Made by a program: the position numbers and the translations under genes. The notes under the pieces are model-generated. The model searched no databases, was not told where the DNA came from, and saw only the letters and a list, made by a program, of their open reading frames with translations. Shown here piece by piece: positions 1 through 64,000 of a DNA stretch of 64,000 bases (positions are counted from its first letter, which is position 1; each line of letters opens with the position of its first letter). The stretch is from Candidatus Colimorpha pelethequi. GTDB lineage: Bacteria > Bacteroidota > Bacteroidia > Bacteroidales > P3. The stretch spans positions 1 through 64,000 of the forward strand of contig JAGHVO010000027.1 of assembly GCA_018064245.1 (NCBI GenBank). Reading direction: 5' to 3'.

Positions 1-2167
1 GAACAACGCGACCGGTAGCGTCGATGATTTCGATGCTCTTAACGCCTTCGGCAACAACGTTCAACATGTCGTTTGCGGGGTTAGGATAGATGGCAACATT
101 GGCTTTTACGTCGTCAATAGCATTGGTTGCAGAGAGCGTGATGTTTTTGAGACCAAGGTAGTAAGCCCACTCTGAGTAGTAGTTGATGGCAATGTATTTT
201 GCATTTGAAGGAATGGTGGCTTCATATTGGGTGAAGCTGTGTGCGGTTGCATTTACATCGTCAACAACATTGGTGAAATCGGAAATGTTGTTGCCAGTGG
301 TGGAGTAGCGGATGGAGAACTGCTCACTGGTGGAGTAGCTGCTTAAGATTGCGTAATCGAAGGACAGCTTGATGTTGGTGTTAACGTTGAGTTCGGGAGT
401 GATGAGGTACTGGTTGTAGTCCGTAGCATCGTTGTAGCTGCTGAAGACGAATGCAACAGAACCATCGCTCATAGCCTGAATGCCGAACAAGTCGTTGTTT
501 GAAGGATCAACTGCGTAGGCAGTCCAGCAACCCAAACCGTTGTTGAGATTCAAGGAAACTGGCAAAGAAGTGATAGCGTCGCACTGCTCAACTTCAACGT
601 CGATAGCATCGGTAGCGGTTTCGCCATTGTTGGTGGCGGTAAGGGTGATGGAATAGTTGCCACCATTTGCCCAAGTTACAGTTACGCTGCTGCCAGTAGC
701 GGTAGCGGGAGTGCCGCCTGCAATTGTCCAGCTGTAGCTGGCTGTAGAAGGACCGTTAGCGGTATAGGTGGTAGGAACGTTGGTTCTGGTATAGGTAGGA
801 CCATCGATAGCGCAGGCAAGGGCGGGCTCATTGTTGGAAGTGATGGCGCGGATCATCCAAGTATAGTCAAGAGTGGAAGCAGCTTGCTGAATGGTCATCC
901 ATTCGACGCCATCCATGGAAACAAGGCTTCCATTGGGATTTCCGGTGTAATCACAGCCTACAGCAGGATAGGTGATGGAGGAAGTGTGGAAAACAACCCA
1001 AAGGGTCTTGGTGGGATCCAAAGCAACGGTGTTGTAAATATGGATAGTGTTCCACTGGTCTTCGTCGTTGGTGGTGAAGTTGGAGGTTTGGCTAGCTAAC
1101 AAAGTTTGAGGAGCATCGTTGCCGCCTTGATAAATTTGCAAGTCGTAAGCACCAGAATATCCTTCACCAACATAAATCATAACGTCGGTAAGATAGTTGC
1201 GGTTGGCAAGGGTGCTGGCTTCAAATTTGGCGCCCCAGTAGATATCGCCACCGCCAGTTCCAATGCTGCTTGCATAGATGCCATTGTCGTAGTACATGGT
1301 GTCGCCCCATTCGATTACGTTAATGGTGGTGGTGTCGTAGGTGGTGCCGGTGGTGTTGGTAACAGCCAAGACGATTTCGTAAGTGCCTGTGGTGTTCCAA
1401 GAGGTGGTGGCTGTAGCGGTGCTTGCAGTTGCGGGGTTGCCAGAGTTGAATGACCAGTCGTAGCTGGTGATGGGGTCAACGCTGATGATGTCTGCGGAGA
1501 AAGTTGCGGGAGCTCCAACAATTGCGGAAGCAGGTCCGTTGATGGTAACGGTAGGAGCTACGCCAGCCTGGGGATAGTTGTCTTTTACGGCATAAACAGC
1601 GGCTGCTGCGGTAGCGGGATTGGTGCTGCTGCGAATCTCAGAGGTGATGTCTCTGTAATAGCCATTGGGGAAGATCATGAAAATGGTAGGAACATAACCT
1701 TCATAGAGGTCGAAACGGCTGGAAAGAGAAGCGTCGTCAACGATAGCGTAAGGAACGGTGCCGCCATTGGTCCAGTCTCCCTGTGTGTAGCCGCTATTGT
1801 TGCTACTGGTGCTGGTTCCAGTGATCTGAGCGTCGGTGTTGCTGCCTTCGATTTCGCCCCAAATGATGAAGAATTCGTCAGTTCCGGGAGCGCCGTAGTT
1901 TTCGTGCAGATACTCGAGAGTACCAGTTTGATGGAAGCTCCAGCATGGTCCACACCAGCAGCAAGAGAGGTCAATGATGATGGTCTTGCCTTGGCTGAGG
2001 AGATTCTGCATGTTGATGGTCTCACCTGTGCGGGTGGTCATGTTGAAAGGAGTAACTTGGCTGAAAGTGACTGACTTTGCAGGAGCGAAGTCGGTGCGCT
2101 CTGTTTGTGCCATTGTCGGCAAAGCGAGCAATGCAGTTGCCAACAAAACTAATAATGATTTTTTCAT
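1..2167 (-). CDS. T9SS-exported thioredoxin-like protein with PKD domains (3' end missing)
   Basis: 722 codons are visible and the frame is still open at the left edge. A signal peptide (MKKSLLVLLATALLALPTMAQ) is followed by a thioredoxin-like domain whose active site reads CCWCGPCW near residue 65. After it come a PKD-type Ig domain ending near residue 260, a region resembling jelly-roll or binding modules, a second PKD-type domain and a C-terminal segment beginning YPNPANDML, the hallmark of the type A type IX secretion sorting domain. Only about the last 20-25 residues should be missing. The order suggests a surface-exposed or secreted thiol-active protein; its substrate cannot be inferred. 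The ATG at 2165-2167 directly starts the signal peptide, so the start is secure. Confidence 0.9.
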   Translation of the reverse strand, partial: MKKSLLVLLATALLALPTMAQTERTDFAPAKSVTFSQVTPFNMTTRTGETINMQNLLSQGKTIIIDLSCCWCGPCWSFHQTGTLEYLHENYGAPGTDEFFIIWGEIEGSNTDAQITGTSTSSNNSGYTQGDWTNGGTVPYAIVDDASLSSRFDLYEGYVPTIFMIFPNGYYRDITSEIRSSTNPATAAAAVYAVKDNYPQAGVAPTVTINGPASAIVGAPATFSADIISVDPITSYDWSFNSGNPATASTATATTSWNTTGTYEIVLAVTNTTGTTYDTTTINVIEWGDTMYYDNGIYASSIGTGGGDIYWGAKFEASTLANRNYLTDVMIYVGEGYSGAYDLQIYQGGNDAPQTLLASQTSNFTTNDEDQWNTIHIYNTVALDPTKTLWVVFHTSSITYPAVGCDYTGNPNGSLVSMDGVEWMTIQQAASTLDYTWMIRAITSNNEPALACAIDGPTYTRTNVPTTYTANGPSTASYSWTIAGGTPATATGSSVTVTWANGGNYSITLTATNNGETATDAIDVEVEQCDAITSLPVSLNLNNGLGCWTAYAVDPSNNDLFGIQAMSDGSVAFVFSSYNDATDYNQYLITPELNVNTNIKLSFDYAILSSYSTSEQFSIRYSTTGNNISDFTNVVDDVNATAHSFTQYEATIPSNAKYIAINYYSEWAYYLGLKNITLSATNAIDDVKANVAIYPNPANDMLNVVAEGVKSIEIIDATGRVV

Positions 2168-2234
2168 AAATACTTATCTGTCTTGTTATTAACCATTAGA
2201 CTCATCGGCTTTAATTATTGTTTTTATATTGGTG

Positions 2235-2242
2235 CAAATATA
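2235..2242 (-). promoter_or_regulatory. Putative -7 box (TATATTTG) for the thioredoxin/PKD gene
   Basis: On the minus strand the sequence reads TATATTTG, fitting the Bacteroidetes TAnnTTTG element. It lies 68 nt upstream of the ATG. No clear TTTG -33 element is seen at the expected distance, so this is a moderate call. The rest of 2168-2432 is AT-rich and holds no gene. Confidence 0.4.
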
Positions 2243-2432
2243 CGAATTTCTTTTCATTTCGGTGCTGTAATTAAAGAAACAATGTGTTAAAAAACTTGTA
2301 TCATTTGTATCTCTTTGTTTTTTAGTGCGTATGTGGAAGTTCGGAGATTGTTTTTTTTTCTTTTTTTAAGTTTGTGCAATAATTTTTGTAGTTGTTCGTT
2401 TAAATAGGCGAATATTCATAAAAAAATCATCG

Positions 2433-3029
2433 ATGAAGAAACTAATTTTAGTCTTGGCCTTGATGGCCGTAACTACTTTTTCTTTTGCTCAGGAAGTGAG
2501 CTCTCGTGCAAAGGCTATGCGTATGATGGCTTTTGCACGTCCTGAATATATGGTAAAGGATGTGAAAGTCTATACTGATACGATGACGGTCTATTCCTTG
2601 GCGGACTATGTGATTTATCCTTTGGGCCATTGGACCAATGTTGAGCAGTATATTACCGACAACCAGTTGCATTGGTATCGTGAGTCGGGCTATAAGCATT
2701 ACTACGATTCAATGGAGGTGTCTGTCAATACGTTGAAACGCTTGGACGGTAGTTTCGTGGATTTCTACCGTAGCATTACCACAGGCAAGTTGGAAATTCT
2801 TGGTGCCCGCATTACCGACAAAGAGGTCGTCTTCAGCAACGGCTTGCATGTGGGAATGACCAAGGACGAGGTATTTGCAGTTCTGTTCAAAAAATATCCC
2901 AAGTCATACACTGCAGATATTAACGTGCTCAAGGTTATCTCCGGCGCTGGAGAAGTTGGGCAGCTCTATACTTTCAAAGGCAACAAACTCCGCCATATCA
3001 AAGTAATCAGCAAGTACAAGTACTATTGA
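2433..3029 (+). CDS. Small secreted protein of unknown function
   Basis: 198 residues with a clear signal peptide (MKKLILVLALMAVTTFSFAQ) and a mature part rich in Tyr, Lys and Asp. I do not recognise a family. The stretch GMTKDEVFAVLFKKYP near residue 146 resembles the G-x-T-x-x-E/D-V helix start seen in BamE/SmpA-like folds, but this is only a local similarity. It is followed 55 nt later by nadD on the same strand. Its own upstream region is AT-rich and lacks a clean -7 box. The protein is probably periplasmic or outer-membrane associated. Confidence 0.75.
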   Translation: MKKLILVLALMAVTTFSFAQEVSSRAKAMRMMAFARPEYMVKDVKVYTDTMTVYSLADYVIYPLGHWTNVEQYITDNQLHWYRESGYKHYYDSMEVSVNTLKRLDGSFVDFYRSITTGKLEILGARITDKEVVFSNGLHVGMTKDEVFAVLFKKYPKSYTADINVLKVISGAGEVGQLYTFKGNKLRHIKVISKYKYY

Positions 3030-3084
3030 TTTGTTTGATAGTCTTGGGGAATATAATTAACAACTTTCAATTTTCAATCGTCAA

Positions 3085-3663
3085 TTGAGAAAGATCGGTC
3101 TTTTCTTTGGATCGTTCAATCCCATTCATGTGGGACATCTGATTATAGCTAATTCCATGCTGATGAATTCGGAAATGGATGAGGTTTGGTTTGTGGTTTC
3201 GCCGCAGAATCCTTTGAAGGAACGTAGCTCTTTGTTGGCTGACTATCATCGTTTGGCGATGGTGCGCAGGGCCGTGGAGGACAATTATAAATTGCGTGCA
3301 TGCGATGTTGAACTCCATTTGCCTATTCCGTCATATACCGTGCTGACTTTGGCGCATTTGGGCGAGAAATACCGCGACAAGGAGTTTTGCCTCATTATGG
3401 GCTCCGACAACTTGAATGGTTTCGATCGCTGGCGTAATTATGAATATATCCTGGAAAATTACAAGATTTTTGTCTATCCGCGTCCTGGCTATGACGGTGG
3501 CAAGTTTGCCGACCATCCCAATGTGACGATGATTGACGTGCCGACGATGGACATTTCTTCGAGTTATATCCGGAGCCAGATTCAGCAAGGTCACGATGTG
3601 CGTTACATGCTTACCGAGCCGGTTTATAAGTATCTCACAGAGATGCACTTCTACGAAAAGTAA
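3085..3663 (+). CDS. nadD: Nicotinate-nucleotide adenylyltransferase NadD
   Basis: 192 residues. The enzyme transfers AMP from ATP to nicotinate mononucleotide in NAD synthesis. The N-terminal nucleotidyltransferase motif GSFNPIHVGH (residues 9-18) and the C-terminal ISSSYIRSQI motif, typical of NadD, are both present. The start must be the TTG at 3085: no in-frame ATG or GTG precedes it, and the first internal ATG lies beyond the GSFNPIHVGH motif. The start sits directly behind an AT-rich word repeat (caattttcaatcgtcaa). A hairpin terminator follows. Confidence 0.95.
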   Translation: MRKIGLFFGSFNPIHVGHLIIANSMLMNSEMDEVWFVVSPQNPLKERSSLLADYHRLAMVRRAVEDNYKLRACDVELHLPIPSYTVLTLAHLGEKYRDKEFCLIMGSDNLNGFDRWRNYEYILENYKIFVYPRPGYDGGKFADHPNVTMIDVPTMDISSSYIRSQIQQGHDVRYMLTEPVYKYLTEMHFYEK

Positions 3664-3680
3664 AACCTGAAATTGTCGGG

Positions 3681-3707
3681 CGATGAGCGCGATGCTCGTC
3701 GGTTTTT
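3681..3707 (+). terminator. Rho-independent terminator after nadD
   Basis: An 8-bp stem (CGATGAGC with GCTCGTCG, one G-U pair) and a 5-nt loop are followed by TTTTT. Confidence 0.75.
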
Positions 3708-3751
3708 CAAGAGTCTTTTCATTTTTCCACTTTTCTTATCGATTTATTTTG

Positions 3752-3759
3752 TATCTTTG
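3752..3759 (+). promoter_or_regulatory. -7 box (TATCTTTG) of aspA promoter
   Basis: TATCTTTGCAA matches the Bacteroidetes -7 consensus. It would give a leader of about 90 nt before the aspA ATG. The -33 region is T-rich (ACTTTTC) without a perfect TTTG. Confidence 0.6.
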
Positions 3760-3856
3760 CAAGTCGTTTATTTTGGCGTAGAAGTTCTTTTTATATGGAA
3801 AAATAACGACTTATCTGTTTGACATTCTTATTAATATAGATATAAATCATTATAAA

Positions 3857-5284
3857 ATGGCAAAGAAAACTACCCGTCAGGAATCTGACCTTCTCGGTGC
3901 AAGAGAAGTACCTGCATCAGCTTTGTACGGAGTTCAGACACTTCGTGCTATCGAAAACTTCCATATCAGTGGAAATCCTTTGAGCAATTATCCTAACTTC
4001 ATCAAGGGATTGGCAATCACCAAGAAAGGTGCCGCTATCGCCAACGCTCAAGTCGAAATGATTTCCCAGGAACAGGCCGACGCTATCTGCGCAGCTTGTG
4101 ACGATCTGTTGAATGGTCTCTATCACGACCAATTCCCCGTTGACATGATTCAGGGAGGTGCTGGTACCTCTACGAACATGAACGCCAATGAGGTTATCGC
4201 TAACCTCGCTCTTGAACGCATGGGTCACAAGCGTGGTGAGTATGAGTTCTGCTCTCCCAACGATGTGGTGAACGCTTCCCAGTCCACCAACGACGCTTAT
4301 CCTTGCGCTATCCACATGGCAATGTATCTTGAACATCTTGAGTTCATTCCTCATATTGAGGCTTTGATCAAGTCTTTGGAAAAGAAAGCTAAAGAATTTT
4401 CAAAGGTTATCAAGATGGGTCGTACTCAGTTGCAGGACGCTGTTCCTATGACTTTGGGTCAGACTTTCAGTGCTTTCGCTGCTGCTTTGCGTCTCGAAAT
4501 CAAAAACCTCAATGCTGCATCTGAGGAATTCCTTACCGTGAATATGGGTGCTACCGCTATTGGTACGGGCATCTGCTCAAAGCCTGGCTACAGCAAGGCT
4601 TGCGTTGCTGCTTTGAAGAAAATCACGGGTTGGAAAGTCCGTTTGGCAGACAACTTGGTTGAAGCTACCAGCGCTACCGCTTGCCTTGTTCAGTATAGCA
4701 CTGCTTTGAAGCGTCTCTGCTTGCGTACCAACAAGATTTGCAATGACCTCCGTCTCATGAGTTCTGGTCCTCGTTGTGGTTTCGGTGAAATTCATCTGCC
4801 AGAACGTCAGCCCGGTAGCTCTATCATGCCTGGCAAGGTGAACCCTGTTATCCCTGAGGTTATGAATCAGGTGGCTTACAAGGTTATTGGTAATGATTTG
4901 TGTATCTCTTTTGCAGGTGACAATGGTCAGCTTGAGTTGAATGTGATGGAGCCTGTTATCGCTTACAGTGCTTTTGAGTCTATTCATCTGTTGGCAAATG
5001 GTCTTGACACATTGCGTACGCTTTGTATTGATGGTATCGAAGCTAATGTGGATCGTTGCCGTCAGCTTGTGGAAGGCAGTATCGGAATCGTTACCATGTT
5101 GAACCCCATCATCGGTTACAAGCAATCCACCAAAATTGCCAAGGAGGCTTCCCAGACTGGCCGTGGCGTTTACGAATTGGTTCTCGAGCATGGTTTGCTT
5201 ACCAAGGAACAGCTTGACAAGGTTCTCGTTCCTGAAAACATGATTGAGCCTGTTGACTTGACCAAGGTTATCAAGAAGAAATAA
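3857..5284 (+). CDS. aspA: Aspartate ammonia-lyase (fumarase/aspartase superfamily)
   Basis: 475 residues, the usual length. It catalyses reversible deamination of L-aspartate to fumarate and ammonia in the cytoplasm. The N-terminus (ESDLLGAREVPASALYGVQT) is characteristic of aspartases. GGAGTSTNMNANEV near residue 97 and the superfamily signature GSSIMPGKVNP at residues 320-330, with the catalytic-loop Ser, are intact. A class II fumarase is the main alternative. The LLGAREVP N-terminus and the LRAIENF segment favour aspartase. It has its own promoter and a strong downstream terminator, so it is monocistronic. Confidence 0.92.
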   Translation: MAKKTTRQESDLLGAREVPASALYGVQTLRAIENFHISGNPLSNYPNFIKGLAITKKGAAIANAQVEMISQEQADAICAACDDLLNGLYHDQFPVDMIQGGAGTSTNMNANEVIANLALERMGHKRGEYEFCSPNDVVNASQSTNDAYPCAIHMAMYLEHLEFIPHIEALIKSLEKKAKEFSKVIKMGRTQLQDAVPMTLGQTFSAFAAALRLEIKNLNAASEEFLTVNMGATAIGTGICSKPGYSKACVAALKKITGWKVRLADNLVEATSATACLVQYSTALKRLCLRTNKICNDLRLMSSGPRCGFGEIHLPERQPGSSIMPGKVNPVIPEVMNQVAYKVIGNDLCISFAGDNGQLELNVMEPVIAYSAFESIHLLANGLDTLRTLCIDGIEANVDRCRQLVEGSIGIVTMLNPIIGYKQSTKIAKEASQTGRGVYELVLEHGLLTKEQLDKVLVPENMIEPVDLTKVIKKK

Positions 5285-5300
5285 TGAATGATGCTTGAAT

Positions 5301-5339
5301 AAAATAAGGCGGAGCCGCTGCGCGGCTCCGCCTTATTTT
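5301..5339. terminator. Strong bidirectional terminator between aspA and the zinc-ribbon gene
   Basis: A perfect 17-bp inverted repeat (AAAATAAGGCGGAGCCG and its complement) encloses a 5-nt loop. The GC-rich core is flanked by A and T tracts on both sides, so it can end transcription of both convergent genes. Confidence 0.9.
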
Positions 5340-5369
5340 ATTAAATATGCAATATCAATTTCCTATAGC

Positions 5370-5639
5370 TCAGTCCCACATTACGGCGGGTGCATCGGGG
5401 TCGATGTCTTCTGGATTCATTAATGTTTGGCATTGCGGGCACAGGCCCATGGCATCTGCGTCGAAGGTGCCTCCGCATTCACATTGCGGCAATGGATCCC
5501 ATCCGCAACTAAAATCCACGGCTTGGGATTTCCCGCAGTGGTCGCAATAGAGCGTTCCGCGGCCAAGTATTCCTATTCCGTATCTCCGTTCAAATTCGTG
5601 TCCGCAGTGGTGGCATTTGAGTTTGTAGATTGTTCCCAT
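5370..5639 (-). CDS. Small zinc-ribbon protein
   Basis: 89 residues with cysteine pairs at 9/12 (CHHC), 32/35 (CDHC), 53/55 (CEC) and 67/70 (CPQC), plus a lone Cys45. This is enough for two zinc ribbons or rubredoxin-like knuckles. There is no signal peptide and no catalytic domain. The acidic tail (NPEDIDPDAP) is unlike DNA-binding zinc ribbons. The function is unknown; a metal-binding adaptor role is only a guess. It is convergent with aspA and shares its terminator. Confidence 0.8.
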   Translation of the reverse strand: MGTIYKLKCHHCGHEFERRYGIGILGRGTLYCDHCGKSQAVDFSCGWDPLPQCECGGTFDADAMGLCPQCQTLMNPEDIDPDAPAVMWD

Positions 5640-5749
5640 ATTGAAAATATGTGTTTGAATGCTTTAGATATATTGACTTGAAACGTCGTTTTTGTATGTT
5701 TTATTGCGATTTTGCTGATAAATCATAATTTTTTTTATGAATTATTTTG

Positions 5750-5757
5750 TATCTTTG
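5750..5757 (+). promoter_or_regulatory. -7 box (TATCTTTG) for the 5.9-10.2 kb operon
   Basis: TATCTTTGCAA lies 130 nt before the first ATG (5888). The intervening leader is made almost entirely of word repeats. Confidence 0.6.
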
Positions 5758-5767
5758 CAAAATAAAG

Positions 5768-5881
5768 TGATTAGTGAATGGTGAATAGTGACCTTGACGT
5801 TAACCTTGACGTTGACCAACTATGACCATTCTTAATTAATTCTCAATTCTCATCTCTCAAATCAACACCCCTTCAAATCTC
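5768..5881 (+). repeat. Composite AT-rich word-repeat leader
   Basis: This stretch contains, in order, gtgattagtgaatggtgaat, two copies of accttgacgtt-like units, caactatgaccattc, aattctcaattctcatctct, caaatcaac and cccttcaaatctct. The same succession of words recurs at 18845-18985, about 13 kb away, in front of an unrelated gene. No coding potential is seen. Confidence 0.8.
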
Positions 5882-5887
5882 TTAGAT

Positions 5888-6532
5888 ATGGAACAATCTG
5901 ATAAAATCCTTTTGAAGCACCAACGTAAGATGTTGGGAATTTTGTGTGCGTTGTTGGCTCCGATGTGCCTTCTGTTCGGCTTGCTGGGCGACAATAATCC
6001 CGAGTGGTGGTATTCCATCAGCGCTACTTATTATACCAATAGCAAGATGTTTCTGATAGGGTTGTTGGTGACAACGAGCGTCTATTTCTTTTCCTATAAA
6101 GGTTGCGACTTTTGGGACAATTTCCTCACTACCGCTTCGGCGATTTTCGCTTTGGGTATTGTGGCGTTTCCTTGCAACGCCTTTGGCTGTCCCGACAGGG
6201 TAGGGCTCTTCAATCTTCCCGTTGTGGCAAGCCATATTGTGCATTGTATCAGTGCCGCGGGACTTTTTACGATGTTTGCTTTGATGATTTTGCTGCAATT
6301 TACCAAGAGCGGAGAGGAAAAGACTGAACGCAAGCTAATACGCAATCGTATTTATCGTGTATGTGGTTGGACGATAATTGCTTTTGAGTTGTTGGTATTG
6401 GTGAATTCTTTGGCGGGTTGGCCGCATTATATGACCATCGTCTATGAAGCCGTGATGCTTTCCGCTTTCAGCATGGCATGGCTTGTTAAGGGCGAGGCGT
6501 TTGCAAAACTTAACGACGAAGAGGAAAAATGA
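5888..6532 (+). CDS. Multi-pass membrane protein, unknown function
   Basis: 214 residues with about six hydrophobic segments: LGILCALLAPMCLLFGLLG near residue 20, FLIGLLVTTSVYFF near 57, LTTASAIFALGIVAF near 85, IVHCISAAGLFTMFALMIL near 120, and two near 155 and 185. No signal peptide or catalytic motif stands out. The overall look resembles DUF998-like membrane proteins, but I cannot confirm this. Its TGA overlaps the ATG of the next gene (ATGA), so the two are translationally coupled. Confidence 0.8.
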   Translation: MEQSDKILLKHQRKMLGILCALLAPMCLLFGLLGDNNPEWWYSISATYYTNSKMFLIGLLVTTSVYFFSYKGCDFWDNFLTTASAIFALGIVAFPCNAFGCPDRVGLFNLPVVASHIVHCISAAGLFTMFALMILLQFTKSGEEKTERKLIRNRIYRVCGWTIIAFELLVLVNSLAGWPHYMTIVYEAVMLSAFSMAWLVKGEAFAKLNDEEEK

Positions 6533-7362
6533 AACGACTTTTGTTTTTTCTGTTGCTTTATGTTTCTTATGCTCTTGGTGCACAAGAGGCTCGCAATGAG
6601 GTCAAGGTCATCTCGTTCAATATTCGCAACAGTTCCGAAATGTCGGAACGACAAGATGGTTCCTATTATTGGACCTACCGTAAGGATGCCGTGGCGAAGA
6701 TGCTGGTTGCGGAACGTCCCGACGCTATTGGATTGCAAGAGGCTTTGATAGACCAGATTGCGTTTTTGGATAGTGCGCTTGTTGACTATCAGCGTGTCGG
6801 CGTAGGACGTGACGATGGGGCTACGGAAGGTGAGTGGATGGCGATTTATTTCCGCCGTGACCGCTTCGACCTTGTCAAATCTGCCACCTATTGGCTGAGC
6901 GAGACACCCGACAAGCCTTCCCGTGGGTGGGATGCCGCTTGTCGTCGCACTGTTACCGTGGTGCAGTTGCGCGATCGCATTTCGGGTAAGGACTGGGTTT
7001 ATATGAACACCCACCTCGACCATGTGGGCAAGACGGCAAGAGCCGAATCCACCAAACAGTTGCGCAAATTGGCTGACGAATGGGATGCTGTTCCCATCGT
7101 GATAGGGGGCGACATGAATTCCACCTTGGAGGATACCATCTTTCAGACTTTGACAGAGGTTCGTCTGCTTTCCGCAAGGGATTTAGCGCCAATCTCAGAC
7201 AACAAGCTTACCTACAACGCCTACGAAAAAGGCAAGGCGCAGCAGATAGACCATTTCTTTGTGCGCAAATTGCGCCCTCTGGCTTTTAGAACCCTTGACG
7301 GCAACTATGGCGTTCCGTATGTGTCGGACCATTATCCCGTGATGATGAGCTTTGTTTTTTAG
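6529..7362 (+). CDS. Secreted endonuclease/exonuclease/phosphatase family protein
   Basis: 277 residues with a signal peptide (MKRLLFFLLLYVSYALGAQ). Family motifs appear in order: VISFNIRN (metal-binding Asn), IGLQEA (metal-binding Glu near residue 73), NTHLDH with the catalytic His near residue 163, IGGDMN (Asp/Asn) and VSDHYPV with the terminal Asp-His pair. The fold hydrolyses phosphodiesters or phosphomonoesters; the substrate (nucleic acid, inositol phosphate or lipid headgroup) is not decided by sequence. It overlaps the upstream membrane protein gene by 4 nt. Confidence 0.9.
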   Translation: MKRLLFFLLLYVSYALGAQEARNEVKVISFNIRNSSEMSERQDGSYYWTYRKDAVAKMLVAERPDAIGLQEALIDQIAFLDSALVDYQRVGVGRDDGATEGEWMAIYFRRDRFDLVKSATYWLSETPDKPSRGWDAACRRTVTVVQLRDRISGKDWVYMNTHLDHVGKTARAESTKQLRKLADEWDAVPIVIGGDMNSTLEDTIFQTLTEVRLLSARDLAPISDNKLTYNAYEKGKAQQIDHFFVRKLRPLAFRTLDGNYGVPYVSDHYPVMMSFVF

Positions 7363-7418
7363 ACGTAGGACATTGAACGTAAGACGCAACCTCAATTCAA
7401 CAACTCAACATTGATATT

Positions 7419-10169
7419 ATGAAATCGAGATTGCTGTTTCCGTTGTTCCTCGTGCTGGCACTTCCGCTTGCAGCACAACCTACTGTCGATGCTGCGAATC
7501 TTGATTCCTATCGCCCGTGGGTCAGGTGGTGGTGGAATGGCGACAAGGTGGATTCTGTGGAGTTGGTGCGAGAGCTGCATCTCCTGAAAGATGCTGGCAT
7601 TGGTGGCGTGGAAATCAATCCTATAGAGTTTCCCGCTTCCCGCTGCTTCGACTTGGGAAAACCCTCCTTGACGTGGTTGAGTGACGAATGGATAGAAGCT
7701 TTGGGTGTGGCTTTGCGCGAGGCGAAGCGTTTGGGCATGGGGTGCGACCTCCTGGTGGGGTCGGGCTGGCCGTTCGGCAGCGAAACTTTGCCAATGGAAG
7801 ACCGTGCCCAGGTGATGCTGACATACGCTATCCCCTTTCCCGAAGGATCGTTCTCGATTGCCAAAGACTCTATTTTCAGGGCAGTGGATCCCAAGGTGAC
7901 GGTGCCCAATCCCGACAGGACTTTCGAGTTGGTGAGCCTCAAACTCGCTCCCGATACCATCTCCTCCCTCGACCAAATCATCGACATCCCAATCCCCATC
8001 GGTGACACTCTTGTTTTGTCAGATTACAGTTCCCCGTCAGCTGGGCACTATTTCCTCTACGCCTTGGTTCGGGTTCGAAGCTTCGCCTGTGTCATCAATG
8101 GCGCACCAGGTGCTGCGGGTTCCATAGTCGATCACATGAATGCCGAGGCGGTAAAAAGGTTTCTCAACCAGATGTTGTCAAGGCTTGAGGCGAAGCTGGG
8201 ACCGATGAAAGAGTGGTTGCGGGCTTACTTTGTCGATAGTATGGAACTGGAAGGGTGCAACTGGACCGATGACATGGCTGCGGAGTTCCGCAAGCGTCGC
8301 GGCTACGACCTCATGCCGTGGCTGCCCTTTATGATGTTCAAGACGGGCAGACTGGGTGAGGTGGAGAGCTACTCCTACGGCAGTGCGAAAAGTGCTGATT
8401 TTCAAGAACGGCTCAACCAGGTGCGCTACGACTTCGAGCTTACCAAGGCGGAACTGCTGCATGAACGCTATACGCAGACTTTCTTGGACTGGTGCCACAA
8501 ACAGGGTGTGAAGGCCAGGGCGCAGGCATACGGACGCGGATTCTTTCCCTTGGAGAGCTCTATGGGATACGACATCCCCGAGGGCGAGAGCTGGACCACC
8601 AACTACCTCCGCCATCGCGTGGGCTATGAGATGGGCGACGAAGACTATAGAAGGGGTCGCGCCTACACCATGATTAACAAATACGTCTCTTCCGCCGCCC
8701 ATCTGACGGGCAACAGACTGGTGAGTGCCGAGGAGATGACCAACACCTATATGCTGTTCAACACATCGCTGGAACTTCTGAAGTTGGGGTCTGACATGAG
8801 TGCCTTTTCGGGTGTCACCCATTCGGTGTGGCACGGCTTCAACTACAATCCGCCTGAGGCGGGTTTCCCCGGTTGGGTGCAGTACGGCAGCTACCTCAAC
8901 GAGAAGAATACCTGGTGGCCCTACTTTCGACTGCTGAACGACTATCGGGCACGGATGAGCGCCATCTTGCAGAATGCCGAGATGCAGACCGACATAGCCA
9001 TCATCCCGCCCACCGAAGACCTTTGGGCGGAATGTGGCGTGCAGACGGAACCTTTCCCGAACTATCCTAAGGGCTCTATCTACGAGGCTACGCAACTGCT
9101 GTGGGAGGCTGTCCACAAGAACGGCGGCAACTGCGACCTTGTCTCGTCCCGACTTATCAACGCCCGCCCCAACTCATCAACTCGAATCGACAATTCAACA
9201 ATTCAACAACTCAACAAAAAAAACTACCACGCCCTCCTCATTTCTACCAAAGACTCGGGCATCCTCTTGAGACGTGTCGGCAAGCCTGACGTGATGCTCC
9301 CGCTGCCCGACAGCAACCACTATCTGGAATGGTACGCCGCCGTGCAAGACCAATACCACCTGCCCCACGCCGTAAGCATCGTCAAGCCCGACCGATTCTT
9401 GCTGCAAAGCCACTTCAGGAACGATGCTGGCGAAGACATCTTCCTCTTCCTCAACGCCCACATCGACCAAGAAGAAGGTTGCAAAGTAAAATTTCCCCGC
9501 CACATCTACCGCCACCGTGCCGCCTGGATCTACGACTGCAACACGGGTGAGAAGGAACCGCTCTACATAAACAAAGACGGTCGCAGCTACCTCCATTTCG
9601 CCCAGTCCGAGATGAAGGTCGTCATCTTCAACAAAGATTTTTCCAACCACTACCGTCAATATGTCCGCACAGAGCGCCGCATCAGGAGACATAATAATCA
9701 GGCATTCGACATTTGGCCCATCGCGGAGCCAACCCACTGGCAGATGCACCTGCATCACGCCATCGAAGGTTGGGATACCGTGGTGGTGACCGACAAACTT
9801 TGTGACCTCCGTCGGACTGACTTTCGCGACTTCGCTGGTACTATCAGTTATACCACCACCGTCACCCTTGACTCTTCGCTAGTCAACTCGGTCTTTGGTT
9901 ACCATCTCCTTAGGTTCCACACCGACGACATTGCCGAGGTGAGCGTTAATGGACGCTACTGCGCTACCATCTGGCATGGAAATCGTCAATGTAACATTCC
10001 CAACGAATATTTCCGCCTTGGCGACAACACTATCGAAATCAAAGTCACCACTCTCCTCAACAACTACGTCCATACACTAACGGACGACAAAGTAATCCAA
10101 CACTTCGTCCTCAAACGTAATATCCCCACCTACGCGGCGGGATTGAGGGGTGGGGTGTATTTGTATTAG
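7419..10169 (+). CDS. GH106-like glycoside hydrolase (alpha-L-rhamnosidase type), secreted
   Basis: 916 residues with a signal peptide (residues 1-19). The N-terminal pattern SYRPWVRWWWNG near residue 30 and GIGGVEINP near 60 are typical of GH106 and related rhamnosidase-like enzymes. The last 150 residues look like a galactose-binding beta-sandwich (VVTDKLCDLR ... YHLLRF ... GDNTIEIKVTT). Expected role: periplasmic release of terminal rhamnose or a similar sugar from plant or pectin-type glycans. Residues about 588-602 (TRIDNSTIQQLNKKN) are encoded by an intergenic-type word repeat inserted in frame (9171-9223). It probably shares an operon with the two genes before it. Confidence 0.85.
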   Translation: MKSRLLFPLFLVLALPLAAQPTVDAANLDSYRPWVRWWWNGDKVDSVELVRELHLLKDAGIGGVEINPIEFPASRCFDLGKPSLTWLSDEWIEALGVALREAKRLGMGCDLLVGSGWPFGSETLPMEDRAQVMLTYAIPFPEGSFSIAKDSIFRAVDPKVTVPNPDRTFELVSLKLAPDTISSLDQIIDIPIPIGDTLVLSDYSSPSAGHYFLYALVRVRSFACVINGAPGAAGSIVDHMNAEAVKRFLNQMLSRLEAKLGPMKEWLRAYFVDSMELEGCNWTDDMAAEFRKRRGYDLMPWLPFMMFKTGRLGEVESYSYGSAKSADFQERLNQVRYDFELTKAELLHERYTQTFLDWCHKQGVKARAQAYGRGFFPLESSMGYDIPEGESWTTNYLRHRVGYEMGDEDYRRGRAYTMINKYVSSAAHLTGNRLVSAEEMTNTYMLFNTSLELLKLGSDMSAFSGVTHSVWHGFNYNPPEAGFPGWVQYGSYLNEKNTWWPYFRLLNDYRARMSAILQNAEMQTDIAIIPPTEDLWAECGVQTEPFPNYPKGSIYEATQLLWEAVHKNGGNCDLVSSRLINARPNSSTRIDNSTIQQLNKKNYHALLISTKDSGILLRRVGKPDVMLPLPDSNHYLEWYAAVQDQYHLPHAVSIVKPDRFLLQSHFRNDAGEDIFLFLNAHIDQEEGCKVKFPRHIYRHRAAWIYDCNTGEKEPLYINKDGRSYLHFAQSEMKVVIFNKDFSNHYRQYVRTERRIRRHNNQAFDIWPIAEPTHWQMHLHHAIEGWDTVVVTDKLCDLRRTDFRDFAGTISYTTTVTLDSSLVNSVFGYHLLRFHTDDIAEVSVNGRYCATIWHGNRQCNIPNEYFRLGDNTIEIKVTTLLNNYVHTLTDDKVIQHFVLKRNIPTYAAGLRGGVYLY
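9171..9223 (+). repeat. Intergenic-type word repeat inside a coding region
   Basis: The run caattcaacaattcaacaac plus flanking A/C-rich sequence matches words otherwise found between genes (13148-13175 and 59115-59150 on the opposite strand; 16318-16335 and 18935-18965 on the same strand). It keeps the reading frame of the glycosidase. Confidence 0.7.
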
Positions 10170-10258
10170 TGATTGGTGACTTGGGTTTGAAGGTTTTGAG
10201 AGGTTTTGAGGGGTTTGAAGGGTTTGAAGAGTTTGAGGTGTTGGGTTGTGTCTTTGCT

Positions 10259-13141
10259 TTATCTTAGCAGTGTTACCGTTCCTACTTGGTATTCGATATG
10301 GTCGGGGGAGGTGATGTAGGTATAGGTGATAATGTAAGTGTAGGTTGCTTGGGGACAGGGTGTGCCGCCGTGGGCATTGAGGTCTTTGCCTGTTGCTGTG
10401 CCGTCCCAATAACCGTCCATTCCTGAGAATTGGCTCACGAGAAGTCCTTCGCGCGTGAAGATGGAGACGGAAATGTTGTTGATTCCCTCGCCTTGGACGT
10501 AGAAACGATTATTGGTCTCTTGTCCTGGGGTGAAGACGTTGGGCGCATAGATGGCTTCGTGGAGTATGCGGAGTGTGATGAAATCGGTGTCGGAGCATCC
10601 GAGAGGGCTATAGGCGATGAGTTGTATGGGGATGGTGTCAAGTCCGATGGGGTAGGTGTAGGAGAACTGCTGTTCTGAGGTTGTGTAGTCGGGAAGTGTC
10701 CAAAGTCGGCTCACGCCGTTTCCCGCGTCGGATAGTTGTATGACGGGGTCGAGGCTTGTAACCACTTGTGGTGAAGCGACTATGATGGCAGAAATTTCGC
10801 TTTGTTGCGCCTCGTAGATATTGGTGCTGTCTTGCCCATAGAACCCCGTCCCTACTTGCAAGAAGCTTTGCGGTTGCGTGAAGGTGTAGCCGTTCCAATC
10901 GATGGGAAAATCCTCCTTGCAGATGGTTGTGTCAAAATATATGGTTGTGTCGTTGTGGATATTGAGTGTGAGGTGGAGGACGCTGTCGCAGCCATGTTGG
11001 TTGCTAAGGATGATGATGCTATCGGAGGTGGAATTGGTAAAGGATTCGTCATTGAAGACGAATGGCAATTGGCTATTGTTGAGGTCGAAATTGAAATAGT
11101 AGTCTCGTTGGGTGGTGTCCTGCGAGAGGATAATGTGGAGGTATTGGTGTCCGATTTTGAGGTCGTAGGTACCCGTGTCGCAGAATCGTATTCCTTCGTG
11201 TTCCCAGCACCCCTCATTGTCGCAAATCCAAGCATGAATCGTGTCGAAGGTACATGGTGATGATGGAGGAATGACAATGGTCATGGCTGTGTCGTCTATG
11301 CAGGTTCCATTACCCAAAAAGGCGGAGAGTGTGACTTCGTAGGTGCCTACTTCGTCATAGTGGTGGATGGGACTGCGTTCGGAAGAAATGGTTCCGTCGC
11401 CAAAATCCCAGCTCACACTATCTACTCTTTCGTGGAGGTCTTGCAATGTGTTTTCAATCGCACTAACCGTACTGAGGTCGTTAAAGTGGACTTCGACATT
11501 GCAATTGTTGCTATTTGTATCTACTTGATAAGAGAAAGCTGCCCAAGGGTAGCGGTCGCTCATGGTGGTCTTGAGGGTGAAATGGCAGTTGGTGTTGCCG
11601 TCGGGCATGGATAGTTGGCAATAGTATGTACCGGGGTTGTTTGTGAAGAATGTTCTTTCGAGGCTGAGGGTAATGTCGGGATTGCTTTCGGAAAACCAAC
11701 GGTAGGAAAAGCCGACTGGAGCGGAAAAGGTTGTGCTGTTCATCGGTCCGCACTGGTTAGATTTGACTATCTTCTCCATGCATTCAAAGGCGAAGTAGCA
11801 ATAGCCATAGTGAGCAGAAAAACCACAGTCATAGTTTTCGATTTTGACGAAGATGTCCTGGTCATGGTAGGACGTAAGATCCAATCCGATGGCAGACCAG
11901 TCTTTCCAGAGTATCTGTCTGTCGTTGATGTTGTTCCATCCCAAGTCTTGATTGGCGTAGAAATCGACGGCCCCGCAAGATGGGTCTATGACGTTGAACG
12001 CCGTGTCAACAATTTGTAAGGAAACATGTGGCTGTAGCTCCAACAAGTGACCGGGCTCCTCGAACACAATGGCGTAGCGTACCAAAAGCAAGTTGTGTCT
12101 GTTGCTATCTACATGCATCCCATAGACGAGAGATTCAGCCTCGCCTCCAGACAACCAGTTGCCGAGACGTACAGAAGGTGCCCCTGAGGGTGGCAGGGTG
12201 TGGAGTTGGTAGCTGGTTCTGGGGTCAGTTTGGTCGGTGGTACATACTGTGTGGCGTGAGTACATGTTGTTGGGACCGAAATCTACGATGCCATTGTGTT
12301 GCCAAAGATTATTCCAGTTGCCGTAGAAACCTTGTGTTGCACATGAATGTAGGTCGGTGTAGTCAATGCAGGAATTGTTGAAGTCTTCACATGAACATGA
12401 AATTGTAAACTTGTGTGGCTCTAAACAGTAGTTGCTGTTTGTGAAACCGTTATAGCTGTTGGAAATTCGGAAATAGTAAGTGCCTGGATATATATTATCT
12501 AACGGTATGAAGGTGTTGTTCGTTACGATTGAGTCTATGTAGGTACATAACGTGTTTTCATACCATACCTTCCAGCTTGTTGCTTGGCTGCTGTCGCTCC
12601 ATAGGAGGATTCGGTTTTCCTCATCAATTCTTACATCGTAAGGATTTTCATTGCCGGGGCATGTGAAAACCTCAAATCGCGAGTCAATGGTGTCGTCGGT
12701 AAGGTTTGCACCTCTTGAATGCAGAAACAGTGATTCTCCAGCTTGGGTGACGTAATAGACCTCTTCGAGTCCTGAACTTTGGCTGGTGCTAACTGTGCCG
12801 AGGAGATTGGTGGGCGATTGCACACCCGAATAGACATCTGCTTCGAATCGATGTCCACTTCTGGCCCATGGATTTCCGTCTTTGTGCCTAAAAGTGATAG
12901 GCTGCCCATTGGAGGAGTACAATTTCAAGGGCAAGTTGTCGATGTTGGAATAGTGTGCAGGAGAGTAGATGGTGTAGATTACCCCAGGAACGAGTTCGAT
13001 GGAGTCGTAATAGTAACCCCAACTGAAGTCGTAGGATACAGGATTGATGATAATTGAATCCCTTTGCCCGAAACAGGGCATCTTGCACAGCAATGCGAGG
13101 AGAAGCAACATAGGGGCGGTATGGATTCTGCGGAGGAACAT
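10259..13141 (-). CDS. Large T9SS type B surface protein with PKD domain (paralog 2)
   Basis: 960 residues. A signal peptide (ends CFGQ) precedes a long N-terminal region beginning RDSIIINPVSYDFSWGYYYDSIELVPG. A fibronectin-like stretch (TSWKVWYENT ... GTYYFRI) follows near residue 215. A PKD domain (SVSWDFGDG ... HHYDEVGTYEVTLSA) lies near residue 575. The C-terminus is a gliding-motility-associated type B sorting domain (APNVFTPGQETNNRF ... VSIFTREGLLVSQF ... GTVTLLR). It is expected to be exported by type IX secretion and held on the cell surface; an adhesin role is plausible but unproven. It is a tandem paralog of the gene at 13238-16135, lies 96 nt downstream of it on the same strand and is probably co-transcribed. 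Confidence 0.9.
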   Translation of the reverse strand: MFLRRIHTAPMLLLLALLCKMPCFGQRDSIIINPVSYDFSWGYYYDSIELVPGVIYTIYSPAHYSNIDNLPLKLYSSNGQPITFRHKDGNPWARSGHRFEADVYSGVQSPTNLLGTVSTSQSSGLEEVYYVTQAGESLFLHSRGANLTDDTIDSRFEVFTCPGNENPYDVRIDEENRILLWSDSSQATSWKVWYENTLCTYIDSIVTNNTFIPLDNIYPGTYYFRISNSYNGFTNSNYCLEPHKFTISCSCEDFNNSCIDYTDLHSCATQGFYGNWNNLWQHNGIVDFGPNNMYSRHTVCTTDQTDPRTSYQLHTLPPSGAPSVRLGNWLSGGEAESLVYGMHVDSNRHNLLLVRYAIVFEEPGHLLELQPHVSLQIVDTAFNVIDPSCGAVDFYANQDLGWNNINDRQILWKDWSAIGLDLTSYHDQDIFVKIENYDCGFSAHYGYCYFAFECMEKIVKSNQCGPMNSTTFSAPVGFSYRWFSESNPDITLSLERTFFTNNPGTYYCQLSMPDGNTNCHFTLKTTMSDRYPWAAFSYQVDTNSNNCNVEVHFNDLSTVSAIENTLQDLHERVDSVSWDFGDGTISSERSPIHHYDEVGTYEVTLSAFLGNGTCIDDTAMTIVIPPSSPCTFDTIHAWICDNEGCWEHEGIRFCDTGTYDLKIGHQYLHIILSQDTTQRDYYFNFDLNNSQLPFVFNDESFTNSTSDSIIILSNQHGCDSVLHLTLNIHNDTTIYFDTTICKEDFPIDWNGYTFTQPQSFLQVGTGFYGQDSTNIYEAQQSEISAIIVASPQVVTSLDPVIQLSDAGNGVSRLWTLPDYTTSEQQFSYTYPIGLDTIPIQLIAYSPLGCSDTDFITLRILHEAIYAPNVFTPGQETNNRFYVQGEGINNISVSIFTREGLLVSQFSGMDGYWDGTATGKDLNAHGGTPCPQATYTYIITYTYITSPDHIEYQVGTVTLLR

Positions 13142-13237
13142 GGATGGGTTGTTGAATTGTTGAACTGTTGATTTGAAAACCTCGTTAATAACGTTAATAT
13201 CGAAAATAACGAAAAACTTATAATTGTTTTGTGAATA

Positions 13238-16135
13238 TTATCTCAGCAACGTTATCGTTCCGGTTTGGGACTGGATGTTGTTTGGGGCTGAGATAAAGGA
13301 ATATACAACTCTGTAGGTGTAGGTTCCTTGTGGACAAGGCGTGCCGCCATGAACGTTGGTGGCGAGACCTGTGGCGGTTCCGTCCCAATAGCCGTCGGTG
13401 CCGGTGAATTGGCTTACAAGAAGTCCTTCGCGGGTGTAGATATAGACTTTTATTTTGTCGAAACCGTCTCCGTAGATACGGAAGAGTTTGTTGGTCTCCA
13501 AGTCGGGCGTGAAGACATTGGGAATCCAAATGGATTCGCGGGCAAGCGGTATGACGATTTTGTCGGTATCGGTGCATCCGATATTGTCGAAGGCTGTAAG
13601 TGTTACAGAAACAGAGTCGTAACTTAAAGGATATTCGTAGTTGAATTGTTGCTCGTTGGTGGTGTAGTTTGGCAATGACCACAGGCGATGCGTTCCGTTT
13701 CCCGCGTCGGAGAGCGTGATGGTAGGTGTGGAAGTTGTCGCCATTGAAGGTGTTGCTACGATCCACGCATGGATGTCGCTTTCGTGTACGTGAAATACGA
13801 TATTGCTGTCTTCGCCATACATTCCTCTTCCATATACCCAAAAAGTGTCGGGCTGGGTGAAAGTATGTCCGTTCCAGTAAATCGGGAAATCTTCGTGGCA
13901 GATGGTGGTGTCGTAATGGTACAAAGAGTCTCGGTGAACGAAGAGGGAGAAATGGATTATGCTGTCGCAGTGTTGCTGGTTGGTATAGCGGAATTGGTAG
14001 TCTTCCACTTGGTCCTGGAAGGTCGTGTTGTTGAAGATCCAAGGCAACTGCTGCTGGATGACATCTTGCGAGTAATAATAATCGTTTGTGGTTGTGTCTT
14101 TTCCGATAATCAAATGAATGTGATGCGCGCCGTCTTGTATGTCGAAGCTTCCAGTGTCGCAAATCTGTATGCCGTTGTAGTCGAAACAGGATTTGTTTGC
14201 GCAGATGTAGCGTTGCAAAGTGTCGAAAGTACAAGGCGATGGCGGTACTGTGATGTTTTGTGTGATGCTGTGTTCGCAGGCGCCGTTGGCAAGATAGGCG
14301 TTGAGTGTTACTTGATAGATTCCGCTGTGCGTGTAGTGGTGTGTGGGACAGCGTTCCGACGACTGTGTGCCGTCGCCGAAATCCCAGCTTACGCTGTCCA
14401 CCCTTTGGTGCAAGTCGTTCAGAACCTCTTCGGAGGAACTTGTCGTACTTAAATCGTTGAAGCGTATCGCCACCTCGCATTCGTCCACATCTACGATTTC
14501 TTCGTGTGAGAAATTCGCCCAAGGGTAGCGGGCGCCCACGATTCCTTTAATGGTAAAACTACAGTCGATGCTACCATCGGGAAAAGCGAGCTGGCAACAA
14601 TAGGTTCCTGGCTCGTCGGTGATGAAGGTCCTTTCCGTGCCGAGGGTGTAGTGTGGATTGTTTTCAGCATACCACTTGTACCTGAATCCCGCTGGTGCCG
14701 TTAGCGTGCTTTCTCCGCCCGCCCCGCAGGAGCTGGATTTGATGATTTTGTCCTGGCATTCAATGGCGAAGTAGCAATAGCCGAAATGTCCGCCGGCGGC
14801 GCAGTCGTAATTCTCTATTTTCACATAGACGTCTTGGTTGTGATAGTTGGAAAGGTCCACTCCGATAACGGACCAGTCTTTCCATAGCAGGCTTCCAAAA
14901 TTCACATGGTTCCATCCGGGGTTCTGTATGTCGGCATAGAAACTGACAGCTCCGCAGTCGGGGTCGAGCACATTAAGTCGTTCATCTACAATCTGAAGGT
15001 CTACTTTGGGTTGAGAGGCCGGGTCGTGGTTCGGATTCTCAAGCACAACTGCGTAATGGACCAAAAGTAAGCCGCTGTTGTTGGTGTCGACATGCAGGCC
15101 GTAAACAAGGGATTCGGCTTCTCTTCCGACCTGCCAGTTGCCAAGTCTTACCGAAGGCATTCCGTTTGGTGGTAAGGTAAACAGACGGTGGTTTGTTCTC
15201 GGGTCAAGTTCGGTTGTGGTATAGACGGTGTGTCGTGAGTTGCTGTCCTGACATCCATAATCTATGATGCCCGAATTTAGCATTGGCGAATCGTAGGTGC
15301 CGTAGTATCCTTTTGTGGCGCAACCCTCCAGGTCGGTGTAATCGATGCAGGAGCGCTGTAACGCGGAGCATTTGGTCTTGAATTGGCGGATGGGCGCTCC
15401 GCAATAGCCGCTGTTGGTGTCGCTGTTGTGGTTGTTGAAGATTCGGTAGTAATAGGTGGTTCCCAAGTCCAATCCTTCAAATGTCGCGTAGGTTGATATT
15501 GTGTGTATTGTATCGAGGTCGGCAAAATAGTCATTACCAAAATAGACAGTCCAATTTGTCGCTTCGCTGCTGTCGCGCCATTGAATGGTTACGGTCCCGT
15601 CTTCACGGTCAAGGATTGTAACGTCGTAGGGCTCGGATTCCTCTCCAGTGCAAGAGAATACATCATAGTAGGAGTCGATGGTGTCTCCAGTGCGGTTGTA
15701 GCCGTTGGTGTTCAGGAACATGGCCATGTCTCGTGCCACATAGTAGATATTCCCAAACCCGCCAGTCTCGTTGGTGTGCGTATAACCGAAATAATTGTCA
15801 GCCGATTGGATTCCCGAATAGACCATGATTCGGCGGTAGAAATTGTGGATTGCTCTTGGCCTTTTGTTGCGTCGCAGAAAGGTGATGGGAAGATTTTCTT
15901 GAGAATAAAGCTTTATCGGAACGTTGTCGATGCTGGCATTTTGTGGTGGACAGTAAATCGTGTAGGTGACGCCGGGAGTGAGGCGTATGGAGTCGTAGTA
16001 GTATCCTGTAGTGTAGAAGTTGAAGCGTGTGGTATCAATGACAATGGAATCCCTTTGTCCGAAACATGGCTTTTGGACAAGACACAGCAACGTGCAGATT
16101 AGTAAGAAAGTAATATGATTTCTCTGTCTTTGCAT
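13238..16135 (-). CDS. Large T9SS type B surface protein with PKD domain (paralog 1)
   Basis: 965 residues with the same order as its downstream neighbour: signal peptide (ends CFGQ), shared start RDSIVIDTTRFNFYTTGYYYDSIRLTPG, a fibronectin-like segment, a Cys-rich block (SCIDYTDLEGCATKGYYG), a PKD domain (SVSWDFGDGTQSSERCPTHHY) and a type B sorting domain (IPNVFTPDLETNKLF ... TREGLLVSQFTGTDGYWDGTATG). Identity is high in the C-terminal third and the Cys-rich block, and lower at the N-terminus, which is what gene duplication followed by divergence of exposed regions would give. The ligand is unknown. Confidence 0.9.
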   Translation of the reverse strand: MQRQRNHITFLLICTLLCLVQKPCFGQRDSIVIDTTRFNFYTTGYYYDSIRLTPGVTYTIYCPPQNASIDNVPIKLYSQENLPITFLRRNKRPRAIHNFYRRIMVYSGIQSADNYFGYTHTNETGGFGNIYYVARDMAMFLNTNGYNRTGDTIDSYYDVFSCTGEESEPYDVTILDREDGTVTIQWRDSSEATNWTVYFGNDYFADLDTIHTISTYATFEGLDLGTTYYYRIFNNHNSDTNSGYCGAPIRQFKTKCSALQRSCIDYTDLEGCATKGYYGTYDSPMLNSGIIDYGCQDSNSRHTVYTTTELDPRTNHRLFTLPPNGMPSVRLGNWQVGREAESLVYGLHVDTNNSGLLLVHYAVVLENPNHDPASQPKVDLQIVDERLNVLDPDCGAVSFYADIQNPGWNHVNFGSLLWKDWSVIGVDLSNYHNQDVYVKIENYDCAAGGHFGYCYFAIECQDKIIKSSSCGAGGESTLTAPAGFRYKWYAENNPHYTLGTERTFITDEPGTYCCQLAFPDGSIDCSFTIKGIVGARYPWANFSHEEIVDVDECEVAIRFNDLSTTSSSEEVLNDLHQRVDSVSWDFGDGTQSSERCPTHHYTHSGIYQVTLNAYLANGACEHSITQNITVPPSPCTFDTLQRYICANKSCFDYNGIQICDTGSFDIQDGAHHIHLIIGKDTTTNDYYYSQDVIQQQLPWIFNNTTFQDQVEDYQFRYTNQQHCDSIIHFSLFVHRDSLYHYDTTICHEDFPIYWNGHTFTQPDTFWVYGRGMYGEDSNIVFHVHESDIHAWIVATPSMATTSTPTITLSDAGNGTHRLWSLPNYTTNEQQFNYEYPLSYDSVSVTLTAFDNIGCTDTDKIVIPLARESIWIPNVFTPDLETNKLFRIYGDGFDKIKVYIYTREGLLVSQFTGTDGYWDGTATGLATNVHGGTPCPQGTYTYRVVYSFISAPNNIQSQTGTITLLR

Positions 16136-16348
16136 AAGAATTATTGCCCCATTTATAGGGGGGGAAAGTTTGGGAATTTGACGGCAATTTCTCTATTTAG
16201 ACAAAAAAGAATTCAAATAAATCACAAGCCCTATAATATTTAACTATTTTTAACTACGATTTAACATTTCAACGCCTCATTGAATCTCCAAACAAAGGGT
16301 TAAAGGGTTAATCAACAAATCAACAGTTCAACAAATTTCCCAACCATG

Positions 16349-17329
16349 TTATTCATCTCTTAGTGTGATAAGTGTGATTTCGGGACGGGTTCCGACGCGT
16401 GCGGGGAAGATGGTCTCGCCAAGTCCGATATTGACGTAAAGATGCTGGTTCCCTTGGCTGTAGTGTCCTTTGTAGTGAGGGTAGATGTATTTGCCTGGAC
16501 ACCATCCCAAGAGTGTACACTGGGTGGCATGGGTGTGTCCCGAAAGCGTCAAGGGTATGTCGGTTCGGTATGAGACTTGGCTGTCCCAATGGGTGGGGTC
16601 GTGGCTTAGCAGGATGCGAAAAGCGCCTTCGGAGCCTTGGAGCGCCTTGGCGAGGTTGCCTTTGGAGGGGAAGTGCCTGGAGGTGGAGATGTTTTCAACG
16701 CCAACGATGGCGATGCAGTCGGATCCACGACGAATCAGACTGTTGCTGTCCAATAAGAGGGTCCATCCCATTTGTCGTTCAGCCTCTTGCAACTGCTTGA
16801 TGGCGATAGACGGATTGGTGCGTGGTGCACCTTTCCCGGCATAAATCATGTAGTCGTGATTGCCCATCACGGAAAAGACTCCGTCTTTGGTGTGGAGGGT
16901 GGAGAGGATTGTTTGGAATCCTTCAATCTCGTCGGGCGACATGGTGACGAGGTCGCCCGTGAAACAGATGATGTCGGGGTTGAGACTGTTGATTTTATCG
17001 ACCATCTTTTGCAGCGTCCGCTCCCTTCCTTTGAAGGATCGCAGATGGATGTCGGAGATTTGTACCACGCGGTAACCGTTGAAGGTGTGGGGTAGGGTGG
17101 GAGTGGCGATTTCCACGTTGCGCACTTGCGTCCAGTTGCGCTCCACCAGATAGCCGTAGGCGAAGAACAGCGGCGGCAGGGACAAGGATAAGAGTCCCCA
17201 TAGGAACGCTTTGCGGAAAGTGACTTTGAGCGTCAGCCAAAGCATCACCGCCACCAGACTGTCGAGGATGAGAAGCAATAGGCAACTGATGCCTAAAAGA
17301 ATGAGCGTGGATGTGAGTTCGATGTTCAA
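16349..17329 (-). CDS. Membrane-anchored metallophosphoesterase
   Basis: 326 residues from the preferred TTG start at 17329. Two or three N-terminal hydrophobic segments (residues 7-32 and 40-62) anchor a calcineurin-like domain. Its metal ligands are all present: SDIHLRS (Asp93, His95), FTGDLV (Asp126), GNHD (156-159), LLSHDP and SGHTHATQ. Related proteins act on UDP-diacylglucosamine or other phosphoesters at the membrane; the substrate here is unknown. The frame stays open upstream to a GTG at 17443, but those codons are word repeats (LDLNLDLNLDLNL, then KSQNLIIFKSPN), so I take the start downstream of them. Confidence 0.85.
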   Translation of the reverse strand: MNIELTSTLILLGISCLLLLILDSLVAVMLWLTLKVTFRKAFLWGLLSLSLPPLFFAYGYLVERNWTQVRNVEIATPTLPHTFNGYRVVQISDIHLRSFKGRERTLQKMVDKINSLNPDIICFTGDLVTMSPDEIEGFQTILSTLHTKDGVFSVMGNHDYMIYAGKGAPRTNPSIAIKQLQEAERQMGWTLLLDSNSLIRRGSDCIAIVGVENISTSRHFPSKGNLAKALQGSEGAFRILLSHDPTHWDSQVSYRTDIPLTLSGHTHATQCTLLGWCPGKYIYPHYKGHYSQGNQHLYVNIGLGETIFPARVGTRPEITLITLRDE

Positions 17330-17330
17330 G

Positions 17331-17447
17331 GGATTTGGAGATTTGAAGATTATCAGATTTTGAGATTTGAAGATTTTGATTTTCAATTCTCTAAGGTTAA
17401 GGTCAAGGTTAAGGTCAAGGTTAAGGTCAAGGTCACAATTCACTATT
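17331..17447 (+). repeat. Word repeats upstream of the metallophosphoesterase
   Basis: Three and a half tandem copies of a 12-nt unit (aaggttaaggtc) follow copies of gatttgaagatt. Both word types recur at 18845-18985 and 20786-20880. Read on the minus strand they remain open in the metallophosphoesterase frame. Confidence 0.8.
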
Positions 17448-17458
17448 ATATACGATTA

Positions 17459-18370
17459 CTAACGTGCGTTGTGGTCGGGCTCTACGTGGATGAATATCTG
17501 TGATGCAGCGCCAAAACGTTGATAGATGAGTTCTTCTGCATGGGTGGTCATCTCGTGAGCTGTCTCTACGGTGAGTTTCGGATTGACCACTACGTGGACA
17601 TCCACAATCACGCTTTGTCCGTTTCGGCGTGTCTTTAGGTTGTGTACGCCTTCGATGCCTTCAATAGAACCTATCAAATTTACAATCTCTTCTTGTTCTT
17701 GGGCGGAGAGGGATGCTTCCATCAGTTCGCTGATGGCAGTTGCCGCCATTTTGATGGCGATGATAAAGATGAAGACGCTGATGACGCACGCTGCTATCGG
17801 ATCGAGGATGACCCATTGATTGCCCAGGAAGATGGCGCCGCCGATGCCTATGGCAGACCCAATGGATGAAATGGCGTCGGTGCGGTGGTGCCATGCGTTG
17901 GCTATTACAACCTGGCTCTGGACATTCTTGCCCACGCATGCCGTGATTTGATAGAGTATCTCCTTGGCGATGATGGAAATGCCTGCCATATAGAGCGCGA
18001 TGATGCCGGGGACTTCCAAAGACTCTCCATTTAGGTATCCTATGATGGCGTCAACCCCGTTGTAGCATAGTTTGACTCCTACCGCCATGAGCAGCAGGCT
18101 GACTAACAGCGTCGCGAGGGTCTCGTACTTGCCATGTCCGTAGTTGTGGCCTTGGTCTTTCTCTTTCGAAGAGATGCCAACAAACAGGATGACGATGAAA
18201 TCGCTGACCAAGTCGGAAAGAGAGTGGATGCCATCGGCGACCAAGGCGGCGCTGAGACCGACGATGCCAGCGGAAATCTTTGCGATGGTAAGGAGACAGT
18301 TGACGATGGCGCCAATCAGCGTGATGTTCGTGATGGTTCGTCTGCGTGTCTGATCTGGATTCTGTTTCAT
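17459..18370 (-). CDS. Cation diffusion facilitator family efflux protein
   Basis: 303 residues with six predicted membrane segments and a C-terminal cytoplasmic ferredoxin-like domain. The transport-site motif ADGIHSLSDLVSD (residues about 44-56) carries the Asp/His ligands of TM2, and NAWHHRTDAISS near residue 155 supplies those of TM5, the H-x-x-x-D pattern typical of Zn/Fe/Cd exporters such as FieF. It exports divalent cations in exchange for protons. The metal cannot be told from sequence. It lies between the repeat protein and the metallophosphoesterase on the same strand; the 18-nt gap from the upstream gene suggests a shared transcript. Confidence 0.92.
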   Translation of the reverse strand: MKQNPDQTRRRTITNITLIGAIVNCLLTIAKISAGIVGLSAALVADGIHSLSDLVSDFIVILFVGISSKEKDQGHNYGHGKYETLATLLVSLLLMAVGVKLCYNGVDAIIGYLNGESLEVPGIIALYMAGISIIAKEILYQITACVGKNVQSQVVIANAWHHRTDAISSIGSAIGIGGAIFLGNQWVILDPIAACVISVFIFIIAIKMAATAISELMEASLSAQEQEEIVNLIGSIEGIEGVHNLKTRRNGQSVIVDVHVVVNPKLTVETAHEMTTHAEELIYQRFGAASQIFIHVEPDHNAR

Positions 18371-18388
18371 GATGTTTCCGTATTGTTG

Positions 18389-18844
18389 CTATAGCACTTG
18401 AAGAAGTATCGCTACGGGAATGGGACCGTCGAAGGTGTAGAGGATGTTGGAAGAAAAGGTGCTGTTGCCCTTGTAGAAGTGTTTGCCATCGTAGGTGTAG
18501 AGAATGTTAGAGGAAAACGTGCTGTTGCCCTTGTATAGATGTTTGCCGTCAAAGGTGTAGAGGATGTTGGAAGAGAAGGTGCTGTTGCCCTTGTAAAGGT
18601 GTTTTCCGTCCCAAGTGTAAAGGATGTTTGCCGAGAAGGTGCTGTTGCCCTTGTAGAGGTGTTTGCCGTCAAAGGTGTAAAGGATGTTTGCCGAGAAAGT
18701 GCTGTTGCCTTTGTAGAGGTGTTTCCCGTCCCAAGTGTAGAGAATGTTTGACGAGAAAGTGCTGTTTCCCTTGAAAATATGTACCTGAGCCTGTCCGCAA
18801 AGTCCAAGCCACAACATTATCGCAAGAAAAAGTATCTTTTTCAT
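18389..18844 (-). CDS. Secreted protein made of six 20-residue repeats
   Basis: 151 residues: a signal peptide (about 20 residues, ending GQAQ), then six nearly perfect copies of a 20-residue unit, GNSTFSxNILYTxDGKHxYK, where the variable positions are S/A, W/F/Y and L/F. A hydrophobic tail (GPIPVAILLQVL) ends the protein. The coding DNA is a 60-bp tandem array. The unit should form a beta-hairpin with a turn at DGKH. Its length and aromatic spacing recall repeat-built solenoids such as choline-binding or YD-type repeats, but I do not recognise the family. The W-F-W-F-Y-F alternation suggests duplication in pairs. Confidence 0.85.
   Translation of the reverse strand: MKKILFLAIMLWLGLCGQAQVHIFKGNSTFSSNILYTWDGKHLYKGNSTFSANILYTFDGKHLYKGNSTFSANILYTWDGKHLYKGNSTFSSNILYTFDGKHLYKGNSTFSSNILYTYDGKHFYKGNSTFSSNILYTFDGPIPVAILLQVL
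18436..18795 (-). repeat. 60-bp in-gene tandem repeat, six units
   Basis: The nucleotide sequence repeats every 60 bp, with differences mostly at the codons for residues 7, 13 and 18 of the unit. There are no unique spacers, so it is not a CRISPR array. Unit number could change by slippage or recombination without breaking the frame. Confidence 0.85.
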
Positions 18845-18985
18845 TTCTTCAAATCTTCAATAGTGAATGATGACCTTAACCTTAACTAACTATGACTATG
18901 GCCATTCTAAATTAATGCTCAATTCTCATCTCTCAAATCAACAAATCAACAGTTCAACAAATCAACAGCCCTTCAAATCTCCAAA
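18845..18985 (+). repeat. Composite AT-rich word-repeat leader (second copy)
   Basis: This stretch holds accttaaccttaact, taactatgactatggccatt, aattctcatctctcaaatca, caaatcaacagttcaacaa (repeated) and cccttcaaatctccaaatct. It is the same succession of words as at 5768-5881. The end of it codes for the last residues of the ABC transporter on the minus strand (GMEDLEI). Confidence 0.8.
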
Positions 18986-20778
18986 TCTTCCATTCCCAAC
19001 GTGTGTGAGATCTTGTCGATGTTGAGGCTTCGGGCGCTGGCGTCGAAAATCTCCTTGTAGATACCGCCTTGGCGATAGACCTCGTCGGGGTCGCCACTCT
19101 GCTCAACATGGCCATTCTTCATTGCGAAGATTTCGTCGGCGTCGATGATTTGCGAGAGACTGTGGGAGATGATGATGACCGTGCGACCTTGCTTGATGGC
19201 GTCGAGGCTGTTCTTGATCTGCTCGGTAGCTACGGCGTCGAGCGATGCGGTGGGCTCGTCGAGGAAGATGATGGGAGGATTCTTGATGAACATACGTGCG
19301 ATGGCGATACGCTGTTGCTGACCGCCGCTGAGGAGCGTAGCCTTGGTTTCAAAACCGTTGGGAAGCGCCATCACTTGGTCGTAGATGTAGGCCTGCTTGG
19401 CGGCTTGCAGCACTTGCTCGTGGGTGGCGTCAGGATTGCCGTAGCGGATGTTCTCCTCTATGGAACCATCGAAGATATGGTTTTTCTGCAATACCAGTCC
19501 GATGTTGTCTCTAAGCCACTGTGTGTCCCAATCCTTCAGCTCTACGCCGTCAAGCGTGACGGAGCCCGATGTGGGCGAATAGAACTTGTCCAGCAGGTTG
19601 ATGACGGTGCTCTTGCCCGCTCCCGAAAGGCCTACGAAAGCGGTAATTTTGCCTGGCTTGATGTCCATGTCGATGTCGTGGAGGGCGTGGTTGCCGTTGG
19701 GATATGTGAAATCAACATCTTTGAGTACAAAATGCCCTTCGACCTTTTCGGGGTGGTATTTACCCGACTCTTCCACTTCGCCGTCGGCGTGGAGGATGTC
19801 AAAGAAGCCTTCGGCATAGATAAGGGCGTCGTTCATGTCGTCGTAGATGCGGTGTAGCTGACGAATAGGCGCGGAGACGTTGGAGAAGAGCATTACGTGG
19901 TACATGATTTTTCCGATGGTCATACCGGGGTAGCCTGAGAGTACGAGGTAGGCGGTGAGAATGATGATCAATACTGTGCCGATTTGTTCGGTGAAACTTT
20001 TCAGACCGTCGAAGAGAAAACTCAGTTTGCGAGTCTCCATCTGGTTGTCGGTGAGGCGGTTCTGAAGCTCTAGCTGTTTGTCGCCCTCGATGCGTTCACG
20101 ATTGAACGATTTGATGACGGTGATGCTCTCGATGATGTTCATGATGCCGTTCGACTTGGCCTCGCGGTTGGCGCGCATGTCCCTGCGCCAGCCTTTCAGT
20201 TTCTTGGCTTGGCGGTAGGTGATGTAGAAATAGATAGGCACGATGCAGGTCGCCACAAGTCCCACATATACGTTGGCGGCGTACATCAAGATGAGAGCGA
20301 GTATTGCACTGGTGCCCAGCGGCAGGATGTCGATGAAGAAGTTTTTTACGGTGTTAGACAGGCTCTCGACGCCACGGTCGATACGTGTTTGGAGGCGTCC
20401 CGGCTCGTTGCCGTTGCGCGTGAAGTATGCCACGCGGAAGGTGAGCATACGCTCGATTACCGACTGGGCGAGGTCGCGCGAAACGAGGATGCGCATTTTC
20501 TCACCGTAGAAACGCTGTCCGAAGGTAATGAGTGCGGCCAGCACCTCTTTGCCCAAGAGGACTATGGAGATGATAATCAAGATGCGCGCCGCTTTCGCCC
20601 ATAGGAATTGGTCGGCGTGCAAGAGGTTGTTGATGGCATCAACCGTGCGGTCAAGCACCACGGCGTTGACCTGCGCGGCGAGAGATCCGATGAATGTCAT
20701 TACGAGTGTCGCCACCACGAGCCAACGATAGGGCTTCACGAATGGCGCAATGTTTTTGAAAAGTTCTTTAAGAGACAC
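18973..20778 (-). CDS. ABC exporter, fused membrane and ATPase domains (MsbA-like)
   Basis: 601 residues. About six transmembrane helices (residues 15-310) are fused to an ATP-binding domain with Walker A GLSGAGKST (383-391), signature LSGGQQQRIAIAR near 482, Walker B IIFLDEPTASLD near 505 and the H-loop IISHS near 537. Homodimeric exporters of this type move lipids, lipopeptides or drugs out of the inner membrane. The substrate is not evident, and lipid A-core flipping is one possibility. It is probably monocistronic, with a promoter 118 nt upstream and a leader composed of word repeats. Confidence 0.92.
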   Translation of the reverse strand: MSLKELFKNIAPFVKPYRWLVVATLVMTFIGSLAAQVNAVVLDRTVDAINNLLHADQFLWAKAARILIIISIVLLGKEVLAALITFGQRFYGEKMRILVSRDLAQSVIERMLTFRVAYFTRNGNEPGRLQTRIDRGVESLSNTVKNFFIDILPLGTSAILALILMYAANVYVGLVATCIVPIYFYITYRQAKKLKGWRRDMRANREAKSNGIMNIIESITVIKSFNRERIEGDKQLELQNRLTDNQMETRKLSFLFDGLKSFTEQIGTVLIIILTAYLVLSGYPGMTIGKIMYHVMLFSNVSAPIRQLHRIYDDMNDALIYAEGFFDILHADGEVEESGKYHPEKVEGHFVLKDVDFTYPNGNHALHDIDMDIKPGKITAFVGLSGAGKSTVINLLDKFYSPTSGSVTLDGVELKDWDTQWLRDNIGLVLQKNHIFDGSIEENIRYGNPDATHEQVLQAAKQAYIYDQVMALPNGFETKATLLSGGQQQRIAIARMFIKNPPIIFLDEPTASLDAVATEQIKNSLDAIKQGRTVIIISHSLSQIIDADEIFAMKNGHVEQSGDPDEVYRQGGIYKEIFDASARSLNIDKISHTLGMEDLEI

Positions 20779-20785
20779 GTTGCTA

Positions 20786-20880
20786 TTTGTTTGAAGATTA
20801 TCAGATTTACAGATTGTCAGATTTACAGATTATTAGAGTCTGAACATCTGAATATCTATACATCTGATTGGAAGATTTGG
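20786..20880 (-). repeat. Word repeats in the ABC exporter leader
   Basis: Copies of gattatcagatttacagatt and related words occur in tandem (cagatttacagattgtcaga). They lie between the promoter and the start codon, so they are transcribed. Confidence 0.7.
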
Positions 20881-20895
20881 AGATTTTTGACATTG

Positions 20896-20924
20896 CAAAA
20901 TTACAAAAAATAGCGCAACGCAAA
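20896..20924 (-). promoter_or_regulatory. Promoter of the ABC exporter
   Basis: On the minus strand there is TTTG, 17 nt, then TAATTTTG (-7 at 20896-20903). The leader is about 112 nt. Confidence 0.55.
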
Positions 20925-20966
20925 TGATAAAAATAGTTATGAAGAGGATTCTCGTGCTGCAAGTGC

Positions 20967-21006
20967 AAAAAAAAACGTTTCCGCCGTGCTGCTTTGGCGG
21001 AAACGT
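20967..21006 (-). terminator. Terminator of the ECF sigma operon
   Basis: A perfect 11-bp stem (ACGTTTCCGCC with GGCGGAAACGT) and 10-nt loop are followed on the minus strand by a run of nine T. Confidence 0.9.
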
Positions 21007-21026
21007 CTTCTCAAAAATCAAAACAA

Positions 21027-21980
21027 TCAGTGTTTTGTGTTTTTATGGATTATATATTGTATGATTGTGATGACGGCAAACATAATGGTCAAGATTGTTA
21101 TTGTTTTTGTCCCGCCCCAGTGGTTTATGAGGTGTGTCAGGCTTGCAAAAATCAAAGACAATGTACAAGAGCCAAGTATGATTGTTGTTTTGTTGATGGA
21201 GGTACTCCGGATAAGAAACCTGCAAAAACAGACGGTAAATGCTATGCTAATCAAAAATACGTTTATCATAAAAAGCGTTGCTCCGGGAGAATGAAAGTGC
21301 TTGAGAAGTATGATGACTGCGTGTAATAACATTACTATAGTTCCGAAAATCGAAATCTGCGTAATGGTCATACCCGACTTCTTGAGTGTCGTTTCGTGAA
21401 TGTCGCAAATGAGTTTTGCGTATTGGGTTTTGCGTTTTTTATAGTTGAAAATAGCGACAATTGTAAAGGTGGGAATGGCGATGGTAATCATAATGAAAAA
21501 TATAATCGCTTGGTTTGTATTGTTTTCGTCGATGTTGTTGATGGCCTGAATAACAATATAGAATGTCCAAAGCAAGAATAAAAAGTTTTCCAGAATGTAA
21601 TAGATGAAATGTTTTTGGTTGATTTTTGAGTAATGTAGAATGTGTTCGTCAAGCGATGTGTCGGAACGGGTTTCTTTTTCGAATGCATTTGATAAAACTG
21701 TTTCCAAGAGGATGCCAGAAAGCATCCAAATTCCTATGAAAATATAACCCCAAAGGCTGGACGAAAACATTGGGTTTATGAATAGAATGCACAGAATTCC
21801 CATAAAGAGGTAGTATCTAATGGCATTGTTACGCAGATAGGTTATTGTTAGATTCGTTTTGGTGTGCATGATGTCTTCAATCTGTCGCTTGTTCTTGATG
21901 GTTATTTGTTCAGTCTCTTTTTTGAGGAGCTCATATTGTCTTGTTAGCTCGTCCATTTGGTGGTTTGTCTCTTTTTCCAT
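21027..21980 (-). CDS. Membrane protein paired with an ECF sigma factor
   Basis: 317 residues. The N-terminal 40 residues form a charged helix or coiled coil (MDELTRQYELLKKETEQI...KNKRQIEDIM). About seven hydrophobic segments follow between residues 58 and 310. The frame starts 6 nt after the stop of the sigma gene, so the pair forms an operon. By position and architecture it is the likely membrane regulator of that sigma factor (a non-classical anti-sigma), with the N-terminal helix a candidate sigma-binding element. That role is inferred from context. Base composition is AT-rich relative to its neighbours. Confidence 0.8.
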   Translation of the reverse strand: MEKETNHQMDELTRQYELLKKETEQITIKNKRQIEDIMHTKTNLTITYLRNNAIRYYLFMGILCILFINPMFSSSLWGYIFIGIWMLSGILLETVLSNAFEKETRSDTSLDEHILHYSKINQKHFIYYILENFLFLLWTFYIVIQAINNIDENNTNQAIIFFIMITIAIPTFTIVAIFNYKKRKTQYAKLICDIHETTLKKSGMTITQISIFGTIVMLLHAVIILLKHFHSPGATLFMINVFLISIAFTVCFCRFLIRSTSINKTTIILGSCTLSLIFASLTHLINHWGGTKTITILTIMFAVITIIQYIIHKNTKH

Positions 21981-21986
21981 GGCTGA

Positions 21987-22463
21987 TTATTTGTTATTGG
22001 TTAGTTTTTCTTTTATGCGATTGAGGCGAACGCCAACGTTGTTTGGTGTAAGTCCAATAATGGCTCCGATTTCTTCGTAACTGATTCCCTCTAGCCAAAG
22101 TAGGATGATGCATCTATCTATGATCTCTAATTTGTTGATGCGTTTGTATAAAAGCTGGATTTGCTGGGCTGATGCGTCGGTTTCGTCGTAAAGGTCGAAA
22201 TCTCCAGTTAATGGAACTGTCTTTATTCGTCTCTGTTCTCTTTTGTTGATATTGATGGCTGTATTTAGTGCCACTTGATAGACCCAAGTACTCTCTTTGC
22301 TTTTGTGGATAAATGTGTCGAAGCCTTCCCATAATCTAATCAGTATTTCTTGAAAGAGATCATCGGCATCGACTTTGTCTTTCGAAAACATATAGCATAC
22401 CCTAAAGATAATGCCTTTGTTCGTTTCCACAAAGTGTTCAAATTGTGATTCTTTAGTTTCCAT
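21987..22463 (-). CDS. ECF RNA polymerase sigma factor
   Basis: 158 residues. Region 2 (residues 10-75) contains DADDLFQEILIRLWEGFDTF, the classical helix contacting the -10 region and beta-prime. Region 4 (100-155) has a helix-turn-helix LEGISYEEIGAIIGLTPNNVGVRLNRIKEKL. There is no extra C-terminal domain. It precedes the membrane protein it presumably works with, and is divergent from a second ECF gene 403 bp away. Confidence 0.92.
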   Translation of the reverse strand: METKESQFEHFVETNKGIIFRVCYMFSKDKVDADDLFQEILIRLWEGFDTFIHKSKESTWVYQVALNTAININKREQRRIKTVPLTGDFDLYDETDASAQQIQLLYKRINKLEIIDRCIILLWLEGISYEEIGAIIGLTPNNVGVRLNRIKEKLTNNK

Positions 22464-22622
22464 GAATTTGTTGTTTTGTATAATTAGACAACCAAACTTG
22501 TGATATTATTACATTGGTTTGAAAAAAATCTTCGTATAAAAAACAATGAATTGGGAAAGATATTTTGCAATGTCTCTGTCTAAGAAAAAATTATGTTGTT
22601 TTATATTGTTGATTTATAATTA

Positions 22623-22652
22623 TTTGATTTTGAAATTACAAAAATATCTTTG
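22623..22652 (+). promoter_or_regulatory. Candidate promoter toward the plus-strand ECF sigma gene
   Basis: TTTG (22623-22626), 18 nt, TATCTTTG (22645-22652). The predicted leader is about 209 nt to the ATG at 22867. Confidence 0.5.
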
Positions 22653-22670
22653 ATTGTATTTAAAAATCAA
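22639..22670 (-). promoter_or_regulatory. Candidate promoter toward the minus-strand ECF sigma gene
   Basis: On the minus strand: TTG (22668-22670), 21 nt, TATTTTTG (22639-22646). Its -7 box overlaps that of the opposite promoter by 2 bp, so the two would exclude each other. Confidence 0.45.
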
Positions 22671-22866
22671 GAATAAAAAACAAAGAGTTTGGAATTTAAG
22701 AAAGACGATGACTAATGACGATGTAGAGGACAATAAAACAGCCTCATTTTTAGTTAGTAATAAAAAAATCATTCATCGCTGTGATTTTTTTGCCTTTTTT
22801 GTTGTCTAATATAGTTGAAAGCTTTTCAAAAATGGCAATATTGTCTTTAATCTAAATAGGATTCTC

Positions 22867-23343
22867 ATGCTCGACTTGCATCAGACTTTTATTCAAACCA
22901 TTGACCAGCATTCGGCTGCGATTGACAGGATTTGTCGGTCGTTTGCTGGTGGTTGTAGGGAAGATCGGGAGGATCTGCGGCAGGAGATCATCATCCGCCT
23001 GTGGACAGGTTGGGAAGGATGTCGAGGCGAATCGAAGCGTTTTACGTGGCTGTGGCGCGTAGCAACAAATACGGCTCTCAATTGGCGTAAACAGCGCAGT
23101 AGGACAGTGCCATTGGAACCATTGCCACCGTATGACTGTGCGGAAGATGTGGCGGATCGTGAGCAATTGGAACTATTGAATGCTTATGTGGCTTTGCTCC
23201 CCAAACCTGACCAAAGGTTGCTTCGCCTCTACCTTGATGCATGGAAACTTGCGGAAATTGCTGAAATGTTGCATACAACTGAGACTAATGTACAAACACG
23301 TATGGGTCGTATTAAAGAAAAATTGAAAGGAATGGAACTATGA
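22867..23343 (+). CDS. ECF RNA polymerase sigma factor
   Basis: 158 residues. Region 2 has REDLRQEIIIRLWTGWEGCRGESKRFTWLWRVATNTALNWRK; region 4 has DAWKLAEIAEMLHTTETNVQTRMGRIKEKL. It is similar in layout to the divergent sigma gene but only distantly related in sequence. The TATGA overlap with the next gene (23340-23343) indicates translational coupling with its presumed partner. Confidence 0.92.
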   Translation: MLDLHQTFIQTIDQHSAAIDRICRSFAGGCREDREDLRQEIIIRLWTGWEGCRGESKRFTWLWRVATNTALNWRKQRSRTVPLEPLPPYDCAEDVADREQLELLNAYVALLPKPDQRLLRLYLDAWKLAEIAEMLHTTETNVQTRMGRIKEKLKGMEL

Positions 23344-23879
23344 ATGAAATTGATGATATTATAGAACAAATCCGTTGCAGAAATGTGGCGAAAAGGAATC
23401 GTTTGGGTAATGGTTCAACTTTGAACTCTTTTGGATTGAATGGTGTTTCCCGTACCAAACGCATCTGGCATTATGTAGCCGTGGCTGCTTGTGTGGCGTT
23501 GATAGTGGGTGTGGTGCTGCTTTGGATTCAGTTGCCGACCTCTCAGGCTGCACCGTTAATGGCTTGTGGCGATATTGAAAGACATTGTGTTGTGGAATCA
23601 TCCACAACGCAACAGGTTGAGCAACATCCTGAAAACAAAATCGCTCAATTGATAGAGGACACTGTAAGGATTGTCCATCAAACCGTCTCGTCCATCAGCC
23701 AGACGGTAGAACGGTTTACTTCAGGCGATAGTGTGGAACCCCCGATGCTTTATGCGTCAGCAGACAGTCGTAGAATTGATTCGCTTAGAAGACTCGCTAC
23801 TGCCGACTGTTCTGCATACGTACAGTGTACATGTACGTGTGACAGCCAGTATGTTGTGGACTTCTTGATTGACAATTGA
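23340..23879 (+). CDS. Single-pass membrane protein, candidate anti-sigma factor
   Basis: 179 residues. A cytoplasmic N-terminus of about 38 residues (MNEIDDIIEQIRCRNVAKRN...) is followed by one transmembrane helix (YVAVAACVALIVGVVLLWI, 43-61) and a roughly 115-residue periplasmic part. The end is cysteine-rich (ATADCSAYVQCTCTCDSQYVV). Position, 4-nt overlap with the sigma gene and topology are those of an anti-sigma factor, but there is no zinc anti-sigma motif and no FecR domain. It is therefore called by context. The four clustered Cys could form disulfides or bind metal. Confidence 0.75.
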   Translation: MNEIDDIIEQIRCRNVAKRNRLGNGSTLNSFGLNGVSRTKRIWHYVAVAACVALIVGVVLLWIQLPTSQAAPLMACGDIERHCVVESSTTQQVEQHPENKIAQLIEDTVRIVHQTVSSISQTVERFTSGDSVEPPMLYASADSRRIDSLRRLATADCSAYVQCTCTCDSQYVVDFLIDN

Positions 23880-24026
23880 TTTGTGGATTAATAGACCATC
23901 AGATTTTTAGATTCTGATTGCGATCAGATTCTGCCAAGACACTTTTATTTTCGCTATTGTTCGGAGATTTCGCCGAATGGCTAAGATTGTATATATGCTT
24001 TTATGGTGAATAGAATAACATTTATT

Positions 24027-26453
24027 ATGAACGGAAAGAATAGAATCCTTTTGATTGCGACGCTGTTGCTGGTCTGTTTCTCGTCGCATTGTTTTGCGCA
24101 GACTATCCGGGGTACGGTCAAAAATGCCAATGACAACAATCCCGTGATGTTCGCCAATGTGGCATTGCTGAATGCCGTAGATAGCACTTTCATAAAAGGC
24201 ACAACTTGCGACGACAAAGGCCGTTTCCACTTGGAAACAACGGCCGAACAGGATTCTTTGTGGTTGCGTGTGTCGGCTATCGGGTTTGAAAACCAAATCG
24301 TTGCGATTGATGTCCATTCTTCTAATGATGTCTTGGAACTGCCGTCAATTTTGCTCAATGAAGGTGCTTTGACGCTTGACGAAGTGGTGATAACTGACAA
24401 GAAACCGCTATATGCAGTTGATGGAGAAAAACATCTCTACAATGTGAGCGAAGATCCAAGTGTTCAGACGGGTACAGCCAGTGATGCCCTCCAGAATGCG
24501 CCAGGTGTTGAGGTTGACGCCGAGGGCAATATCACGTTGCGAGGCACTCAAAGTGTGGAAATCTGGATTAATGACCGTCCATCTCACATGAGCGTCGAGG
24601 GGTTGAAACAATATATCAAGATGATGCCTGCCAATACGATAGAACGTATTGAGGTCATTTCCAATCCCTCTGCCCGATATGGTGGAGGTGGTCCTGTTGT
24701 CAATATTGTCACCACTGCGAAGATCAAGCGTAATGAGTTCTTCAGTTTTGGAACCAATGCCGACAGCAGACCTTATGTTTGCCCATGGGTTAGCTATGTC
24801 TATGCCAATAAGAAATTCTCTTTCAACATTTATGTCAATGGTGACTATAATGAAGATGTTAGTGACCAAAGTGGATCGGGGATGCTGATGACCGATATTG
24901 GCGATACCTCTCGCACGCAGTCGTTCAACTCTCATCAGCAAACGCAATGGTTCCATAGCTATTTGTATCTTTATGGCCATTATGATTTTGATTCTGTGCG
25001 AACCCTCAGTTTTTGGGGCGGTGTGTATCCCGCCAACAATCGCTCTGTGGGCTATACCGAAATGACTCGAACCGAACTGTTGCTGTCTCCGAGCGACTAT
25101 AGCTATCGGGATGATGATAGCGCAAGGATTCCACAGATGGGGTACTATGGCGGATTGGATTATACCCATCTCATTGATACCAATGGACAAAGACTTTCCA
25201 TTTCAAGTAATTTCAATGGATTTGGATGCTTATATGAGAGTCGGTCAAGTCGCTGCTATGCGCAACTTCCGCAGTATGATTTTGTGAAAAAGGCAAAAGG
25301 ACATACTCCGTTGTCTTGTAATTTGTCGTTGGAAGTAGATTATACGCTCCCTTTTGCAAAGCGATGGGAACTTGAGTTGGGCGGAGGTGTCAGTTACGAC
25401 AATCATTCCTACGATTATTCTCTTGATTCAATCCTCTCAGATGGAATGGCTCATGACTATTTGCGTAGCTATAATCAGGAGGATGCGGTGTTCAAGTATC
25501 TTGGCTATGCCACATTGCTACGCCGTTTTGGCAACTTTTCCGTCAAGGTTGGAATTAATGCAGGGCAGAAGTTCTTGAGGGGAACTTGGGACGGTAGTAT
25601 GCAAGATGACGTCAGCAGAAACTATTTCGTATGGATTCCATCGGTCCACTTGAGCTATCATACTGAAAATATGCACAATTTCTCGCTCAGCTACACTCGT
25701 CGCACCTCGGTGCCAACGCCAGGTCAGCTCACTTCGTTTGTTGAGTATTCCACAGACTCTTATTCTGTTGGCAATCCTAATCTACAACCTTCGTTTACGC
25801 ACAATTTAGAAGGCTCGTGGGATAAATATTTTGAGCATTTTGGCTCTGTTGGCATTCAAGGGTTCTATCAGGCTTCTATTGATGAAATGGGCACCTTGTT
25901 GGATATCGCATACAGTGATGTTTTTGGCTGCAATGTCCCTTTCAGTCATCCTGTCAATATTGGAGGCAGCTCTCTGGGTGGCGCCAGCATCAACCTTACA
26001 TATCGTCCTACCGCTTTCTTCAATGCGCGCTTTAGCGCTACTGCCTATCGGTGTGCCTATAATGTGCAGTATCGTCCCAATCAGATGTATGCAGATGACG
26101 GATGGACAGGGCAGTTTAGGTTGAATGTTTGGACGAAATTGTGGAAGAAAGTCCAGTTGTTTAGCACACTCAACTATCGAACTCAAGCCATTGGCTTGTT
26201 TTCCGTTAGTAGTCCTTGCTTTACTGCTGACATGGGAGTGAGTGCCGATTTTTTCGACCGCAAACTGTCGCTCTATTTCAATGTCAACGATATTTTTAAT
26301 ACAAACATTAACAGTTGGAAGAATACCAGCCCCTACAACAACAATGTGGGCACCTTGCATACCAACTCACGATATGTCTCTTTTGGTGTTACGATCCGAT
26401 TTGGCAAAATGGAATTGGAGAGCCAGGCTCGCCAAGGAATACCGGAAATGTAG
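24027..26453 (+). CDS. TonB-dependent-receptor-like outer membrane barrel
   Basis: 808 residues from ATG 24027, where the signal peptide begins (MNGKNRILLIATLLLVCFSS...FAQ); an ATG at 24003 would add eight residues. After the signal comes a carboxypeptidase-regulatory-like beta domain (TIRGTVKNANDNNPVMFANVALL, about 27-105). A plug-like segment follows (SDALQNAPGVEVDAEGNITLRG ... IERIEVISNPSARYGGGGPVVNI), then a large barrel of the OMP_b-brl_3 type ending in an aromatic strand (YVSFGVTIRFG). It lies downstream of the sigma/membrane protein pair and could be its target. The ligand is unknown, and no SusD partner is nearby. Confidence 0.88.
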   Translation: MNGKNRILLIATLLLVCFSSHCFAQTIRGTVKNANDNNPVMFANVALLNAVDSTFIKGTTCDDKGRFHLETTAEQDSLWLRVSAIGFENQIVAIDVHSSNDVLELPSILLNEGALTLDEVVITDKKPLYAVDGEKHLYNVSEDPSVQTGTASDALQNAPGVEVDAEGNITLRGTQSVEIWINDRPSHMSVEGLKQYIKMMPANTIERIEVISNPSARYGGGGPVVNIVTTAKIKRNEFFSFGTNADSRPYVCPWVSYVYANKKFSFNIYVNGDYNEDVSDQSGSGMLMTDIGDTSRTQSFNSHQQTQWFHSYLYLYGHYDFDSVRTLSFWGGVYPANNRSVGYTEMTRTELLLSPSDYSYRDDDSARIPQMGYYGGLDYTHLIDTNGQRLSISSNFNGFGCLYESRSSRCYAQLPQYDFVKKAKGHTPLSCNLSLEVDYTLPFAKRWELELGGGVSYDNHSYDYSLDSILSDGMAHDYLRSYNQEDAVFKYLGYATLLRRFGNFSVKVGINAGQKFLRGTWDGSMQDDVSRNYFVWIPSVHLSYHTENMHNFSLSYTRRTSVPTPGQLTSFVEYSTDSYSVGNPNLQPSFTHNLEGSWDKYFEHFGSVGIQGFYQASIDEMGTLLDIAYSDVFGCNVPFSHPVNIGGSSLGGASINLTYRPTAFFNARFSATAYRCAYNVQYRPNQMYADDGWTGQFRLNVWTKLWKKVQLFSTLNYRTQAIGLFSVSSPCFTADMGVSADFFDRKLSLYFNVNDIFNTNINSWKNTSPYNNNVGTLHTNSRYVSFGVTIRFGKMELESQARQGIPEM

Positions 26454-26488
26454 CTGTCATTGTATGGAATCAGTTCAGTCCGTTCCAT

Positions 26489-27769
26489 TCACACCCTTAG
26501 GCTACCTATCGGGACAACGGCTATGCCGTCGGGACGTTGATAGGCGTAGTTGCCGATGCCTGTGAGTACCATCAGAAACGAGGGCTCGGGCATACGGGTG
26601 GTGTCGATGGTTTTTGCCAGTTTCTTGAGTGTGGCGGCGCCGTTTTCAATCAGTGTGTCGCCACCAAGTTTGATTTCTACCAAGCCGTAATGTCCATTCC
26701 TAAGATGAATTACTGCGTCGCACTCCAATTTGTTGCTGTCTCGGTAGTGATAGACGGTTCCGTCAATGGCATCGGCAAAGACTCGCAAGTCTCTGACCGC
26801 CAAAGTCTCAAACAAAAATCCGAAAGTGTTCAAGTCTCTCAGTAGGTCGTTGAGTCCGATGCCCAGAGCTGCGGTGGCTATGCTGGGGTCCACAAAATAG
26901 CGAGTGTCGCTGGTGCGGATGGAAGCTTTGCTGCGCAGATTCGGATTCCAAGCCGCCATATCTTCTTCCAAAAATATGTTTTTGAGAATGTTGACATATT
27001 CGGCGATGGTCTCTTCGTTGCGGCTCTCATGCTCATTTTGCATCAAGTCGGCTTGTATGGTGGTGATGGCAATCTGACCGCCTTGGTTGCGAGCTAGGCT
27101 GCGGATAATGCGCTGCATCAGTTGTGGGTCGCGCTTCACGTCGTCAATCTTTGCCAAATCGCTGTTTATTACGCCGTCGAGGTAGGATTTGGCCACTTTG
27201 AGAGCGGGCTTTTCTTTCATCTTAAGCACGCCAGGCCATCCGCCACGGCAAGTGAGGTATGCAAGTCGTTCAATGTCGATATGTGAGGCTCCGTCGGCTG
27301 ACTTGCCGTTGAATAGCTCGGCAAGACTCACATCTCCTGTGCTGTCGCCCGATTCCCACAGGCTCATGGGACGCATCTTTAACCATGCAAAACGTCCCGT
27401 GCCGCTGTGGAAAATTTGTTTGCGGTCTTTCTCTTTGGGAGTGGCGGATCCTGTGAAGATAAACTGCCCAACCTTCTCGTCTCGATGGTCTATCTCAAAA
27501 CGGGCAGCGTCCCACAATTGTGGAACAAGTTCCCATTCGTCAATTAGCCGTGGCGTGTTTCCTTCTAACAGTCGTTGGGGATTTGTGGCACCAATTGCAA
27601 GATTTTGCTTTTTCCAAAATGGGTCGTCCATGTAGAGCTTGCTTTTGGCGTGGTGCGCTGCCGTAGTGGTCTTTCCGCACCATTTGGTGCCTTGCACCAG
27701 AACCGCACCCATGGCTTCCAATAAATCCTCCATTTGGGAGTCCGCTACTCGTGGTATATAGTCTGTCAT
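26489..27769 (-). CDS. AAA ATPase with DUF4143 domain
   Basis: 426 residues. The N-terminal ATPase carries a Walker A motif of the unusual GTKWCGKTT type (residues about 27-35), a Walker B-like stretch PRLIDEWELVPQLWD near 75 and the sensor segment QFIFTGSATP near 104. The C-terminal DUF4143 half contains an Asp...Glu-x-Lys pattern (ECDAVIHLRNGHYGLVEIKLGG), like a PD-(D/E)xK nuclease core. These proteins are common in Bacteroidetes and archaea, often in many copies; their role is unknown. Its promoter lies next to a 23-nt tandem repeat block. Confidence 0.9.
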   Translation of the reverse strand: MTDYIPRVADSQMEDLLEAMGAVLVQGTKWCGKTTTAAHHAKSKLYMDDPFWKKQNLAIGATNPQRLLEGNTPRLIDEWELVPQLWDAARFEIDHRDEKVGQFIFTGSATPKEKDRKQIFHSGTGRFAWLKMRPMSLWESGDSTGDVSLAELFNGKSADGASHIDIERLAYLTCRGGWPGVLKMKEKPALKVAKSYLDGVINSDLAKIDDVKRDPQLMQRIIRSLARNQGGQIAITTIQADLMQNEHESRNEETIAEYVNILKNIFLEEDMAAWNPNLRSKASIRTSDTRYFVDPSIATAALGIGLNDLLRDLNTFGFLFETLAVRDLRVFADAIDGTVYHYRDSNKLECDAVIHLRNGHYGLVEIKLGGDTLIENGAATLKKLAKTIDTTRMPEPSFLMVLTGIGNYAYQRPDGIAVVPIGSLRV

Positions 27770-27861
27770 AATTTTAATTTTGTGACTAGTGATTTGTGCT
27801 ATTTGAGGCTATCTTTTGTGTGGTTTTATTGTTGCAATTTTGTTGTAAATTTTTGATGTTG

Positions 27862-27890
27862 CAAAATTACGAAAAATAATTGATATACAA
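27862..27890 (-). promoter_or_regulatory. Promoter of the DUF4143 ATPase gene
   Basis: On the minus strand: TTG (27888-27890), 18 nt, TAATTTTG (27862-27869). The leader is about 87 nt. The tandem repeats begin 27 bp upstream of the -33 element. Confidence 0.55.
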
Positions 27891-27917
27891 GAAATAAAAT
27901 TAATTTTTCTCGAGTTT

Positions 27918-28002
27918 ACCCCGACGATTGTGGATTTTTTGCCCCGACGATAGTGGATTTTTTACCCCGACGATTGTGGATTTTTTACCCCGACGATTGT
28001 GG
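27918..28002. repeat. 23-nt tandem repeat, 3.7 copies
   Basis: The unit is ACCCCGACGATTGTGG followed by A and six T. Copies start at 27918, 27941, 27964 and 27987. The second has two substitutions (initial G, and A for T in GATAGTGG). The last copy stops after 16 nt and runs into GG. There are no spacers between units. It lies just upstream of the ATPase promoter. Confidence 0.9.
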
Positions 28003-28265
28003 GGTTTAGTGAAAAGTGAATGGCGGTTGATGAATAGTGCTTTTATTATGCCCATTTGAGAAAAATCCATATTCATGAAAGTAGGGGATGGATTTACTTT
28101 CAATGGGTGAGTGCTGCTTGTCTTTTGGTGGTGGGCTTTAATTACTTGGTTATGCCTTGTGGCCCTGCAGGGGAGGGGACATCAAGACTTTTCAAAGCAG
28201 CCTACTTTGTTGGCATTGCTTTTTGTTTTGTTGTTTCTGTTCGTGTGCAAGTTCATTCTGCGATA
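28003..28265. other. Spacer without an identifiable gene
   Basis: The start (tagtgaaaagtgaatggcgg) is a word repeat of the kind seen elsewhere. The rest has open frames but none with family features. I see no regulatory element. Confidence 0.5.
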
Positions 28266-28300
28266 ATAAAACAAAAAGCAGGCTGCTTGCAACCTGCTTT
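28266..28300 (-). terminator. Terminator of the initiator tRNA gene
   Basis: An 8-bp stem (AAAGCAGG with CCTGCTTT) and 10-nt loop are followed on the minus strand by TTGTTTTATT. Confidence 0.7.
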
Positions 28301-28309
28301 GAAAATCTT

Positions 28310-28384
<75 letters not shown>

Positions 28385-28413
28385 CTCTGTTATTTCCCTT
28401 TGGAAATCGTTTG

Positions 28414-28445
28414 CAAAAGTACGTTTTTTTTCGCAATTGACCAAA
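28414..28445 (-). promoter_or_regulatory. Promoter of tRNA-fMet
   Basis: On the minus strand: TTTG (28442-28445), 20 nt, TACTTTTG (28414-28421). It predicts a 5' leader of about 24 nt before the mature tRNA. Confidence 0.7.
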
Positions 28446-28510
28446 TTATTTGTGGATTAATATTTTTTATGTTTGTAGGTGCTTGAAATTTAGTGGATAA
28501 TTGTGTTCCG

Positions 28511-28551
28511 AAAAACAAGAGAAGGATTCTGCAGTATGCAAAATCCTTCTC
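28511..28551 (-). terminator. Terminator after the dsbD-like gene
   Basis: A perfect 10-bp stem (GAGAAGGATT with AATCCTTCTC) and 13-nt loop are followed on the minus strand by TTGTTTTT. It closes the three-gene operon 33268-28593. Confidence 0.85.
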
Positions 28552-28592
28552 AAAAATGGTGTCGGAAATTCAAATTTCAGTGGTTGAAATCT

Positions 28593-30632
28593 TTATTTCT
28601 TATTGTAGTTTTCAAGGCCTTCGTTGAGGTAGTCAATGAATTTCTGTACGTCGCGGTCGTATTTGTAGTTTTCTTTGGTCAGCACGTTGCCTTCGGGGTC
28701 AACCACAACATAGTAGGGCTGCGCATTCATGTTGAACATGGTCTTTTGATACCACAGGTTGCGCTTGCCAAGGGTCTTGAGCACTTTCCCTCGTTCGTCT
28801 GTAATCCATTCGTTTTCGGGAAGTTCAATGGTGTTTTCGTCGGCGTAGAGCGCGCACATTACGTATTTCCCAGTCAGGATGGACTTGACTTCCTTGTCGG
28901 CCCATACGTAGTGTTCCATTTCACGGCAGTTGGCGCAGGTCTTGCCCGTAAAGTCGATAAAGATGGGTTTGCCTTGCTCCTTGGCGTATGCTTTGGCTTC
29001 TTCAAGGTCGTAGAATCCTTCAAAACCAGTGGGCATGTGCAGTTTGTCGGCATATTTTCGGTCGGCAGGCAGTTGCCCAGTGTAGCTTACGGTGTTACCG
29101 TTATTGCTGCCAGCGTTGTTGACGATAATCTCTTCGATGTTGAAGTCCTGAGTTTCCATAGGAGGAATGAATCCTGAGATGGCTTTCAGCGGAGCGCCCC
29201 ACATACCGGGAATCATATAAATTACGAACGAGAAGGTGAGGATGGAAAGGAACAGACGCACCACGCCGATGTGTTGGAGATCATCGTCCCCTTTGAATTT
29301 GAGTTTGCCCAAAAGGTAGAAACCGAGCATTGCGAAGATGACAATCCAGAGGGCGAGGTAGGTCTCGCGGTCAAGTAATCGCCAGCCGCAGGAAAGGTCG
29401 GCCATAGAGAGGAACTTGAGACCGAAGGCGAGTTCGAGGAAGGCGAAGACCACCTTCACGGTGTTGAGCCAAGAACCGGATTTCATGTTCTTGAGTGCCG
29501 ACGGGAAAAGTGCCAAGAGGGTGAAAGGAGCGGCAAAACCGATGCCAAAACCTAACATGGTGAGGAGCGAAACCATACGGTCGGTGCTGCTGGTGGTGAG
29601 GCCTACGAGGGCGGCGCCCAAAATAGGACCGGTGCAGCTGAAGGAAACCAATACGGTGGTCAGTGCGATAAAGAAAGGTGCCAGTAGTCCGCCCTTGTCG
29701 GCTTGTGCGTCGGAGGAGTTGATCCACTTCTCGGGCATTTTGATTTCGAAAAGTCCAAAAAATGACAGTGAGAAGATAAAGAAGATGATAAAGAAGAGCA
29801 GATTGGGAATCCAGTGCGTGCCGATGAAGTAAAGCGCTTCGGGACCGAAGCAGAGTGCGAGGATGGCTCCCAAGACGGCAAAGATGAACACGATGGAAAA
29901 TCCGAAGAACCATGCCTGGCGACGGTTTTTGCGCTTGTCATCAGTGCTGTGCATGAAGAAGTTTACGGTCATTGGAATCATCGGGAACACGCAAGGCGTG
30001 AACATGGTGAGGATGCCGCCACCCAAAGCAAACAGGAAGATGACTAACAACGACTGTCCTTTTTCCTCTTTCTCGGGTTCGGCTGCCGCAACTTCTTCGG
30101 TGGGCTGAGCTGCTTCGGCAACGGTGGCGTCAACTGCTGCAGTGTCCTCGATCACTTCCTCGGCGTCGCTCGTAAGTGGAGCTGCTTTTATGTTGAAGGA
30201 AAAATCCACATCGTCGGGGGGAATGCAAGAACCATCGTTGCAGAGTTGGTAGGAGAGCGTTCCGTTGACGGTAAAAGCTTCGGCGACTTTGCGTTTGATT
30301 TTCTGGCGGAAAACGACTGTGCCCATGAAGGAACGAACGGTGCAACCAAACAATTCGTCGTATTCGTCGTGTGATTTAGGCTCCATCACGCCACCGATGC
30401 GCTGGTATTTGTTGCTCTCGGCAAACTCAAACACCAAGGCCAGAGGTCCGTTTGGGTCGGTGTGCTGGGAATAAATGTGCCAACCTGCGTCCAGTTTGGC
30501 GGTAAATTGCAATTCGACCTCATCGTTGGCAAGGTCTTTCACTTTGTAGTCCCATTTTACGGGGTTTTGCATTTGCGCCATGGCGAAGGTTGCCGTAAGC
30601 ACAAAAAGCAAAGAAAGTAGTACTCGTTTCAT
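28593..30632 (-). CDS. dsbD: DsbD-family thiol:disulfide interchange protein
   Basis: 679 residues. After a signal peptide comes an N-terminal periplasmic DsbD-alpha-like domain (residues 20-150: FTAKLDAGWHIYSQHTDPNGP). A low-complexity Glu/Ala linker follows, then the membrane domain with its two redox cysteines in FTPCVFPMIPM and SFSCTGPILGA. The C-terminal thioredoxin domain has active site TCANC (Cys566/Cys569). The protein carries electrons from cytoplasmic thioredoxin to periplasmic partners such as disulfide reductases or cytochrome c maturation. It is the last gene of a probable operon with two secreted proteins. Confidence 0.93.
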   Translation of the reverse strand: MKRVLLSLLFVLTATFAMAQMQNPVKWDYKVKDLANDEVELQFTAKLDAGWHIYSQHTDPNGPLALVFEFAESNKYQRIGGVMEPKSHDEYDELFGCTVRSFMGTVVFRQKIKRKVAEAFTVNGTLSYQLCNDGSCIPPDDVDFSFNIKAAPLTSDAEEVIEDTAAVDATVAEAAQPTEEVAAAEPEKEEKGQSLLVIFLFALGGGILTMFTPCVFPMIPMTVNFFMHSTDDKRKNRRQAWFFGFSIVFIFAVLGAILALCFGPEALYFIGTHWIPNLLFFIIFFIFSLSFFGLFEIKMPEKWINSSDAQADKGGLLAPFFIALTTVLVSFSCTGPILGAALVGLTTSSTDRMVSLLTMLGFGIGFAAPFTLLALFPSALKNMKSGSWLNTVKVVFAFLELAFGLKFLSMADLSCGWRLLDRETYLALWIVIFAMLGFYLLGKLKFKGDDDLQHIGVVRLFLSILTFSFVIYMIPGMWGAPLKAISGFIPPMETQDFNIEEIIVNNAGSNNGNTVSYTGQLPADRKYADKLHMPTGFEGFYDLEEAKAYAKEQGKPIFIDFTGKTCANCREMEHYVWADKEVKSILTGKYVMCALYADENTIELPENEWITDERGKVLKTLGKRNLWYQKTMFNMNAQPYYVVVDPEGNVLTKENYKYDRDVQKFIDYLNEGLENYNKK

Positions 30633-30696
30633 TGTGATTGTTTTATCTAAAATTTGTTTTATTTTCTTGTTGACGTATTGTTTATTCGCTATTTTA

Positions 30697-31977
30697 TTAT
30701 TTTAAATTGAATTTCAATGTCTTCTCTCCTCGTTCCGATTGAATTCGAAGTGTATAGTTCCCTTTGGGCATCTTGCTGATGGCAATGCGCGAAGCGGCTT
30801 TGTAGTTGGGTATGTCTTTCACGATTTCGCCTTTGGAGGACTCGAATTGTACGTGTGCCGTGGCGCTTTCCATCTCGATGATTACGTAGCCTTTTTCCAG
30901 GAAAGGTACCACGGTGACTTTTTCTTCGCTTTTGACGGTGCTGCTTGCTGAACCGGCGTTTTCGCTACTTGGTTCTTGTTGTGCCAATGCGGGCCATTGG
31001 AATCCTGATAGACATGCCAGACCTTCAAAATCGGTACCCATCCATACGTTGTTCTTCGTGTCGATGGTGATGACTTGTATGGAACCTTCGGGCAGTTGAC
31101 TGTCTTTGTGTGTAAAAGCTTTCCAGCGGTTGTTTCGGTCAAAAACCGCCACGCCGTTGTGGGTTGCAATCCAGAGGTTTCCGGAGTTGTCCATTGCCAT
31201 GTCGCAGATTTGGTTGTCGGGCAGGGGAGAATTTGTCGTGTTGTAGGTTGTCCACTGTTCGCCGTCGAAGCGACTCAGTCCGCTAAGGGTGCCAATCCAT
31301 TTCACGTCGTTCTCGTCGATGACTACGGCAGGGGTGATGTCGTCGCAGATGCCCGAAGTGCCCTTTTTGTAGCAAATCCAACGCACGCCGTTGAACATGC
31401 AGAGCCCGTTGTTGGTGCCTACCCATTTGCGGTTGCGGCTGTCGATGGCGGTGCAGAGGATGAAGTCGCTGGGAAGACCCGAGTTGTCGGGCGTGAATTT
31501 TTCCCAGTCCTGTCCGTCGTAGCGTACCAAACCATTGAGGGAGACGCCAATCCATTTCACATCTTCCTTGTCAATGGCTATATCTTTGATGTATTGCATG
31601 TTGAGCCGTTTTGTCTCCTTGATATGCTCGGTCCACTGGCTCCCGTTGAATTCAATAACGCCGTAGTCGTCGGTGCCAATCCACAGCACGCCGTGCTGGT
31701 CAACGACCAGACAGTCAACATATTGGTCTTTGAGTTTGGAATTGAACATGGCGTAGTCGGTCCAGGTGCGTCCCTTGAGTCGGCAGAGTCCCAAGTTGGT
31801 GCCCACCCAGAGGTTGCCTTTGCTGTCGGAAGTCAGCGCCATAATGGTGTTGCCTCCGATTTCAGAGTTGCGGGTATTGTAGATGGTCCATTGCTCCTGA
31901 GCGTGGCAAGGTGCCATGCACAAGAAACAGAGCATGTAGAAAAAGAATCGTTTGGACCTGGATTTTATTGTGTTCAT
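30697..31977 (-). CDS. Secreted beta-propeller (two-component-regulator propeller repeats)
   Basis: 426 residues from the ATG at 31977, where a signal peptide starts (MNTIKSRSKRFFFYMLCFLCMAPCHAQ); frames further upstream overlap the previous gene. Seven blades of the Reg_prop type are visible: WVGTNLGLCRL, WIGTDDYGVIEF, WIGVSLNGLVRY, WVGTNNGLCMF, WIGTLSGLSRF, WIATHNGVAVF and WMGTDFEGLACL. They form one complete propeller. After a Ser/Glu-rich linker, the last 70 residues form a small beta domain (YVIIEMESATAHVQF ... KGNYTLRIQSERGEKTLKFNL) resembling a T9SS sorting domain. There is no kinase part, so this is a stand-alone sensor or binding propeller. Confidence 0.88.
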   Translation of the reverse strand: MNTIKSRSKRFFFYMLCFLCMAPCHAQEQWTIYNTRNSEIGGNTIMALTSDSKGNLWVGTNLGLCRLKGRTWTDYAMFNSKLKDQYVDCLVVDQHGVLWIGTDDYGVIEFNGSQWTEHIKETKRLNMQYIKDIAIDKEDVKWIGVSLNGLVRYDGQDWEKFTPDNSGLPSDFILCTAIDSRNRKWVGTNNGLCMFNGVRWICYKKGTSGICDDITPAVVIDENDVKWIGTLSGLSRFDGEQWTTYNTTNSPLPDNQICDMAMDNSGNLWIATHNGVAVFDRNNRWKAFTHKDSQLPEGSIQVITIDTKNNVWMGTDFEGLACLSGFQWPALAQQEPSSENAGSASSTVKSEEKVTVVPFLEKGYVIIEMESATAHVQFESSKGEIVKDIPNYKAASRIAISKMPKGNYTLRIQSERGEKTLKFNLK

Positions 31978-31993
31978 CAGTATGATGGAAGGT

Positions 31994-33268
31994 TTAAGTT
32001 TTGTGTTTTTCTTTTTTTGCTGCGGGAAAGAGAATGTTGTTGAGAATGAGTCTGTAACCGGGGGAGTTGGGGTAGAGCGAGAGGTCGGTAGGAGGGTCGC
32101 CGACATAGTGACGGTAGTCTTCGGGATCGTGGCCGCCGAGGAACGTCCAGGTGCCTTTGCCGTATTCGCCATGCAGGTAGCGAACCTCGCCCAGTTCCTT
32201 GTTTTCGGCGAGGATGATGGCACTCGACTTGACGGTCTCTTTGCGGAATGCCGTGGTCTGTCCCATAAATCCGTGAATGATGCGGGTGTGGTTCTGCGTC
32301 AGCATGGTGGGTACCCAATCCCATTTTGCGGAAAATTCAAACAGGGTAAAAAAGTCGTTTTTCTCGTTGACACGACTTTGATGGGCGCGGTCGTCAATGT
32401 CGATGGTTGCAATTTCGTATTCTGAAGGGTTTGTGCTGATACGGAAGTTCTTGAAAGCAAATGTCTTGTTGAAGTCAAGTAGGTTTTGTGCGTTGGGTTG
32501 CATTGGGTCGCCATCGAACATCACGTCGCAAATGTCCACGTTCTCTGCAGCCAACGCAACATCGTAGCTGTCTGGGGCTGAACACATGGCGAAAAGGAAT
32601 CCTCCGCCCGACACAAAGTCGCGAATCTTGTGCACCACTGCCAGTTTGAGTTGTGATACTTTGCTGAATCCCAGTTTGCTTGCCATGGTTTCTTGTGCTT
32701 TCACATCTTCGATATACCATTGCTGGTTGCGGTAGTTGCCCCAGAATTTGCCAAACTGACCTGTGAAGTCCTCGTGGTGCAGGTGCAGCCAGTCGTAGGT
32801 GGGCAGAATGCCCGACATCACCTCTTCGTCATAGACAATGTCGTAGGGTATTTCGGAGTAGGTGAGCACCAAGGTCACGGCATCGTCCCAAGGCAGTTTG
32901 TTTTTGGGTGAATAGACCGCAATTTTGGGCGCTTTTTGTAGCTTGACGGCGTCCATATTGACCGAAGGATCGGCAATTTCGGAAAGAATGGCGGTGGACT
33001 GTCCATCGGCGATGGCCTCGCAGGAAACGCCTCTCAGACGGCATTCACGTTCAATCGCGTCGGCATATTTCATCATAAAACTGCCCCCACGATAGTTGAG
33101 CAGCCAAGTGACTTCAACTTCGCGTTCTAAAGCCCAATAGGCTATGCCGTAGGCTTTTAGATGGTTCTTCTGCACCTCGTCCATGGGTATCACCAAGTAG
33201 GCGGCCCAGGATTGGACGGCTAGTGTGACAAACACCAAGGTCAAGATGAAATTCCTTATTACGCGCAA
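31994..33268 (-). CDS. Conserved secreted Bacteroidetes protein (often labelled asparagine synthetase B)
   Basis: 424 residues from a TTG at 33268, giving a signal peptide MRVIRNFILTLVFVTLAVQSWA. A TTG at 33295 lies inside the predicted -7 box and cannot be used. The mature start YLVIPMDEVQKNHLKAYGIAYW is a strongly conserved hallmark of this family. I see neither the glutaminase N-terminal Cys nor the ATP-pyrophosphatase SGGxDS motif of real AsnB, so the common database name is unsupported. The middle (KIAVYSPKNKLPWDDAVTLVL ... VSGGGFLFAMCSAPD) has the look of a class I glutamine amidotransferase-like Rossmann fold. It is the first gene of the operon. Confidence 0.8.
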   Translation of the reverse strand: MRVIRNFILTLVFVTLAVQSWAAYLVIPMDEVQKNHLKAYGIAYWALEREVEVTWLLNYRGGSFMMKYADAIERECRLRGVSCEAIADGQSTAILSEIADPSVNMDAVKLQKAPKIAVYSPKNKLPWDDAVTLVLTYSEIPYDIVYDEEVMSGILPTYDWLHLHHEDFTGQFGKFWGNYRNQQWYIEDVKAQETMASKLGFSKVSQLKLAVVHKIRDFVSGGGFLFAMCSAPDSYDVALAAENVDICDVMFDGDPMQPNAQNLLDFNKTFAFKNFRISTNPSEYEIATIDIDDRAHQSRVNEKNDFFTLFEFSAKWDWVPTMLTQNHTRIIHGFMGQTTAFRKETVKSSAIILAENKELGEVRYLHGEYGKGTWTFLGGHDPEDYRHYVGDPPTDLSLYPNSPGYRLILNNILFPAAKKEKHKT

Positions 33269-33292
33269 AGTATATATAATATTTTGAACTTG

Positions 33293-33300
33293 CAAAAATA
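33293..33300 (-). promoter_or_regulatory. -7 box (TATTTTTG) of the three-gene secreted-protein/dsbD operon
   Basis: Minus-strand TATTTTTGCAAG. By SRP RNA geometry the transcript starts near 33287, leaving a leader of about 19 nt to the TTG at 33268. Confidence 0.55.
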
Positions 33301-33328
33301 CAAAAATAATCCTATTCTCATAGCACTT

Positions 33329-33359
33329 TTTGCGGGATGAAGAAAAAAAACTATCTTTG
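33329..33359 (+). promoter_or_regulatory. Promoter of the GH97 gene
   Basis: TTTG (33329-33332), exactly 19 nt, TATCTTTG (33352-33359): a full consensus Bacteroidetes promoter. Start of transcription is expected near 33365, 58 nt before the ATG. Confidence 0.8.
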
Positions 33360-33422
33360 TAATTTCAAATCATGAAAGTGAAATCTTTCTAATTGTTTGT
33401 AAAATTACTATTCATTAGCAAT

Positions 33423-35441
33423 ATGAAAAGTTGTAAAATTCATATAATCATATTGTTGCTTCTTGTTGCGATAGTCTCGTGCAATAGGAATGTTGACACT
33501 ATGGTACAATCGCCAGATGGACGCATCAAGGTGTGTTTGCAACCTGATGAGGACGGAAAAGTTGCTCTTTGTGTGAGTCGCGACGATAGCGCCGTGGTGG
33601 CAATTTCTAATATTGGAATGAAAGTGAGAGAGTCGGTGCCGTTGGACAGTGGTTTCCACCTTGTGGATGTGAGCTTTGCATCTTGCGACAGTGTTTGGAT
33701 GCAGCCTTGGGGCGAGAATAAGGAAATCCAAGAACATTACAATGCGCTTTTTGCAAAGATGAGCAATGGAATGGTTGATATGTTTATGGAAATCAAGGTG
33801 TTCGATGACGGATTTGGATTCCGCTATCGCTATGATTTAAAGGGACATGACAATCTGACGTTACTGGATGAACTTACTCGATTCGATTTTGCTCACGACG
33901 GCGATTGTTGGAGCATTCCCGCCAATTTTGAGAGTTATGAGTTCCTTTACCGTCACCAGCCTTTGTCCCAGACCGTTGACGCCAATACGCCCGTTACGAT
34001 GCGTTTTGATAACGGACTCTATTGTAGTGTGCATGAGGCAAATCTGCGGAATTTTGCCGAGATGACGTTGCGACAGGTTGATTCGCTTTCTTTTCAGAGT
34101 TGGCTCTCGCCCGACAATACTGGTTCGGGGTCGGTGTGCATGATGGATGCTGGATTTACCTCGTGGCGCACTATCTTGCTGGGTGACAATGCTGTGGATT
34201 TAATCAATTCCTCTTTGTTGTTGAACCTCAACGAGGCTCCGGAAAAAGATGTTGCTTTTGACGGAATACGTCCGATGAAATATATCGGCATCTGGTGGGG
34301 AATGCACTTAGGCATCAACAGCTGGACTCCCGATGCCCGCCACGGCGCCACGACTGCTAACGCAATAAAATACATCGACTTTGCTGCTGCTAACAACGTT
34401 GATGCGGTGCTTTTTGAGGGTTGGAACCAAGGCTGGGAACAATGGGGTGGCAGTCAGGTTTTCAACTTTACACAGGCGGCTCCCGATATGGATATCGACA
34501 GTGTGATTGCTTATGCCCATCGCAAGGGGGTAGAGGTGATCATCCATCATGAAACGGGTGGCAATATTCCTAACTATGAGTCGCAATTCGATAGTGCGCT
34601 CTCGTGGTGTCGCGTTCGGGGTATCCAAGCCATCAAAACGGGCTATGCGGGCGGCTTTCCTGATAGACAATTGCATCATTCACAATATGGTATAACGCAT
34701 TACAATAAGGTGATGCAAGAGGCACTGCAGGCAGGTGTAATGCTCGACGTTCACGAACCTATCAAGCCTACGGGCCTGCGTCGCACCTATCCCAATTTGA
34801 TGACGGGCGAGGGGGTGCGAGGCATGGAGTGGAACGCCTGGAGCGACGGAAATCCGCCAAGTCATCAGGTGACGTTGCCATTCACGCGAATGTTGGCTGG
34901 TCCATTGGACTATACGCCAGGCATTTTCGACATTACCTATAGATTGTTGGAAAGCCATCCCGAGGCGCGCAAGTGGAACCAAAAAGACTCACGTGAATGT
35001 CGTGTGCACACTACTATCGCCAAGCAATGCGCTTTGTGGGTGATACTCTATTCTCCTATGGTGATGGCGGCGGATTTGATAGAAAACTACGAAGGACATC
35101 CAATGTTCCAGTTTTTCAGCGACTATGATCCCGATTGTGACTGGAGTCGGGCATTGAATGGCGAACCAGGTGAGTATGTGTCTGTTGTGCGTAGGGCTGG
35201 AGATGTCTTCTTTTTAGGTGCTGCCACCAACGAGGAGGCCAGGATTGTGAACGTGAAACTGGATTTCTTGGAGCCAGAAACTGAATACGAAGCGTTGGTG
35301 TATGGCGATGCTCAAGATGCTCATTACGATACTAATCCAATGGCATATAGCATCCGTCGGGCTACGGTCCACAAAGGCCAAGTGTTGCAATTGAGGTTGG
35401 CTCCCGGCGGCGGTGCGGCGGTGAGAATGGTAGAACGGTAA
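33423..35441 (+). CDS. Glycoside hydrolase family 97 lipoprotein (SusB-like)
   Basis: 672 residues from ATG 33423; a TTG at 33393 would add ten residues and spoil the lipoprotein signal, whose lipobox ends at Cys20 (VAIVSC). The family-97 N-terminal beta-super-sandwich is followed by a (beta/alpha)8 barrel with IGIWWGMHLG near residue 290, VIIHHETGGNIPNYE (Glu377), VMLDVHEPIKPTG (Glu445) and NLMTGEGVRGMEWN (Glu463). The segment IKTGYAGGFP lacks the Asp nucleophile of retaining GH97 enzymes, and the Glu residues above are retained. I infer the inverting, SusB-type alpha-glucosidase subgroup, acting on starch-like oligosaccharides in the periplasm. Confidence 0.9.
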   Translation: MKSCKIHIIILLLLVAIVSCNRNVDTMVQSPDGRIKVCLQPDEDGKVALCVSRDDSAVVAISNIGMKVRESVPLDSGFHLVDVSFASCDSVWMQPWGENKEIQEHYNALFAKMSNGMVDMFMEIKVFDDGFGFRYRYDLKGHDNLTLLDELTRFDFAHDGDCWSIPANFESYEFLYRHQPLSQTVDANTPVTMRFDNGLYCSVHEANLRNFAEMTLRQVDSLSFQSWLSPDNTGSGSVCMMDAGFTSWRTILLGDNAVDLINSSLLLNLNEAPEKDVAFDGIRPMKYIGIWWGMHLGINSWTPDARHGATTANAIKYIDFAAANNVDAVLFEGWNQGWEQWGGSQVFNFTQAAPDMDIDSVIAYAHRKGVEVIIHHETGGNIPNYESQFDSALSWCRVRGIQAIKTGYAGGFPDRQLHHSQYGITHYNKVMQEALQAGVMLDVHEPIKPTGLRRTYPNLMTGEGVRGMEWNAWSDGNPPSHQVTLPFTRMLAGPLDYTPGIFDITYRLLESHPEARKWNQKDSRECRVHTTIAKQCALWVILYSPMVMAADLIENYEGHPMFQFFSDYDPDCDWSRALNGEPGEYVSVVRRAGDVFFLGAATNEEARIVNVKLDFLEPETEYEALVYGDAQDAHYDTNPMAYSIRRATVHKGQVLQLRLAPGGGAAVRMVER

Positions 35442-35489
35442 GTAGGGAATTGTGACAGGTGGCATGACAATACAATTATAAACTATAAA

Positions 35490-35521
35490 TTGTCAATTGT
35501 CAATTAATTTTCGTATCTTTG
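35490..35521 (+). promoter_or_regulatory. Promoter of the MFS gene
   Basis: TTG (35490-35492), 21 nt, TATCTTTG (35514-35521). The leader is about 44 nt. Confidence 0.7.
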
Positions 35522-35570
35522 CAATCTGTTTTTTATGCGAAAACTTAACTATTAATTAACAATAACAATT

Positions 35571-37217
35571 ATGTCAGAAAATCTAAAAACTTTAAGAGAC
35601 AGCGCGGCAATGCGTTGGATTGCACTGCTTCTGTTGGCGTTGGCAATGTTCTGCGCCTACATCTTTATGGACATTCTGTCGCCTATCAAGGACTTGATGT
35701 TGTCCGAGCGCGGCTGGGATTCTACGGCTTTCGGTACCATGCAGGGTGCAGAGACTTTCTTGAATGTCTTTGTATTCTTCCTGATTTTTGCAGGTATCAT
35801 TCTCGACAAGATGGGTGTCCGCTTCACGGCAGTCCTCTCTGGTGCTGTTATGTTGGCTGGTGCAGGCATTGAATACTATGCCATCTCCGAGTCGTTTATG
35901 GGCAGCAACATGGAAACTTGGTTCACCAACCATTTGAACTACATCCCTGGTTTCGATGAACTTGGCGTTTCTCCTTTCTACCGTGGTATGCCTGCTTCCG
36001 CTAAGTTGGCCGCTATCGGTTTCATGTTCTTCGGATGTGGCGCCGAGATGGGTGGTATCACTGTTTCTCGTGGTATTGTAAAATGGTTCAAGGGTCGTGA
36101 GACTGCATTGGCAATGGGTTCCGAAATGGCTTTGGCTCGTTTGGGTGTTGCCACTTGTATGATTTTCTCCCCCTTCTTCGCAAAGCTCGGTGGCAGTGTG
36201 AACGTTTCCCGTTCTGTCGCTTTCGGCGTCGTGCTGCTCTGCATCGCTTTGATTATGTTCATCGTTTATTTCTTCATGGATAAGAAACTTGACGCTCAAA
36301 CTGGCGAGGCTGAAGAAAAAGACGATCCTTTCAAAATCTCCGATATCGGCAAGATTCTCTCTAGCATGGGATTCTGGTTGGTCGCTCTGCTCTGTGTACT
36401 TTACTACAGCGCAATCTTCCCCTTCCAGAAATATGCAGTCAACATGCTTCAGTGCAACTTGACGCTCACTCCTGGCGAAGGTTTCTGGGCAAGCGAAACC
36501 GTTACCATTGTACAGTACATCATTATGCTTGTTGTTGCCGCTGGCGCTTTTGCAAGCAACTTCTCCAAGAAGAAAGGTATGAAGTACGGTTTGATGGCAT
36601 TGGCTATCGTTGCTTTGGTGGTTTACTGCTTTATGGGTTACAAACGTGGTTCCGCCGAATCCGTATTCGCAGTGTTCCCCTTGTTGGCAGTTGCTATCAC
36701 TCCTATCCTTGGCAACTATGTTGACCATAAGGGCAAAGCCGCTTCCATGTTGATGATTGGTTCTTTGCTGATGATTCTCTGCCACCTCACCTTCGCATTC
36801 ATCCTGCCTGGTTTCAAGGGCAATGCAGTTGGTGGCATCATTGTCGCTTATGTTACCATTCTTGTGCTTGGTGCTTCCTTCTCTTTGGTTCCTGCCGCTT
36901 TGTGGCCCAGCGTTCCTAAGTTGGTTGACGAAAAAATTATCGGTTCCGCTTACGCACTGATTTTCTGGATTCAGAACATCGGTCTGTGGCTCTTCCCCTT
37001 GCTCATCGGCAAAGTTTTGGACAAGACCAATCCTCAGATTGTGGAAGCCCTCAACAATGGTACCATGTCTGCCGAAGAGGCTGCAGTTTCTTACGACTAC
37101 ACCTGGCCTTTGGTTATGTTGGCTTGCTTGGGTATCGCCGCTTTGATTATCGGTCTCATCCTCAAGGCTGTTGACAAGAAGAAAGGTCTTGGCCTCGAAG
37201 AACCCAATATCAAGTAA
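35571..37217 (+). CDS. Major facilitator superfamily transporter
   Basis: 548 residues with about 12 membrane segments and an extended loop between TM2 and TM3 (residues about 95-135, FMGSNMETWFTNHLNYIPGF). A cytoplasmic Asp/Glu/Lys-rich stretch (DKKLDAQTGEAEEKDDPFKISDIGK) separates the two halves near residue 245. The motif-A-like LDKMGVRF near residue 80 fits MFS. The substrate is unknown; the nearby GH97 suggests a sugar, but the gene has its own promoter and terminator. It ends in KAVDKKKGLGLEEPNIK. Confidence 0.88.
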   Translation: MSENLKTLRDSAAMRWIALLLLALAMFCAYIFMDILSPIKDLMLSERGWDSTAFGTMQGAETFLNVFVFFLIFAGIILDKMGVRFTAVLSGAVMLAGAGIEYYAISESFMGSNMETWFTNHLNYIPGFDELGVSPFYRGMPASAKLAAIGFMFFGCGAEMGGITVSRGIVKWFKGRETALAMGSEMALARLGVATCMIFSPFFAKLGGSVNVSRSVAFGVVLLCIALIMFIVYFFMDKKLDAQTGEAEEKDDPFKISDIGKILSSMGFWLVALLCVLYYSAIFPFQKYAVNMLQCNLTLTPGEGFWASETVTIVQYIIMLVVAAGAFASNFSKKKGMKYGLMALAIVALVVYCFMGYKRGSAESVFAVFPLLAVAITPILGNYVDHKGKAASMLMIGSLLMILCHLTFAFILPGFKGNAVGGIIVAYVTILVLGASFSLVPAALWPSVPKLVDEKIIGSAYALIFWIQNIGLWLFPLLIGKVLDKTNPQIVEALNNGTMSAEEAAVSYDYTWPLVMLACLGIAALIIGLILKAVDKKKGLGLEEPNIK

Positions 37218-37235
37218 TAGCTATTTGAATGCAAT

Positions 37236-37268
37236 AAAAAACTCGGGCAGCAATGTCCGAGTTTTTTT
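37236..37268. terminator. Terminator after the MFS gene
   Basis: An 11-bp stem (AAAAAACTCGG with CCGAGTTTTTT) encloses a 10-nt loop and ends in seven T. A-tracts on the other side make it usable by the convergent DUF2461 gene as well. Confidence 0.88.
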
Positions 37269-37302
37269 GTTATTAGGAAATGGTGTGATTTCGTTTGACT
37301 TT

Positions 37303-38001
37303 TTAATCCTCAGGACTCCACATTGCCTTTTGGATGAACTTGTTGAGGGGAACGGCGGCACGGAAAACCTCCAGCACTTGGTCGAACAAATCGTCGGTGA
37401 GGACAATCTCGTCGGGCATCTCGTAGTTTACGGTGTAGTCCTTGTATTTCAGCAGGTCGGCGTCGGGCCAGTCGGAGGGATAGCCTTTGGGTACGCGACT
37501 GAGTTTTTTGAGTGTCCAGAATTCTGTTCCGAAATAGTGCTTGAAACTTTGCGCAGCCATGATTTCCTTGAATTCTTCCACGTTGTAGAAAATTTCCTGT
37601 CGGATGGCCTCCAAGGTCTTGGGTTCGGGCATGAAGATGCCGCCGCCGAGTGAGCAACCGCCATGCAAGCCGTAGTCTTCTTGCCCCATCTGAAGGTAGT
37701 AGCCTGGCACGCCACAGTTGCGTTTGCCGCCCGTGGGCAGAAAACAGGAGATATGTGTTTTATAAGGTCGTTTGTCGGGGGAGAAACGCAGGTCGCGATA
37801 GATTCGATAGACGCAGTCTTTGGCGCTGATGTTGCCGAGCGATGGGTCGAGTGGCAGCATCTGGTCGATAAGCGCTTGGGTAAATACCAAAAAGTCTTTG
37901 CGGATGGAATCCCAGCGTTTTTTATTGTCTTGGAACCATTCGCGGTTGTTGTTGTATTGCAGCTCGTCGAAGAACTGCAGTGTGTCGGGATGGATTTTCA
38001 T
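37303..38001 (-). CDS. DUF2461 family protein
   Basis: 232 residues from ATG 38001 (MKIHPDTLQFFDELQYNNNREWF), the typical family start; longer frames upstream lack similarity. Conserved features are NNREWFQDNKKRWDS, YRIYRDLRFSPDKRPYKTHI near residue 70 and the Gly-rich GGCSLGGGIFMPEP near residue 125. The function of DUF2461 (TIGR02453) is unknown. The Arg-rich pocket suggests binding of a phosphorylated or acidic ligand, which is inference. It is encoded 55 nt downstream of the NUC endonuclease on the same strand. Confidence 0.9.
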   Translation of the reverse strand: MKIHPDTLQFFDELQYNNNREWFQDNKKRWDSIRKDFLVFTQALIDQMLPLDPSLGNISAKDCVYRIYRDLRFSPDKRPYKTHISCFLPTGGKRNCGVPGYYLQMGQEDYGLHGGCSLGGGIFMPEPKTLEAIRQEIFYNVEEFKEIMAAQSFKHYFGTEFWTLKKLSRVPKGYPSDWPDADLLKYKDYTVNYEMPDEIVLTDDLFDQVLEVFRAAVPLNKFIQKAMWSPED

Positions 38002-38056
38002 TGTTTTTGTGTCTGTGAACGGGTCTAAAAAAGAAATGGCAATTGTCGATTCTTGA

Positions 38057-38890
38057 TTAATTCCATTTCCAGGCTTGTGTATTGAGGCGTGATTCAATCT
38101 GTTCTTCGATGTCGTCGGGTAGGGCGGGATAAAAGTCTATCCCCGTGGCGCGTTCTACGGAGTCGATGCTCACGGCGAGTCGTGACAGTGAGGTCTCGAA
38201 ATCCTTGTGTGGCACGACAAATCCGACGCCTTCTCCGCGCTTGGGATCAAGGATTACCTTGTAGAAATATTCGGGAACGCTGATGCCGCTGTTGCCTATC
38301 TTTTTCAGTCCTTTGCGCAGCACGGGACCTGTGACAACATAAAGGGTGTCGTATTTCTTGGCCCAATAGCGCACTTTCGATTCAATCTTGTTCCAGATGC
38401 CGTCGTTGAAGTCGTGCAACTGGGGCGACATGTTGCTGAGTAGGAAACATTCGCTCATGGCTTGTGCATTCCATTTCATGTCGCCGGCGGGAGCGAGGTG
38501 TCCGCGTGTATAGCCGCTACGTTTGTAGTCGTAGGGCTGCGCCGAACCGGTCGGAACGTCATCGTCGGGACGGAAATCCTCGCTGCGCTTGAGTTCGCCA
38601 TTGGCGCGTTCTCGGCATATCATATAGGCCACCCAACGGGCTTGCTCGTGTTCTTCGTCGTAGTTGAGTGTATAGGCGAAATGCGTTACAATCTCATCTT
38701 CTTTGCCGTAAGAGGGGATTTCCAACCCATCAATTTTTTGATTTTCCTCATCGGAAACTCCTGCTACTGCGTTGTTGGCGGTCTGCCCGTTCGCGGTTTC
38801 TTTTTGTGATTCTTCTTTGTTGCTTGCAAATGCGATGATTGCGCCCACAAGGACTACAATCGCCAAGATAAGTGTAGTTTTGTTTTTCAT
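38057..38890 (-). CDS. DNA/RNA non-specific endonuclease (NUC family), membrane-anchored or secreted
   Basis: 277 residues. An N-terminal hydrophobic helix (TLILAIVVLVGAIIAFA, 5-21) serves as anchor or signal. The nuclease domain has YTRGHLAPAGDM (the catalytic His within the RGH motif, near residue 131), then LLSNMSPQLHDFNDGIWNKIE with the metal-binding Asn. Such enzymes cleave DNA and RNA outside the cytoplasm, for nutrition or defence. No immunity protein is encoded next to it. Its -7 box ends only 5 nt before the ATG, so the mRNA is predicted to be leaderless. Confidence 0.9.
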   Translation of the reverse strand: MKNKTTLILAIVVLVGAIIAFASNKEESQKETANGQTANNAVAGVSDEENQKIDGLEIPSYGKEDEIVTHFAYTLNYDEEHEQARWVAYMICRERANGELKRSEDFRPDDDVPTGSAQPYDYKRSGYTRGHLAPAGDMKWNAQAMSECFLLSNMSPQLHDFNDGIWNKIESKVRYWAKKYDTLYVVTGPVLRKGLKKIGNSGISVPEYFYKVILDPKRGEGVGFVVPHKDFETSLSRLAVSIDSVERATGIDFYPALPDDIEEQIESRLNTQAWKWN

Positions 38891-38894
38891 GTTT

Positions 38895-38902
38895 GCAAAA
38901 TT
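38895..38902 (-). promoter_or_regulatory. -7 box (TAATTTTG) of the NUC gene
   Basis: Minus-strand TAATTTTGCAAACATG. The ATG starts 6 nt after the last base of the box, the same distance as the SRP RNA 5' end from its box, which predicts +1 at the A of ATG. Confidence 0.6.
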
Positions 38903-38989
38903 ACGAAAAAAAGAGCAATTATTGGACTCCTGTGTGCAGACAAAACTATTTATTGGTCACTTGTGAATGGTGTATTTGAGATTTTTTTG

Positions 38990-38997
38990 TATCTTTG
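38990..38997 (+). promoter_or_regulatory. -7 box (TATCTTTG) of the T9SS protein gene at 39 kb
   Basis: TATCTTTGCAAAAAATG. Transcription is expected to begin at about 39003, directly before two in-frame ATG codons (39004 and 39016). Confidence 0.6.
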
Positions 38998-39015
38998 CAA
39001 AAAATGTATGAAAAT

Positions 39016-39951
39016 ATGAAAAAACTAGTATCTTTTATTTTGTTTGGTTTGGTGTCATTCTGCGTGATGGCCCAGACTCCTCAAGTGTCTATCACTATTG
39101 ACGCTACTACGGAAACAACGGTATCCGCCAGTTTTGAAATGAATGACTACTGTCAGTCGTATTCAATCCTGATTGCCGAGGAGGGGTCTTTGGATATGTA
39201 TTTGATGTGGGGAATGACCTATGAACAGATGGTTTCTGACTGGGGAATCTCTTATACAGCTGATGCTTCCTATACTTGGACGGAGCAAACTCCCAATACG
39301 CATTTTATTGTCTATGCGCTGGCAAATGGTGCCAATTCCTCCGTTTTATATCAGACAGATGCCTATACTGTCACGCAAGGCGGTGACGGTCCTAGCGTGA
39401 TTACCATCACGGTATCTGAAATTGGCGACACTTCTGCCCGCGTAATTTGCACGCCCAATGAAGAAACGGCATCTTTTGTTGATATGTTGATTGAAAAGCA
39501 TGCCTTCGACTCCGTGGGAGTGGATACTGCTATCGCTTGGCTGCAGGATAGCCCTTACATATTGTATGAAACCGATGACTGGCTGTGGCTTACCTTGAAG
39601 CCCAATACGGAATACTACGCTTTGGCAATGGGAAAGAATGCCGATGGCGTATGGGGCGAGTTGGCCATGCAGGAGTTCGCCACAACGGGTACGACGGGAA
39701 TCGTTTGCTTGGAATCGCAACCTTCGTTTGCAATCTATCCCAATCCTGTTGCCGAAGTGATTACTGTGGCTTCATCCAATGGCGTGAGTCGTGTGGAACT
39801 TTGCGACTTGCAAGGTCGTGTGGTCAAGACGGAGCAAATGTCGGGTATTGCTACTCGTATCAATGTTTCCGACTGCCCTGCGGGCATCTATCTCCTTCGT
39901 GTGACAGACTCAGAAGGTCGTGTTTCGGTTCGCAAAGTCGTTGTAGAATAG
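39016..39951 (+). CDS. Secreted protein with type A T9SS sorting domain
   Basis: 311 residues from ATG 39016 (MKKLVSFILFGLVSFCVMAQ); an ATG at 39004 would add MYEN. Two fibronectin-type modules are likely: one about residues 22-115 (VSITIDATTETTVSASFEMND ... FIVYALANG), another about 120-220 (ITITVSEIGDTSARVICTPNE ... EYYALAMGKNADGVWGE). The C-terminal sorting domain follows (IYPNPVAEVITVASSNGVSRVELCDLQGRVVKTEQ ... GIYLLRVTDSEGRVSVRKVVVE). No catalytic motif is seen, so a surface or secreted binding role is the best guess. Confidence 0.9.
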   Translation: MKKLVSFILFGLVSFCVMAQTPQVSITIDATTETTVSASFEMNDYCQSYSILIAEEGSLDMYLMWGMTYEQMVSDWGISYTADASYTWTEQTPNTHFIVYALANGANSSVLYQTDAYTVTQGGDGPSVITITVSEIGDTSARVICTPNEETASFVDMLIEKHAFDSVGVDTAIAWLQDSPYILYETDDWLWLTLKPNTEYYALAMGKNADGVWGELAMQEFATTGTTGIVCLESQPSFAIYPNPVAEVITVASSNGVSRVELCDLQGRVVKTEQMSGIATRINVSDCPAGIYLLRVTDSEGRVSVRKVVVE

Positions 39952-39956
39952 ATCAT

Positions 39957-40023
39957 TGGAAACAAAGTGACCAGTGACCAGAGCTTGAATCCATCTTAAC
40001 TCTTAACTTTTAACTCTTAACTA
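39957..40023 (+). repeat. Word repeats before the aldo/keto reductase
   Basis: Contains gtgaccagtgaccag and a triple ttaactcttaacttttaact. It is the same vocabulary as at 41056-41140 and 47244-47320. Confidence 0.7.
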
Positions 40024-41055
40024 ATGTTTGTAACACTTGGTAAGTCGGGACTCAAGGTTCCCAAGAATGGTTTTGGCGCATTGCCTATTCAACGTATCTC
40101 CAAAAGTGACACCATCCATCTGGTCCAGAAGGCTTTGGACAATGGCATGTATTATTTTGATACCGCTCGTTTTTATACCGACAGCGAAGAAAAGCTGGGC
40201 GATGCGTTATACGACCGTCGCGACCGTGTGATTATCAGCACCAAGACGGGCGCCACTACGGTGGAAGATTTTTGGAAAGACCTTGAGACCAGTCTGCGAT
40301 TGCTGCGTACCGACCATGTGGAACTTTATCAGTTCCACAACCCCGACTTTTGTCCCAAGCCTGGTGACGGAACGGGATTGTATGAAGCAATGCAAGAGGC
40401 TGTCCGTCAAGGTAAGGTGTTGCATATCGGCATCACCAACCACCGCTTGGCGGTGGCGCAGGAAGCCATTGAGAGCGGATTGTACGAAACGCTCCAGTTC
40501 CCATTCTCTTACCTTGCTTCCGAGAAAGAGTTGGCTTTGGTGGAGGCGTGCAAACAGCACGATATGGGATTCATTGCAATGAAAGGTTTGGCGGGCGGAT
40601 TGATCAACCATGCCGCTACGGCATACGCTTATCTGGCTCAGTTTCCGCACGTGGAGCCTATTTGGGGCATTCAGCGTGAGTGTGAGTTGGACGAGTTCAT
40701 CTCCTTCCAGAAAAATCCGCCAGTGATGACCGATGAGATGCGTGCCCGTATCGAGAAAGACCGTAAGGAGTTGAGTGGCGATTTTTGCCGTGGCTGTGGC
40801 TACTGTCAGCCTTGTCCCGCCGGCATCGAAATTGAGAACTGCAACCGAATGTATCTCTTTTTGCGTCGCGCTCCCTATAGTGTCTATCTTACCGATGAAT
40901 TCAACGAGAAGATGCAGCAGATTGAGCATTGTCTGGGGTGCGGTCTGTGCAAGAAGAAATGTCCATACGGTCTTGATATACCTAATTTGCTGAAACGTAA
41001 TCTTGAGGACTTCAAAGAGCATTGGGCAAACAAGGAAAAGTACTTTGGAAAATGA
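40024..41055 (+). CDS. Aldo/keto reductase with two C-terminal [4Fe-4S] clusters
   Basis: 343 residues. The N-terminal barrel has the AKR pattern LGKSGLKVPKNGFGALPIQ, a catalytic Asp/Tyr/Lys set (FDTARFYTDSEEKLG, then STKTG) and HVELYQFHNPD. The C-terminal 90 residues carry CRGCGYCQPCP (from Cys254) and CLGCGLCKKKCP, binding two iron-sulfur clusters. The enzyme probably couples NAD(P)H oxidation to reduction of an aldehyde or ketone, or passes electrons to a redox partner. The substrate is unknown. It is common in anaerobic bacteria. Confidence 0.92.
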   Translation: MFVTLGKSGLKVPKNGFGALPIQRISKSDTIHLVQKALDNGMYYFDTARFYTDSEEKLGDALYDRRDRVIISTKTGATTVEDFWKDLETSLRLLRTDHVELYQFHNPDFCPKPGDGTGLYEAMQEAVRQGKVLHIGITNHRLAVAQEAIESGLYETLQFPFSYLASEKELALVEACKQHDMGFIAMKGLAGGLINHAATAYAYLAQFPHVEPIWGIQRECELDEFISFQKNPPVMTDEMRARIEKDRKELSGDFCRGCGYCQPCPAGIEIENCNRMYLFLRRAPYSVYLTDEFNEKMQQIEHCLGCGLCKKKCPYGLDIPNLLKRNLEDFKEHWANKEKYFGK

Positions 41056-41140
41056 ACGGTGATTAGTGAATAGTGATTGGTGACTAGAGAAAACTCTTAA
41101 CTAATTTCCAATTCTCAATTCTTAATTCTCAATCAAACTT
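41056..41140 (+). repeat. Word repeats between the reductase and TIGR04076 genes
   Basis: gtgattagtgaatagtgatt, then aactcttaactaatt, then three variants of caattctcaattcttaattc. It is entirely non-coding and made only of shared words. Confidence 0.8.
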
Positions 41141-41142
41141 CT

Positions 41143-41448
41143 ATGCTTCCTGTTAGAATTACTGTTGTTCGCAAGGCTTGCTATGCCGATTTGATGGAAC
41201 GTTTTGAAAATCCCATCGAACATGCTTGCGATTTGCAAGAAGGTCAGGTGTTTGTCTCCTACAATTGGCAGAAGCCCGAAGGATTTTGCGAGAGCGCATG
41301 GCAGTCCATCTCGCCCTTTGTGATGGCTTTGGCGCATGGTGCCAAGGACTTCTACGATGGCTGGATGCAGAATCCTGGTTCGGCGATGATTTCTTGCAAC
41401 GATGGTTTTCGCCCCGTCAGTTTTTTATTGGAGGCGATAAATAATTGA
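41143..41448 (+). CDS. TIGR04076 family small protein
   Basis: 101 residues, cytoplasmic. The start VRITVVRKACYADLMERF and the later SAWQSISPFVMALAHGAKDFYDGWM with a conserved Cys (ISCNDGFRPVSF) match the TIGR04076 family, found in anaerobes and of unknown function. Cys13, Cys29, Cys47 and Cys86 are present; metal or cluster binding is possible but unproven. It ends 8 nt before the stop of the convergent CARF-nuclease gene. Confidence 0.85.
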   Translation: MLPVRITVVRKACYADLMERFENPIEHACDLQEGQVFVSYNWQKPEGFCESAWQSISPFVMALAHGAKDFYDGWMQNPGSAMISCNDGFRPVSFLLEAINN

Positions 41449-41456
41449 TTCTCGGT

Positions 41457-42641
41457 TTACTGCTGCGTATTACCGTACTCTTTGTCAACGGTTTCGTGCG
41501 AAAGTTGAATCATATTCTGCATCACGGCGTTGATGTTGTAGGGCGTGGTAAGCGTTTTTTGTGAGCAGAAAGTGATGTCCATGATGCGTGCCACGCGTTC
41601 CAAATCACCTTCGTTGTCGTATTTGAGAGAGAAAATGTAGGAATGGCAGGTCATTCCTAAGAGCGCTTCGCGGAGGGCGCAAGCCTTATATACGATTTCG
41701 TTGAACATGTGGTCGTTCTGTACGCCGGTCTTGCATTCGATTACAAATAGGGTGTTGGCTTTGATAAAGCAGACGTCAAGTTCGTTGTTGTGCTTTTCTC
41801 CTGGACGTGCGATATGTACGCCGATGGCGATGTCTTGTGGCTTTACCGTGCGTTCGATGAGGTTATAGACATATTCCTCAAACCATCCTCCCGTGAGGTA
41901 TTCCACCTCGTCGGGCGAGATGTAGCCTTCGTTGGAAGGTGTGAAACCAATGTGTCGCAGTAGGCTGGAAAGACGGGGTGCGTTTTTGTGCTCAATGTCG
42001 CTGATGCGTGCCGCGCGGCTCATCCCTCGGTATTCGGTGCGTAAGGTGTTGATGGTTTCGTATTCTTCGGAGGATAGCTGCTTCTTTGTAAAGATGTTGA
42101 ACAGATTTTGGGTTTGCTGCGCCTTGATGATGGGCTTGTGGAAATGTTTTCGGTCGATGTCGTGCGAGAGTCCGTGTACTTGGAAATATTCGGCTAAGGT
42201 CATCCTGTAGCGGATAGGGTAGAAGATGTCGTCGTTGTCGTAGATGCTGTTGTCGAAGATGGAACTCACGATGATGTTTTCGCGGGTTTGGGTGTAGAAG
42301 AATTTGGTGTTGAACGATTCAAAGACTTGATGGACGGCCAAAGCCATGTATCGGCTGCCTCCTGCCAGATTGACGAGATAGGTGGTGTCGGAATGAAGCT
42401 GTGCTTTGAGTCTGCGACAGATGCGCTCGTAGGTGTATTCGTCTGAGTTGTATTTCAATACAATGTCGTCAATCAGATTGGGGTCGATCTTGATTAGGTT
42501 TGTGAGAAAATCAATCTTTTCGCCATCTCGCCGAGCGGATACGAAAAGAAGTCGGTCTCCGTCTTGGTAGTTTTCTTTGATGAAAAGATAGGCGGGTAGC
42601 GGATCGTTGTGGGATATGATGTTTACGAGTGTGCGGTTCAT
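41457..42641 (-). CDS. CARF-domain nuclease (Card1/Can2-like, DUF1887)
   Basis: 394 residues. The N-terminal CARF-like Rossmann domain (1-150) begins TLVNIISHNDPLPAYLFIKE and carries the ligand-loop motif NLAGGSRYMALAV (91-103). The C-terminal half is a PD-(D/E)xK nuclease: GGWFEEYVYNLIE (251-263, Glu255/Glu256), then NELDVCFIKANTLFVIECKTG with Asp289, Glu302 and Lys304. This is the layout of Card1/Can2, which are activated by cyclic tetra-adenylate to cut DNA and RNA in type III CRISPR immunity. All catalytic residues are intact. No cas gene or CRISPR array lies in the window. It sits 36 nt downstream of the HAD_SAK gene, on the same strand. Confidence 0.88.
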   Translation of the reverse strand: MNRTLVNIISHNDPLPAYLFIKENYQDGDRLLFVSARRDGEKIDFLTNLIKIDPNLIDDIVLKYNSDEYTYERICRRLKAQLHSDTTYLVNLAGGSRYMALAVHQVFESFNTKFFYTQTRENIIVSSIFDNSIYDNDDIFYPIRYRMTLAEYFQVHGLSHDIDRKHFHKPIIKAQQTQNLFNIFTKKQLSSEEYETINTLRTEYRGMSRAARISDIEHKNAPRLSSLLRHIGFTPSNEGYISPDEVEYLTGGWFEEYVYNLIERTVKPQDIAIGVHIARPGEKHNNELDVCFIKANTLFVIECKTGVQNDHMFNEIVYKACALREALLGMTCHSYIFSLKYDNEGDLERVARIMDITFCSQKTLTTPYNINAVMQNMIQLSHETVDKEYGNTQQ

Positions 42642-42677
42642 GTTTTTTTGTAATTTAATATTGATTAGGTGGTTGAG

Positions 42678-43214
42678 TTAAGAATTTAGCTTTTCGATGG
42701 CTTGCTGCGCAATTGCTGCAGTAATGCCCGATTCGGGGTCGGTTTGCAGAAAATGGCTTCGTTGTCCTGGAAGAATGTCGTTTCCGTCGTCGAGAATGAC
42801 GTATTGATTGACTTCTGGATGTTGGTTGAGGAAGGCTTGGATTTCCCTGCCTCGCATATTGAAAATGCCAAAAGTGTGGTCGGGCATGTCATCCAGACTA
42901 TCTAATTGTATGGCGGAAAAAAGATTGTCATCGACGTGCAAGGGCGTGATGTCCACCACTTCGCCGGGCATCTCGCGCTCTTTCCAAAGTTGTTGCATTG
43001 CTTCAAGTCCTTCGTATCGCCACGAGGATGAAATCACGATTGCGGCTTGTGTCGCTTCGACAATCGTTCTCAGTTGTTCCACGGCGTCGGGCGAGAATTT
43101 GGTCCCGAACTCATCTTCCGCAGGCAGCCCGTTCGTTACGAGGTCGTCGTGGTAACTGTCGGTGTTGAGTACGCCGTCGAAGTCCAAAAAGATACATTTT
43201 TCGAGTTTTGCCAT
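42678..43214 (-). CDS. HAD-superfamily phosphatase of the Swiss-Army-Knife RNA-repair type (HAD_SAK)
   Basis: 178 residues from ATG 43214; the frame could extend seven codons upstream, but those overlap the -7 box. HAD motif I is FLDFDGVLN (Asp11, Asp13), motif II is IVISSSWR (Ser62-64) and motif IV is VILDDGND (Asp142, Asp143, Asp146). The C-terminal RGREIQAFLNQHPEVNQYVILDD is characteristic of the family first described as the HAD domain of Swiss-Army-Knife RNA repair proteins. The expected activity is removal of a phosphate, possibly from RNA or nucleotide ends. It is the upstream partner of the CARF nuclease in a two-gene operon. Confidence 0.85.
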   Translation of the reverse strand: MAKLEKCIFLDFDGVLNTDSYHDDLVTNGLPAEDEFGTKFSPDAVEQLRTIVEATQAAIVISSSWRYEGLEAMQQLWKEREMPGEVVDITPLHVDDNLFSAIQLDSLDDMPDHTFGIFNMRGREIQAFLNQHPEVNQYVILDDGNDILPGQRSHFLQTDPESGITAAIAQQAIEKLNS

Positions 43215-43222
43215 AACTTTTG

Positions 43223-43230
43223 CAAAAATA
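43223..43230 (-). promoter_or_regulatory. -7 box (TATTTTTG) of the HAD_SAK/CARF-nuclease operon
   Basis: Minus-strand TATTTTTGCAAAAGTTATG. By SRP RNA geometry the leader is only about 3 nt. No good -33 element is seen upstream, so the promoter may be weak or activator-dependent. Confidence 0.5.
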
Positions 43231-43367
43231 CTCATTTTTCCTGAATGATGAATTGCGGATGGCGGGAAGTGATTTGCGAATATAGAAAAGTGAATGATAA
43301 ACGGACGCTAAAAATCGCTGATAATAAACCGCCTAAACAATGGCATTCCAAGAAAAGGGAAAAAGAT

Positions 43368-43398
43368 TTTGCTGGATTGGAAAAAAGTTGTACTTTTG
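43368..43398 (+). promoter_or_regulatory. ffs: Promoter of the SRP RNA
   Basis: TTTG (43368-43371), 19 nt, TACTTTTG (43391-43398). The RNA starts 6 nt after the last base of the box. Confidence 0.85.
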
Positions 43399-43403
43399 CA
43401 ATT

Positions 43404-43499
43404 GGGTAAGTCTTATACGACCAGCTCCCATTGAATCCCCCAGGGTAGGAATACAGCAAGGGTGTTTGGTTGTAGCGGTGCGATATAATCAGCTTACCC
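43404..43499 (+). ncRNA. ffs: Signal recognition particle RNA (small bacterial type)
   Basis: About 96 nt. The ends pair as GGGUAAG/CUUACCC. The apex has the invariant domain IV that binds Ffh: the asymmetric internal loop CAGG / AGCA around a short GUA-UAC stem closed by a GGAA tetraloop (CCAGGGUAGGAAUACAGCA). The terminal stem followed by seven T (43500-43506) ends transcription. A perfect promoter precedes it. The RNA forms the SRP with Ffh for co-translational membrane targeting. A long open frame reading through it into the SMR gene is not real coding sequence. Confidence 0.93.
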
Positions 43500-43570
43500 T
43501 TTTTTTGTACCCTATAAGACAGTGGACGTTAGACCAAGCAAGCATCCTTATCATCAATTTTAATTATCAA

Positions 43571-43894
43571 TTGCCATACATCTATCTTGTCATAGCAGCG
43601 TTGTTTGAGGTGGGTTGGCCTCTGAGTTTCAAGCTCAGCAGCATCCATCCCGACCGTTTTTGGATGTGGATTGTGCTGGGTGGCATCTCAATGTTGCTGA
43701 GTGGCGTCTTCCTCTATTTGGCCCAACGCACCATTCCCATCGCCACGGCCTACATTATTTGGACGGGTTTCGGTGCCGTGATGACATTCCTTTTGGGTAT
43801 TCTCTGTTTTGGCGATTCCGCCTCGCTGTTGCGTATGTTCTTCGCTTTGTTGATTTTGGTGGGCGCTGTTGGACTTGAAATAACTTCGAGATGA
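43571..43894 (+). CDS. Small multidrug resistance (SMR) family transporter
   Basis: 107 residues from a TTG at 43571 (MPYIYLVIAALFEVGWPLSFK), the standard SMR length; the frame upstream runs through the SRP RNA and is not used. Four membrane helices are present. Glu13 corresponds to the essential Glu14 of EmrE in helix 1. GVFLYLAQRTIPIATAYIIWTGFGAV contains the conserved helix 3-4 region. The family exchanges protons for cationic compounds or guanidinium. The ATGA overlap with the next gene (43891-43894) shows coupling. Confidence 0.88.
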   Translation: MPYIYLVIAALFEVGWPLSFKLSSIHPDRFWMWIVLGGISMLLSGVFLYLAQRTIPIATAYIIWTGFGAVMTFLLGILCFGDSASLLRMFFALLILVGAVGLEITSR

Positions 43895-44571
43895 AAAAAA
43901 TACTGCTTTTACTTTTTGTTGTGCTGGGTTTTGTCGCTCAAGGTCAGCGTATTCATGGCTATATTTCTGCGGGTGCCGTGGCAGCTCAGATGGAGGGCGA
44001 CGAACTCAAAGGATTCAACCATTGGGGACTTTCGACAGGTGTGGGCGCCATTACCGATTTGAGCCGTAATGGGGCGTGGCGTTTGGGCGTGGAAGCCGAT
44101 TTCAGTCAGCGTGGCGCAAAGAACTCCTCTGCGACTCCTTATAGCATCGATTTGAATCTCAGTTATGTGGATGTACCGGTGACTGTCTATTTTAGGGATC
44201 CTTATGGAGGTATTATGTTTGGTTTCGGCTTGGCATATAGCCGTTTGGTTCAGCAACCGCATGATGTCATCAAGTATGATCCTTATAGTTTCATGCCCGA
44301 CACTTCGGATATGTCGTTCTTGAAAAACGATTTCTCGGTGGCATTGGAGTTGCGTTTCGCTGTCTGGAAGGGCTTACAGCTGAGTTTCCGATATCAGCGA
44401 TCTCTTTTCCCCATCAAACGCGAATGGGGATTTTCGCAAAATGAGGGTATAAGGTGGAATTCCTGGTCAAACGACTGCTTCAACTCGGCCTTGACGATGC
44501 GGTTGCTGTGGGTGTTTGGCGACCAAGATAAGCCTCAGCGTTACATGAAAAAGAAGCATAGAAGAAGATAA
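43891..44571 (+). CDS. Outer membrane beta-barrel protein (porin-like)
   Basis: 226 residues. A signal peptide (MKKILLLLFVVLGFVAQGQ) is followed by alternating hydrophobic strands (IHGYISAGAVAAQM, WRLGVEADFSQRGA, LNLSYVDVPVTVYF, GGIMFGFGLAYSRL, FSVALELRFAVWKGLQLSFRYQRSL, NSALTMRLLWVF). This fits an 8- to 10-strand barrel of the OMP_b-brl_2 kind. A basic tail (KPQRYMKKKHRRR) after the last strand is unusual for such barrels. It is translationally coupled to the SMR gene, so the two may act together, but that is only suggested by the overlap. Confidence 0.82.
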   Translation: MKKILLLLFVVLGFVAQGQRIHGYISAGAVAAQMEGDELKGFNHWGLSTGVGAITDLSRNGAWRLGVEADFSQRGAKNSSATPYSIDLNLSYVDVPVTVYFRDPYGGIMFGFGLAYSRLVQQPHDVIKYDPYSFMPDTSDMSFLKNDFSVALELRFAVWKGLQLSFRYQRSLFPIKREWGFSQNEGIRWNSWSNDCFNSALTMRLLWVFGDQDKPQRYMKKKHRRR

Positions 44572-44628
44572 AGAGTGTAGCATATCCCATCCAAAATCTT
44601 ATACGTCTTGCGTCCAATGTCTAAAACA

Positions 44629-45075
44629 ATGAAAATTGCTCTTTTCCCTGGTTCGTTCGATCCCTTTACAAAAGGCCATGAAGCATTGGTCTTGAGAGGA
44701 CTGGAACTATTCGACAAGGTTGTTGTGGCTGTGGGTCAAAACAGCGCGAAACAGTATCAGTTCCCTTTGGAGGAACGCCTTGATGCCATTCGTCGCACCT
44801 TTGACGACAATAACAGGGTGGAAGTGCTTCATTACGAGGACATGACCGTGGATTGCTGTCACCGTTGTGGTGCGCAGTTTATTCTGCGTGGTGTGCGTAA
44901 TGCCAAGGATTTGGAGTACGAACGTACCGTGGCGGCCGTCAACAATTCCTTGGACTCTGGTATTGAGACCGTTGTGCTTTTTGCCGAACCCGAGATGGCT
45001 GAGGTTAGCAGTACCGTTGTCCGCGAACTTCTCGCCCGTGGCAAAGATGTTAAGGCTTATATGCCAAATAATTAG
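44629..45075 (+). CDS. coaD: Pantetheine-phosphate adenylyltransferase CoaD
   Basis: 148 residues from ATG 44629; an ATG at 44617 and a TTG at 44608 are alternatives adding 4-7 residues. The start MKIALFPGSFDPFTKGHEAL carries the nucleotidyltransferase TxGH motif (TKGH). The later FILRGVRNAKDLEYE and EVSSTVVRELLARG complete the family pattern. It adenylates 4'-phosphopantetheine in CoA synthesis. The length is slightly below the 155-165 residues usual in the family, the C-terminal tail being short. Confidence 0.95.
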   Translation: MKIALFPGSFDPFTKGHEALVLRGLELFDKVVVAVGQNSAKQYQFPLEERLDAIRRTFDDNNRVEVLHYEDMTVDCCHRCGAQFILRGVRNAKDLEYERTVAAVNNSLDSGIETVVLFAEPEMAEVSSTVVRELLARGKDVKAYMPNN

Positions 45076-45146
45076 TTTAGAGTTTTGAGATTGAAATGTA
45101 AAGTAAAAAGATCCTAATCACCATTCGTTAGTCACAGTTTCCGTCA

Positions 45147-47243
45147 ATGATTGATATCCGCACAACCTCCATCGAGTTTCTCAAAGGCGTTGGTCCTGCC
45201 AGGGCGCAGCTCTTGAGGCAGGAGTTGGATATCGGTACTTATGAGGATCTTTTGCTGTATTTCCCTTTCCGATACGTTGATTGCTCCAAGGTCTCTGCTG
45301 TTTCCGAAATCACGCAGGAGTGTCCTTATGTGGTGTTGAGGGGCTTGATTGACAATGTTAATGTGGTGCAGACGGGTAAATACACGGAGCGACTATCCGC
45401 CCGATTTCACGATGCTACGGGCTCGGTGGAATTGGTGTGGTTTCAGGGGGTGAAATGGGTAAAAGACCGCCTCAAACCAAACGTAGAATACCAAGTGATG
45501 GGCAAGCCCTCCAATTATGGGCTAATGGTGCAGTTGGTACATCCCGATGTCGAGCCTGTCAGCTACGACGCACCTTCGCACAGTTTCATGCCCATCTACA
45601 ATACCACCGAGAAACTCAAGGCCAAGGGACTCAATCCCAAAGGTATCGCAAAACTTGTCGATACGATGTTGCGTCAGGTACAGGGAATGATTCCAGAAAA
45701 TCTCCCTTTCGAGGTCATTGGCCGCTACAGGCTGGTTTCGCGCGAAAGGGCCTTGCACGACATACATTTTCCTGCCGACAGTGTTTCGCAACAGGCGGCG
45801 TCGATGCGACTCAAGTTTGAAGAGCTGTTCTTTCTTCAGCTTGATTTTCAATATGGAAGGACGGCGCGACAACGCTATTCCGAAGGTCGGATCTTTGCGG
45901 AGGTGGGCGAGAAATTCAATCGTTTCTATTCCGAAAAGCTGCCTTTCCCACTGACGGGTGCCCAAAAACGTGTGGTGCGCGAGATCCGCAACGATATGCG
46001 TAGCGGTCGCCAAATGAACCGCCTCTTGCAAGGCGATGTAGGAAGCGGCAAGACTCTTGTGGCTTTGCTCACAATGCTTCTTGCCGTTGATAACGGCTTT
46101 CAGGCATGCCTGATGGCGCCAACGGAAATCCTTGCCTCTCAGCACTATCAGAATTTTTTGCGGATGCTCGACGGACTTGGTCTCCAGGTGGCTTTGCTTA
46201 CGGGAAGCGTCAAGGGGGCGCAGCGCAAAAAAATAAAGGAAGGACTTTTGTCTGGAGAGATAAACCTTCTCATAGGTACTCACGCACTTATCGAAGATGA
46301 AGTGAAATTCAATGCATTGGGATATGTTGTGATTGACGAACAACACCGTTTTGGTGTGCAACAGCGTGCCAAGCTTTGGGCTAAGAGCGATGTGCCGCCG
46401 CATGTGCTTGTGATGACCGCTACGCCTATTCCGCGAACGCTCTCTATGACGCTCTACGGCGACCTCGACTGTTCGGTTATTGACGAGCTTCCACCAGGGC
46501 GCCAGCCTATCAAGACCATTCATGCAACCGATGCCAAACGCTTGGTAGTTTTCGACTTCATGAAAAAACAGATAGCCCTTGGCCGTCAGGTTTATGTGGT
46601 CTATCCGCTTATCAACGAGTCCGATTCGCTTGACCTTAAGGACCTTATGGACGGCTACGAGAGTATCTCGCGCGATTTCCCCATACCGCAGTATCAGGTT
46701 AGCATCGTCCACGGACAGATGGATGCCGAAACCAAGGCTTACGAGATGGATCGCTTTAAACGTGGCGAGACTCATATTATGGTGAGTACTACTGTGATAG
46801 AAGTCGGCGTGGATGTTCCCAACGCAACGGTTATGGTTATAGAGAATGCCGAACGTTTCGGCCTCAGTCAGCTTCACCAACTCCGTGGCCGTGTGGGAAG
46901 GGGCGGGGGACAGTCGTACTGCATCCTTATGACCAAGGAAAAACTGAGCAGCAATGCACGCGAACGCATCAACACGATGGTTGCTACTTGCGACGGTTTC
47001 CAGATTGCCGAGGCGGATCTTCGTCTGCGTGGCCCCGGCGACATCGAGGGTGTCCAGCAGAGCGGCATACTCAATCTCCACATCGCCGACATCGTGACCG
47101 ACGAGCCGTTGGTGCGTGCCACTCGCGACACCGTTCGTAACCTTCTCGATGCCGACCCTGACCTCCAAAAGCCTGAAAACAGAATGCTTCGCTACCACAT
47201 CGAAACATTGAAAAACAAACCCCGTTGGGGAAAGATAAGTTAA
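45147..47243 (+). CDS. recG: ATP-dependent DNA helicase RecG
   Basis: 698 residues, full length. The N-terminal wedge/OB domain (residues 1-240) begins with TSIEFLKGVGPARAQLL. Helicase motifs follow: I GDVGSGKT near residue 297, II (DEQH) VVIDEQHRFG near 394, III TATPIPRTL, V TTVIEVGVDVPNA and VI QLRGRVGRGG. The C-terminal TRG-like region contains GPGDIEGVQQSG. It remodels stalled replication forks and Holliday junctions. The upstream gap holds the word taatcaccattcgttagtca; the downstream gap is also word repeats. Confidence 0.97.
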   Translation: MIDIRTTSIEFLKGVGPARAQLLRQELDIGTYEDLLLYFPFRYVDCSKVSAVSEITQECPYVVLRGLIDNVNVVQTGKYTERLSARFHDATGSVELVWFQGVKWVKDRLKPNVEYQVMGKPSNYGLMVQLVHPDVEPVSYDAPSHSFMPIYNTTEKLKAKGLNPKGIAKLVDTMLRQVQGMIPENLPFEVIGRYRLVSRERALHDIHFPADSVSQQAASMRLKFEELFFLQLDFQYGRTARQRYSEGRIFAEVGEKFNRFYSEKLPFPLTGAQKRVVREIRNDMRSGRQMNRLLQGDVGSGKTLVALLTMLLAVDNGFQACLMAPTEILASQHYQNFLRMLDGLGLQVALLTGSVKGAQRKKIKEGLLSGEINLLIGTHALIEDEVKFNALGYVVIDEQHRFGVQQRAKLWAKSDVPPHVLVMTATPIPRTLSMTLYGDLDCSVIDELPPGRQPIKTIHATDAKRLVVFDFMKKQIALGRQVYVVYPLINESDSLDLKDLMDGYESISRDFPIPQYQVSIVHGQMDAETKAYEMDRFKRGETHIMVSTTVIEVGVDVPNATVMVIENAERFGLSQLHQLRGRVGRGGGQSYCILMTKEKLSSNARERINTMVATCDGFQIAEADLRLRGPGDIEGVQQSGILNLHIADIVTDEPLVRATRDTVRNLLDADPDLQKPENRMLRYHIETLKNKPRWGKIS

Positions 47244-47320
47244 ATGGTGGATGGTGATTAGGGAGCAGAAACCAGCAATTTCTTAACTCTTAACTCATAA
47301 CTTGGTAATTTTCAATTTTC
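47244..47320 (+). repeat. Word repeats between recG and the GNAT gene
   Basis: ggtggatggtgattagg, ttaactcttaactcataact and aattttcaattttcaatg. The last word supplies the ATG of the GNAT gene. Confidence 0.75.
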
Positions 47321-47321
47321 A

Positions 47322-47714
47322 ATGACGCTTCAGGCTGTAAATAAAAGTATCTTTGTCGATGGACAGCTGCAACTCGCTTGCGTGGACGACAATCAGCAGG
47401 TTGTGGGGTGCATCGACCTCTACAACTACGATCCAATCAACCAGCGCGTTGAGGTTGGCATTGTTGTGGAGAAATCTCGCCGCCATCAAGGACAAGGAAC
47501 GCTCATCTTACAGGAACTCGACCGATTCTGTGCTGAACATTTCCACATCCACCAAATCTACTGTGATGTCCTTGAAAGCAACACTGTCAGCTGTGCGCTC
47601 TTTCAAAAGGCGGGTTACACCCTCTGTGGCACCTTCTCACAATGGGTGCTCACCCAAAATGGCTACCAGACGGTGCTCCGCTTTCAAAAAATAGTGAAAG
47701 GTAATAGACAATAA
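47322..47714 (+). CDS. GNAT acetyltransferase lacking its N-terminal part
   Basis: 130 residues. The visible part matches SpeG/RimL-like acetyltransferases from strand 2 onward: VVGCIDLYNYDPINQRVEVGIVVEKSRRHQGQGTLIL contains the acetyl-CoA-binding R/Q-x-x-G-x-G loop (RHQGQGT), and LESNTVSCALFQKAGY the Asn/Phe helix. Family members usually have about 40-45 more residues at the N-terminus (strand 1 and helix 1). Here the frame begins directly after word repeats containing in-frame TAA codons. It may be a remnant, or still active on a reduced scaffold. Confidence 0.75.
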   Translation: MTLQAVNKSIFVDGQLQLACVDDNQQVVGCIDLYNYDPINQRVEVGIVVEKSRRHQGQGTLILQELDRFCAEHFHIHQIYCDVLESNTVSCALFQKAGYTLCGTFSQWVLTQNGYQTVLRFQKIVKGNRQ

Positions 47715-47731
47715 AACTATCAATTATCAAA

Positions 47732-48808
47732 ATGGCTACTAAAAAAACTCCAAAAACCAAGAAGAAAATAACGAAAAAACATAAGTTCAAAATCGCCAAA
47801 AAGTATAGGCCTTTGTTCCTCTTTTTGTTGGTAGTGATCGTTGCGGCCGTTGCCGCCTTGCTGGTTCTCGTTCCCCGCACCAAAAATCCCGAAGAAGTGC
47901 GCATCTACATTCCTACTGGAAGCACTTACGACGCTGTTGTCGATAGCCTCAAGACGCACGACTGTATGCCGTCGCTCTCCACTTTTTCGGTGCTCTCCAC
48001 GGCTCGTAACTATCGCAATCACGTCAAGGGCGGCAGCTATGTTGTCAAACCAGAGATGAGTCTGCTGCGCCTTGTCAACAAACTCCGTTCGGGCAACCAA
48101 GATGCCATCAAGCTCGTTATCAACAAGCAACGCACGCCCCAGCAGCTCTGCCAGTACCTTTCTACCAAGCTGGAACTCAACGCCGACTCGCTGCTTGCCT
48201 TGCTGCAAAACGACAGCCTCTGTGCCACCTACGGATATACGCCCCAAAGCATCATCGCCATGTTTCCGCAGAACACCTATGATGTTTATTGGAACATCAC
48301 TCCCGAAAAATTGCTGGGTAGGATGTTGAAGGAGTCTAACACGTTCTGGAATGAGCAACGACTCGCTGCCTGCCAGAGCCTTATGCTCACCACCACGCAG
48401 GTGGTGACGCTGGCTTCTATTGTTGAGGAGGAAACCAACCAAAATGACGAGAAACCGTTGATTGCCAGCGTCTATCTTAACCGCTTCCGCAAAGGAATGT
48501 TGCTCCAGGCTGATCCTACGGCACGCTATGCCGCAGGCGATTTCACGCTCCAACGCATTACCTCCGCGCAGACCACCCTCGACTCGCCCTACAATACCTA
48601 CAGATACAAGGGGCTGCCTCCGGGACCTATCTGCATTCCTTCCACCGCCAGCATCGATGCCGTGCTCGAAAATCGACAGACCAACTATCTCTATTTCTGT
48701 GCCAAAGAGGATTTCTCCGGCCATCATAACTTCGCCACCACCCTCGCCGAACACCTCCTCAATGCAGCCCGTTTCCACAAGGCCCTCAATGCACGAGGAA
48801 TCAAGTAA
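47732..48808 (+). CDS. mltG: Endolytic transglycosylase MltG
   Basis: 358 residues. A Lys-rich cytoplasmic start (MATKKTPKTKKKITKKHK) and a single membrane helix (FLFLLVVIVAAVAALLVLV, about 31-49) precede the YceG/MltG domain. The catalytic Glu lies in ASIVEEET (231-235), followed by LIASVYLNRFRKGMLLQADPTARYA and LPPGPICIPSTASIDAVL. The enzyme cleaves nascent glycan strands and helps end peptidoglycan polymerisation. It follows the GNAT gene by 17 nt and probably shares its transcript. Confidence 0.94.
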   Translation: MATKKTPKTKKKITKKHKFKIAKKYRPLFLFLLVVIVAAVAALLVLVPRTKNPEEVRIYIPTGSTYDAVVDSLKTHDCMPSLSTFSVLSTARNYRNHVKGGSYVVKPEMSLLRLVNKLRSGNQDAIKLVINKQRTPQQLCQYLSTKLELNADSLLALLQNDSLCATYGYTPQSIIAMFPQNTYDVYWNITPEKLLGRMLKESNTFWNEQRLAACQSLMLTTTQVVTLASIVEEETNQNDEKPLIASVYLNRFRKGMLLQADPTARYAAGDFTLQRITSAQTTLDSPYNTYRYKGLPPGPICIPSTASIDAVLENRQTNYLYFCAKEDFSGHHNFATTLAEHLLNAARFHKALNARGIK

Positions 48809-48858
48809 GGACTGTACTTTGTTAATTCACCCAAAGGTAGAAGATGAAATGACTCTTA

Positions 48859-49380
48859 ATGATGTCCTGTTTGCTTCAGTCTTTCGTTGCCGTTGCTTCG
48901 GCTCAAAACGAAAATTTTGGCAAGACGTCTGTCAATGCTGGATTCTCGTACTCTATTGTTGGCTACGATTCGACTTTGTCGGTGCGTTGCACCTACAATG
49001 AAATACGCTTTTATGTTGAAAGTTATTGCCATATACCTCCATCTGCGAATTTGGCGAGAGGGGATTTGGGCAAATACCATCATAAATGTGTTGGTAATGA
49101 CGAAAACGAGCAGGCTCAAACCGTATTCCTCGCTCGGTTGGACAAACTTCTAGACATAGAAGTTAGGCATAGACAATTGCCAATAGAGGTGCGGAAAATG
49201 GTCTATAACTTTGAATTAATTACAGGTATATCTAACAGCTATGGTGATGGCGATTTCTTAGGCCCTCTGTATATATCCATCGATGCACTTGATGGGTGGA
49301 AAAAGTGGTTCAATGAGAACAAAGACAAGCTTGGGTACTGCCCTCAATTCCATGTGCTGTACATTGTACACCAAGAATGA
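48859..49380 (+). CDS. Secreted protein of unknown function with interrupted signal peptide
   Basis: 173 residues as annotated. The protein starts MMSCLLQSFVAVASAQNENFG, a signal peptide without its usual basic start. Directly upstream and in frame stand ATG AAA TGA CTC TTA (48844-48858), which would supply the missing MK-x-LL if the TGA at 48850 were a sense codon. A nonsense mutation at codon 3 is therefore likely. Initiation from the double ATG at 48859 may still work. The mature part (SVRCTYNEIRFYVESYCHIPP ... YISIDALDGWKKWFNEN) matches no family I know. Confidence 0.65.
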   Translation: MMSCLLQSFVAVASAQNENFGKTSVNAGFSYSIVGYDSTLSVRCTYNEIRFYVESYCHIPPSANLARGDLGKYHHKCVGNDENEQAQTVFLARLDKLLDIEVRHRQLPIEVRKMVYNFELITGISNSYGDGDFLGPLYISIDALDGWKKWFNENKDKLGYCPQFHVLYIVHQE

Positions 49381-49456
49381 CCAGGTGTGACTGATTTCAA
49401 CCTTTTTTTGTTGATAAGTGCATTATATATATATATTGCAAATCGTTGATTTGTTG

Positions 49457-49492
49457 TAATTTTACAAATGAATTAGATAATTTGTAAAATTA
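49457..49492 (+). promoter_or_regulatory. Perfect 13-bp inverted repeat ending at a start codon
   Basis: TAATTTTACAAAT (49457-49469), 10-nt spacer, ATTTGTAAAATTA (49480-49492). The last A is the first base of the TPR gene's ATG. It could be a dimeric repressor operator or an mRNA hairpin masking the start. Confidence 0.7.
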
Positions 49493-52400
49493 TGCAACGT
49501 ATTGGAATACTTGTATTTGCTGGGCTTTTGCTTTGCTCTGGTGCTACGGCTATGGGTCAAAAAGTTACCACTTCGCAAGGCCAGCAATTGTCGTTTGAGA
49601 ATGCCGAAGACCTTTTCCGCAAGGAAAAGTACGCTTCCGCTCAGTTTCAGTTCGATCAGATAGAGAAAACCTCAGCAGGAACCCTTACCGCAGACGATGC
49701 CTGCTACTATGCCGCCGTTTGCTCCGAAAAACTCGGCAACGACGATGCCATCAACCGTCTGCAACGGTTCATGACCGCATATCCCCAAAGCAGCCACCTC
49801 AACATGGCACGCTTCTATATGGGCAATTGCTACTATCGCAACAAGGACTACTCCAACGCTTTTTTGTATTATGGCAAGGTGAAAAAGGCCGACGTGGACT
49901 ATGGTTGTCGCAGCGAATATGATTTCAAGATGGGCTATTGCTGCCTGAACATGAATAACAACGAGCAGGCGAAACGCCATTTTGAGCAACTGATGGACGG
50001 CAAGTCGAAATACAGCAACGCCGCCCGCTATTACTACGCCCACATCCAGTATCAGGAAGGTGAGTATGATCTGTCGCTCAAGAATTTCGAGTTGCTGAAG
50101 AACGATCACAATTTCGCCAAGATTGTTCCAAACTATATCATTCGTCTCTACTATTATCTCGGTCGTGAGGACGAGATGCTGCAGATGGCTCCCGCATTGA
50201 TCCAGAGCGAGGATGTTTATAAGGAGCCCGAAGTGCATCAGATGGTCGCTGAGGTCTATTATAAACGTGGCAACTACGCCAACGCTTTGCAGCACTACCA
50301 TGCCGCCGCCGGCGTTGACGGCAACAGCGCCATCGCCTCCAAGGGAATGTGTTCCAAACAGGACTGCTTCTACCAAATGGGTTTTTGCCATTACAAGCTC
50401 GGCGCTTACGATTCCGCTGCCGTCTATCTCGGAAAGAAGACCGTTTGCAACGACAGCGTGGCTCAGAATGCACTCTACCTTTTGGGTGACTGTTATATCA
50501 AGATGAACCAAAAAGAGGATGCGCTTGCCGCATTCCGACAGGCCGCCAACATGGATTACAATCGTAAGATCAAGGACGATGCCCAGTTTCAGGTTGCCAA
50601 GCTCAGCTGCGAACTTAACAAGAACACGTATAACGAGTCCATACGTCAGCTTCAGAAATATCTGGAACAGCACAAAAACACCGAACACAAGGCCGAGATA
50701 CAGGAGATGCTGGCATCGCTCTACCTCACTACCCGCAACTACAAGGATGCCTACGACCTTATTGAGAGCATTCCCGACAAGAACGCAGCCCTCAACCAGG
50801 CCTACCAGCGTATCGCCATCAATCGTGGCATTGAAATCTTTAACACGGGCAAGGTCAAGGCCGCAGCTCCCTATTTCCAGAAGGCAATGACTATCAACGC
50901 AACCCCTAAGGTTACCGCCGACGCTTACTATCTTTATGCCGAATCGCAATATCGTATGGGAAAATATGCGGACGCTTCCAAGGCAATGGATCGCTTCTTG
51001 TTGGGCAGCTACGCCAAGACTTCGCCGTACTATTTGCAGGCGCTCTACACAGAAGGCTACATTCGGATGCAATTGGAAGATTACGACGATGCCTATGATG
51101 CTTTCTCTAAATTCAGTCAGCAGGCGAAGAATGTGGAACCTCGACAGATGCAAGACGTATATAACCGCATGGGTGACTGCAAATACGTAAACAAGGCTTT
51201 CGACGACGCCATTGTGAATTACAACTATGTTATCAATGCCAACGGCAAAGACGCCGACTATGCAACCTACCAGAAGGCGCTGTGCTATGGTGCTTTGGGT
51301 AAATATCCCGAAAAATTGAACAACCTCAACTACATCTTTGAAAAGTTCAACAACTCTCAGTATGCCTCCAAAGCCACTTTCGAGATTGGAAAGACCTATC
51401 TTTTGTGCGACAATACCGATATGTCGTTGCTCTATTATCGCAACTTCATCAACCAGTATCCCGACAACTCGCAGGTGAAGTCGGCCTTGTTGGATATGGG
51501 TCTGATTTACTACAATACAGGTCGCAACGCCGAGGCTTTGCAGACTTTTGACCGTTTGCTTACCGACTATGCCGGAACCGACGAGGCTCGTGACGCCTTG
51601 AACACCGTCAAGAATATCTACATCAGCGAAAATCGTGTGGATGAGTATTTTGGCTATGTGAAGAGTGTCGCAAAGATTTCCGTTCCTACATTGGAACAAG
51701 ACAGCACCATCTATCTCGCCGCCGAAGACCGCTACATGGAGGGTCGCTACGAAGAGGCTGTCACTGCTTTGGAAAACTACCTCAAGAAATTCCCCAACGG
51801 GTTGTTCTCCCTCAAGGCTCACTATTACGCTGCCGACGCCTATTTCCGCACAGGCCAGAACGAGTCGGCGCTCACACACTATGAGGTTGTTGCCATGGGT
51901 ACGAAAAATCAGTACACCGAACAGTCGCTCTACAATGCGGCTAATATTGCATACAACCTCAACAACTACACCAAGTCCATAGATTTGTATTCCCGCTTGG
52001 TGGAGAACTCCGAAAACGACAACAGCCGTCTGCAAGGTCGTTTGGGCTTGCTGCGTAGCTATGTGGCGCTGTCTTCCTACCGTGAGGTGGTGAATACTGC
52101 CGAAGCCTTGCTTGCCGACAGCAAAATTTCCACAGCCTTGAAGGAAGAGGCTTTGATGAGCGAGGCAAGGGCCTACGCCGCATTGAATCAGGAGGATAGT
52201 TCGTTGGCGATTTACAATCGGTTGCTGAAGGCCTCCAATGGCGAATATGCCGCCGAAGCTGCTTACCGTCAGGCTGAATACCAATATCTTAAGGGCGACT
52301 ACGCCACCGCTGAACGTAGCATTGACAAGATCGTTTCCAATCCGCAAAGCGACTACTGGCTGGCGAGGACATTCATCTTGTGGGCCGACGTCTATGCCGC

Positions 52401-52569
52401 CAAAGGCAATAACTTGCAGGCCAAGCTGACTTTGCAGAGCATTATAGACGGTTACGATGGCGAAGATCTTGTGCGTTTGGCAACCGAGAAACGTGACGCC
52501 ATTATCGCTTCGGAAACTCCAGAATCCGAACCTGAGGAGAATCCCATCACTATTACAATTGAAAATTGA
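49492..52569 (+). CDS. Large periplasmic TPR protein
   Basis: 1025 residues: a signal peptide (MQRIGILVFAGLLLCSGATAMGQ), then about 25 tetratricopeptide-like helical repeats over almost the whole length (for example DDACYYAAVCSEKLGNDDAI, HLNMARFYMGNCYYRNKDYS, ALCYGALGKYPEKLNNLNYI). The protein ends in an acidic/proline tail (SETPESEPEENPITITIEN). There is no enzymatic domain. In Bacteroidetes such proteins occur next to a TonB-receptor-like barrel, as here (63 nt downstream), so a scaffold role in an outer membrane complex is likely. It starts at the foot of a perfect inverted repeat, suggesting direct control. Confidence 0.9.
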   Translation: MQRIGILVFAGLLLCSGATAMGQKVTTSQGQQLSFENAEDLFRKEKYASAQFQFDQIEKTSAGTLTADDACYYAAVCSEKLGNDDAINRLQRFMTAYPQSSHLNMARFYMGNCYYRNKDYSNAFLYYGKVKKADVDYGCRSEYDFKMGYCCLNMNNNEQAKRHFEQLMDGKSKYSNAARYYYAHIQYQEGEYDLSLKNFELLKNDHNFAKIVPNYIIRLYYYLGREDEMLQMAPALIQSEDVYKEPEVHQMVAEVYYKRGNYANALQHYHAAAGVDGNSAIASKGMCSKQDCFYQMGFCHYKLGAYDSAAVYLGKKTVCNDSVAQNALYLLGDCYIKMNQKEDALAAFRQAANMDYNRKIKDDAQFQVAKLSCELNKNTYNESIRQLQKYLEQHKNTEHKAEIQEMLASLYLTTRNYKDAYDLIESIPDKNAALNQAYQRIAINRGIEIFNTGKVKAAAPYFQKAMTINATPKVTADAYYLYAESQYRMGKYADASKAMDRFLLGSYAKTSPYYLQALYTEGYIRMQLEDYDDAYDAFSKFSQQAKNVEPRQMQDVYNRMGDCKYVNKAFDDAIVNYNYVINANGKDADYATYQKALCYGALGKYPEKLNNLNYIFEKFNNSQYASKATFEIGKTYLLCDNTDMSLLYYRNFINQYPDNSQVKSALLDMGLIYYNTGRNAEALQTFDRLLTDYAGTDEARDALNTVKNIYISENRVDEYFGYVKSVAKISVPTLEQDSTIYLAAEDRYMEGRYEEAVTALENYLKKFPNGLFSLKAHYYAADAYFRTGQNESALTHYEVVAMGTKNQYTEQSLYNAANIAYNLNNYTKSIDLYSRLVENSENDNSRLQGRLGLLRSYVALSSYREVVNTAEALLADSKISTALKEEALMSEARAYAALNQEDSSLAIYNRLLKASNGEYAAEAAYRQAEYQYLKGDYATAERSIDKIVSNPQSDYWLARTFILWADVYAAKGNNLQAKLTLQSIIDGYDGEDLVRLATEKRDAIIASETPESEPEENPITITIEN

Positions 52570-52632
52570 CATTTGGGTTAAGAGTTAAAAGTTAATAAGT
52601 CAAATCAATACCTCAACATATTTTTCATTCCT

Positions 52633-54414
52633 ATGAAAACCTTGTTCAGAAACCTTTTGCCAGTTGCGCTGATGGCCTTGACGGTCTCCGCTGTGGCTCA
52701 AAATGACGATATCTACAACGAAAACGTGATTGTTACAGGAAACTACAAGCCTGTGTTGGAGAACCATCAGAAAATAAATGTGGCGCCGACAATTGTAGAT
52801 ACTGCCACGAAACTGCAGCACTCGTTCAACTATAAGATCAATCCTACGAGGATGTCCTCTTTTTACGAGCCTTCGCGCATCAAGGCCGCCAATGTGATTG
52901 GTGAACCCAAGACGCGTCTGTATAACAACTACGTCCGAATGGGTTTTGGAAACTATTGGACTCCGTTGCTGGATGTTTTCTATAATTCCACAACCTCGAA
53001 GCACCTCAACTACGGCGCAAGCGTTTCGCACCTTTCTTCTTGGGGCACTTTGGGCGACAAGGACGATCCTGTGAGCTACTATGGATCCAACCAGAATTCG
53101 TTGACCTCGGTTTCTGCATTCGGGAAATATATCTATAAAGAAAAACTGCAGTTCTCGGCCGACTTGAAATACCAAAACGATTATAATCTATATTATGGAT
53201 TCAACGACAGTCAGTTGGATGCCGTTGGACTGTCGCGTGGCGACATCTCGAAAAAGGACTATCGTGCTTGCTACAATTTCGCCAGTCTCAACGCAGGTGT
53301 CAAGAAGATTGCCGCTGGAGGCTGGGGATACAATGCCCAGTTGAATGTGGCGGACCTTTGGTCTACTTACAACCGTAATGAGTTGAACCTGAATGTTGAT
53401 GGTTCGGTATCGCATAAGATTAAATTGGACCAGAAGTTGCAGCCCACTGCGGCTTTGCGTCTTCAGTTGAGTCATTTTTGGCAGCATTTCGATCCCGAAA
53501 CAATGCCTTTGGGCTATGATGTGGAAAGTGGATTGCCTACGGCCATCGACACTGCCCGCGGTTTCTTCGTTTTTAATCCCAACCTCTCCGCTGCCATTTT
53601 TGGCTTCCAGCTGCATGCTGGTTTGACGGGTGCTTTCGACTATTTCACCGATCCTCGCGACATGGCTTTCTATCTCTTCCCTGACCTTTCGGTTACGCGT
53701 AATTTCTTCCGTGAAACTCTGGGCTTGACTTTGGGCGCAGTGGGTAATGCCGCTCCCGTGAGTTGGAATGCCGTCCGTCTCAAAAATCCTTATGTGCAGC
53801 CCGATGCTGAATCCCGCCTTACGCGTCATTACGATTTCTTTGCGCAGGCTCGCTATTCTCTTACTCGTAAGTTGCAGTTCAATCTCAAGGCAAGCTACAA
53901 TCTTTGGTACGACTATCTCTCGTTCATGTTGTCCGACAACTATATGCTCAACAATGTCTTCCAGCCTAAATATGAGTCTTTCAACCAGTGGGTGTTCCGC
54001 GGCGATGTGGCTTTTGTGAACGATGAGATGATTGCCATTGAATTGGGTGGCACCTATTACAAAGGTAAAGGTTTGGAATCCGATACCTTGCCAGGATTGT
54101 ATCATCCCTCCTTTGACGCACACTTGAACATCCATCTCAACTATCACGACAAGATTCTCGTTCATCTTCAGGGATTGGTGCTGAGCAAGATGAATGCCGC
54201 TTTCTCTTACAATCCGGAGGATTACAGTTATGAGACAACTGTCACACTCCCAATGCGCTATGGTATCAATCTCGAAGTGGAGTATCGTCATTCCAAGGCG
54301 CTCAGTTTCTTCCTCAAGGCCGACAACCTCGCTTTCCAGCGTTATTACTATTGGCAGAACTACCCAAGTCCCAAGGCGCTTTTCATTGGAGGCTTGACTT
54401 ATACAATTCATTAA
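52633..54414 (+). CDS. Outer membrane barrel, TonB-receptor-like, partner of the TPR protein
   Basis: 593 residues: a signal peptide (MKTLFRNLLPVALMALTVSAVAQ), a short segment NVIVTGNYKPVLENHQKINVAPTIVDT where a plug domain would begin, then barrel strands to the C-terminus (ends FIGGLTYTIH). There is no complete plug domain, so it is not a classic TonB receptor. The 63-nt gap to the TPR gene and the shared direction suggest one operon and a joint function. Confidence 0.88.
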   Translation: MKTLFRNLLPVALMALTVSAVAQNDDIYNENVIVTGNYKPVLENHQKINVAPTIVDTATKLQHSFNYKINPTRMSSFYEPSRIKAANVIGEPKTRLYNNYVRMGFGNYWTPLLDVFYNSTTSKHLNYGASVSHLSSWGTLGDKDDPVSYYGSNQNSLTSVSAFGKYIYKEKLQFSADLKYQNDYNLYYGFNDSQLDAVGLSRGDISKKDYRACYNFASLNAGVKKIAAGGWGYNAQLNVADLWSTYNRNELNLNVDGSVSHKIKLDQKLQPTAALRLQLSHFWQHFDPETMPLGYDVESGLPTAIDTARGFFVFNPNLSAAIFGFQLHAGLTGAFDYFTDPRDMAFYLFPDLSVTRNFFRETLGLTLGAVGNAAPVSWNAVRLKNPYVQPDAESRLTRHYDFFAQARYSLTRKLQFNLKASYNLWYDYLSFMLSDNYMLNNVFQPKYESFNQWVFRGDVAFVNDEMIAIELGGTYYKGKGLESDTLPGLYHPSFDAHLNIHLNYHDKILVHLQGLVLSKMNAAFSYNPEDYSYETTVTLPMRYGINLEVEYRHSKALSFFLKADNLAFQRYYYWQNYPSPKALFIGGLTYTIH

Positions 54415-54503
54415 TGGATAATTAGTGAATAGAAAAAAAGTTGCGTGACGATTTTCCGGCGAATTCCCGGAATGTCTGGTGGAACATTAAATTATCAATT
54501 ATC

Positions 54504-55817
54504 ATGGACTATTCCGAGACTTTGGATTTCCTTTTCAATTCCTTGCCGATGTACCAACGTGTAGGCAAGGCGGCTTACAAGGCTGATATGGACAACACGC
54601 TGGCTTTGATGTCTTATTTGGGCAATCCTGAACGTAAGTTCCGTTCCATCCATGTTGCGGGAACCAACGGCAAGGGCTCGGTGAGCCATTTTACCGCTTC
54701 CATTTTGCAGCAGGCTGGTTACAAGGTCGGACTCTATACTTCTCCTCATTTGGTGGATTTCCGCGAGCGTATCCGTATCAATGGAGAGAAAATTCCAGAG
54801 CAGGAGGTGGTTCGTTTTGTTGCCGACAACAAGCCTTTTTTCGAGTCGCACAGTCTTTCGTTTTTTGAGATGACCGTTGGCTTGGCGTTCGATTATTTCG
54901 CACGCGAGCAGGTTGATGTGGCTGTTGTTGAAGTGGGTATGGGTGGACGGTTGGATTCAACGAATGTGGTGATGCCCGACCTTTCGGTAATCACAAACAT
55001 CGGATTCGACCACACTCAGTTTTTGGGAGATACCTTATCGAAGATCGCTTTCGAGAAGGCTGGCATTATCAAACCCAAGGTGCCTGTGGTGATAGGGGAG
55101 ACGCATCCCGAAACAAAGCCGGTATTTTTATCGCGTGCCGCCGAACTTGAAGCTCCCATCACTTTCGCCGACCAATGCTACAAGATTGAGCCTATTCCGA
55201 CCGACGCTCCCGCCACGCTCTATTTCACAGTGAAACCAATTGCAAATTCTCAATTGTCAATTTTCGATTGTCAATTAGAATCTCCTCTCAGCGGCTCTTA
55301 CCAACTCAAAAATCTCGCCACGTTGATGAAAGTGGTGGAACTTTTGCCTCAGTTTGGCTACAAGATTTCTTCCGAGAATATTCGAAACGGTATTGCCGAA
55401 GTGGTGCGTACCACGGGTTTGCATGGCCGTTGGGAACTCATCGACACGAATCCCAACACTATTTGCGAGACTGCTCACAATCCCGATGGCATCAATGCCA
55501 TGTTGGAAAAACTTTCCACTTTGTGCTATCGCCATTTGCATATCGTTTATGGTTGCGTGAACGATAAGGATTATGCCTCCATCTTGAAAATGCTTCCAGG
55601 CGACGCTTCTTTTTATTTCACGCAGCCCAGCGTACCGCGTCGACTTGAGGTGGCGTCGTTGGTGGCTACGGCTCATGAAATCGGACTTCTTGGTGACGGA
55701 TTTCCCGATGTCCATGAGGCTATTGCGGCAGCTCGCTCTGCAGCGAATCCCGATGATTTGGTCTTGGTGACGGGCAGCATCTTCTTGGTCGCCGACGCAC
55801 TCAACAGTGAGCTGTAA
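54504..55817 (+). CDS. folC: Folylpolyglutamate/dihydrofolate synthase FolC
   Basis: 437 residues from ATG 54504 (MDYSETLDFLFNSLPMYQRVG); a GTG at 54441 is in frame but not needed. The P-loop is HVAGTNGKGSVSHF (about 52-65). SPHLVDFRERI, VEVGMGGRLDSTN and TNIGFDHTQFLG are the folate and Mg-ATP motifs. The C-terminal ligase domain includes HNPDGINAML. It adds glutamate to folates. Residues about 246-259 (IANSQLSIFDCQLE), at the junction of the two domains, are encoded by an intergenic-type word repeat kept in frame. Confidence 0.95.
   Translation: MDYSETLDFLFNSLPMYQRVGKAAYKADMDNTLALMSYLGNPERKFRSIHVAGTNGKGSVSHFTASILQQAGYKVGLYTSPHLVDFRERIRINGEKIPEQEVVRFVADNKPFFESHSLSFFEMTVGLAFDYFAREQVDVAVVEVGMGGRLDSTNVVMPDLSVITNIGFDHTQFLGDTLSKIAFEKAGIIKPKVPVVIGETHPETKPVFLSRAAELEAPITFADQCYKIEPIPTDAPATLYFTVKPIANSQLSIFDCQLESPLSGSYQLKNLATLMKVVELLPQFGYKISSENIRNGIAEVVRTTGLHGRWELIDTNPNTICETAHNPDGINAMLEKLSTLCYRHLHIVYGCVNDKDYASILKMLPGDASFYFTQPSVPRRLEVASLVATAHEIGLLGDGFPDVHEAIAAARSAANPDDLVLVTGSIFLVADALNSEL
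55239..55280 (+). repeat. Word repeat inserted in folC
   Basis: The core tcaattttcgattgtcaat differs at two positions from tcaattttcaatcgtcaat, found upstream of nadD (3069-3087). It lies in a variable loop of the protein and contributes whole codons. Confidence 0.75.
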
Positions 55818-55835
55818 GTTGAAAATTCAAGTCTT

Positions 55836-58112
55836 ATGAAAAAAATAGTATTCCTTTGTGCTTTTTTTGCCTTGACGGTTTCTTTTACAATGGCAAAACC
55901 CGTTGATAGACAGACTGCTATTCGTGTCGCTCGTAATTTGTGGACTCAAGTGGCGAAGTCTCCTTGCCAACTTACGGATATTAGTCTTGAGATGGGTTAT
56001 GAGTATCTTTATATCTTTGCCAATATTGATGGCGCGGGTTTTGTGATTCTTCCTGCCGACGATTGCGCAACTCCAATTTTGGGCTATTCAACTGAAAATC
56101 AGTTTTCTTTGGATAATATGCCAATCCATGTGGACTCTTGGCTGCGAACTTATAACGATGAGGTTGCCCAACTGGTTGCCTTGGGCGCCAAGCCCGACAA
56201 ATCGGTTGCCGATGAATGGTATCGCTTGCTTAACAATATTCCTTTGGTTGACCAGTCAAAGGCTGCTGTGGCACCGTTGCTTACCACTACTTGGAATCAG
56301 GAACCCTATTACAACAGTCTTTGTCCGCTCTACGACGGTGTGCATCACTCCGTTACGGGTTGTACGGCTACCGCTACCGCTCAGGTAATGAAATATTGGA
56401 ACTATCCCATTACGGGTTTGGGCTCGCGCACTTATGTCGATACTTTGTCTGAAATCAATGTATTTGATACTCTTACGGCCGATTTTGGTGCTACCACCTA
56501 CGACTGGGAGCATATGCCAAATTCGTTGAATCAGTATAGTTCCGATACGGAGGTGCTGGCTGTCGCTACGTTGATGCTCCATGTCGGCATCGCTGTTGAT
56601 ATGGACTATGGCAGCTCCAGTGGTGCCTATACTACTTCGTTTGGATTTTTTGACTGGGCGGCTTCCGAAAATGCGCTCAAATATTATTTCAAATACAATT
56701 CTGGGTTGCGTGGCGTAGAAAAGAATCATGTCAGCGATGACGAATGGCGCCAGCTGCTCAAAGATGACCTCAATGCGGGTCGTCCGATCATCTATTCTGG
56801 AGAGGATCGCTCGGGTGGACATGCCTTTGTGTGCGATGGCTACAATGCTTTGAGCCGTTTCCATTTCAATTGGGGCTGGGGTGGCACTTATGATGGCTAT
56901 TATGCGATGGGCAGCCTCAATCCTGGCTATTCGTTCAATTATAATAATACTGCTATTCTCGGAATCTATCCTGATACGGTTCTACGTTCCGATGCCATTC
57001 ATGTCGAGGCTTTGTCGTCCGACACTACAATGGGTGTTGTGGTAGGTGGCGGCGATTACATGCCTTATCAAGATACGGTAACGCTGATTGCTGATGCCAA
57101 GGAGGGTTGTCGTTTCCAACGTTGGAGCGACTACAACATCTACACTCCTCGCACGTTCATGCCCAATTCCGACCATTCGTTGACGGCGCAGTTTGAACAG
57201 CTTGTAGCCGACTCGGTGACCTATTCGTTCAACCTTTACTTCTCTCGTGTCTCGAAGGATAAATATTACGATTATTTTGGCATTCGTATTCCTGCCGCTT
57301 CTATGGCTTCCTGCCGTAATCTTTCGAGTGTGCAGATGTACGACGGTTTGGTGGGTTCCTATCAGCTTTATGTATATGAAGGTGGTGCACAGGCACCTCA
57401 GACGCTCCTCTATACGCAACCTTTCGCTACGCGCAAGGCTTTGAAATGGATTTCTGTCGTTTTGGATTCGGTGGTTCCTGTCGACGCTTCAAAACCTTTG
57501 TGGGTGGTGGTGCGTTCGTTGGACTCCAATTCCTGGGCTCCGGTTTCCTATTTCTCAGGAAACTACGATGGTACTTGGTATAGTTTCGACAGCGTCAATT
57601 GGCAGCACGAGTGGGGCAACCATCCTTACAGCTGGATGCTCCGCGCTCTTTTCTCTCCGCGTGACCCATATACCTTTAATGTAGAGGCTGTTTCGGACAG
57701 TCTTGGCACCGTTTCGGGTGGTGGGGAGTTTCTTGAAGGCGACACTGCCACTCTTACTGCCGTTGCCGTCGAGGGCTATCGTTTTGACCATTGGAGCAAT
57801 GGAAACACGGAAAATCCTTTGACTTTTGAGGTGCGTGGCGACACCACGCTGACGGCTTATTTTGTTGAGGATATTGCCATCAATAGTGTAGAAAATATCA
57901 AACTTTTCATCCATCCCAATCCGTCCAGTAGCCTTGTCGTCATCGAAGGCGTAAAAGTACTTCGTGTGGATGTGATCGACGTTGTAGGACGTATTGTGGC
58001 GCAGTTCAACGGCACCAATACCCTCAATCTGGGAATGCTTCCCCCCGCCATCTACACCCTCCGCATCTTCACTCCCGAAGGCAAGGTGATAGGCAAGGTG
58101 GTGAAAAGATGA
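55836..58112 (+). CDS. C10 family cysteine protease with InlB-type repeats and T9SS sorting domain
   Basis: 758 residues. A signal peptide is followed by a Spi-like inhibitory propeptide (about 20-130) and a C10 (streptopain/interpain) peptidase domain. The catalytic Cys176 lies in TGCTATATAQVMKYW, His329 in GGHAFVCDGY, and the motif HFNWGWGG follows. Two divergent InlB B-like modules flank an Ig-like region: FQRWSDYN ... SLTAQFE near 430, and FDHWSNGNTENPLTFEV ... TLTAYF near 655. The C-terminus is a type A sorting domain (FIHPNPSSSLVVIEG ... GKVIGKVVKR). It is a secreted or surface protease, probably activated by removal of the propeptide. Its substrate is unknown. Confidence 0.93.
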   Translation: MKKIVFLCAFFALTVSFTMAKPVDRQTAIRVARNLWTQVAKSPCQLTDISLEMGYEYLYIFANIDGAGFVILPADDCATPILGYSTENQFSLDNMPIHVDSWLRTYNDEVAQLVALGAKPDKSVADEWYRLLNNIPLVDQSKAAVAPLLTTTWNQEPYYNSLCPLYDGVHHSVTGCTATATAQVMKYWNYPITGLGSRTYVDTLSEINVFDTLTADFGATTYDWEHMPNSLNQYSSDTEVLAVATLMLHVGIAVDMDYGSSSGAYTTSFGFFDWAASENALKYYFKYNSGLRGVEKNHVSDDEWRQLLKDDLNAGRPIIYSGEDRSGGHAFVCDGYNALSRFHFNWGWGGTYDGYYAMGSLNPGYSFNYNNTAILGIYPDTVLRSDAIHVEALSSDTTMGVVVGGGDYMPYQDTVTLIADAKEGCRFQRWSDYNIYTPRTFMPNSDHSLTAQFEQLVADSVTYSFNLYFSRVSKDKYYDYFGIRIPAASMASCRNLSSVQMYDGLVGSYQLYVYEGGAQAPQTLLYTQPFATRKALKWISVVLDSVVPVDASKPLWVVVRSLDSNSWAPVSYFSGNYDGTWYSFDSVNWQHEWGNHPYSWMLRALFSPRDPYTFNVEAVSDSLGTVSGGGEFLEGDTATLTAVAVEGYRFDHWSNGNTENPLTFEVRGDTTLTAYFVEDIAINSVENIKLFIHPNPSSSLVVIEGVKVLRVDVIDVVGRIVAQFNGTNTLNLGMLPPAIYTLRIFTPEGKVIGKVVKR

Positions 58113-58134
58113 TGAATATTGTTGAATTAGATAA

Positions 58135-58168
58135 AAAGAAGCCTCCCGTCGGGAGGCTTCTTTATTTT
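58135..58168 (+). terminator. Terminator after the C10 protease
   Basis: A perfect 13-bp stem (AAAGAAGCCTCCC with GGGAGGCTTCTTT) and 3-nt loop are followed by ATTTT. It may also serve the convergent gene. Confidence 0.9.
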
Positions 58169-58209
58169 GATTAGCGAAAAATTTACAGATTGTAGTTCCT
58201 GATTGCGCT

Positions 58210-58602
58210 TCACTCATTTCCGTCATTCTGTTTCTTCTGTCGCTTCACAAACAACATCAATGCGGAAGTCTCAAAGAGGAGATAGACGATATATCCGATG
58301 CAGAAGAGGGTGAGGAAAGATGTTGCGGTGTGGAGATGTGAGAAAATATAGACTGTCATTACAATCATGTGGAGAACCAACGTTCCCACCGTTACGGAGA
58401 GGAAGTTCTTGACGAACGCCCTTGGTGCCTTGAATGCACTTTTCACTACGAAATAGTGTCCGAGGCCTGTGATGATGCCGAAATAGAGTGGAATCAGCGG
58501 CGCAATGGCAACATAGAACGGCGACTTGCACCACATTAGCACGAAACTTGCGATGACAAGCACCAACGTCAAGGAAAGTAATGCGATGAAATATTTTCTC
58601 AT
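58210..58602 (-). CDS. Small four-helix membrane protein
   Basis: 130 residues with four hydrophobic segments (4-24, 31-50, 67-88 and 94-117) and a charged C-terminus (KRQKKQNDGNE). The pattern recalls AtpI-like or DUF6168-type small membrane proteins of Bacteroidetes; I cannot decide. It lies 46 nt downstream of pyrI on the same strand, so it may be read from the pyrB promoter. Confidence 0.75.
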   Translation of the reverse strand: MRKYFIALLSLTLVLVIASFVLMWCKSPFYVAIAPLIPLYFGIITGLGHYFVVKSAFKAPRAFVKNFLSVTVGTLVLHMIVMTVYIFSHLHTATSFLTLFCIGYIVYLLFETSALMLFVKRQKKQNDGNE

Positions 58603-58648
58603 AAGCAGGAAATCGTTAAAGTATCAAGCTGAAGGATTTGTCGGTTCA

Positions 58649-59110
58649 CTATTCCGTGAATTTCATTGCATCCTTGGTGGTGAACTTCTCGCAGTAGTGG
58701 CATCTCAACTTGAGGTTCTCCTTATCGACAACGTCGAACTGGGTGGGAATCTGCTCAAAGTTGGTGATGCACTTGGGGTTCATGCACTTGATGATGTTGT
58801 TGATATGGTCGGGAATTTCGGCCTCAACCTTGTTGATGACATCGTAGTTTTCGATGTCGATGATGGTGGCATAGGGGGCAACCAAGGCGATTTTGTCTGT
58901 GTCGTCCTTTGTAAAGTGTTTGTTCTTGATTTTTATGATGCCCTTGCGTCCAAATTTCTGACTGTTAAGGTTGTTGCCAATCAGTACTTCGTCGGGGTAT
59001 TGTTCCAGACCTAAGATTCTGAGTACCTGATATACCGCAGTGGTGGGAATATGGTCGATCACTGTTCCGTTTTCAATTCTGGGAACAACTAATTCTTTCT
59101 TTGTATCCAT
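58649..59110 (-). CDS. pyrI: Aspartate carbamoyltransferase regulatory subunit PyrI
   Basis: 153 residues, standard length. The N-terminal allosteric domain (VVPRIENGTVIDHIPTTAVYQVLRILGL) binds nucleotide effectors. The C-terminal zinc domain has four Cys at 109, 114, 137 and 140 (CMNPKC ... CHYC). It binds PyrB and confers CTP/ATP control on pyrimidine synthesis. It lies 59 nt downstream of pyrB. Confidence 0.97.
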   Translation of the reverse strand: MDTKKELVVPRIENGTVIDHIPTTAVYQVLRILGLEQYPDEVLIGNNLNSQKFGRKGIIKIKNKHFTKDDTDKIALVAPYATIIDIENYDVINKVEAEIPDHINNIIKCMNPKCITNFEQIPTQFDVVDKENLKLRCHYCEKFTTKDAMKFTE

Positions 59111-59169
59111 GTCAATTTGTTGATTTGTTGAATTGCTGATTAGTTGAATTGTTGCTTCTGTTCACGCCA

Positions 59170-60087
59170 TTAGCGGACTCCGAGGATGGCTGACATCAAT
59201 GCTTGACGTACATATACGCCGTTTTGGGCCTGCTGGAAATAGTAGGCGTAAGGAGTCTTGTCCACATCGGTAGTGATTTCGTTGACGCGAGGCAGCGGGT
59301 GGAGGACCTTCATGTTCTCTTTGCAGCCTTTCAGCATGGAGGCGGTGAGGATGCAGCTGTCTTTTACGCGTTCGTACTCAAGAGGATCAGGGAATCTTTC
59401 ACGCTGTACGCGGGTCATATAGATGATGTCAGCGGTGGGAACGATGTCCTTGATGTCGGTATATTGGTAGTATTTCAGACCTGCGTTCTTGATGCTCATC
59501 TTCACGGAGCTGGGCAGTTTCAACTCTTCGGGAGAAACCAAGTGGAAGGTGGCGTTGAAATTGCACATGGCCTGAACCAAGGAGTGTACGGTTCTGCCAT
59601 ATTTCAAGTCGCCTACGCAAGCGATTTGCAGGTTCTCCAAGGTGCCTTGGGTCTTGCGGATGGAATAGAGGTCGAGCATGCACTGTGTAGGATGTTGGTT
59701 GGCGCCGTCGCCTGCATTGATGACGGGAACGCTTGCCACTTCGCTGGCGTAGCGGCTGCTGCCTTCCTTGGGGTTGCGCATTACGATGAGGTCGCTGTAG
59801 CTGCTCACCATAACGATGGTGTCGTGCAAGGATTCACCTTTCTGGACGCTGGTTCCACCGGGATCGCTAAATCCGATGATGCGTGCGCCCAACTGGTTCG
59901 CTGCGCTCTCGAAACTGAGGCGTGTGCGGGTTGAGGGTTCGAAGAAAAGCGTGGCGACCACCTTGTCGCTGAGAATCTTCTGTTTGGGATTCTTTTCAAA
60001 TTCTTCGGCAATGTCCAGCACCTGAATGTATTCTTCTTTTGTGAAGTCGGTGATGGAAATGAGGTTACGTCCTTTAAGTGTGCTCAT
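59170..60087 (-). CDS. pyrB: Aspartate carbamoyltransferase catalytic subunit PyrB
   Basis: 305 residues. The carbamoyl-phosphate site is FFEPSTRTRLSFESA (about 49-63). The aspartate-binding loop region (VMRNPKEGSSRYA), HPTQCMLDLYSI and HPLPRVNEI are intact. It makes carbamoyl aspartate, the committed step of pyrimidine synthesis. It is the first gene of a pyrB-pyrI operon with a promoter 56 nt upstream. The leader (about 50 nt) shows no attenuator that I can see. Confidence 0.97.
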   Translation of the reverse strand: MSTLKGRNLISITDFTKEEYIQVLDIAEEFEKNPKQKILSDKVVATLFFEPSTRTRLSFESAANQLGARIIGFSDPGGTSVQKGESLHDTIVMVSSYSDLIVMRNPKEGSSRYASEVASVPVINAGDGANQHPTQCMLDLYSIRKTQGTLENLQIACVGDLKYGRTVHSLVQAMCNFNATFHLVSPEELKLPSSVKMSIKNAGLKYYQYTDIKDIVPTADIIYMTRVQRERFPDPLEYERVKDSCILTASMLKGCKENMKVLHPLPRVNEITTDVDKTPYAYYFQQAQNGVYVRQALMSAILGVR

Positions 60088-60142
60088 ATTATAGTGATTT
60101 ATTGTTTATCTGTAGGATAAGTGTTGTTTACATTCAACCTTG

Positions 60143-60150
60143 CAAAGATA
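60143..60150 (-). promoter_or_regulatory. -7 box (TATCTTTG) of pyrBI
   Basis: Minus-strand TATCTTTGCAAGG. The -33 region lacks a perfect TTTG. The rest of the 207-bp gap to the TPR lipoprotein gene is AT-rich and contains gtgagtcgtgaatcgtgacc, another word repeat. Confidence 0.6.
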
Positions 60151-60294
60151 CTTAATTATTATCGTTTTTGAATGAAAAAATATTAACATTGGTTAATAGC
60201 GTGAGTCGTGAATCGTGACCAAGCAGTTTTTATTTGTTGAATTGGGGATTTGTCGAGCCGAGTAAAGATTCATAACAAGTCTATTCCCAGTTAA

Positions 60295-61281
60295 TTAGAT
60301 TCTCTTCAGTCCTTCCATGGCGTGTTTGTAGTTGGGGTCGAGCGAAAGGGCTGTTTTGTAGTCGTTTCTTGCGTTGGCATTGTCCCCGTTGAGCTCGTAG
60401 GCGGCGGCGCGGTTAACATAGGCTTCAATAAATTGGTTGTCAATCTGTAAAGCCTTGGTATAGTAGTCGATTGCAAGTTCGTAGTCGCCGTAGAAGAAGG
60501 CTTGGATGTAGCCGCGGTTGTGCCAAGCGTCTTTGTCGTTGGCGTCAATGTCGAGCAGTTGTTTGTAGGTCTCTTCGGCCGCTTCCATTTCTCCCATGTC
60601 TTGATAGAACATCGCCAAGCCGTAGCGCGCCGATGTGCTTTTGGGGTCAAGTTCTATGGCGGTGGTCAGGAATTCTAAGGCGAGCTTGTTTTTGTGGTTG
60701 GCGTAAAGAATGCCCAATTCTTCGAAAGCCGGCGCATAGTCGGGGTATAGGTCGCAAATCTTTTGGAACAGTGTGATGGCACTTACTGTGTCGCCTGTCT
60801 CCTTGTAAACGAATCCTTTCATGAAAAGGGCGGTACGGTTGTTCGGGTCTTTTTCGGTGACCTTGGTAAGGCTTTCAAATGCTCTTTCGTAGTCGCGGCT
60901 GTAGAAGGCGATTTCTCCCAACTTGAGGTTGGCTTCTTGGTTGTCTTCGTCAAGTTTCAAGGCGCTTTGCAGGGCTTTGTAGCTTTGCTCCACGTTGCCG
61001 TTGGCGAATTGAGCGTCTCCCATGAGAATGTAGTACTCTATTTTGTCGTCTTTGAGGCGAATGGCGTTGGTAAGGTCGCTGATTGCCTCGTTGTAGCGTT
61101 GCATGTCCACTAGGATTTTTGCGCGGTCGTAGTAGAGCGTGGCGTCATTCTTGTTCTTGCTAATCTTGATGTCGAGCACCTGTAAAATCTCTTCCGGGGT
61201 CATTTTTTCGGTTGTGGGTTTGCTCTTGCATCCAGCGGCAAATATCATGATTAAAGCGATGAAAATTATTCGTCTTGTCAT
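60295..61281 (-). CDS. TPR lipoprotein
   Basis: 328 residues with a lipoprotein signal (MTRRIIFIALIMIFAAGC, Cys18). About eight tetratricopeptide repeats follow, several canonical (ATLYYDRAKILVDMQRYNEAISDLTNAI, AWHNRGYIQAFFYGDYELAIDYYTKAL, AYVNRAAAYELNGDNANARNDYKTAL). It resembles NlpI/PilF-type envelope scaffolds. The partner is unknown. It lies 59 nt downstream of the dus gene on the same strand. Confidence 0.9.
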   Translation of the reverse strand: MTRRIIFIALIMIFAAGCKSKPTTEKMTPEEILQVLDIKISKNKNDATLYYDRAKILVDMQRYNEAISDLTNAIRLKDDKIEYYILMGDAQFANGNVEQSYKALQSALKLDEDNQEANLKLGEIAFYSRDYERAFESLTKVTEKDPNNRTALFMKGFVYKETGDTVSAITLFQKICDLYPDYAPAFEELGILYANHKNKLALEFLTTAIELDPKSTSARYGLAMFYQDMGEMEAAEETYKQLLDIDANDKDAWHNRGYIQAFFYGDYELAIDYYTKALQIDNQFIEAYVNRAAAYELNGDNANARNDYKTALSLDPNYKHAMEGLKRI

Positions 61282-61340
61282 AATTTTATGTTGTTTTATG
61301 TAAAAAGTTCAGATATATTATTAACGTTTGGAATTTGCGT

Positions 61341-62300
61341 TTATTTTACGAAGTCGGCTATTCGTTGCCTGGTTTCGGCGTAGGTCGGGGCGTGGAGAAC
61401 TTGTTTTGATTGCGTTTCTGTTATCCCGATGGATTTCCACATCAGGCACCAGTATTCTTTGGTCTTGCGCATGCGTGATTCGTCGGGAATGGGTCTGCGG
61501 TTGATGGCTTCAAACAGTTCGGTTACAAAATGGCGCACTTCCTGCTCGGTACAGCTTCCGCCTTTGATTTTGATGGGCAACGCGGGGTCGTAGAGTATGC
61601 CTCTTCCAATCATGAAATCTTGAATCTGCGGAAATCGTTTGGTCAGGTATTGGTAGTCTTCCAGTCGACAAATGTCGCCGTTGTAGATTACTTTGTGCTT
61701 GAGCATTGCGGCGGCTTCGGCAAATCGCTCTTTGTCGGGCGTACCGCTGTATTGTTGTTTTCCGATGCGCGGATGGATGGTGACGGAATGAAGGGGGTAG
61801 TCGTTCAGTATTGGAATGATGTCGAAAATCTCGGTGTCCTTGAAATAGCCGAGTCTCATTTTTACTGACAATGATGCACCTTTGAGTTTTGGAACGACTT
61901 GGTCGAGCACCGACTTGATTTCGTCGGGGTAGGGTAGCATTCCGCTTCCACGGTGCTTGGCTGCCACGCGGCGCATCGGACAACCGATGTTCCAATTCAC
62001 TTCCAATTTGCCGTCAACCGACGAAGGAATGCTGCTGGGGTCTATGACTTCGGCGAGTCGGTTGGCCAGTTCCACAAACTCTTCGGGCTCTTTTCCAAGA
62101 ATTTGTGGCACCACGGGCATACTGCCGATGTTGTTTTCGGGCAGCACGTCTCCAATCTTCTTCCATGCGTCCGACAGGTTGCCGTGGGTGAGCGAAAGAA
62201 ATGGCGATATGGCATAATCCATCGCTCCGGGAAAGCACTGTGTATAAACTTTCCTGAAAAGGACTTCCGTCAAACCTTGCATGGGCGCCAAAATCAGCAT
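61341..62300 (-). CDS. tRNA-dihydrouridine synthase
   Basis: 319 residues, TIM-barrel flavoenzyme. The start LILAPMQGLTEVLFRKVY is the family's AP-M-x-G-x-T/V-x start. The catalytic Cys107 lies in NWNIGCPMRRV. IYNGDICRLEDY and MIGRGILYDP provide FMN contacts. It reduces uridines in the tRNA D-loop. The specific subfamily (DusA, B or C) is not assigned; the Bacteroidetes form is closest in look to DusC. Confidence 0.92.
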   Translation of the reverse strand: MLILAPMQGLTEVLFRKVYTQCFPGAMDYAISPFLSLTHGNLSDAWKKIGDVLPENNIGSMPVVPQILGKEPEEFVELANRLAEVIDPSSIPSSVDGKLEVNWNIGCPMRRVAAKHRGSGMLPYPDEIKSVLDQVVPKLKGASLSVKMRLGYFKDTEIFDIIPILNDYPLHSVTIHPRIGKQQYSGTPDKERFAEAAAMLKHKVIYNGDICRLEDYQYLTKRFPQIQDFMIGRGILYDPALPIKIKGGSCTEQEVRHFVTELFEAINRRPIPDESRMRKTKEYWCLMWKSIGITETQSKQVLHAPTYAETRQRIADFVK

Positions 62301-62356
62301 GAAGAGTGGATTGTAGAATGTAATGTAAAATGGTATAAATGCGCTATGTCTTTACG

Positions 62357-62869
62357 CTATTTCTCTTCACTCTTATCTTGCCTTGCGCGTGCCTGCTCCG
62401 AATATTCGTGCAGCTTGTCGGTAAGGTGCGAACCTAATTTGCGCGTCGGCTCAAACAATGCCGATTTTGCTTTCGTTTCAGGGGTGATGAGTTTCTCGTT
62501 ATAGTCGATCATCAGTATGAAATTGAGCAGTACACCCAATACGCAAAGGCTTTTTAGCGCTCCCAATACGGCTCCAAGAACCTTGTTCAAGAAATTGAGT
62601 TTGACGATTTTTACAAATCCTTCCACGCATTTTCCAATGAAAAAAGAGAGCACGATGACTCCGGCAAAGGTTATGGCAAACGCCGCCAACATGGTGCCGT
62701 TGCCTTCAATGTGGATGAGCTGTGCCACCCAGTGCGAGAAATGTACGGCTGCGTAGCAACCAAAAATGATGCCGAGAATTGTGGCGGCTTCAAACACGAT
62801 GCCTCTTTTCCAGCCTTTGTATAGATAGAAAATTGTTGGAATAAGGATGAGAATTTCTAATACGGTCAT
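62357..62869 (-). CDS. CvpA family membrane protein
   Basis: 170 residues with four hydrophobic segments. The family signature is seen in LIPTIFYLYKGWKRGIVFEAATILGIIFGCYAA and NFLNKVLGAVLGALKSLCVLGVLLNFI. The C-terminus is hydrophilic (EYSEQARARQDKSEEK). CvpA is linked to colicin V production and envelope integrity in E. coli; its molecular action is unknown. It precedes dus by 56 nt on the same strand. Confidence 0.88.
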   Translation of the reverse strand: MTVLEILILIPTIFYLYKGWKRGIVFEAATILGIIFGCYAAVHFSHWVAQLIHIEGNGTMLAAFAITFAGVIVLSFFIGKCVEGFVKIVKLNFLNKVLGAVLGALKSLCVLGVLLNFILMIDYNEKLITPETKAKSALFEPTRKLGSHLTDKLHEYSEQARARQDKSEEK

Positions 62870-62908
62870 ATTGTTGAAATGTTGAGTTGTTGAATTGAAA
62901 TTGGACGC

Positions 62909-62941
62909 AAAAAAAAATGAAACGCCTCACACGGAGACGTT
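62909..62941 (-). terminator. Terminator after the PAP2 gene
   Basis: An 8-bp stem with one G-U pair (AACGTCTC with GAGGCGTT on the minus strand) and a 5-nt loop are followed by TCATTTTTTTTT. Confidence 0.8.
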
Positions 62942-63003
62942 CCATAAATACATCTTGAAATAAGTAAGCACGCTATAGTTAACGACAAACATTGGAAAAA
63001 GTT

Positions 63004-63582
63004 TCATTTGTTGCAATTTTTTTTTGCCTTCCATTGTTCAAATTTTCGTAACATAAAGTGAATCAGTGCGCCGACACCTATTCCAAGAATTGCCCCACAT
63101 AGTACATCTCCGGGATAGTGCTTTCCAAGATAGGGACGGCTATAGCCCACTATTATTGCCCAAAGAAACAGTAGTACTACAAGTGTTTTCATCGCCTTGC
63201 TGTCACGTTTCCCATAACGCATGGAGAAGAATGTAGCCAGTGCAAACACGTTGGCGGCATGTGAGGAAACAAATCCGTATAGTCCGCCACATGTGGTGCG
63301 GAACATTCGAACATCTTCCAATGCATGACAAGGTCGAAGTCGGCAGGCTACCTCCTTGAACGACATCACCGATATGCGGTCGCTCAGCAAAAAGCAGAGT
63401 CCAATGCCGACAAGTACCAACCACCAATTTTGCGGTTCCTTTCGGAGTGTGGTGCAAGCCAAAACAATAAGCAGCACAATGGCCCACGACCAAGCTTGGC
63501 TGGCAGTCCACAGCGCCCAGTCCGCCACAACGCAGTGGTGGGAGTTGATCCAAAAGAACAATTGTGTGTCGATGGACTGCAT
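63004..63582 (-). CDS. PAP2-family membrane phosphatase
   Basis: 192 residues from ATG 63582; frames further upstream pass through word repeats. Motifs of the PAP2 superfamily are present: FKEVACRLRPCHA (K...RP), YGFVSSHAANVF (S-x-H variant of PSGH) and YSRPYLGKHYPGDVL (SR...H...D). Five or six membrane helices surround them. The likely role is dephosphorylation of undecaprenyl diphosphate or lipid phosphates on the periplasmic side. The C-terminus is basic (RKFEQWKAKKNCNK). Confidence 0.9.
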   Translation of the reverse strand: MQSIDTQLFFWINSHHCVVADWALWTASQAWSWAIVLLIVLACTTLRKEPQNWWLVLVGIGLCFLLSDRISVMSFKEVACRLRPCHALEDVRMFRTTCGGLYGFVSSHAANVFALATFFSMRYGKRDSKAMKTLVVLLFLWAIIVGYSRPYLGKHYPGDVLCGAILGIGVGALIHFMLRKFEQWKAKKNCNK

Positions 63583-63583
63583 T

Positions 63584-63650
63584 CTTTGGTAATTGATAAT
63601 TGCAGAGTGTAGAACGAAATCACTAATCACTATTCACCATTCACTAGTTT
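63584..63650 (-). repeat. Word repeats between obg and PAP2 genes
   Basis: On the minus strand gtgaatggtgaatagtgatt is followed by other words and by caattatcaattac. The first word supplies the last codons and the stop of obg (LVNGE, TAG). Confidence 0.75.
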
Positions 63651-64000
63651 CTGGAAGATGAGGTCTTTCAACTCGGTGATGTGAAATCCGCTTACGGCTG
63701 AAATGAAGATGCTTTCGATGCCTTTGGGAAGGTGTTTTTTAAGTTGCTTCATCATCGTTTCGTCAAGCATGTCGCACTTGGTCACGGCAAGGATGCGCTC
63801 TTTGTCGAGCAACTCTGGATTGTATTTCTTCAATTCTTCCAACAAGATGTGATATTCCTTGCTGATGTCCAACTGTTCGCAACTTACCATGAACAAGAGG
63901 ATGGAGTTGCGTTCGATGTGGCGCAGGAATCGCAGTCCGAGGCCTTTGCCTTCGCTGGCGCCTTCGATGATGCCAGGTATGTCGGCTATGCAAAACGACT
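63630..64000 (-). CDS. obg: Obg-type GTPase, C-terminal part (5' end beyond the window)
   Basis: 123 codons are visible from the right edge. [26 protein letters not shown] is the switch II (DxPG) region highly characteristic of Obg/CgtA. VTKCDM is the G4 motif, in which TKxD replaces NKxD, as often in Obg of this group, and [16 protein letters not shown] is G5. The protein is an essential ribosome-associated GTPase. Its C-terminus is encoded by an intergenic word repeat, giving a tail of VNGE. Confidence 0.92.

Follow-up and report, generated by a model that had tools for sequence, protein, structure and literature searches.

The locus described here raises the question of what a CARF nuclease does in a genome in which no type III CRISPR system was found, and whether the phosphatase-like gene beside it is a working partner. 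Type III CRISPR CARF effectors sense cyclic oligoadenylate made by Cas10. The window, a stretch of 64,000 nucleotides from Candidatus Colimorpha pelethequi, carries both genes on the same strand; a sequence-only reading had taken them to be a self-contained module. The features of the locus are collected in Table 1.

Table 1. Features of the nuclease locus (positions in the window)
Feature	Position	Strand	Basis
HAD_SAK_2 phosphatase-like protein	42678..43214 (ORF open from 43235)	(-)	PF18143 E 6.6e-28
36-nt gap, HAD stop to nuclease start	42642..42677	(-)	Sequence
CARF nuclease ORF, Card1/Can2-family, 394 aa	41457..42641	(-)	PF23400, PF09002, PADLOC, PDB relatives
CARF domain, about residues 5-152	in 41457..42641	(-)	
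PD-(D/E)xK nuclease domain, about residues 245-344	in 41457..42641	(-)	
Pocket loop Ser10, His11 (Can2 Ser19 position)	42609..42614	(-)	Alignments
CARF ligand-pocket motif NLAGGSRYMALAV, residues 91-103	42333..42371	(-)	Alignments; Can2 contacts in the available part of PMC7969007
Nuclease catalytic Asp289, Glu302, Lys304 (NELDV ... VIECKT)	41730..41777	(-)	Invariant in alignment

The nuclease ORF scores above cut-off with two Pfam profiles, PF23400 (CARF_Card1, E 1.4e-13) and PF09002 (Card1_endonuc, E 4.4e-21), and matches the PADLOC model CARF4--CARF_PDDEXK at E 4.6e-59. Its closest solved relatives by sequence are Card1 (6wxw, E 2.7e-16), Can2 (7bdv) and VC1899 (1xmx). Asp289, Glu302 and Lys304 are unchanged across all 37 aligned sequences, and also in 36/36 tabulated members of the clade described below. 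Pfam, PADLOC and the alignments bear out the earlier description of a full-length CARF/PD-(D/E)xK nuclease with these three residues and the motif NLAGGSRYMALAV; by its sequence, the protein is a full-length member of the Card1/Can2 (DUF1887) family with intact catalytic residues. An AlphaFold2 model of the nuclease, built from a 5-row alignment, is poor (mean pLDDT 60), and VIA-align was run on this low-confidence model.

The host genome is a 2.38-Mb draft in 80 contigs and is 95.4% complete. Whole-genome profile searches of this draft gave no match to Csm1 (TIGR02578), the Cas10 palm (PF22335), RAMPs (PF03787), mCpol (PF18182) or SMODS (PF18144). In the window, part of the ORFs were scanned (8 around the locus with Pfam, 10 with PADLOC and 10 with Pfam; one PADLOC-scanned ORF is also in the locus Pfam set), and none of these is a cas gene; a simple k-mer scan found no CRISPR-like array. 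The claim that the 64 kb hold neither cas genes nor an array stands for the ORFs and the k-mer scan covered here. A type III locus elsewhere in the genome, named in advance as a finding that would count against the sequence-only reading, was not found with Csm1, Cas10 and RAMP profiles. The orphan status of the nuclease holds on these searches and is stronger than had been claimed, because Csm1, Cas10, RAMP, mCpol and SMODS are unmatched genome-wide. With Csm1, Cas10 palm and RAMPs unmatched in the draft, the host protein does not show the linkage to a type III locus that would be expected of a cA4-activated effector.

Three other genes of the window were noted. The ORF at 18973-20778 has a PADLOC mad3 match (E 5e-32) in which the best stretch covers residues 466-557 only, as well as weaker ATPase-type matches; it is not a cas gene. 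The ORF at 55836-58112 encodes a C10 family peptidase that carries both an inhibitor I69 propeptide and InlB-type repeats, and the one at 26489-27769 an AAA_14/DUF4143 ATPase.

The nuclease gene is found in 32 of 120 genomes of the genus, at 33 loci, its products being 48-54% identical to the window protein; of three public records with genus relatives (L002-L004), two come from sheep rectum and yak rumen. The family set (190 genomes) contains three further carriers from a second genus. An order sample of 392 genomes, restricted to completeness of 90 or more, contains four further carriers from two other families (G484, G363, G297 and G541). The clade comprises 40 loci in 39 genomes, four genera and three families. 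It is monophyletic with a support of 0.90 (36 tips); in another tree, the clade side of the split receives 0.83 and the type III side 1.0. When PDB sequences are included and the tree is rooted on VC1899, the clade is nested among Card1 proteins from type III loci (support 0.74). The trees omit L118, in which the reading frame ends after 71 codons, the partial sequences L121 (which has masked bases) and L006, and the distant, longer Treponema proteins L007 and L008. The clade has its relatives among type III-associated Card1 proteins and apparently descends from them.

In clade pairs that are more than 80% identical and have a defined value, dN/dS is 0.044-0.265, several pairs having saturated dS. 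Values of at most 0.27 in close pairs argue for purifying selection rather than decay. Carriage on mobile elements was considered and rejected; viral contigs, plasmids and phages gave no match to the clade gene. CARF homologues are abundant outside CRISPR-Cas according to the part of PMC12669027 that was available; orphan CARF proteins as such are therefore already known. No published description of the clade was found in the literature searched, which was represented for some papers by parts only. Orphans of this family are also known (VC1899); what appears to be new is an orphan Card1/Can2 clade that is under selection and has a shifted pocket.

The start given earlier for the HAD_SAK gene, 43214, is an internal ATG of ORF 42678-43235(-). 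It may be a better start than 43235, because homologues at 17 loci align from residue 3 to 12; in 14/17 the alignment begins at residue 8 or later. The sequence includes DFDGV, which we take to be HAD motif I. The nuclease gene does lie 36 nt downstream on the same strand, as had been stated, and co-transcription is possible at the window locus; the pair is not conserved. The window HAD and seven homologues were used as tblastn queries against the flanks of the clade loci (3.8-19.9 kb each, 607,698 bases in total, some short where contigs end). At the other 39 loci these flanks contain no credible HAD match; the only match spans 23 residues at E 0.002. The neighbour is thus not conserved, an outcome which had been named beforehand as refuting the module, and the proposal of a self-contained nuclease-phosphatase system is not borne out.

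HAD homologues occur in 17/120 genus genomes. Thirteen of these 17 also have the nuclease, in every case except the window on another contig. The HAD gene is commoner in genomes that have the nuclease (13/32) than in those that do not (4/88; Fisher p 4.5e-6); shared ancestry is likely to account for this co-occurrence, because 11 of the 13 co-carriers belong to a single sub-lineage of 14 genomes in the nuclease tree. HAD_SAK as a conserved partner was rejected, since the pairing is seen in one genome only; from these comparisons, the gene looks like a chance neighbour in one species. For annotators, a phosphatase beside a CARF nuclease is no evidence of a module. At 9/17 genus loci, HAD_SAK_2 homologues adjoin a gene with an RNB-domain (RNase R-like) N-terminal string (L080, L082, L083, L085, L086, L088, L089, L090 and L095; Pfam was applied to two). 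For an RNA-end phosphatase, an RNB-type gene makes better functional sense as a neighbour than a CARF nuclease does.

Other neighbours were compared across the clade. With families joined at E 1e-4 and half coverage, none adjoins the clade gene directly in more than one of its settings; the families that settings have in common are broad ATPase types and others, and their distances vary. A secreted-type protein upstream in many genus loci, presumably of the gliding-motility type, was rejected as a cis partner as it is confined to one syntenic setting. Genes that cluster with a broad AAA family lie close to some type III loci and, in L156, next to the clade gene.

Cas10 is matched in 8/39 clade genomes (7/35 in the family set, 1/4 outside it) and unmatched in the other 31. 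In tests that ignore kinship and genome size, clade genomes have it more often than the others: within the genus the counts are 7/32 vs 1/88 (Fisher p 0.0004), among the good-quality genomes 5/18 vs 0/44 (p 0.001), and across the family 7/35 vs 8/155 (p 0.009). The PF22335 model may err in both directions, missing Cas10 or calling it falsely (E. coli is positive among 14 controls), and the genomes surveyed are mostly drafts. RAMPs confirm 7/8 genus Cas10 hits; the eighth, in G111, has a Cas5_IIId match nearby.

Every one of the eight family-set genomes with a match of 40% identity or less has Cas10, and in seven the two lie no more than about 7 kb apart; these genomes provide nine places, as G132 has two. 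Among ten type III-linked loci, nine have Cas10 on the same contig, and a simple scan flags CRISPR-like arrays at nine (L005 being the exception). Cas10 is present in the flanks of 0/39 clade loci. Repeats flagged at two of these 39, L056 and L058, were rejected as arrays; the first is a tandem repeat, the second a degenerate repeat of coding type. A Csx20-like gene is found at 10/10 type III-linked relatives vs 0/39 clade loci (p 1e-10, indicative only as the loci are related). It was called at one locus by NCBIfam (E 2.5e-6, 27.9 bits vs a curated cut-off of 70) and at the other nine by tblastn similarity. Of the 11 comparison loci, L162 is a 3.6-kb contig whose genome gave no Cas10 match, and for L047 Cas10 sits on a different contig of the genome; L162 was omitted from the Csx20 test, leaving ten loci. 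Csx20 is listed as a cA4-specific ring nuclease (PMC13148439).

A nuclease match is found in 27 of the 392 order-sample genomes. Cas10 was tested in 25 of these, the host genome itself and G095 having been tested earlier; 14 are positive and 11 negative, and in 8 of the 11 negatives the relatives fall outside the clade. The order has other Card1-like genes in genomes that lack a Cas10 match, so orphan status is not unique to the clade. Among these non-clade loci, L164-L166 keep a Csx20-like neighbour. L165:8602-9645 and L166:8752-9804 are Card1-like genes adjoining the Csx20-like gene in genomes without a Cas10 palm match, and L165 also has a Csx1 gene nearby; these two are possible CRISPR remnants, or their Cas10 was missed. 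L169:9187-10317 and L170:8789-9907 belong to another solitary CARF4 family, which has a NISEGTK or HLSEGTK pocket and no Cas10 match. L167, on a 9-kb contig, belongs to neither group; it has Asp at the Ser position. For annotators, a CARF-nuclease match is no evidence of type III CRISPR.

Alternative cyclases were rejected. The mCpol matches all fall within Cas10 frames, in G001 and G061, and SMODS is matched in 4/120 genomes, just one of which (G060) has the nuclease; neither explains the clade. Effector-type genes were noted in two Cas10-bearing genomes. In G541, L160:5602-7626 combines a weak Csm6/Csx14-type N-terminal match with an adenosine deaminase C-terminus, just upstream of the type III-linked Card1; we take this gene to be Cad1-like. 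The Cas10 locus of G009 (L109:4226-6437) has CorA and DHH_CorA genes, which we assume to be a SAM-AMP type of effector; no CARF effector was recognised in the stretch examined.

In Can2, the cA4 contacts given in the available part of PMC7969007 are Ser19, Asp20, His21, Thr42, Lys99, Tyr118 and Ser121; Ser19, Thr42, Lys99 and Tyr118 are common to Can1 and Can2. Comparison of the pocket with these residues, which had been proposed as a check, gives a divided result. The window protein is identical at two of the four shared contacts (Ser10 and Tyr116), while Ala36 and Arg97 differ. The Lys99 position is Arg in 40/40 clade members vs Lys in 11/11 comparison proteins; Tyr116 is kept in 40/40 and is also Tyr in 11/11. 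At the Ser19 position, which was placed via Card1 and VC1899 (the Can2 alignment begins at residue 35), Asp predominates in the clade (34 members), Thr is seen in 4 and Ser in 2, namely the window protein and L159, the orphan copy of G541; the comparison set has Ser in 11/11. The window protein's Ser10 therefore matches the type III set, unlike the 34/40 members with Asp. The Thr42 position is Thr in 24 members, Ala in 11 and other residues in 5. The clade pocket also has Ala or Ser for the Thr near the Lys99 position and one extra residue in the first pocket loop. Residues 91, 92, 94, 95, 116 and 122 are invariant or nearly so. Positions 93, 97, 116 and 122 do not distinguish clade loci of genomes with Cas10 (8) from those of genomes without (32); the other four counted pocket positions vary in both groups. 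As judged from these alignments, the clade has a coherent, shifted CARF pocket with Arg for the phosphate-contacting Lys, usually Asp for Ser, and Tyr kept. What is conserved appears to be a CARF nuclease of a gut-type bacterium with an altered sensor pocket.

We consider it somewhat more probable than the alternatives taken together that the nuclease is a single-gene, CRISPR-independent member of the Card1/Can2 family. It is probably a stand-alone, ligand-gated nuclease, and its signal is unlikely to come from Cas10 in this host. By analogy with Card1 and Can2, the protein would act as a dimer with a small ligand bound where its two CARF domains meet, and binding would switch the nuclease domains to cutting DNA and/or RNA. 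The ligand would not be Cas10-made cA4 but another nucleotide or RNA-end signal, from the cell or from an infecting phage, and the outcome would be growth arrest or nucleic-acid damage. An RNA-end signal is a reasonable first guess because the CARF domain of RtcR reads tRNA halves with a cyclic phosphate (PMC7790460, in part). A more far-reaching version, which we put forward only tentatively, is that the clade left type III CRISPR and its pocket changed (Lys-to-Arg, plus Ser-to-Asp in most members) for a different endogenous or phage signal, such as an RNA end or a non-Cas10 oligonucleotide, making it a one-gene stress or anti-phage switch; the same changes would have arisen independently in VC1899 and so mark a general route.

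It is unlikely, on balance, that the nuclease still answers cyclic oligoadenylate in trans, from type III systems that come and go or from an undetected cyclase. Such a role would fit the enrichment of Cas10 in clade genomes, and the pocket is compatible with cA4 binding: Lys-to-Arg keeps the positive charge at 97, Tyr116 is kept and the window protein retains Ser10. However, 31/39 clade genomes have no Cas10 match, and 7/8 Cas10-positive ones have an effector gene of their own. This is a Card1-type paralogue in G001, G061, G073 and G541, a Csx1-type TIGR02221 gene in G016 and, together with another CARF_PDDEXK gene, in G116, and CorA plus DHH in G009; in G040, the 4.9-kb contig examined has no effector. 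In addition, positions 93, 97 and 116 are alike whatever the Cas10 status, and the Csx20-like neighbour is absent from clade flanks. The four genomes with both an orphan clade gene and a type III-linked paralogue (G001, G061, G073 and G541) provide matched pairs for the ligand question.

Conversion to a ligand-independent nuclease with a housekeeping task in repair or recombination, the CARF domain being now structural, seems improbable. The clade gene does sit in chromosomal settings among apparent housekeeping genes, which we have named as such mostly from sequence. VC1899 offers a precedent, as it has weak RNase activity and is not activated or regulated by cA4 (PMC7969007, in part). Against this stand the near-invariant pocket residues 91, 92, 94, 95, 116 and 122, which are unlike a domain freed of ligand binding, and the presence of a nuclease match in only 32/120 genus genomes. 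There is very little to recommend the pair of nuclease and HAD phosphatase as sensor and repair or signal-removal enzyme; the 36-nt spacing on one strand speaks for it, but the adjacency is not found at the other 39 clade loci and HAD homologues sit elsewhere, beside an RNB-type gene at 9/17 loci. A decaying relic detached from CRISPR is just as hard to credit. This is the published view of VC1899 (PMC7969007, in part), but in the clade the catalytic residues are invariant, three families are spanned, and relaxed selection, expected of a relic, is not seen in the pairs measured (dN/dS at most 0.27 where defined).

The preferred reading, a stand-alone nuclease of one gene, can be set against several known systems. 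Chp effectors also link CARF to a HAD phosphatase domain; they carry HAD, four transmembrane helices and CARF in one chain and belong to type III-A (PMC12715507, in part), whereas the window has two separate genes with no conserved link, and the HADs are likened here by description. RtcR likewise uses a CARF domain outside CRISPR, binding 5' tRNA halves that end in cyclic phosphate (PMC7790460, in part); it is a sigma54-type activator, not a nuclease, and the likeness is one of described function, not of pocket. Card1 of Treponema succinifaciens (6wxw, 6wxx, 6xl1), the best PDB sequence match of the window protein, shares the CARF plus PD-(D/E)xK architecture, the pocket framework and the catalytic Asp/Glu/Lys. 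It differs in having NITGGTK and Ser in the pocket, where the window protein has NLAGGSR; it is described as a type III effector serving a type III system (PMC9704534, in part), and none was found in the window genome. Can2 (Sulfobacillus 7bdv and others) is of the same family, and its Tyr118 corresponds to Tyr116 of the window protein; Lys99 and Thr42 are replaced by Arg97 and Ala36, and no CRISPR is linked here.

VC1899 of Vibrio cholerae (1xmx) is, like the clade, an orphan without type III. It has Asp9, Asp34, Arg96 and Val115 at the four contact positions (PMC7969007, in part). Arg at the Lys99 position is common to VC1899 and the whole clade, and Asp at the Ser19 position to VC1899 and 34/40 clade members, the window protein not among them; VC1899 differs in having Asp34 where Can2 has Thr42 and Val115 where Can2 has Tyr118; the clade keeps Tyr. 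VC1899 lies far from the clade in the tree rooted on it, which suggests that the two left CRISPR independently. It is the one described orphan of the family and was judged possibly degenerate in that source; the clade, by its dN/dS values, appears to be under selection and carries a diagnostic pocket.
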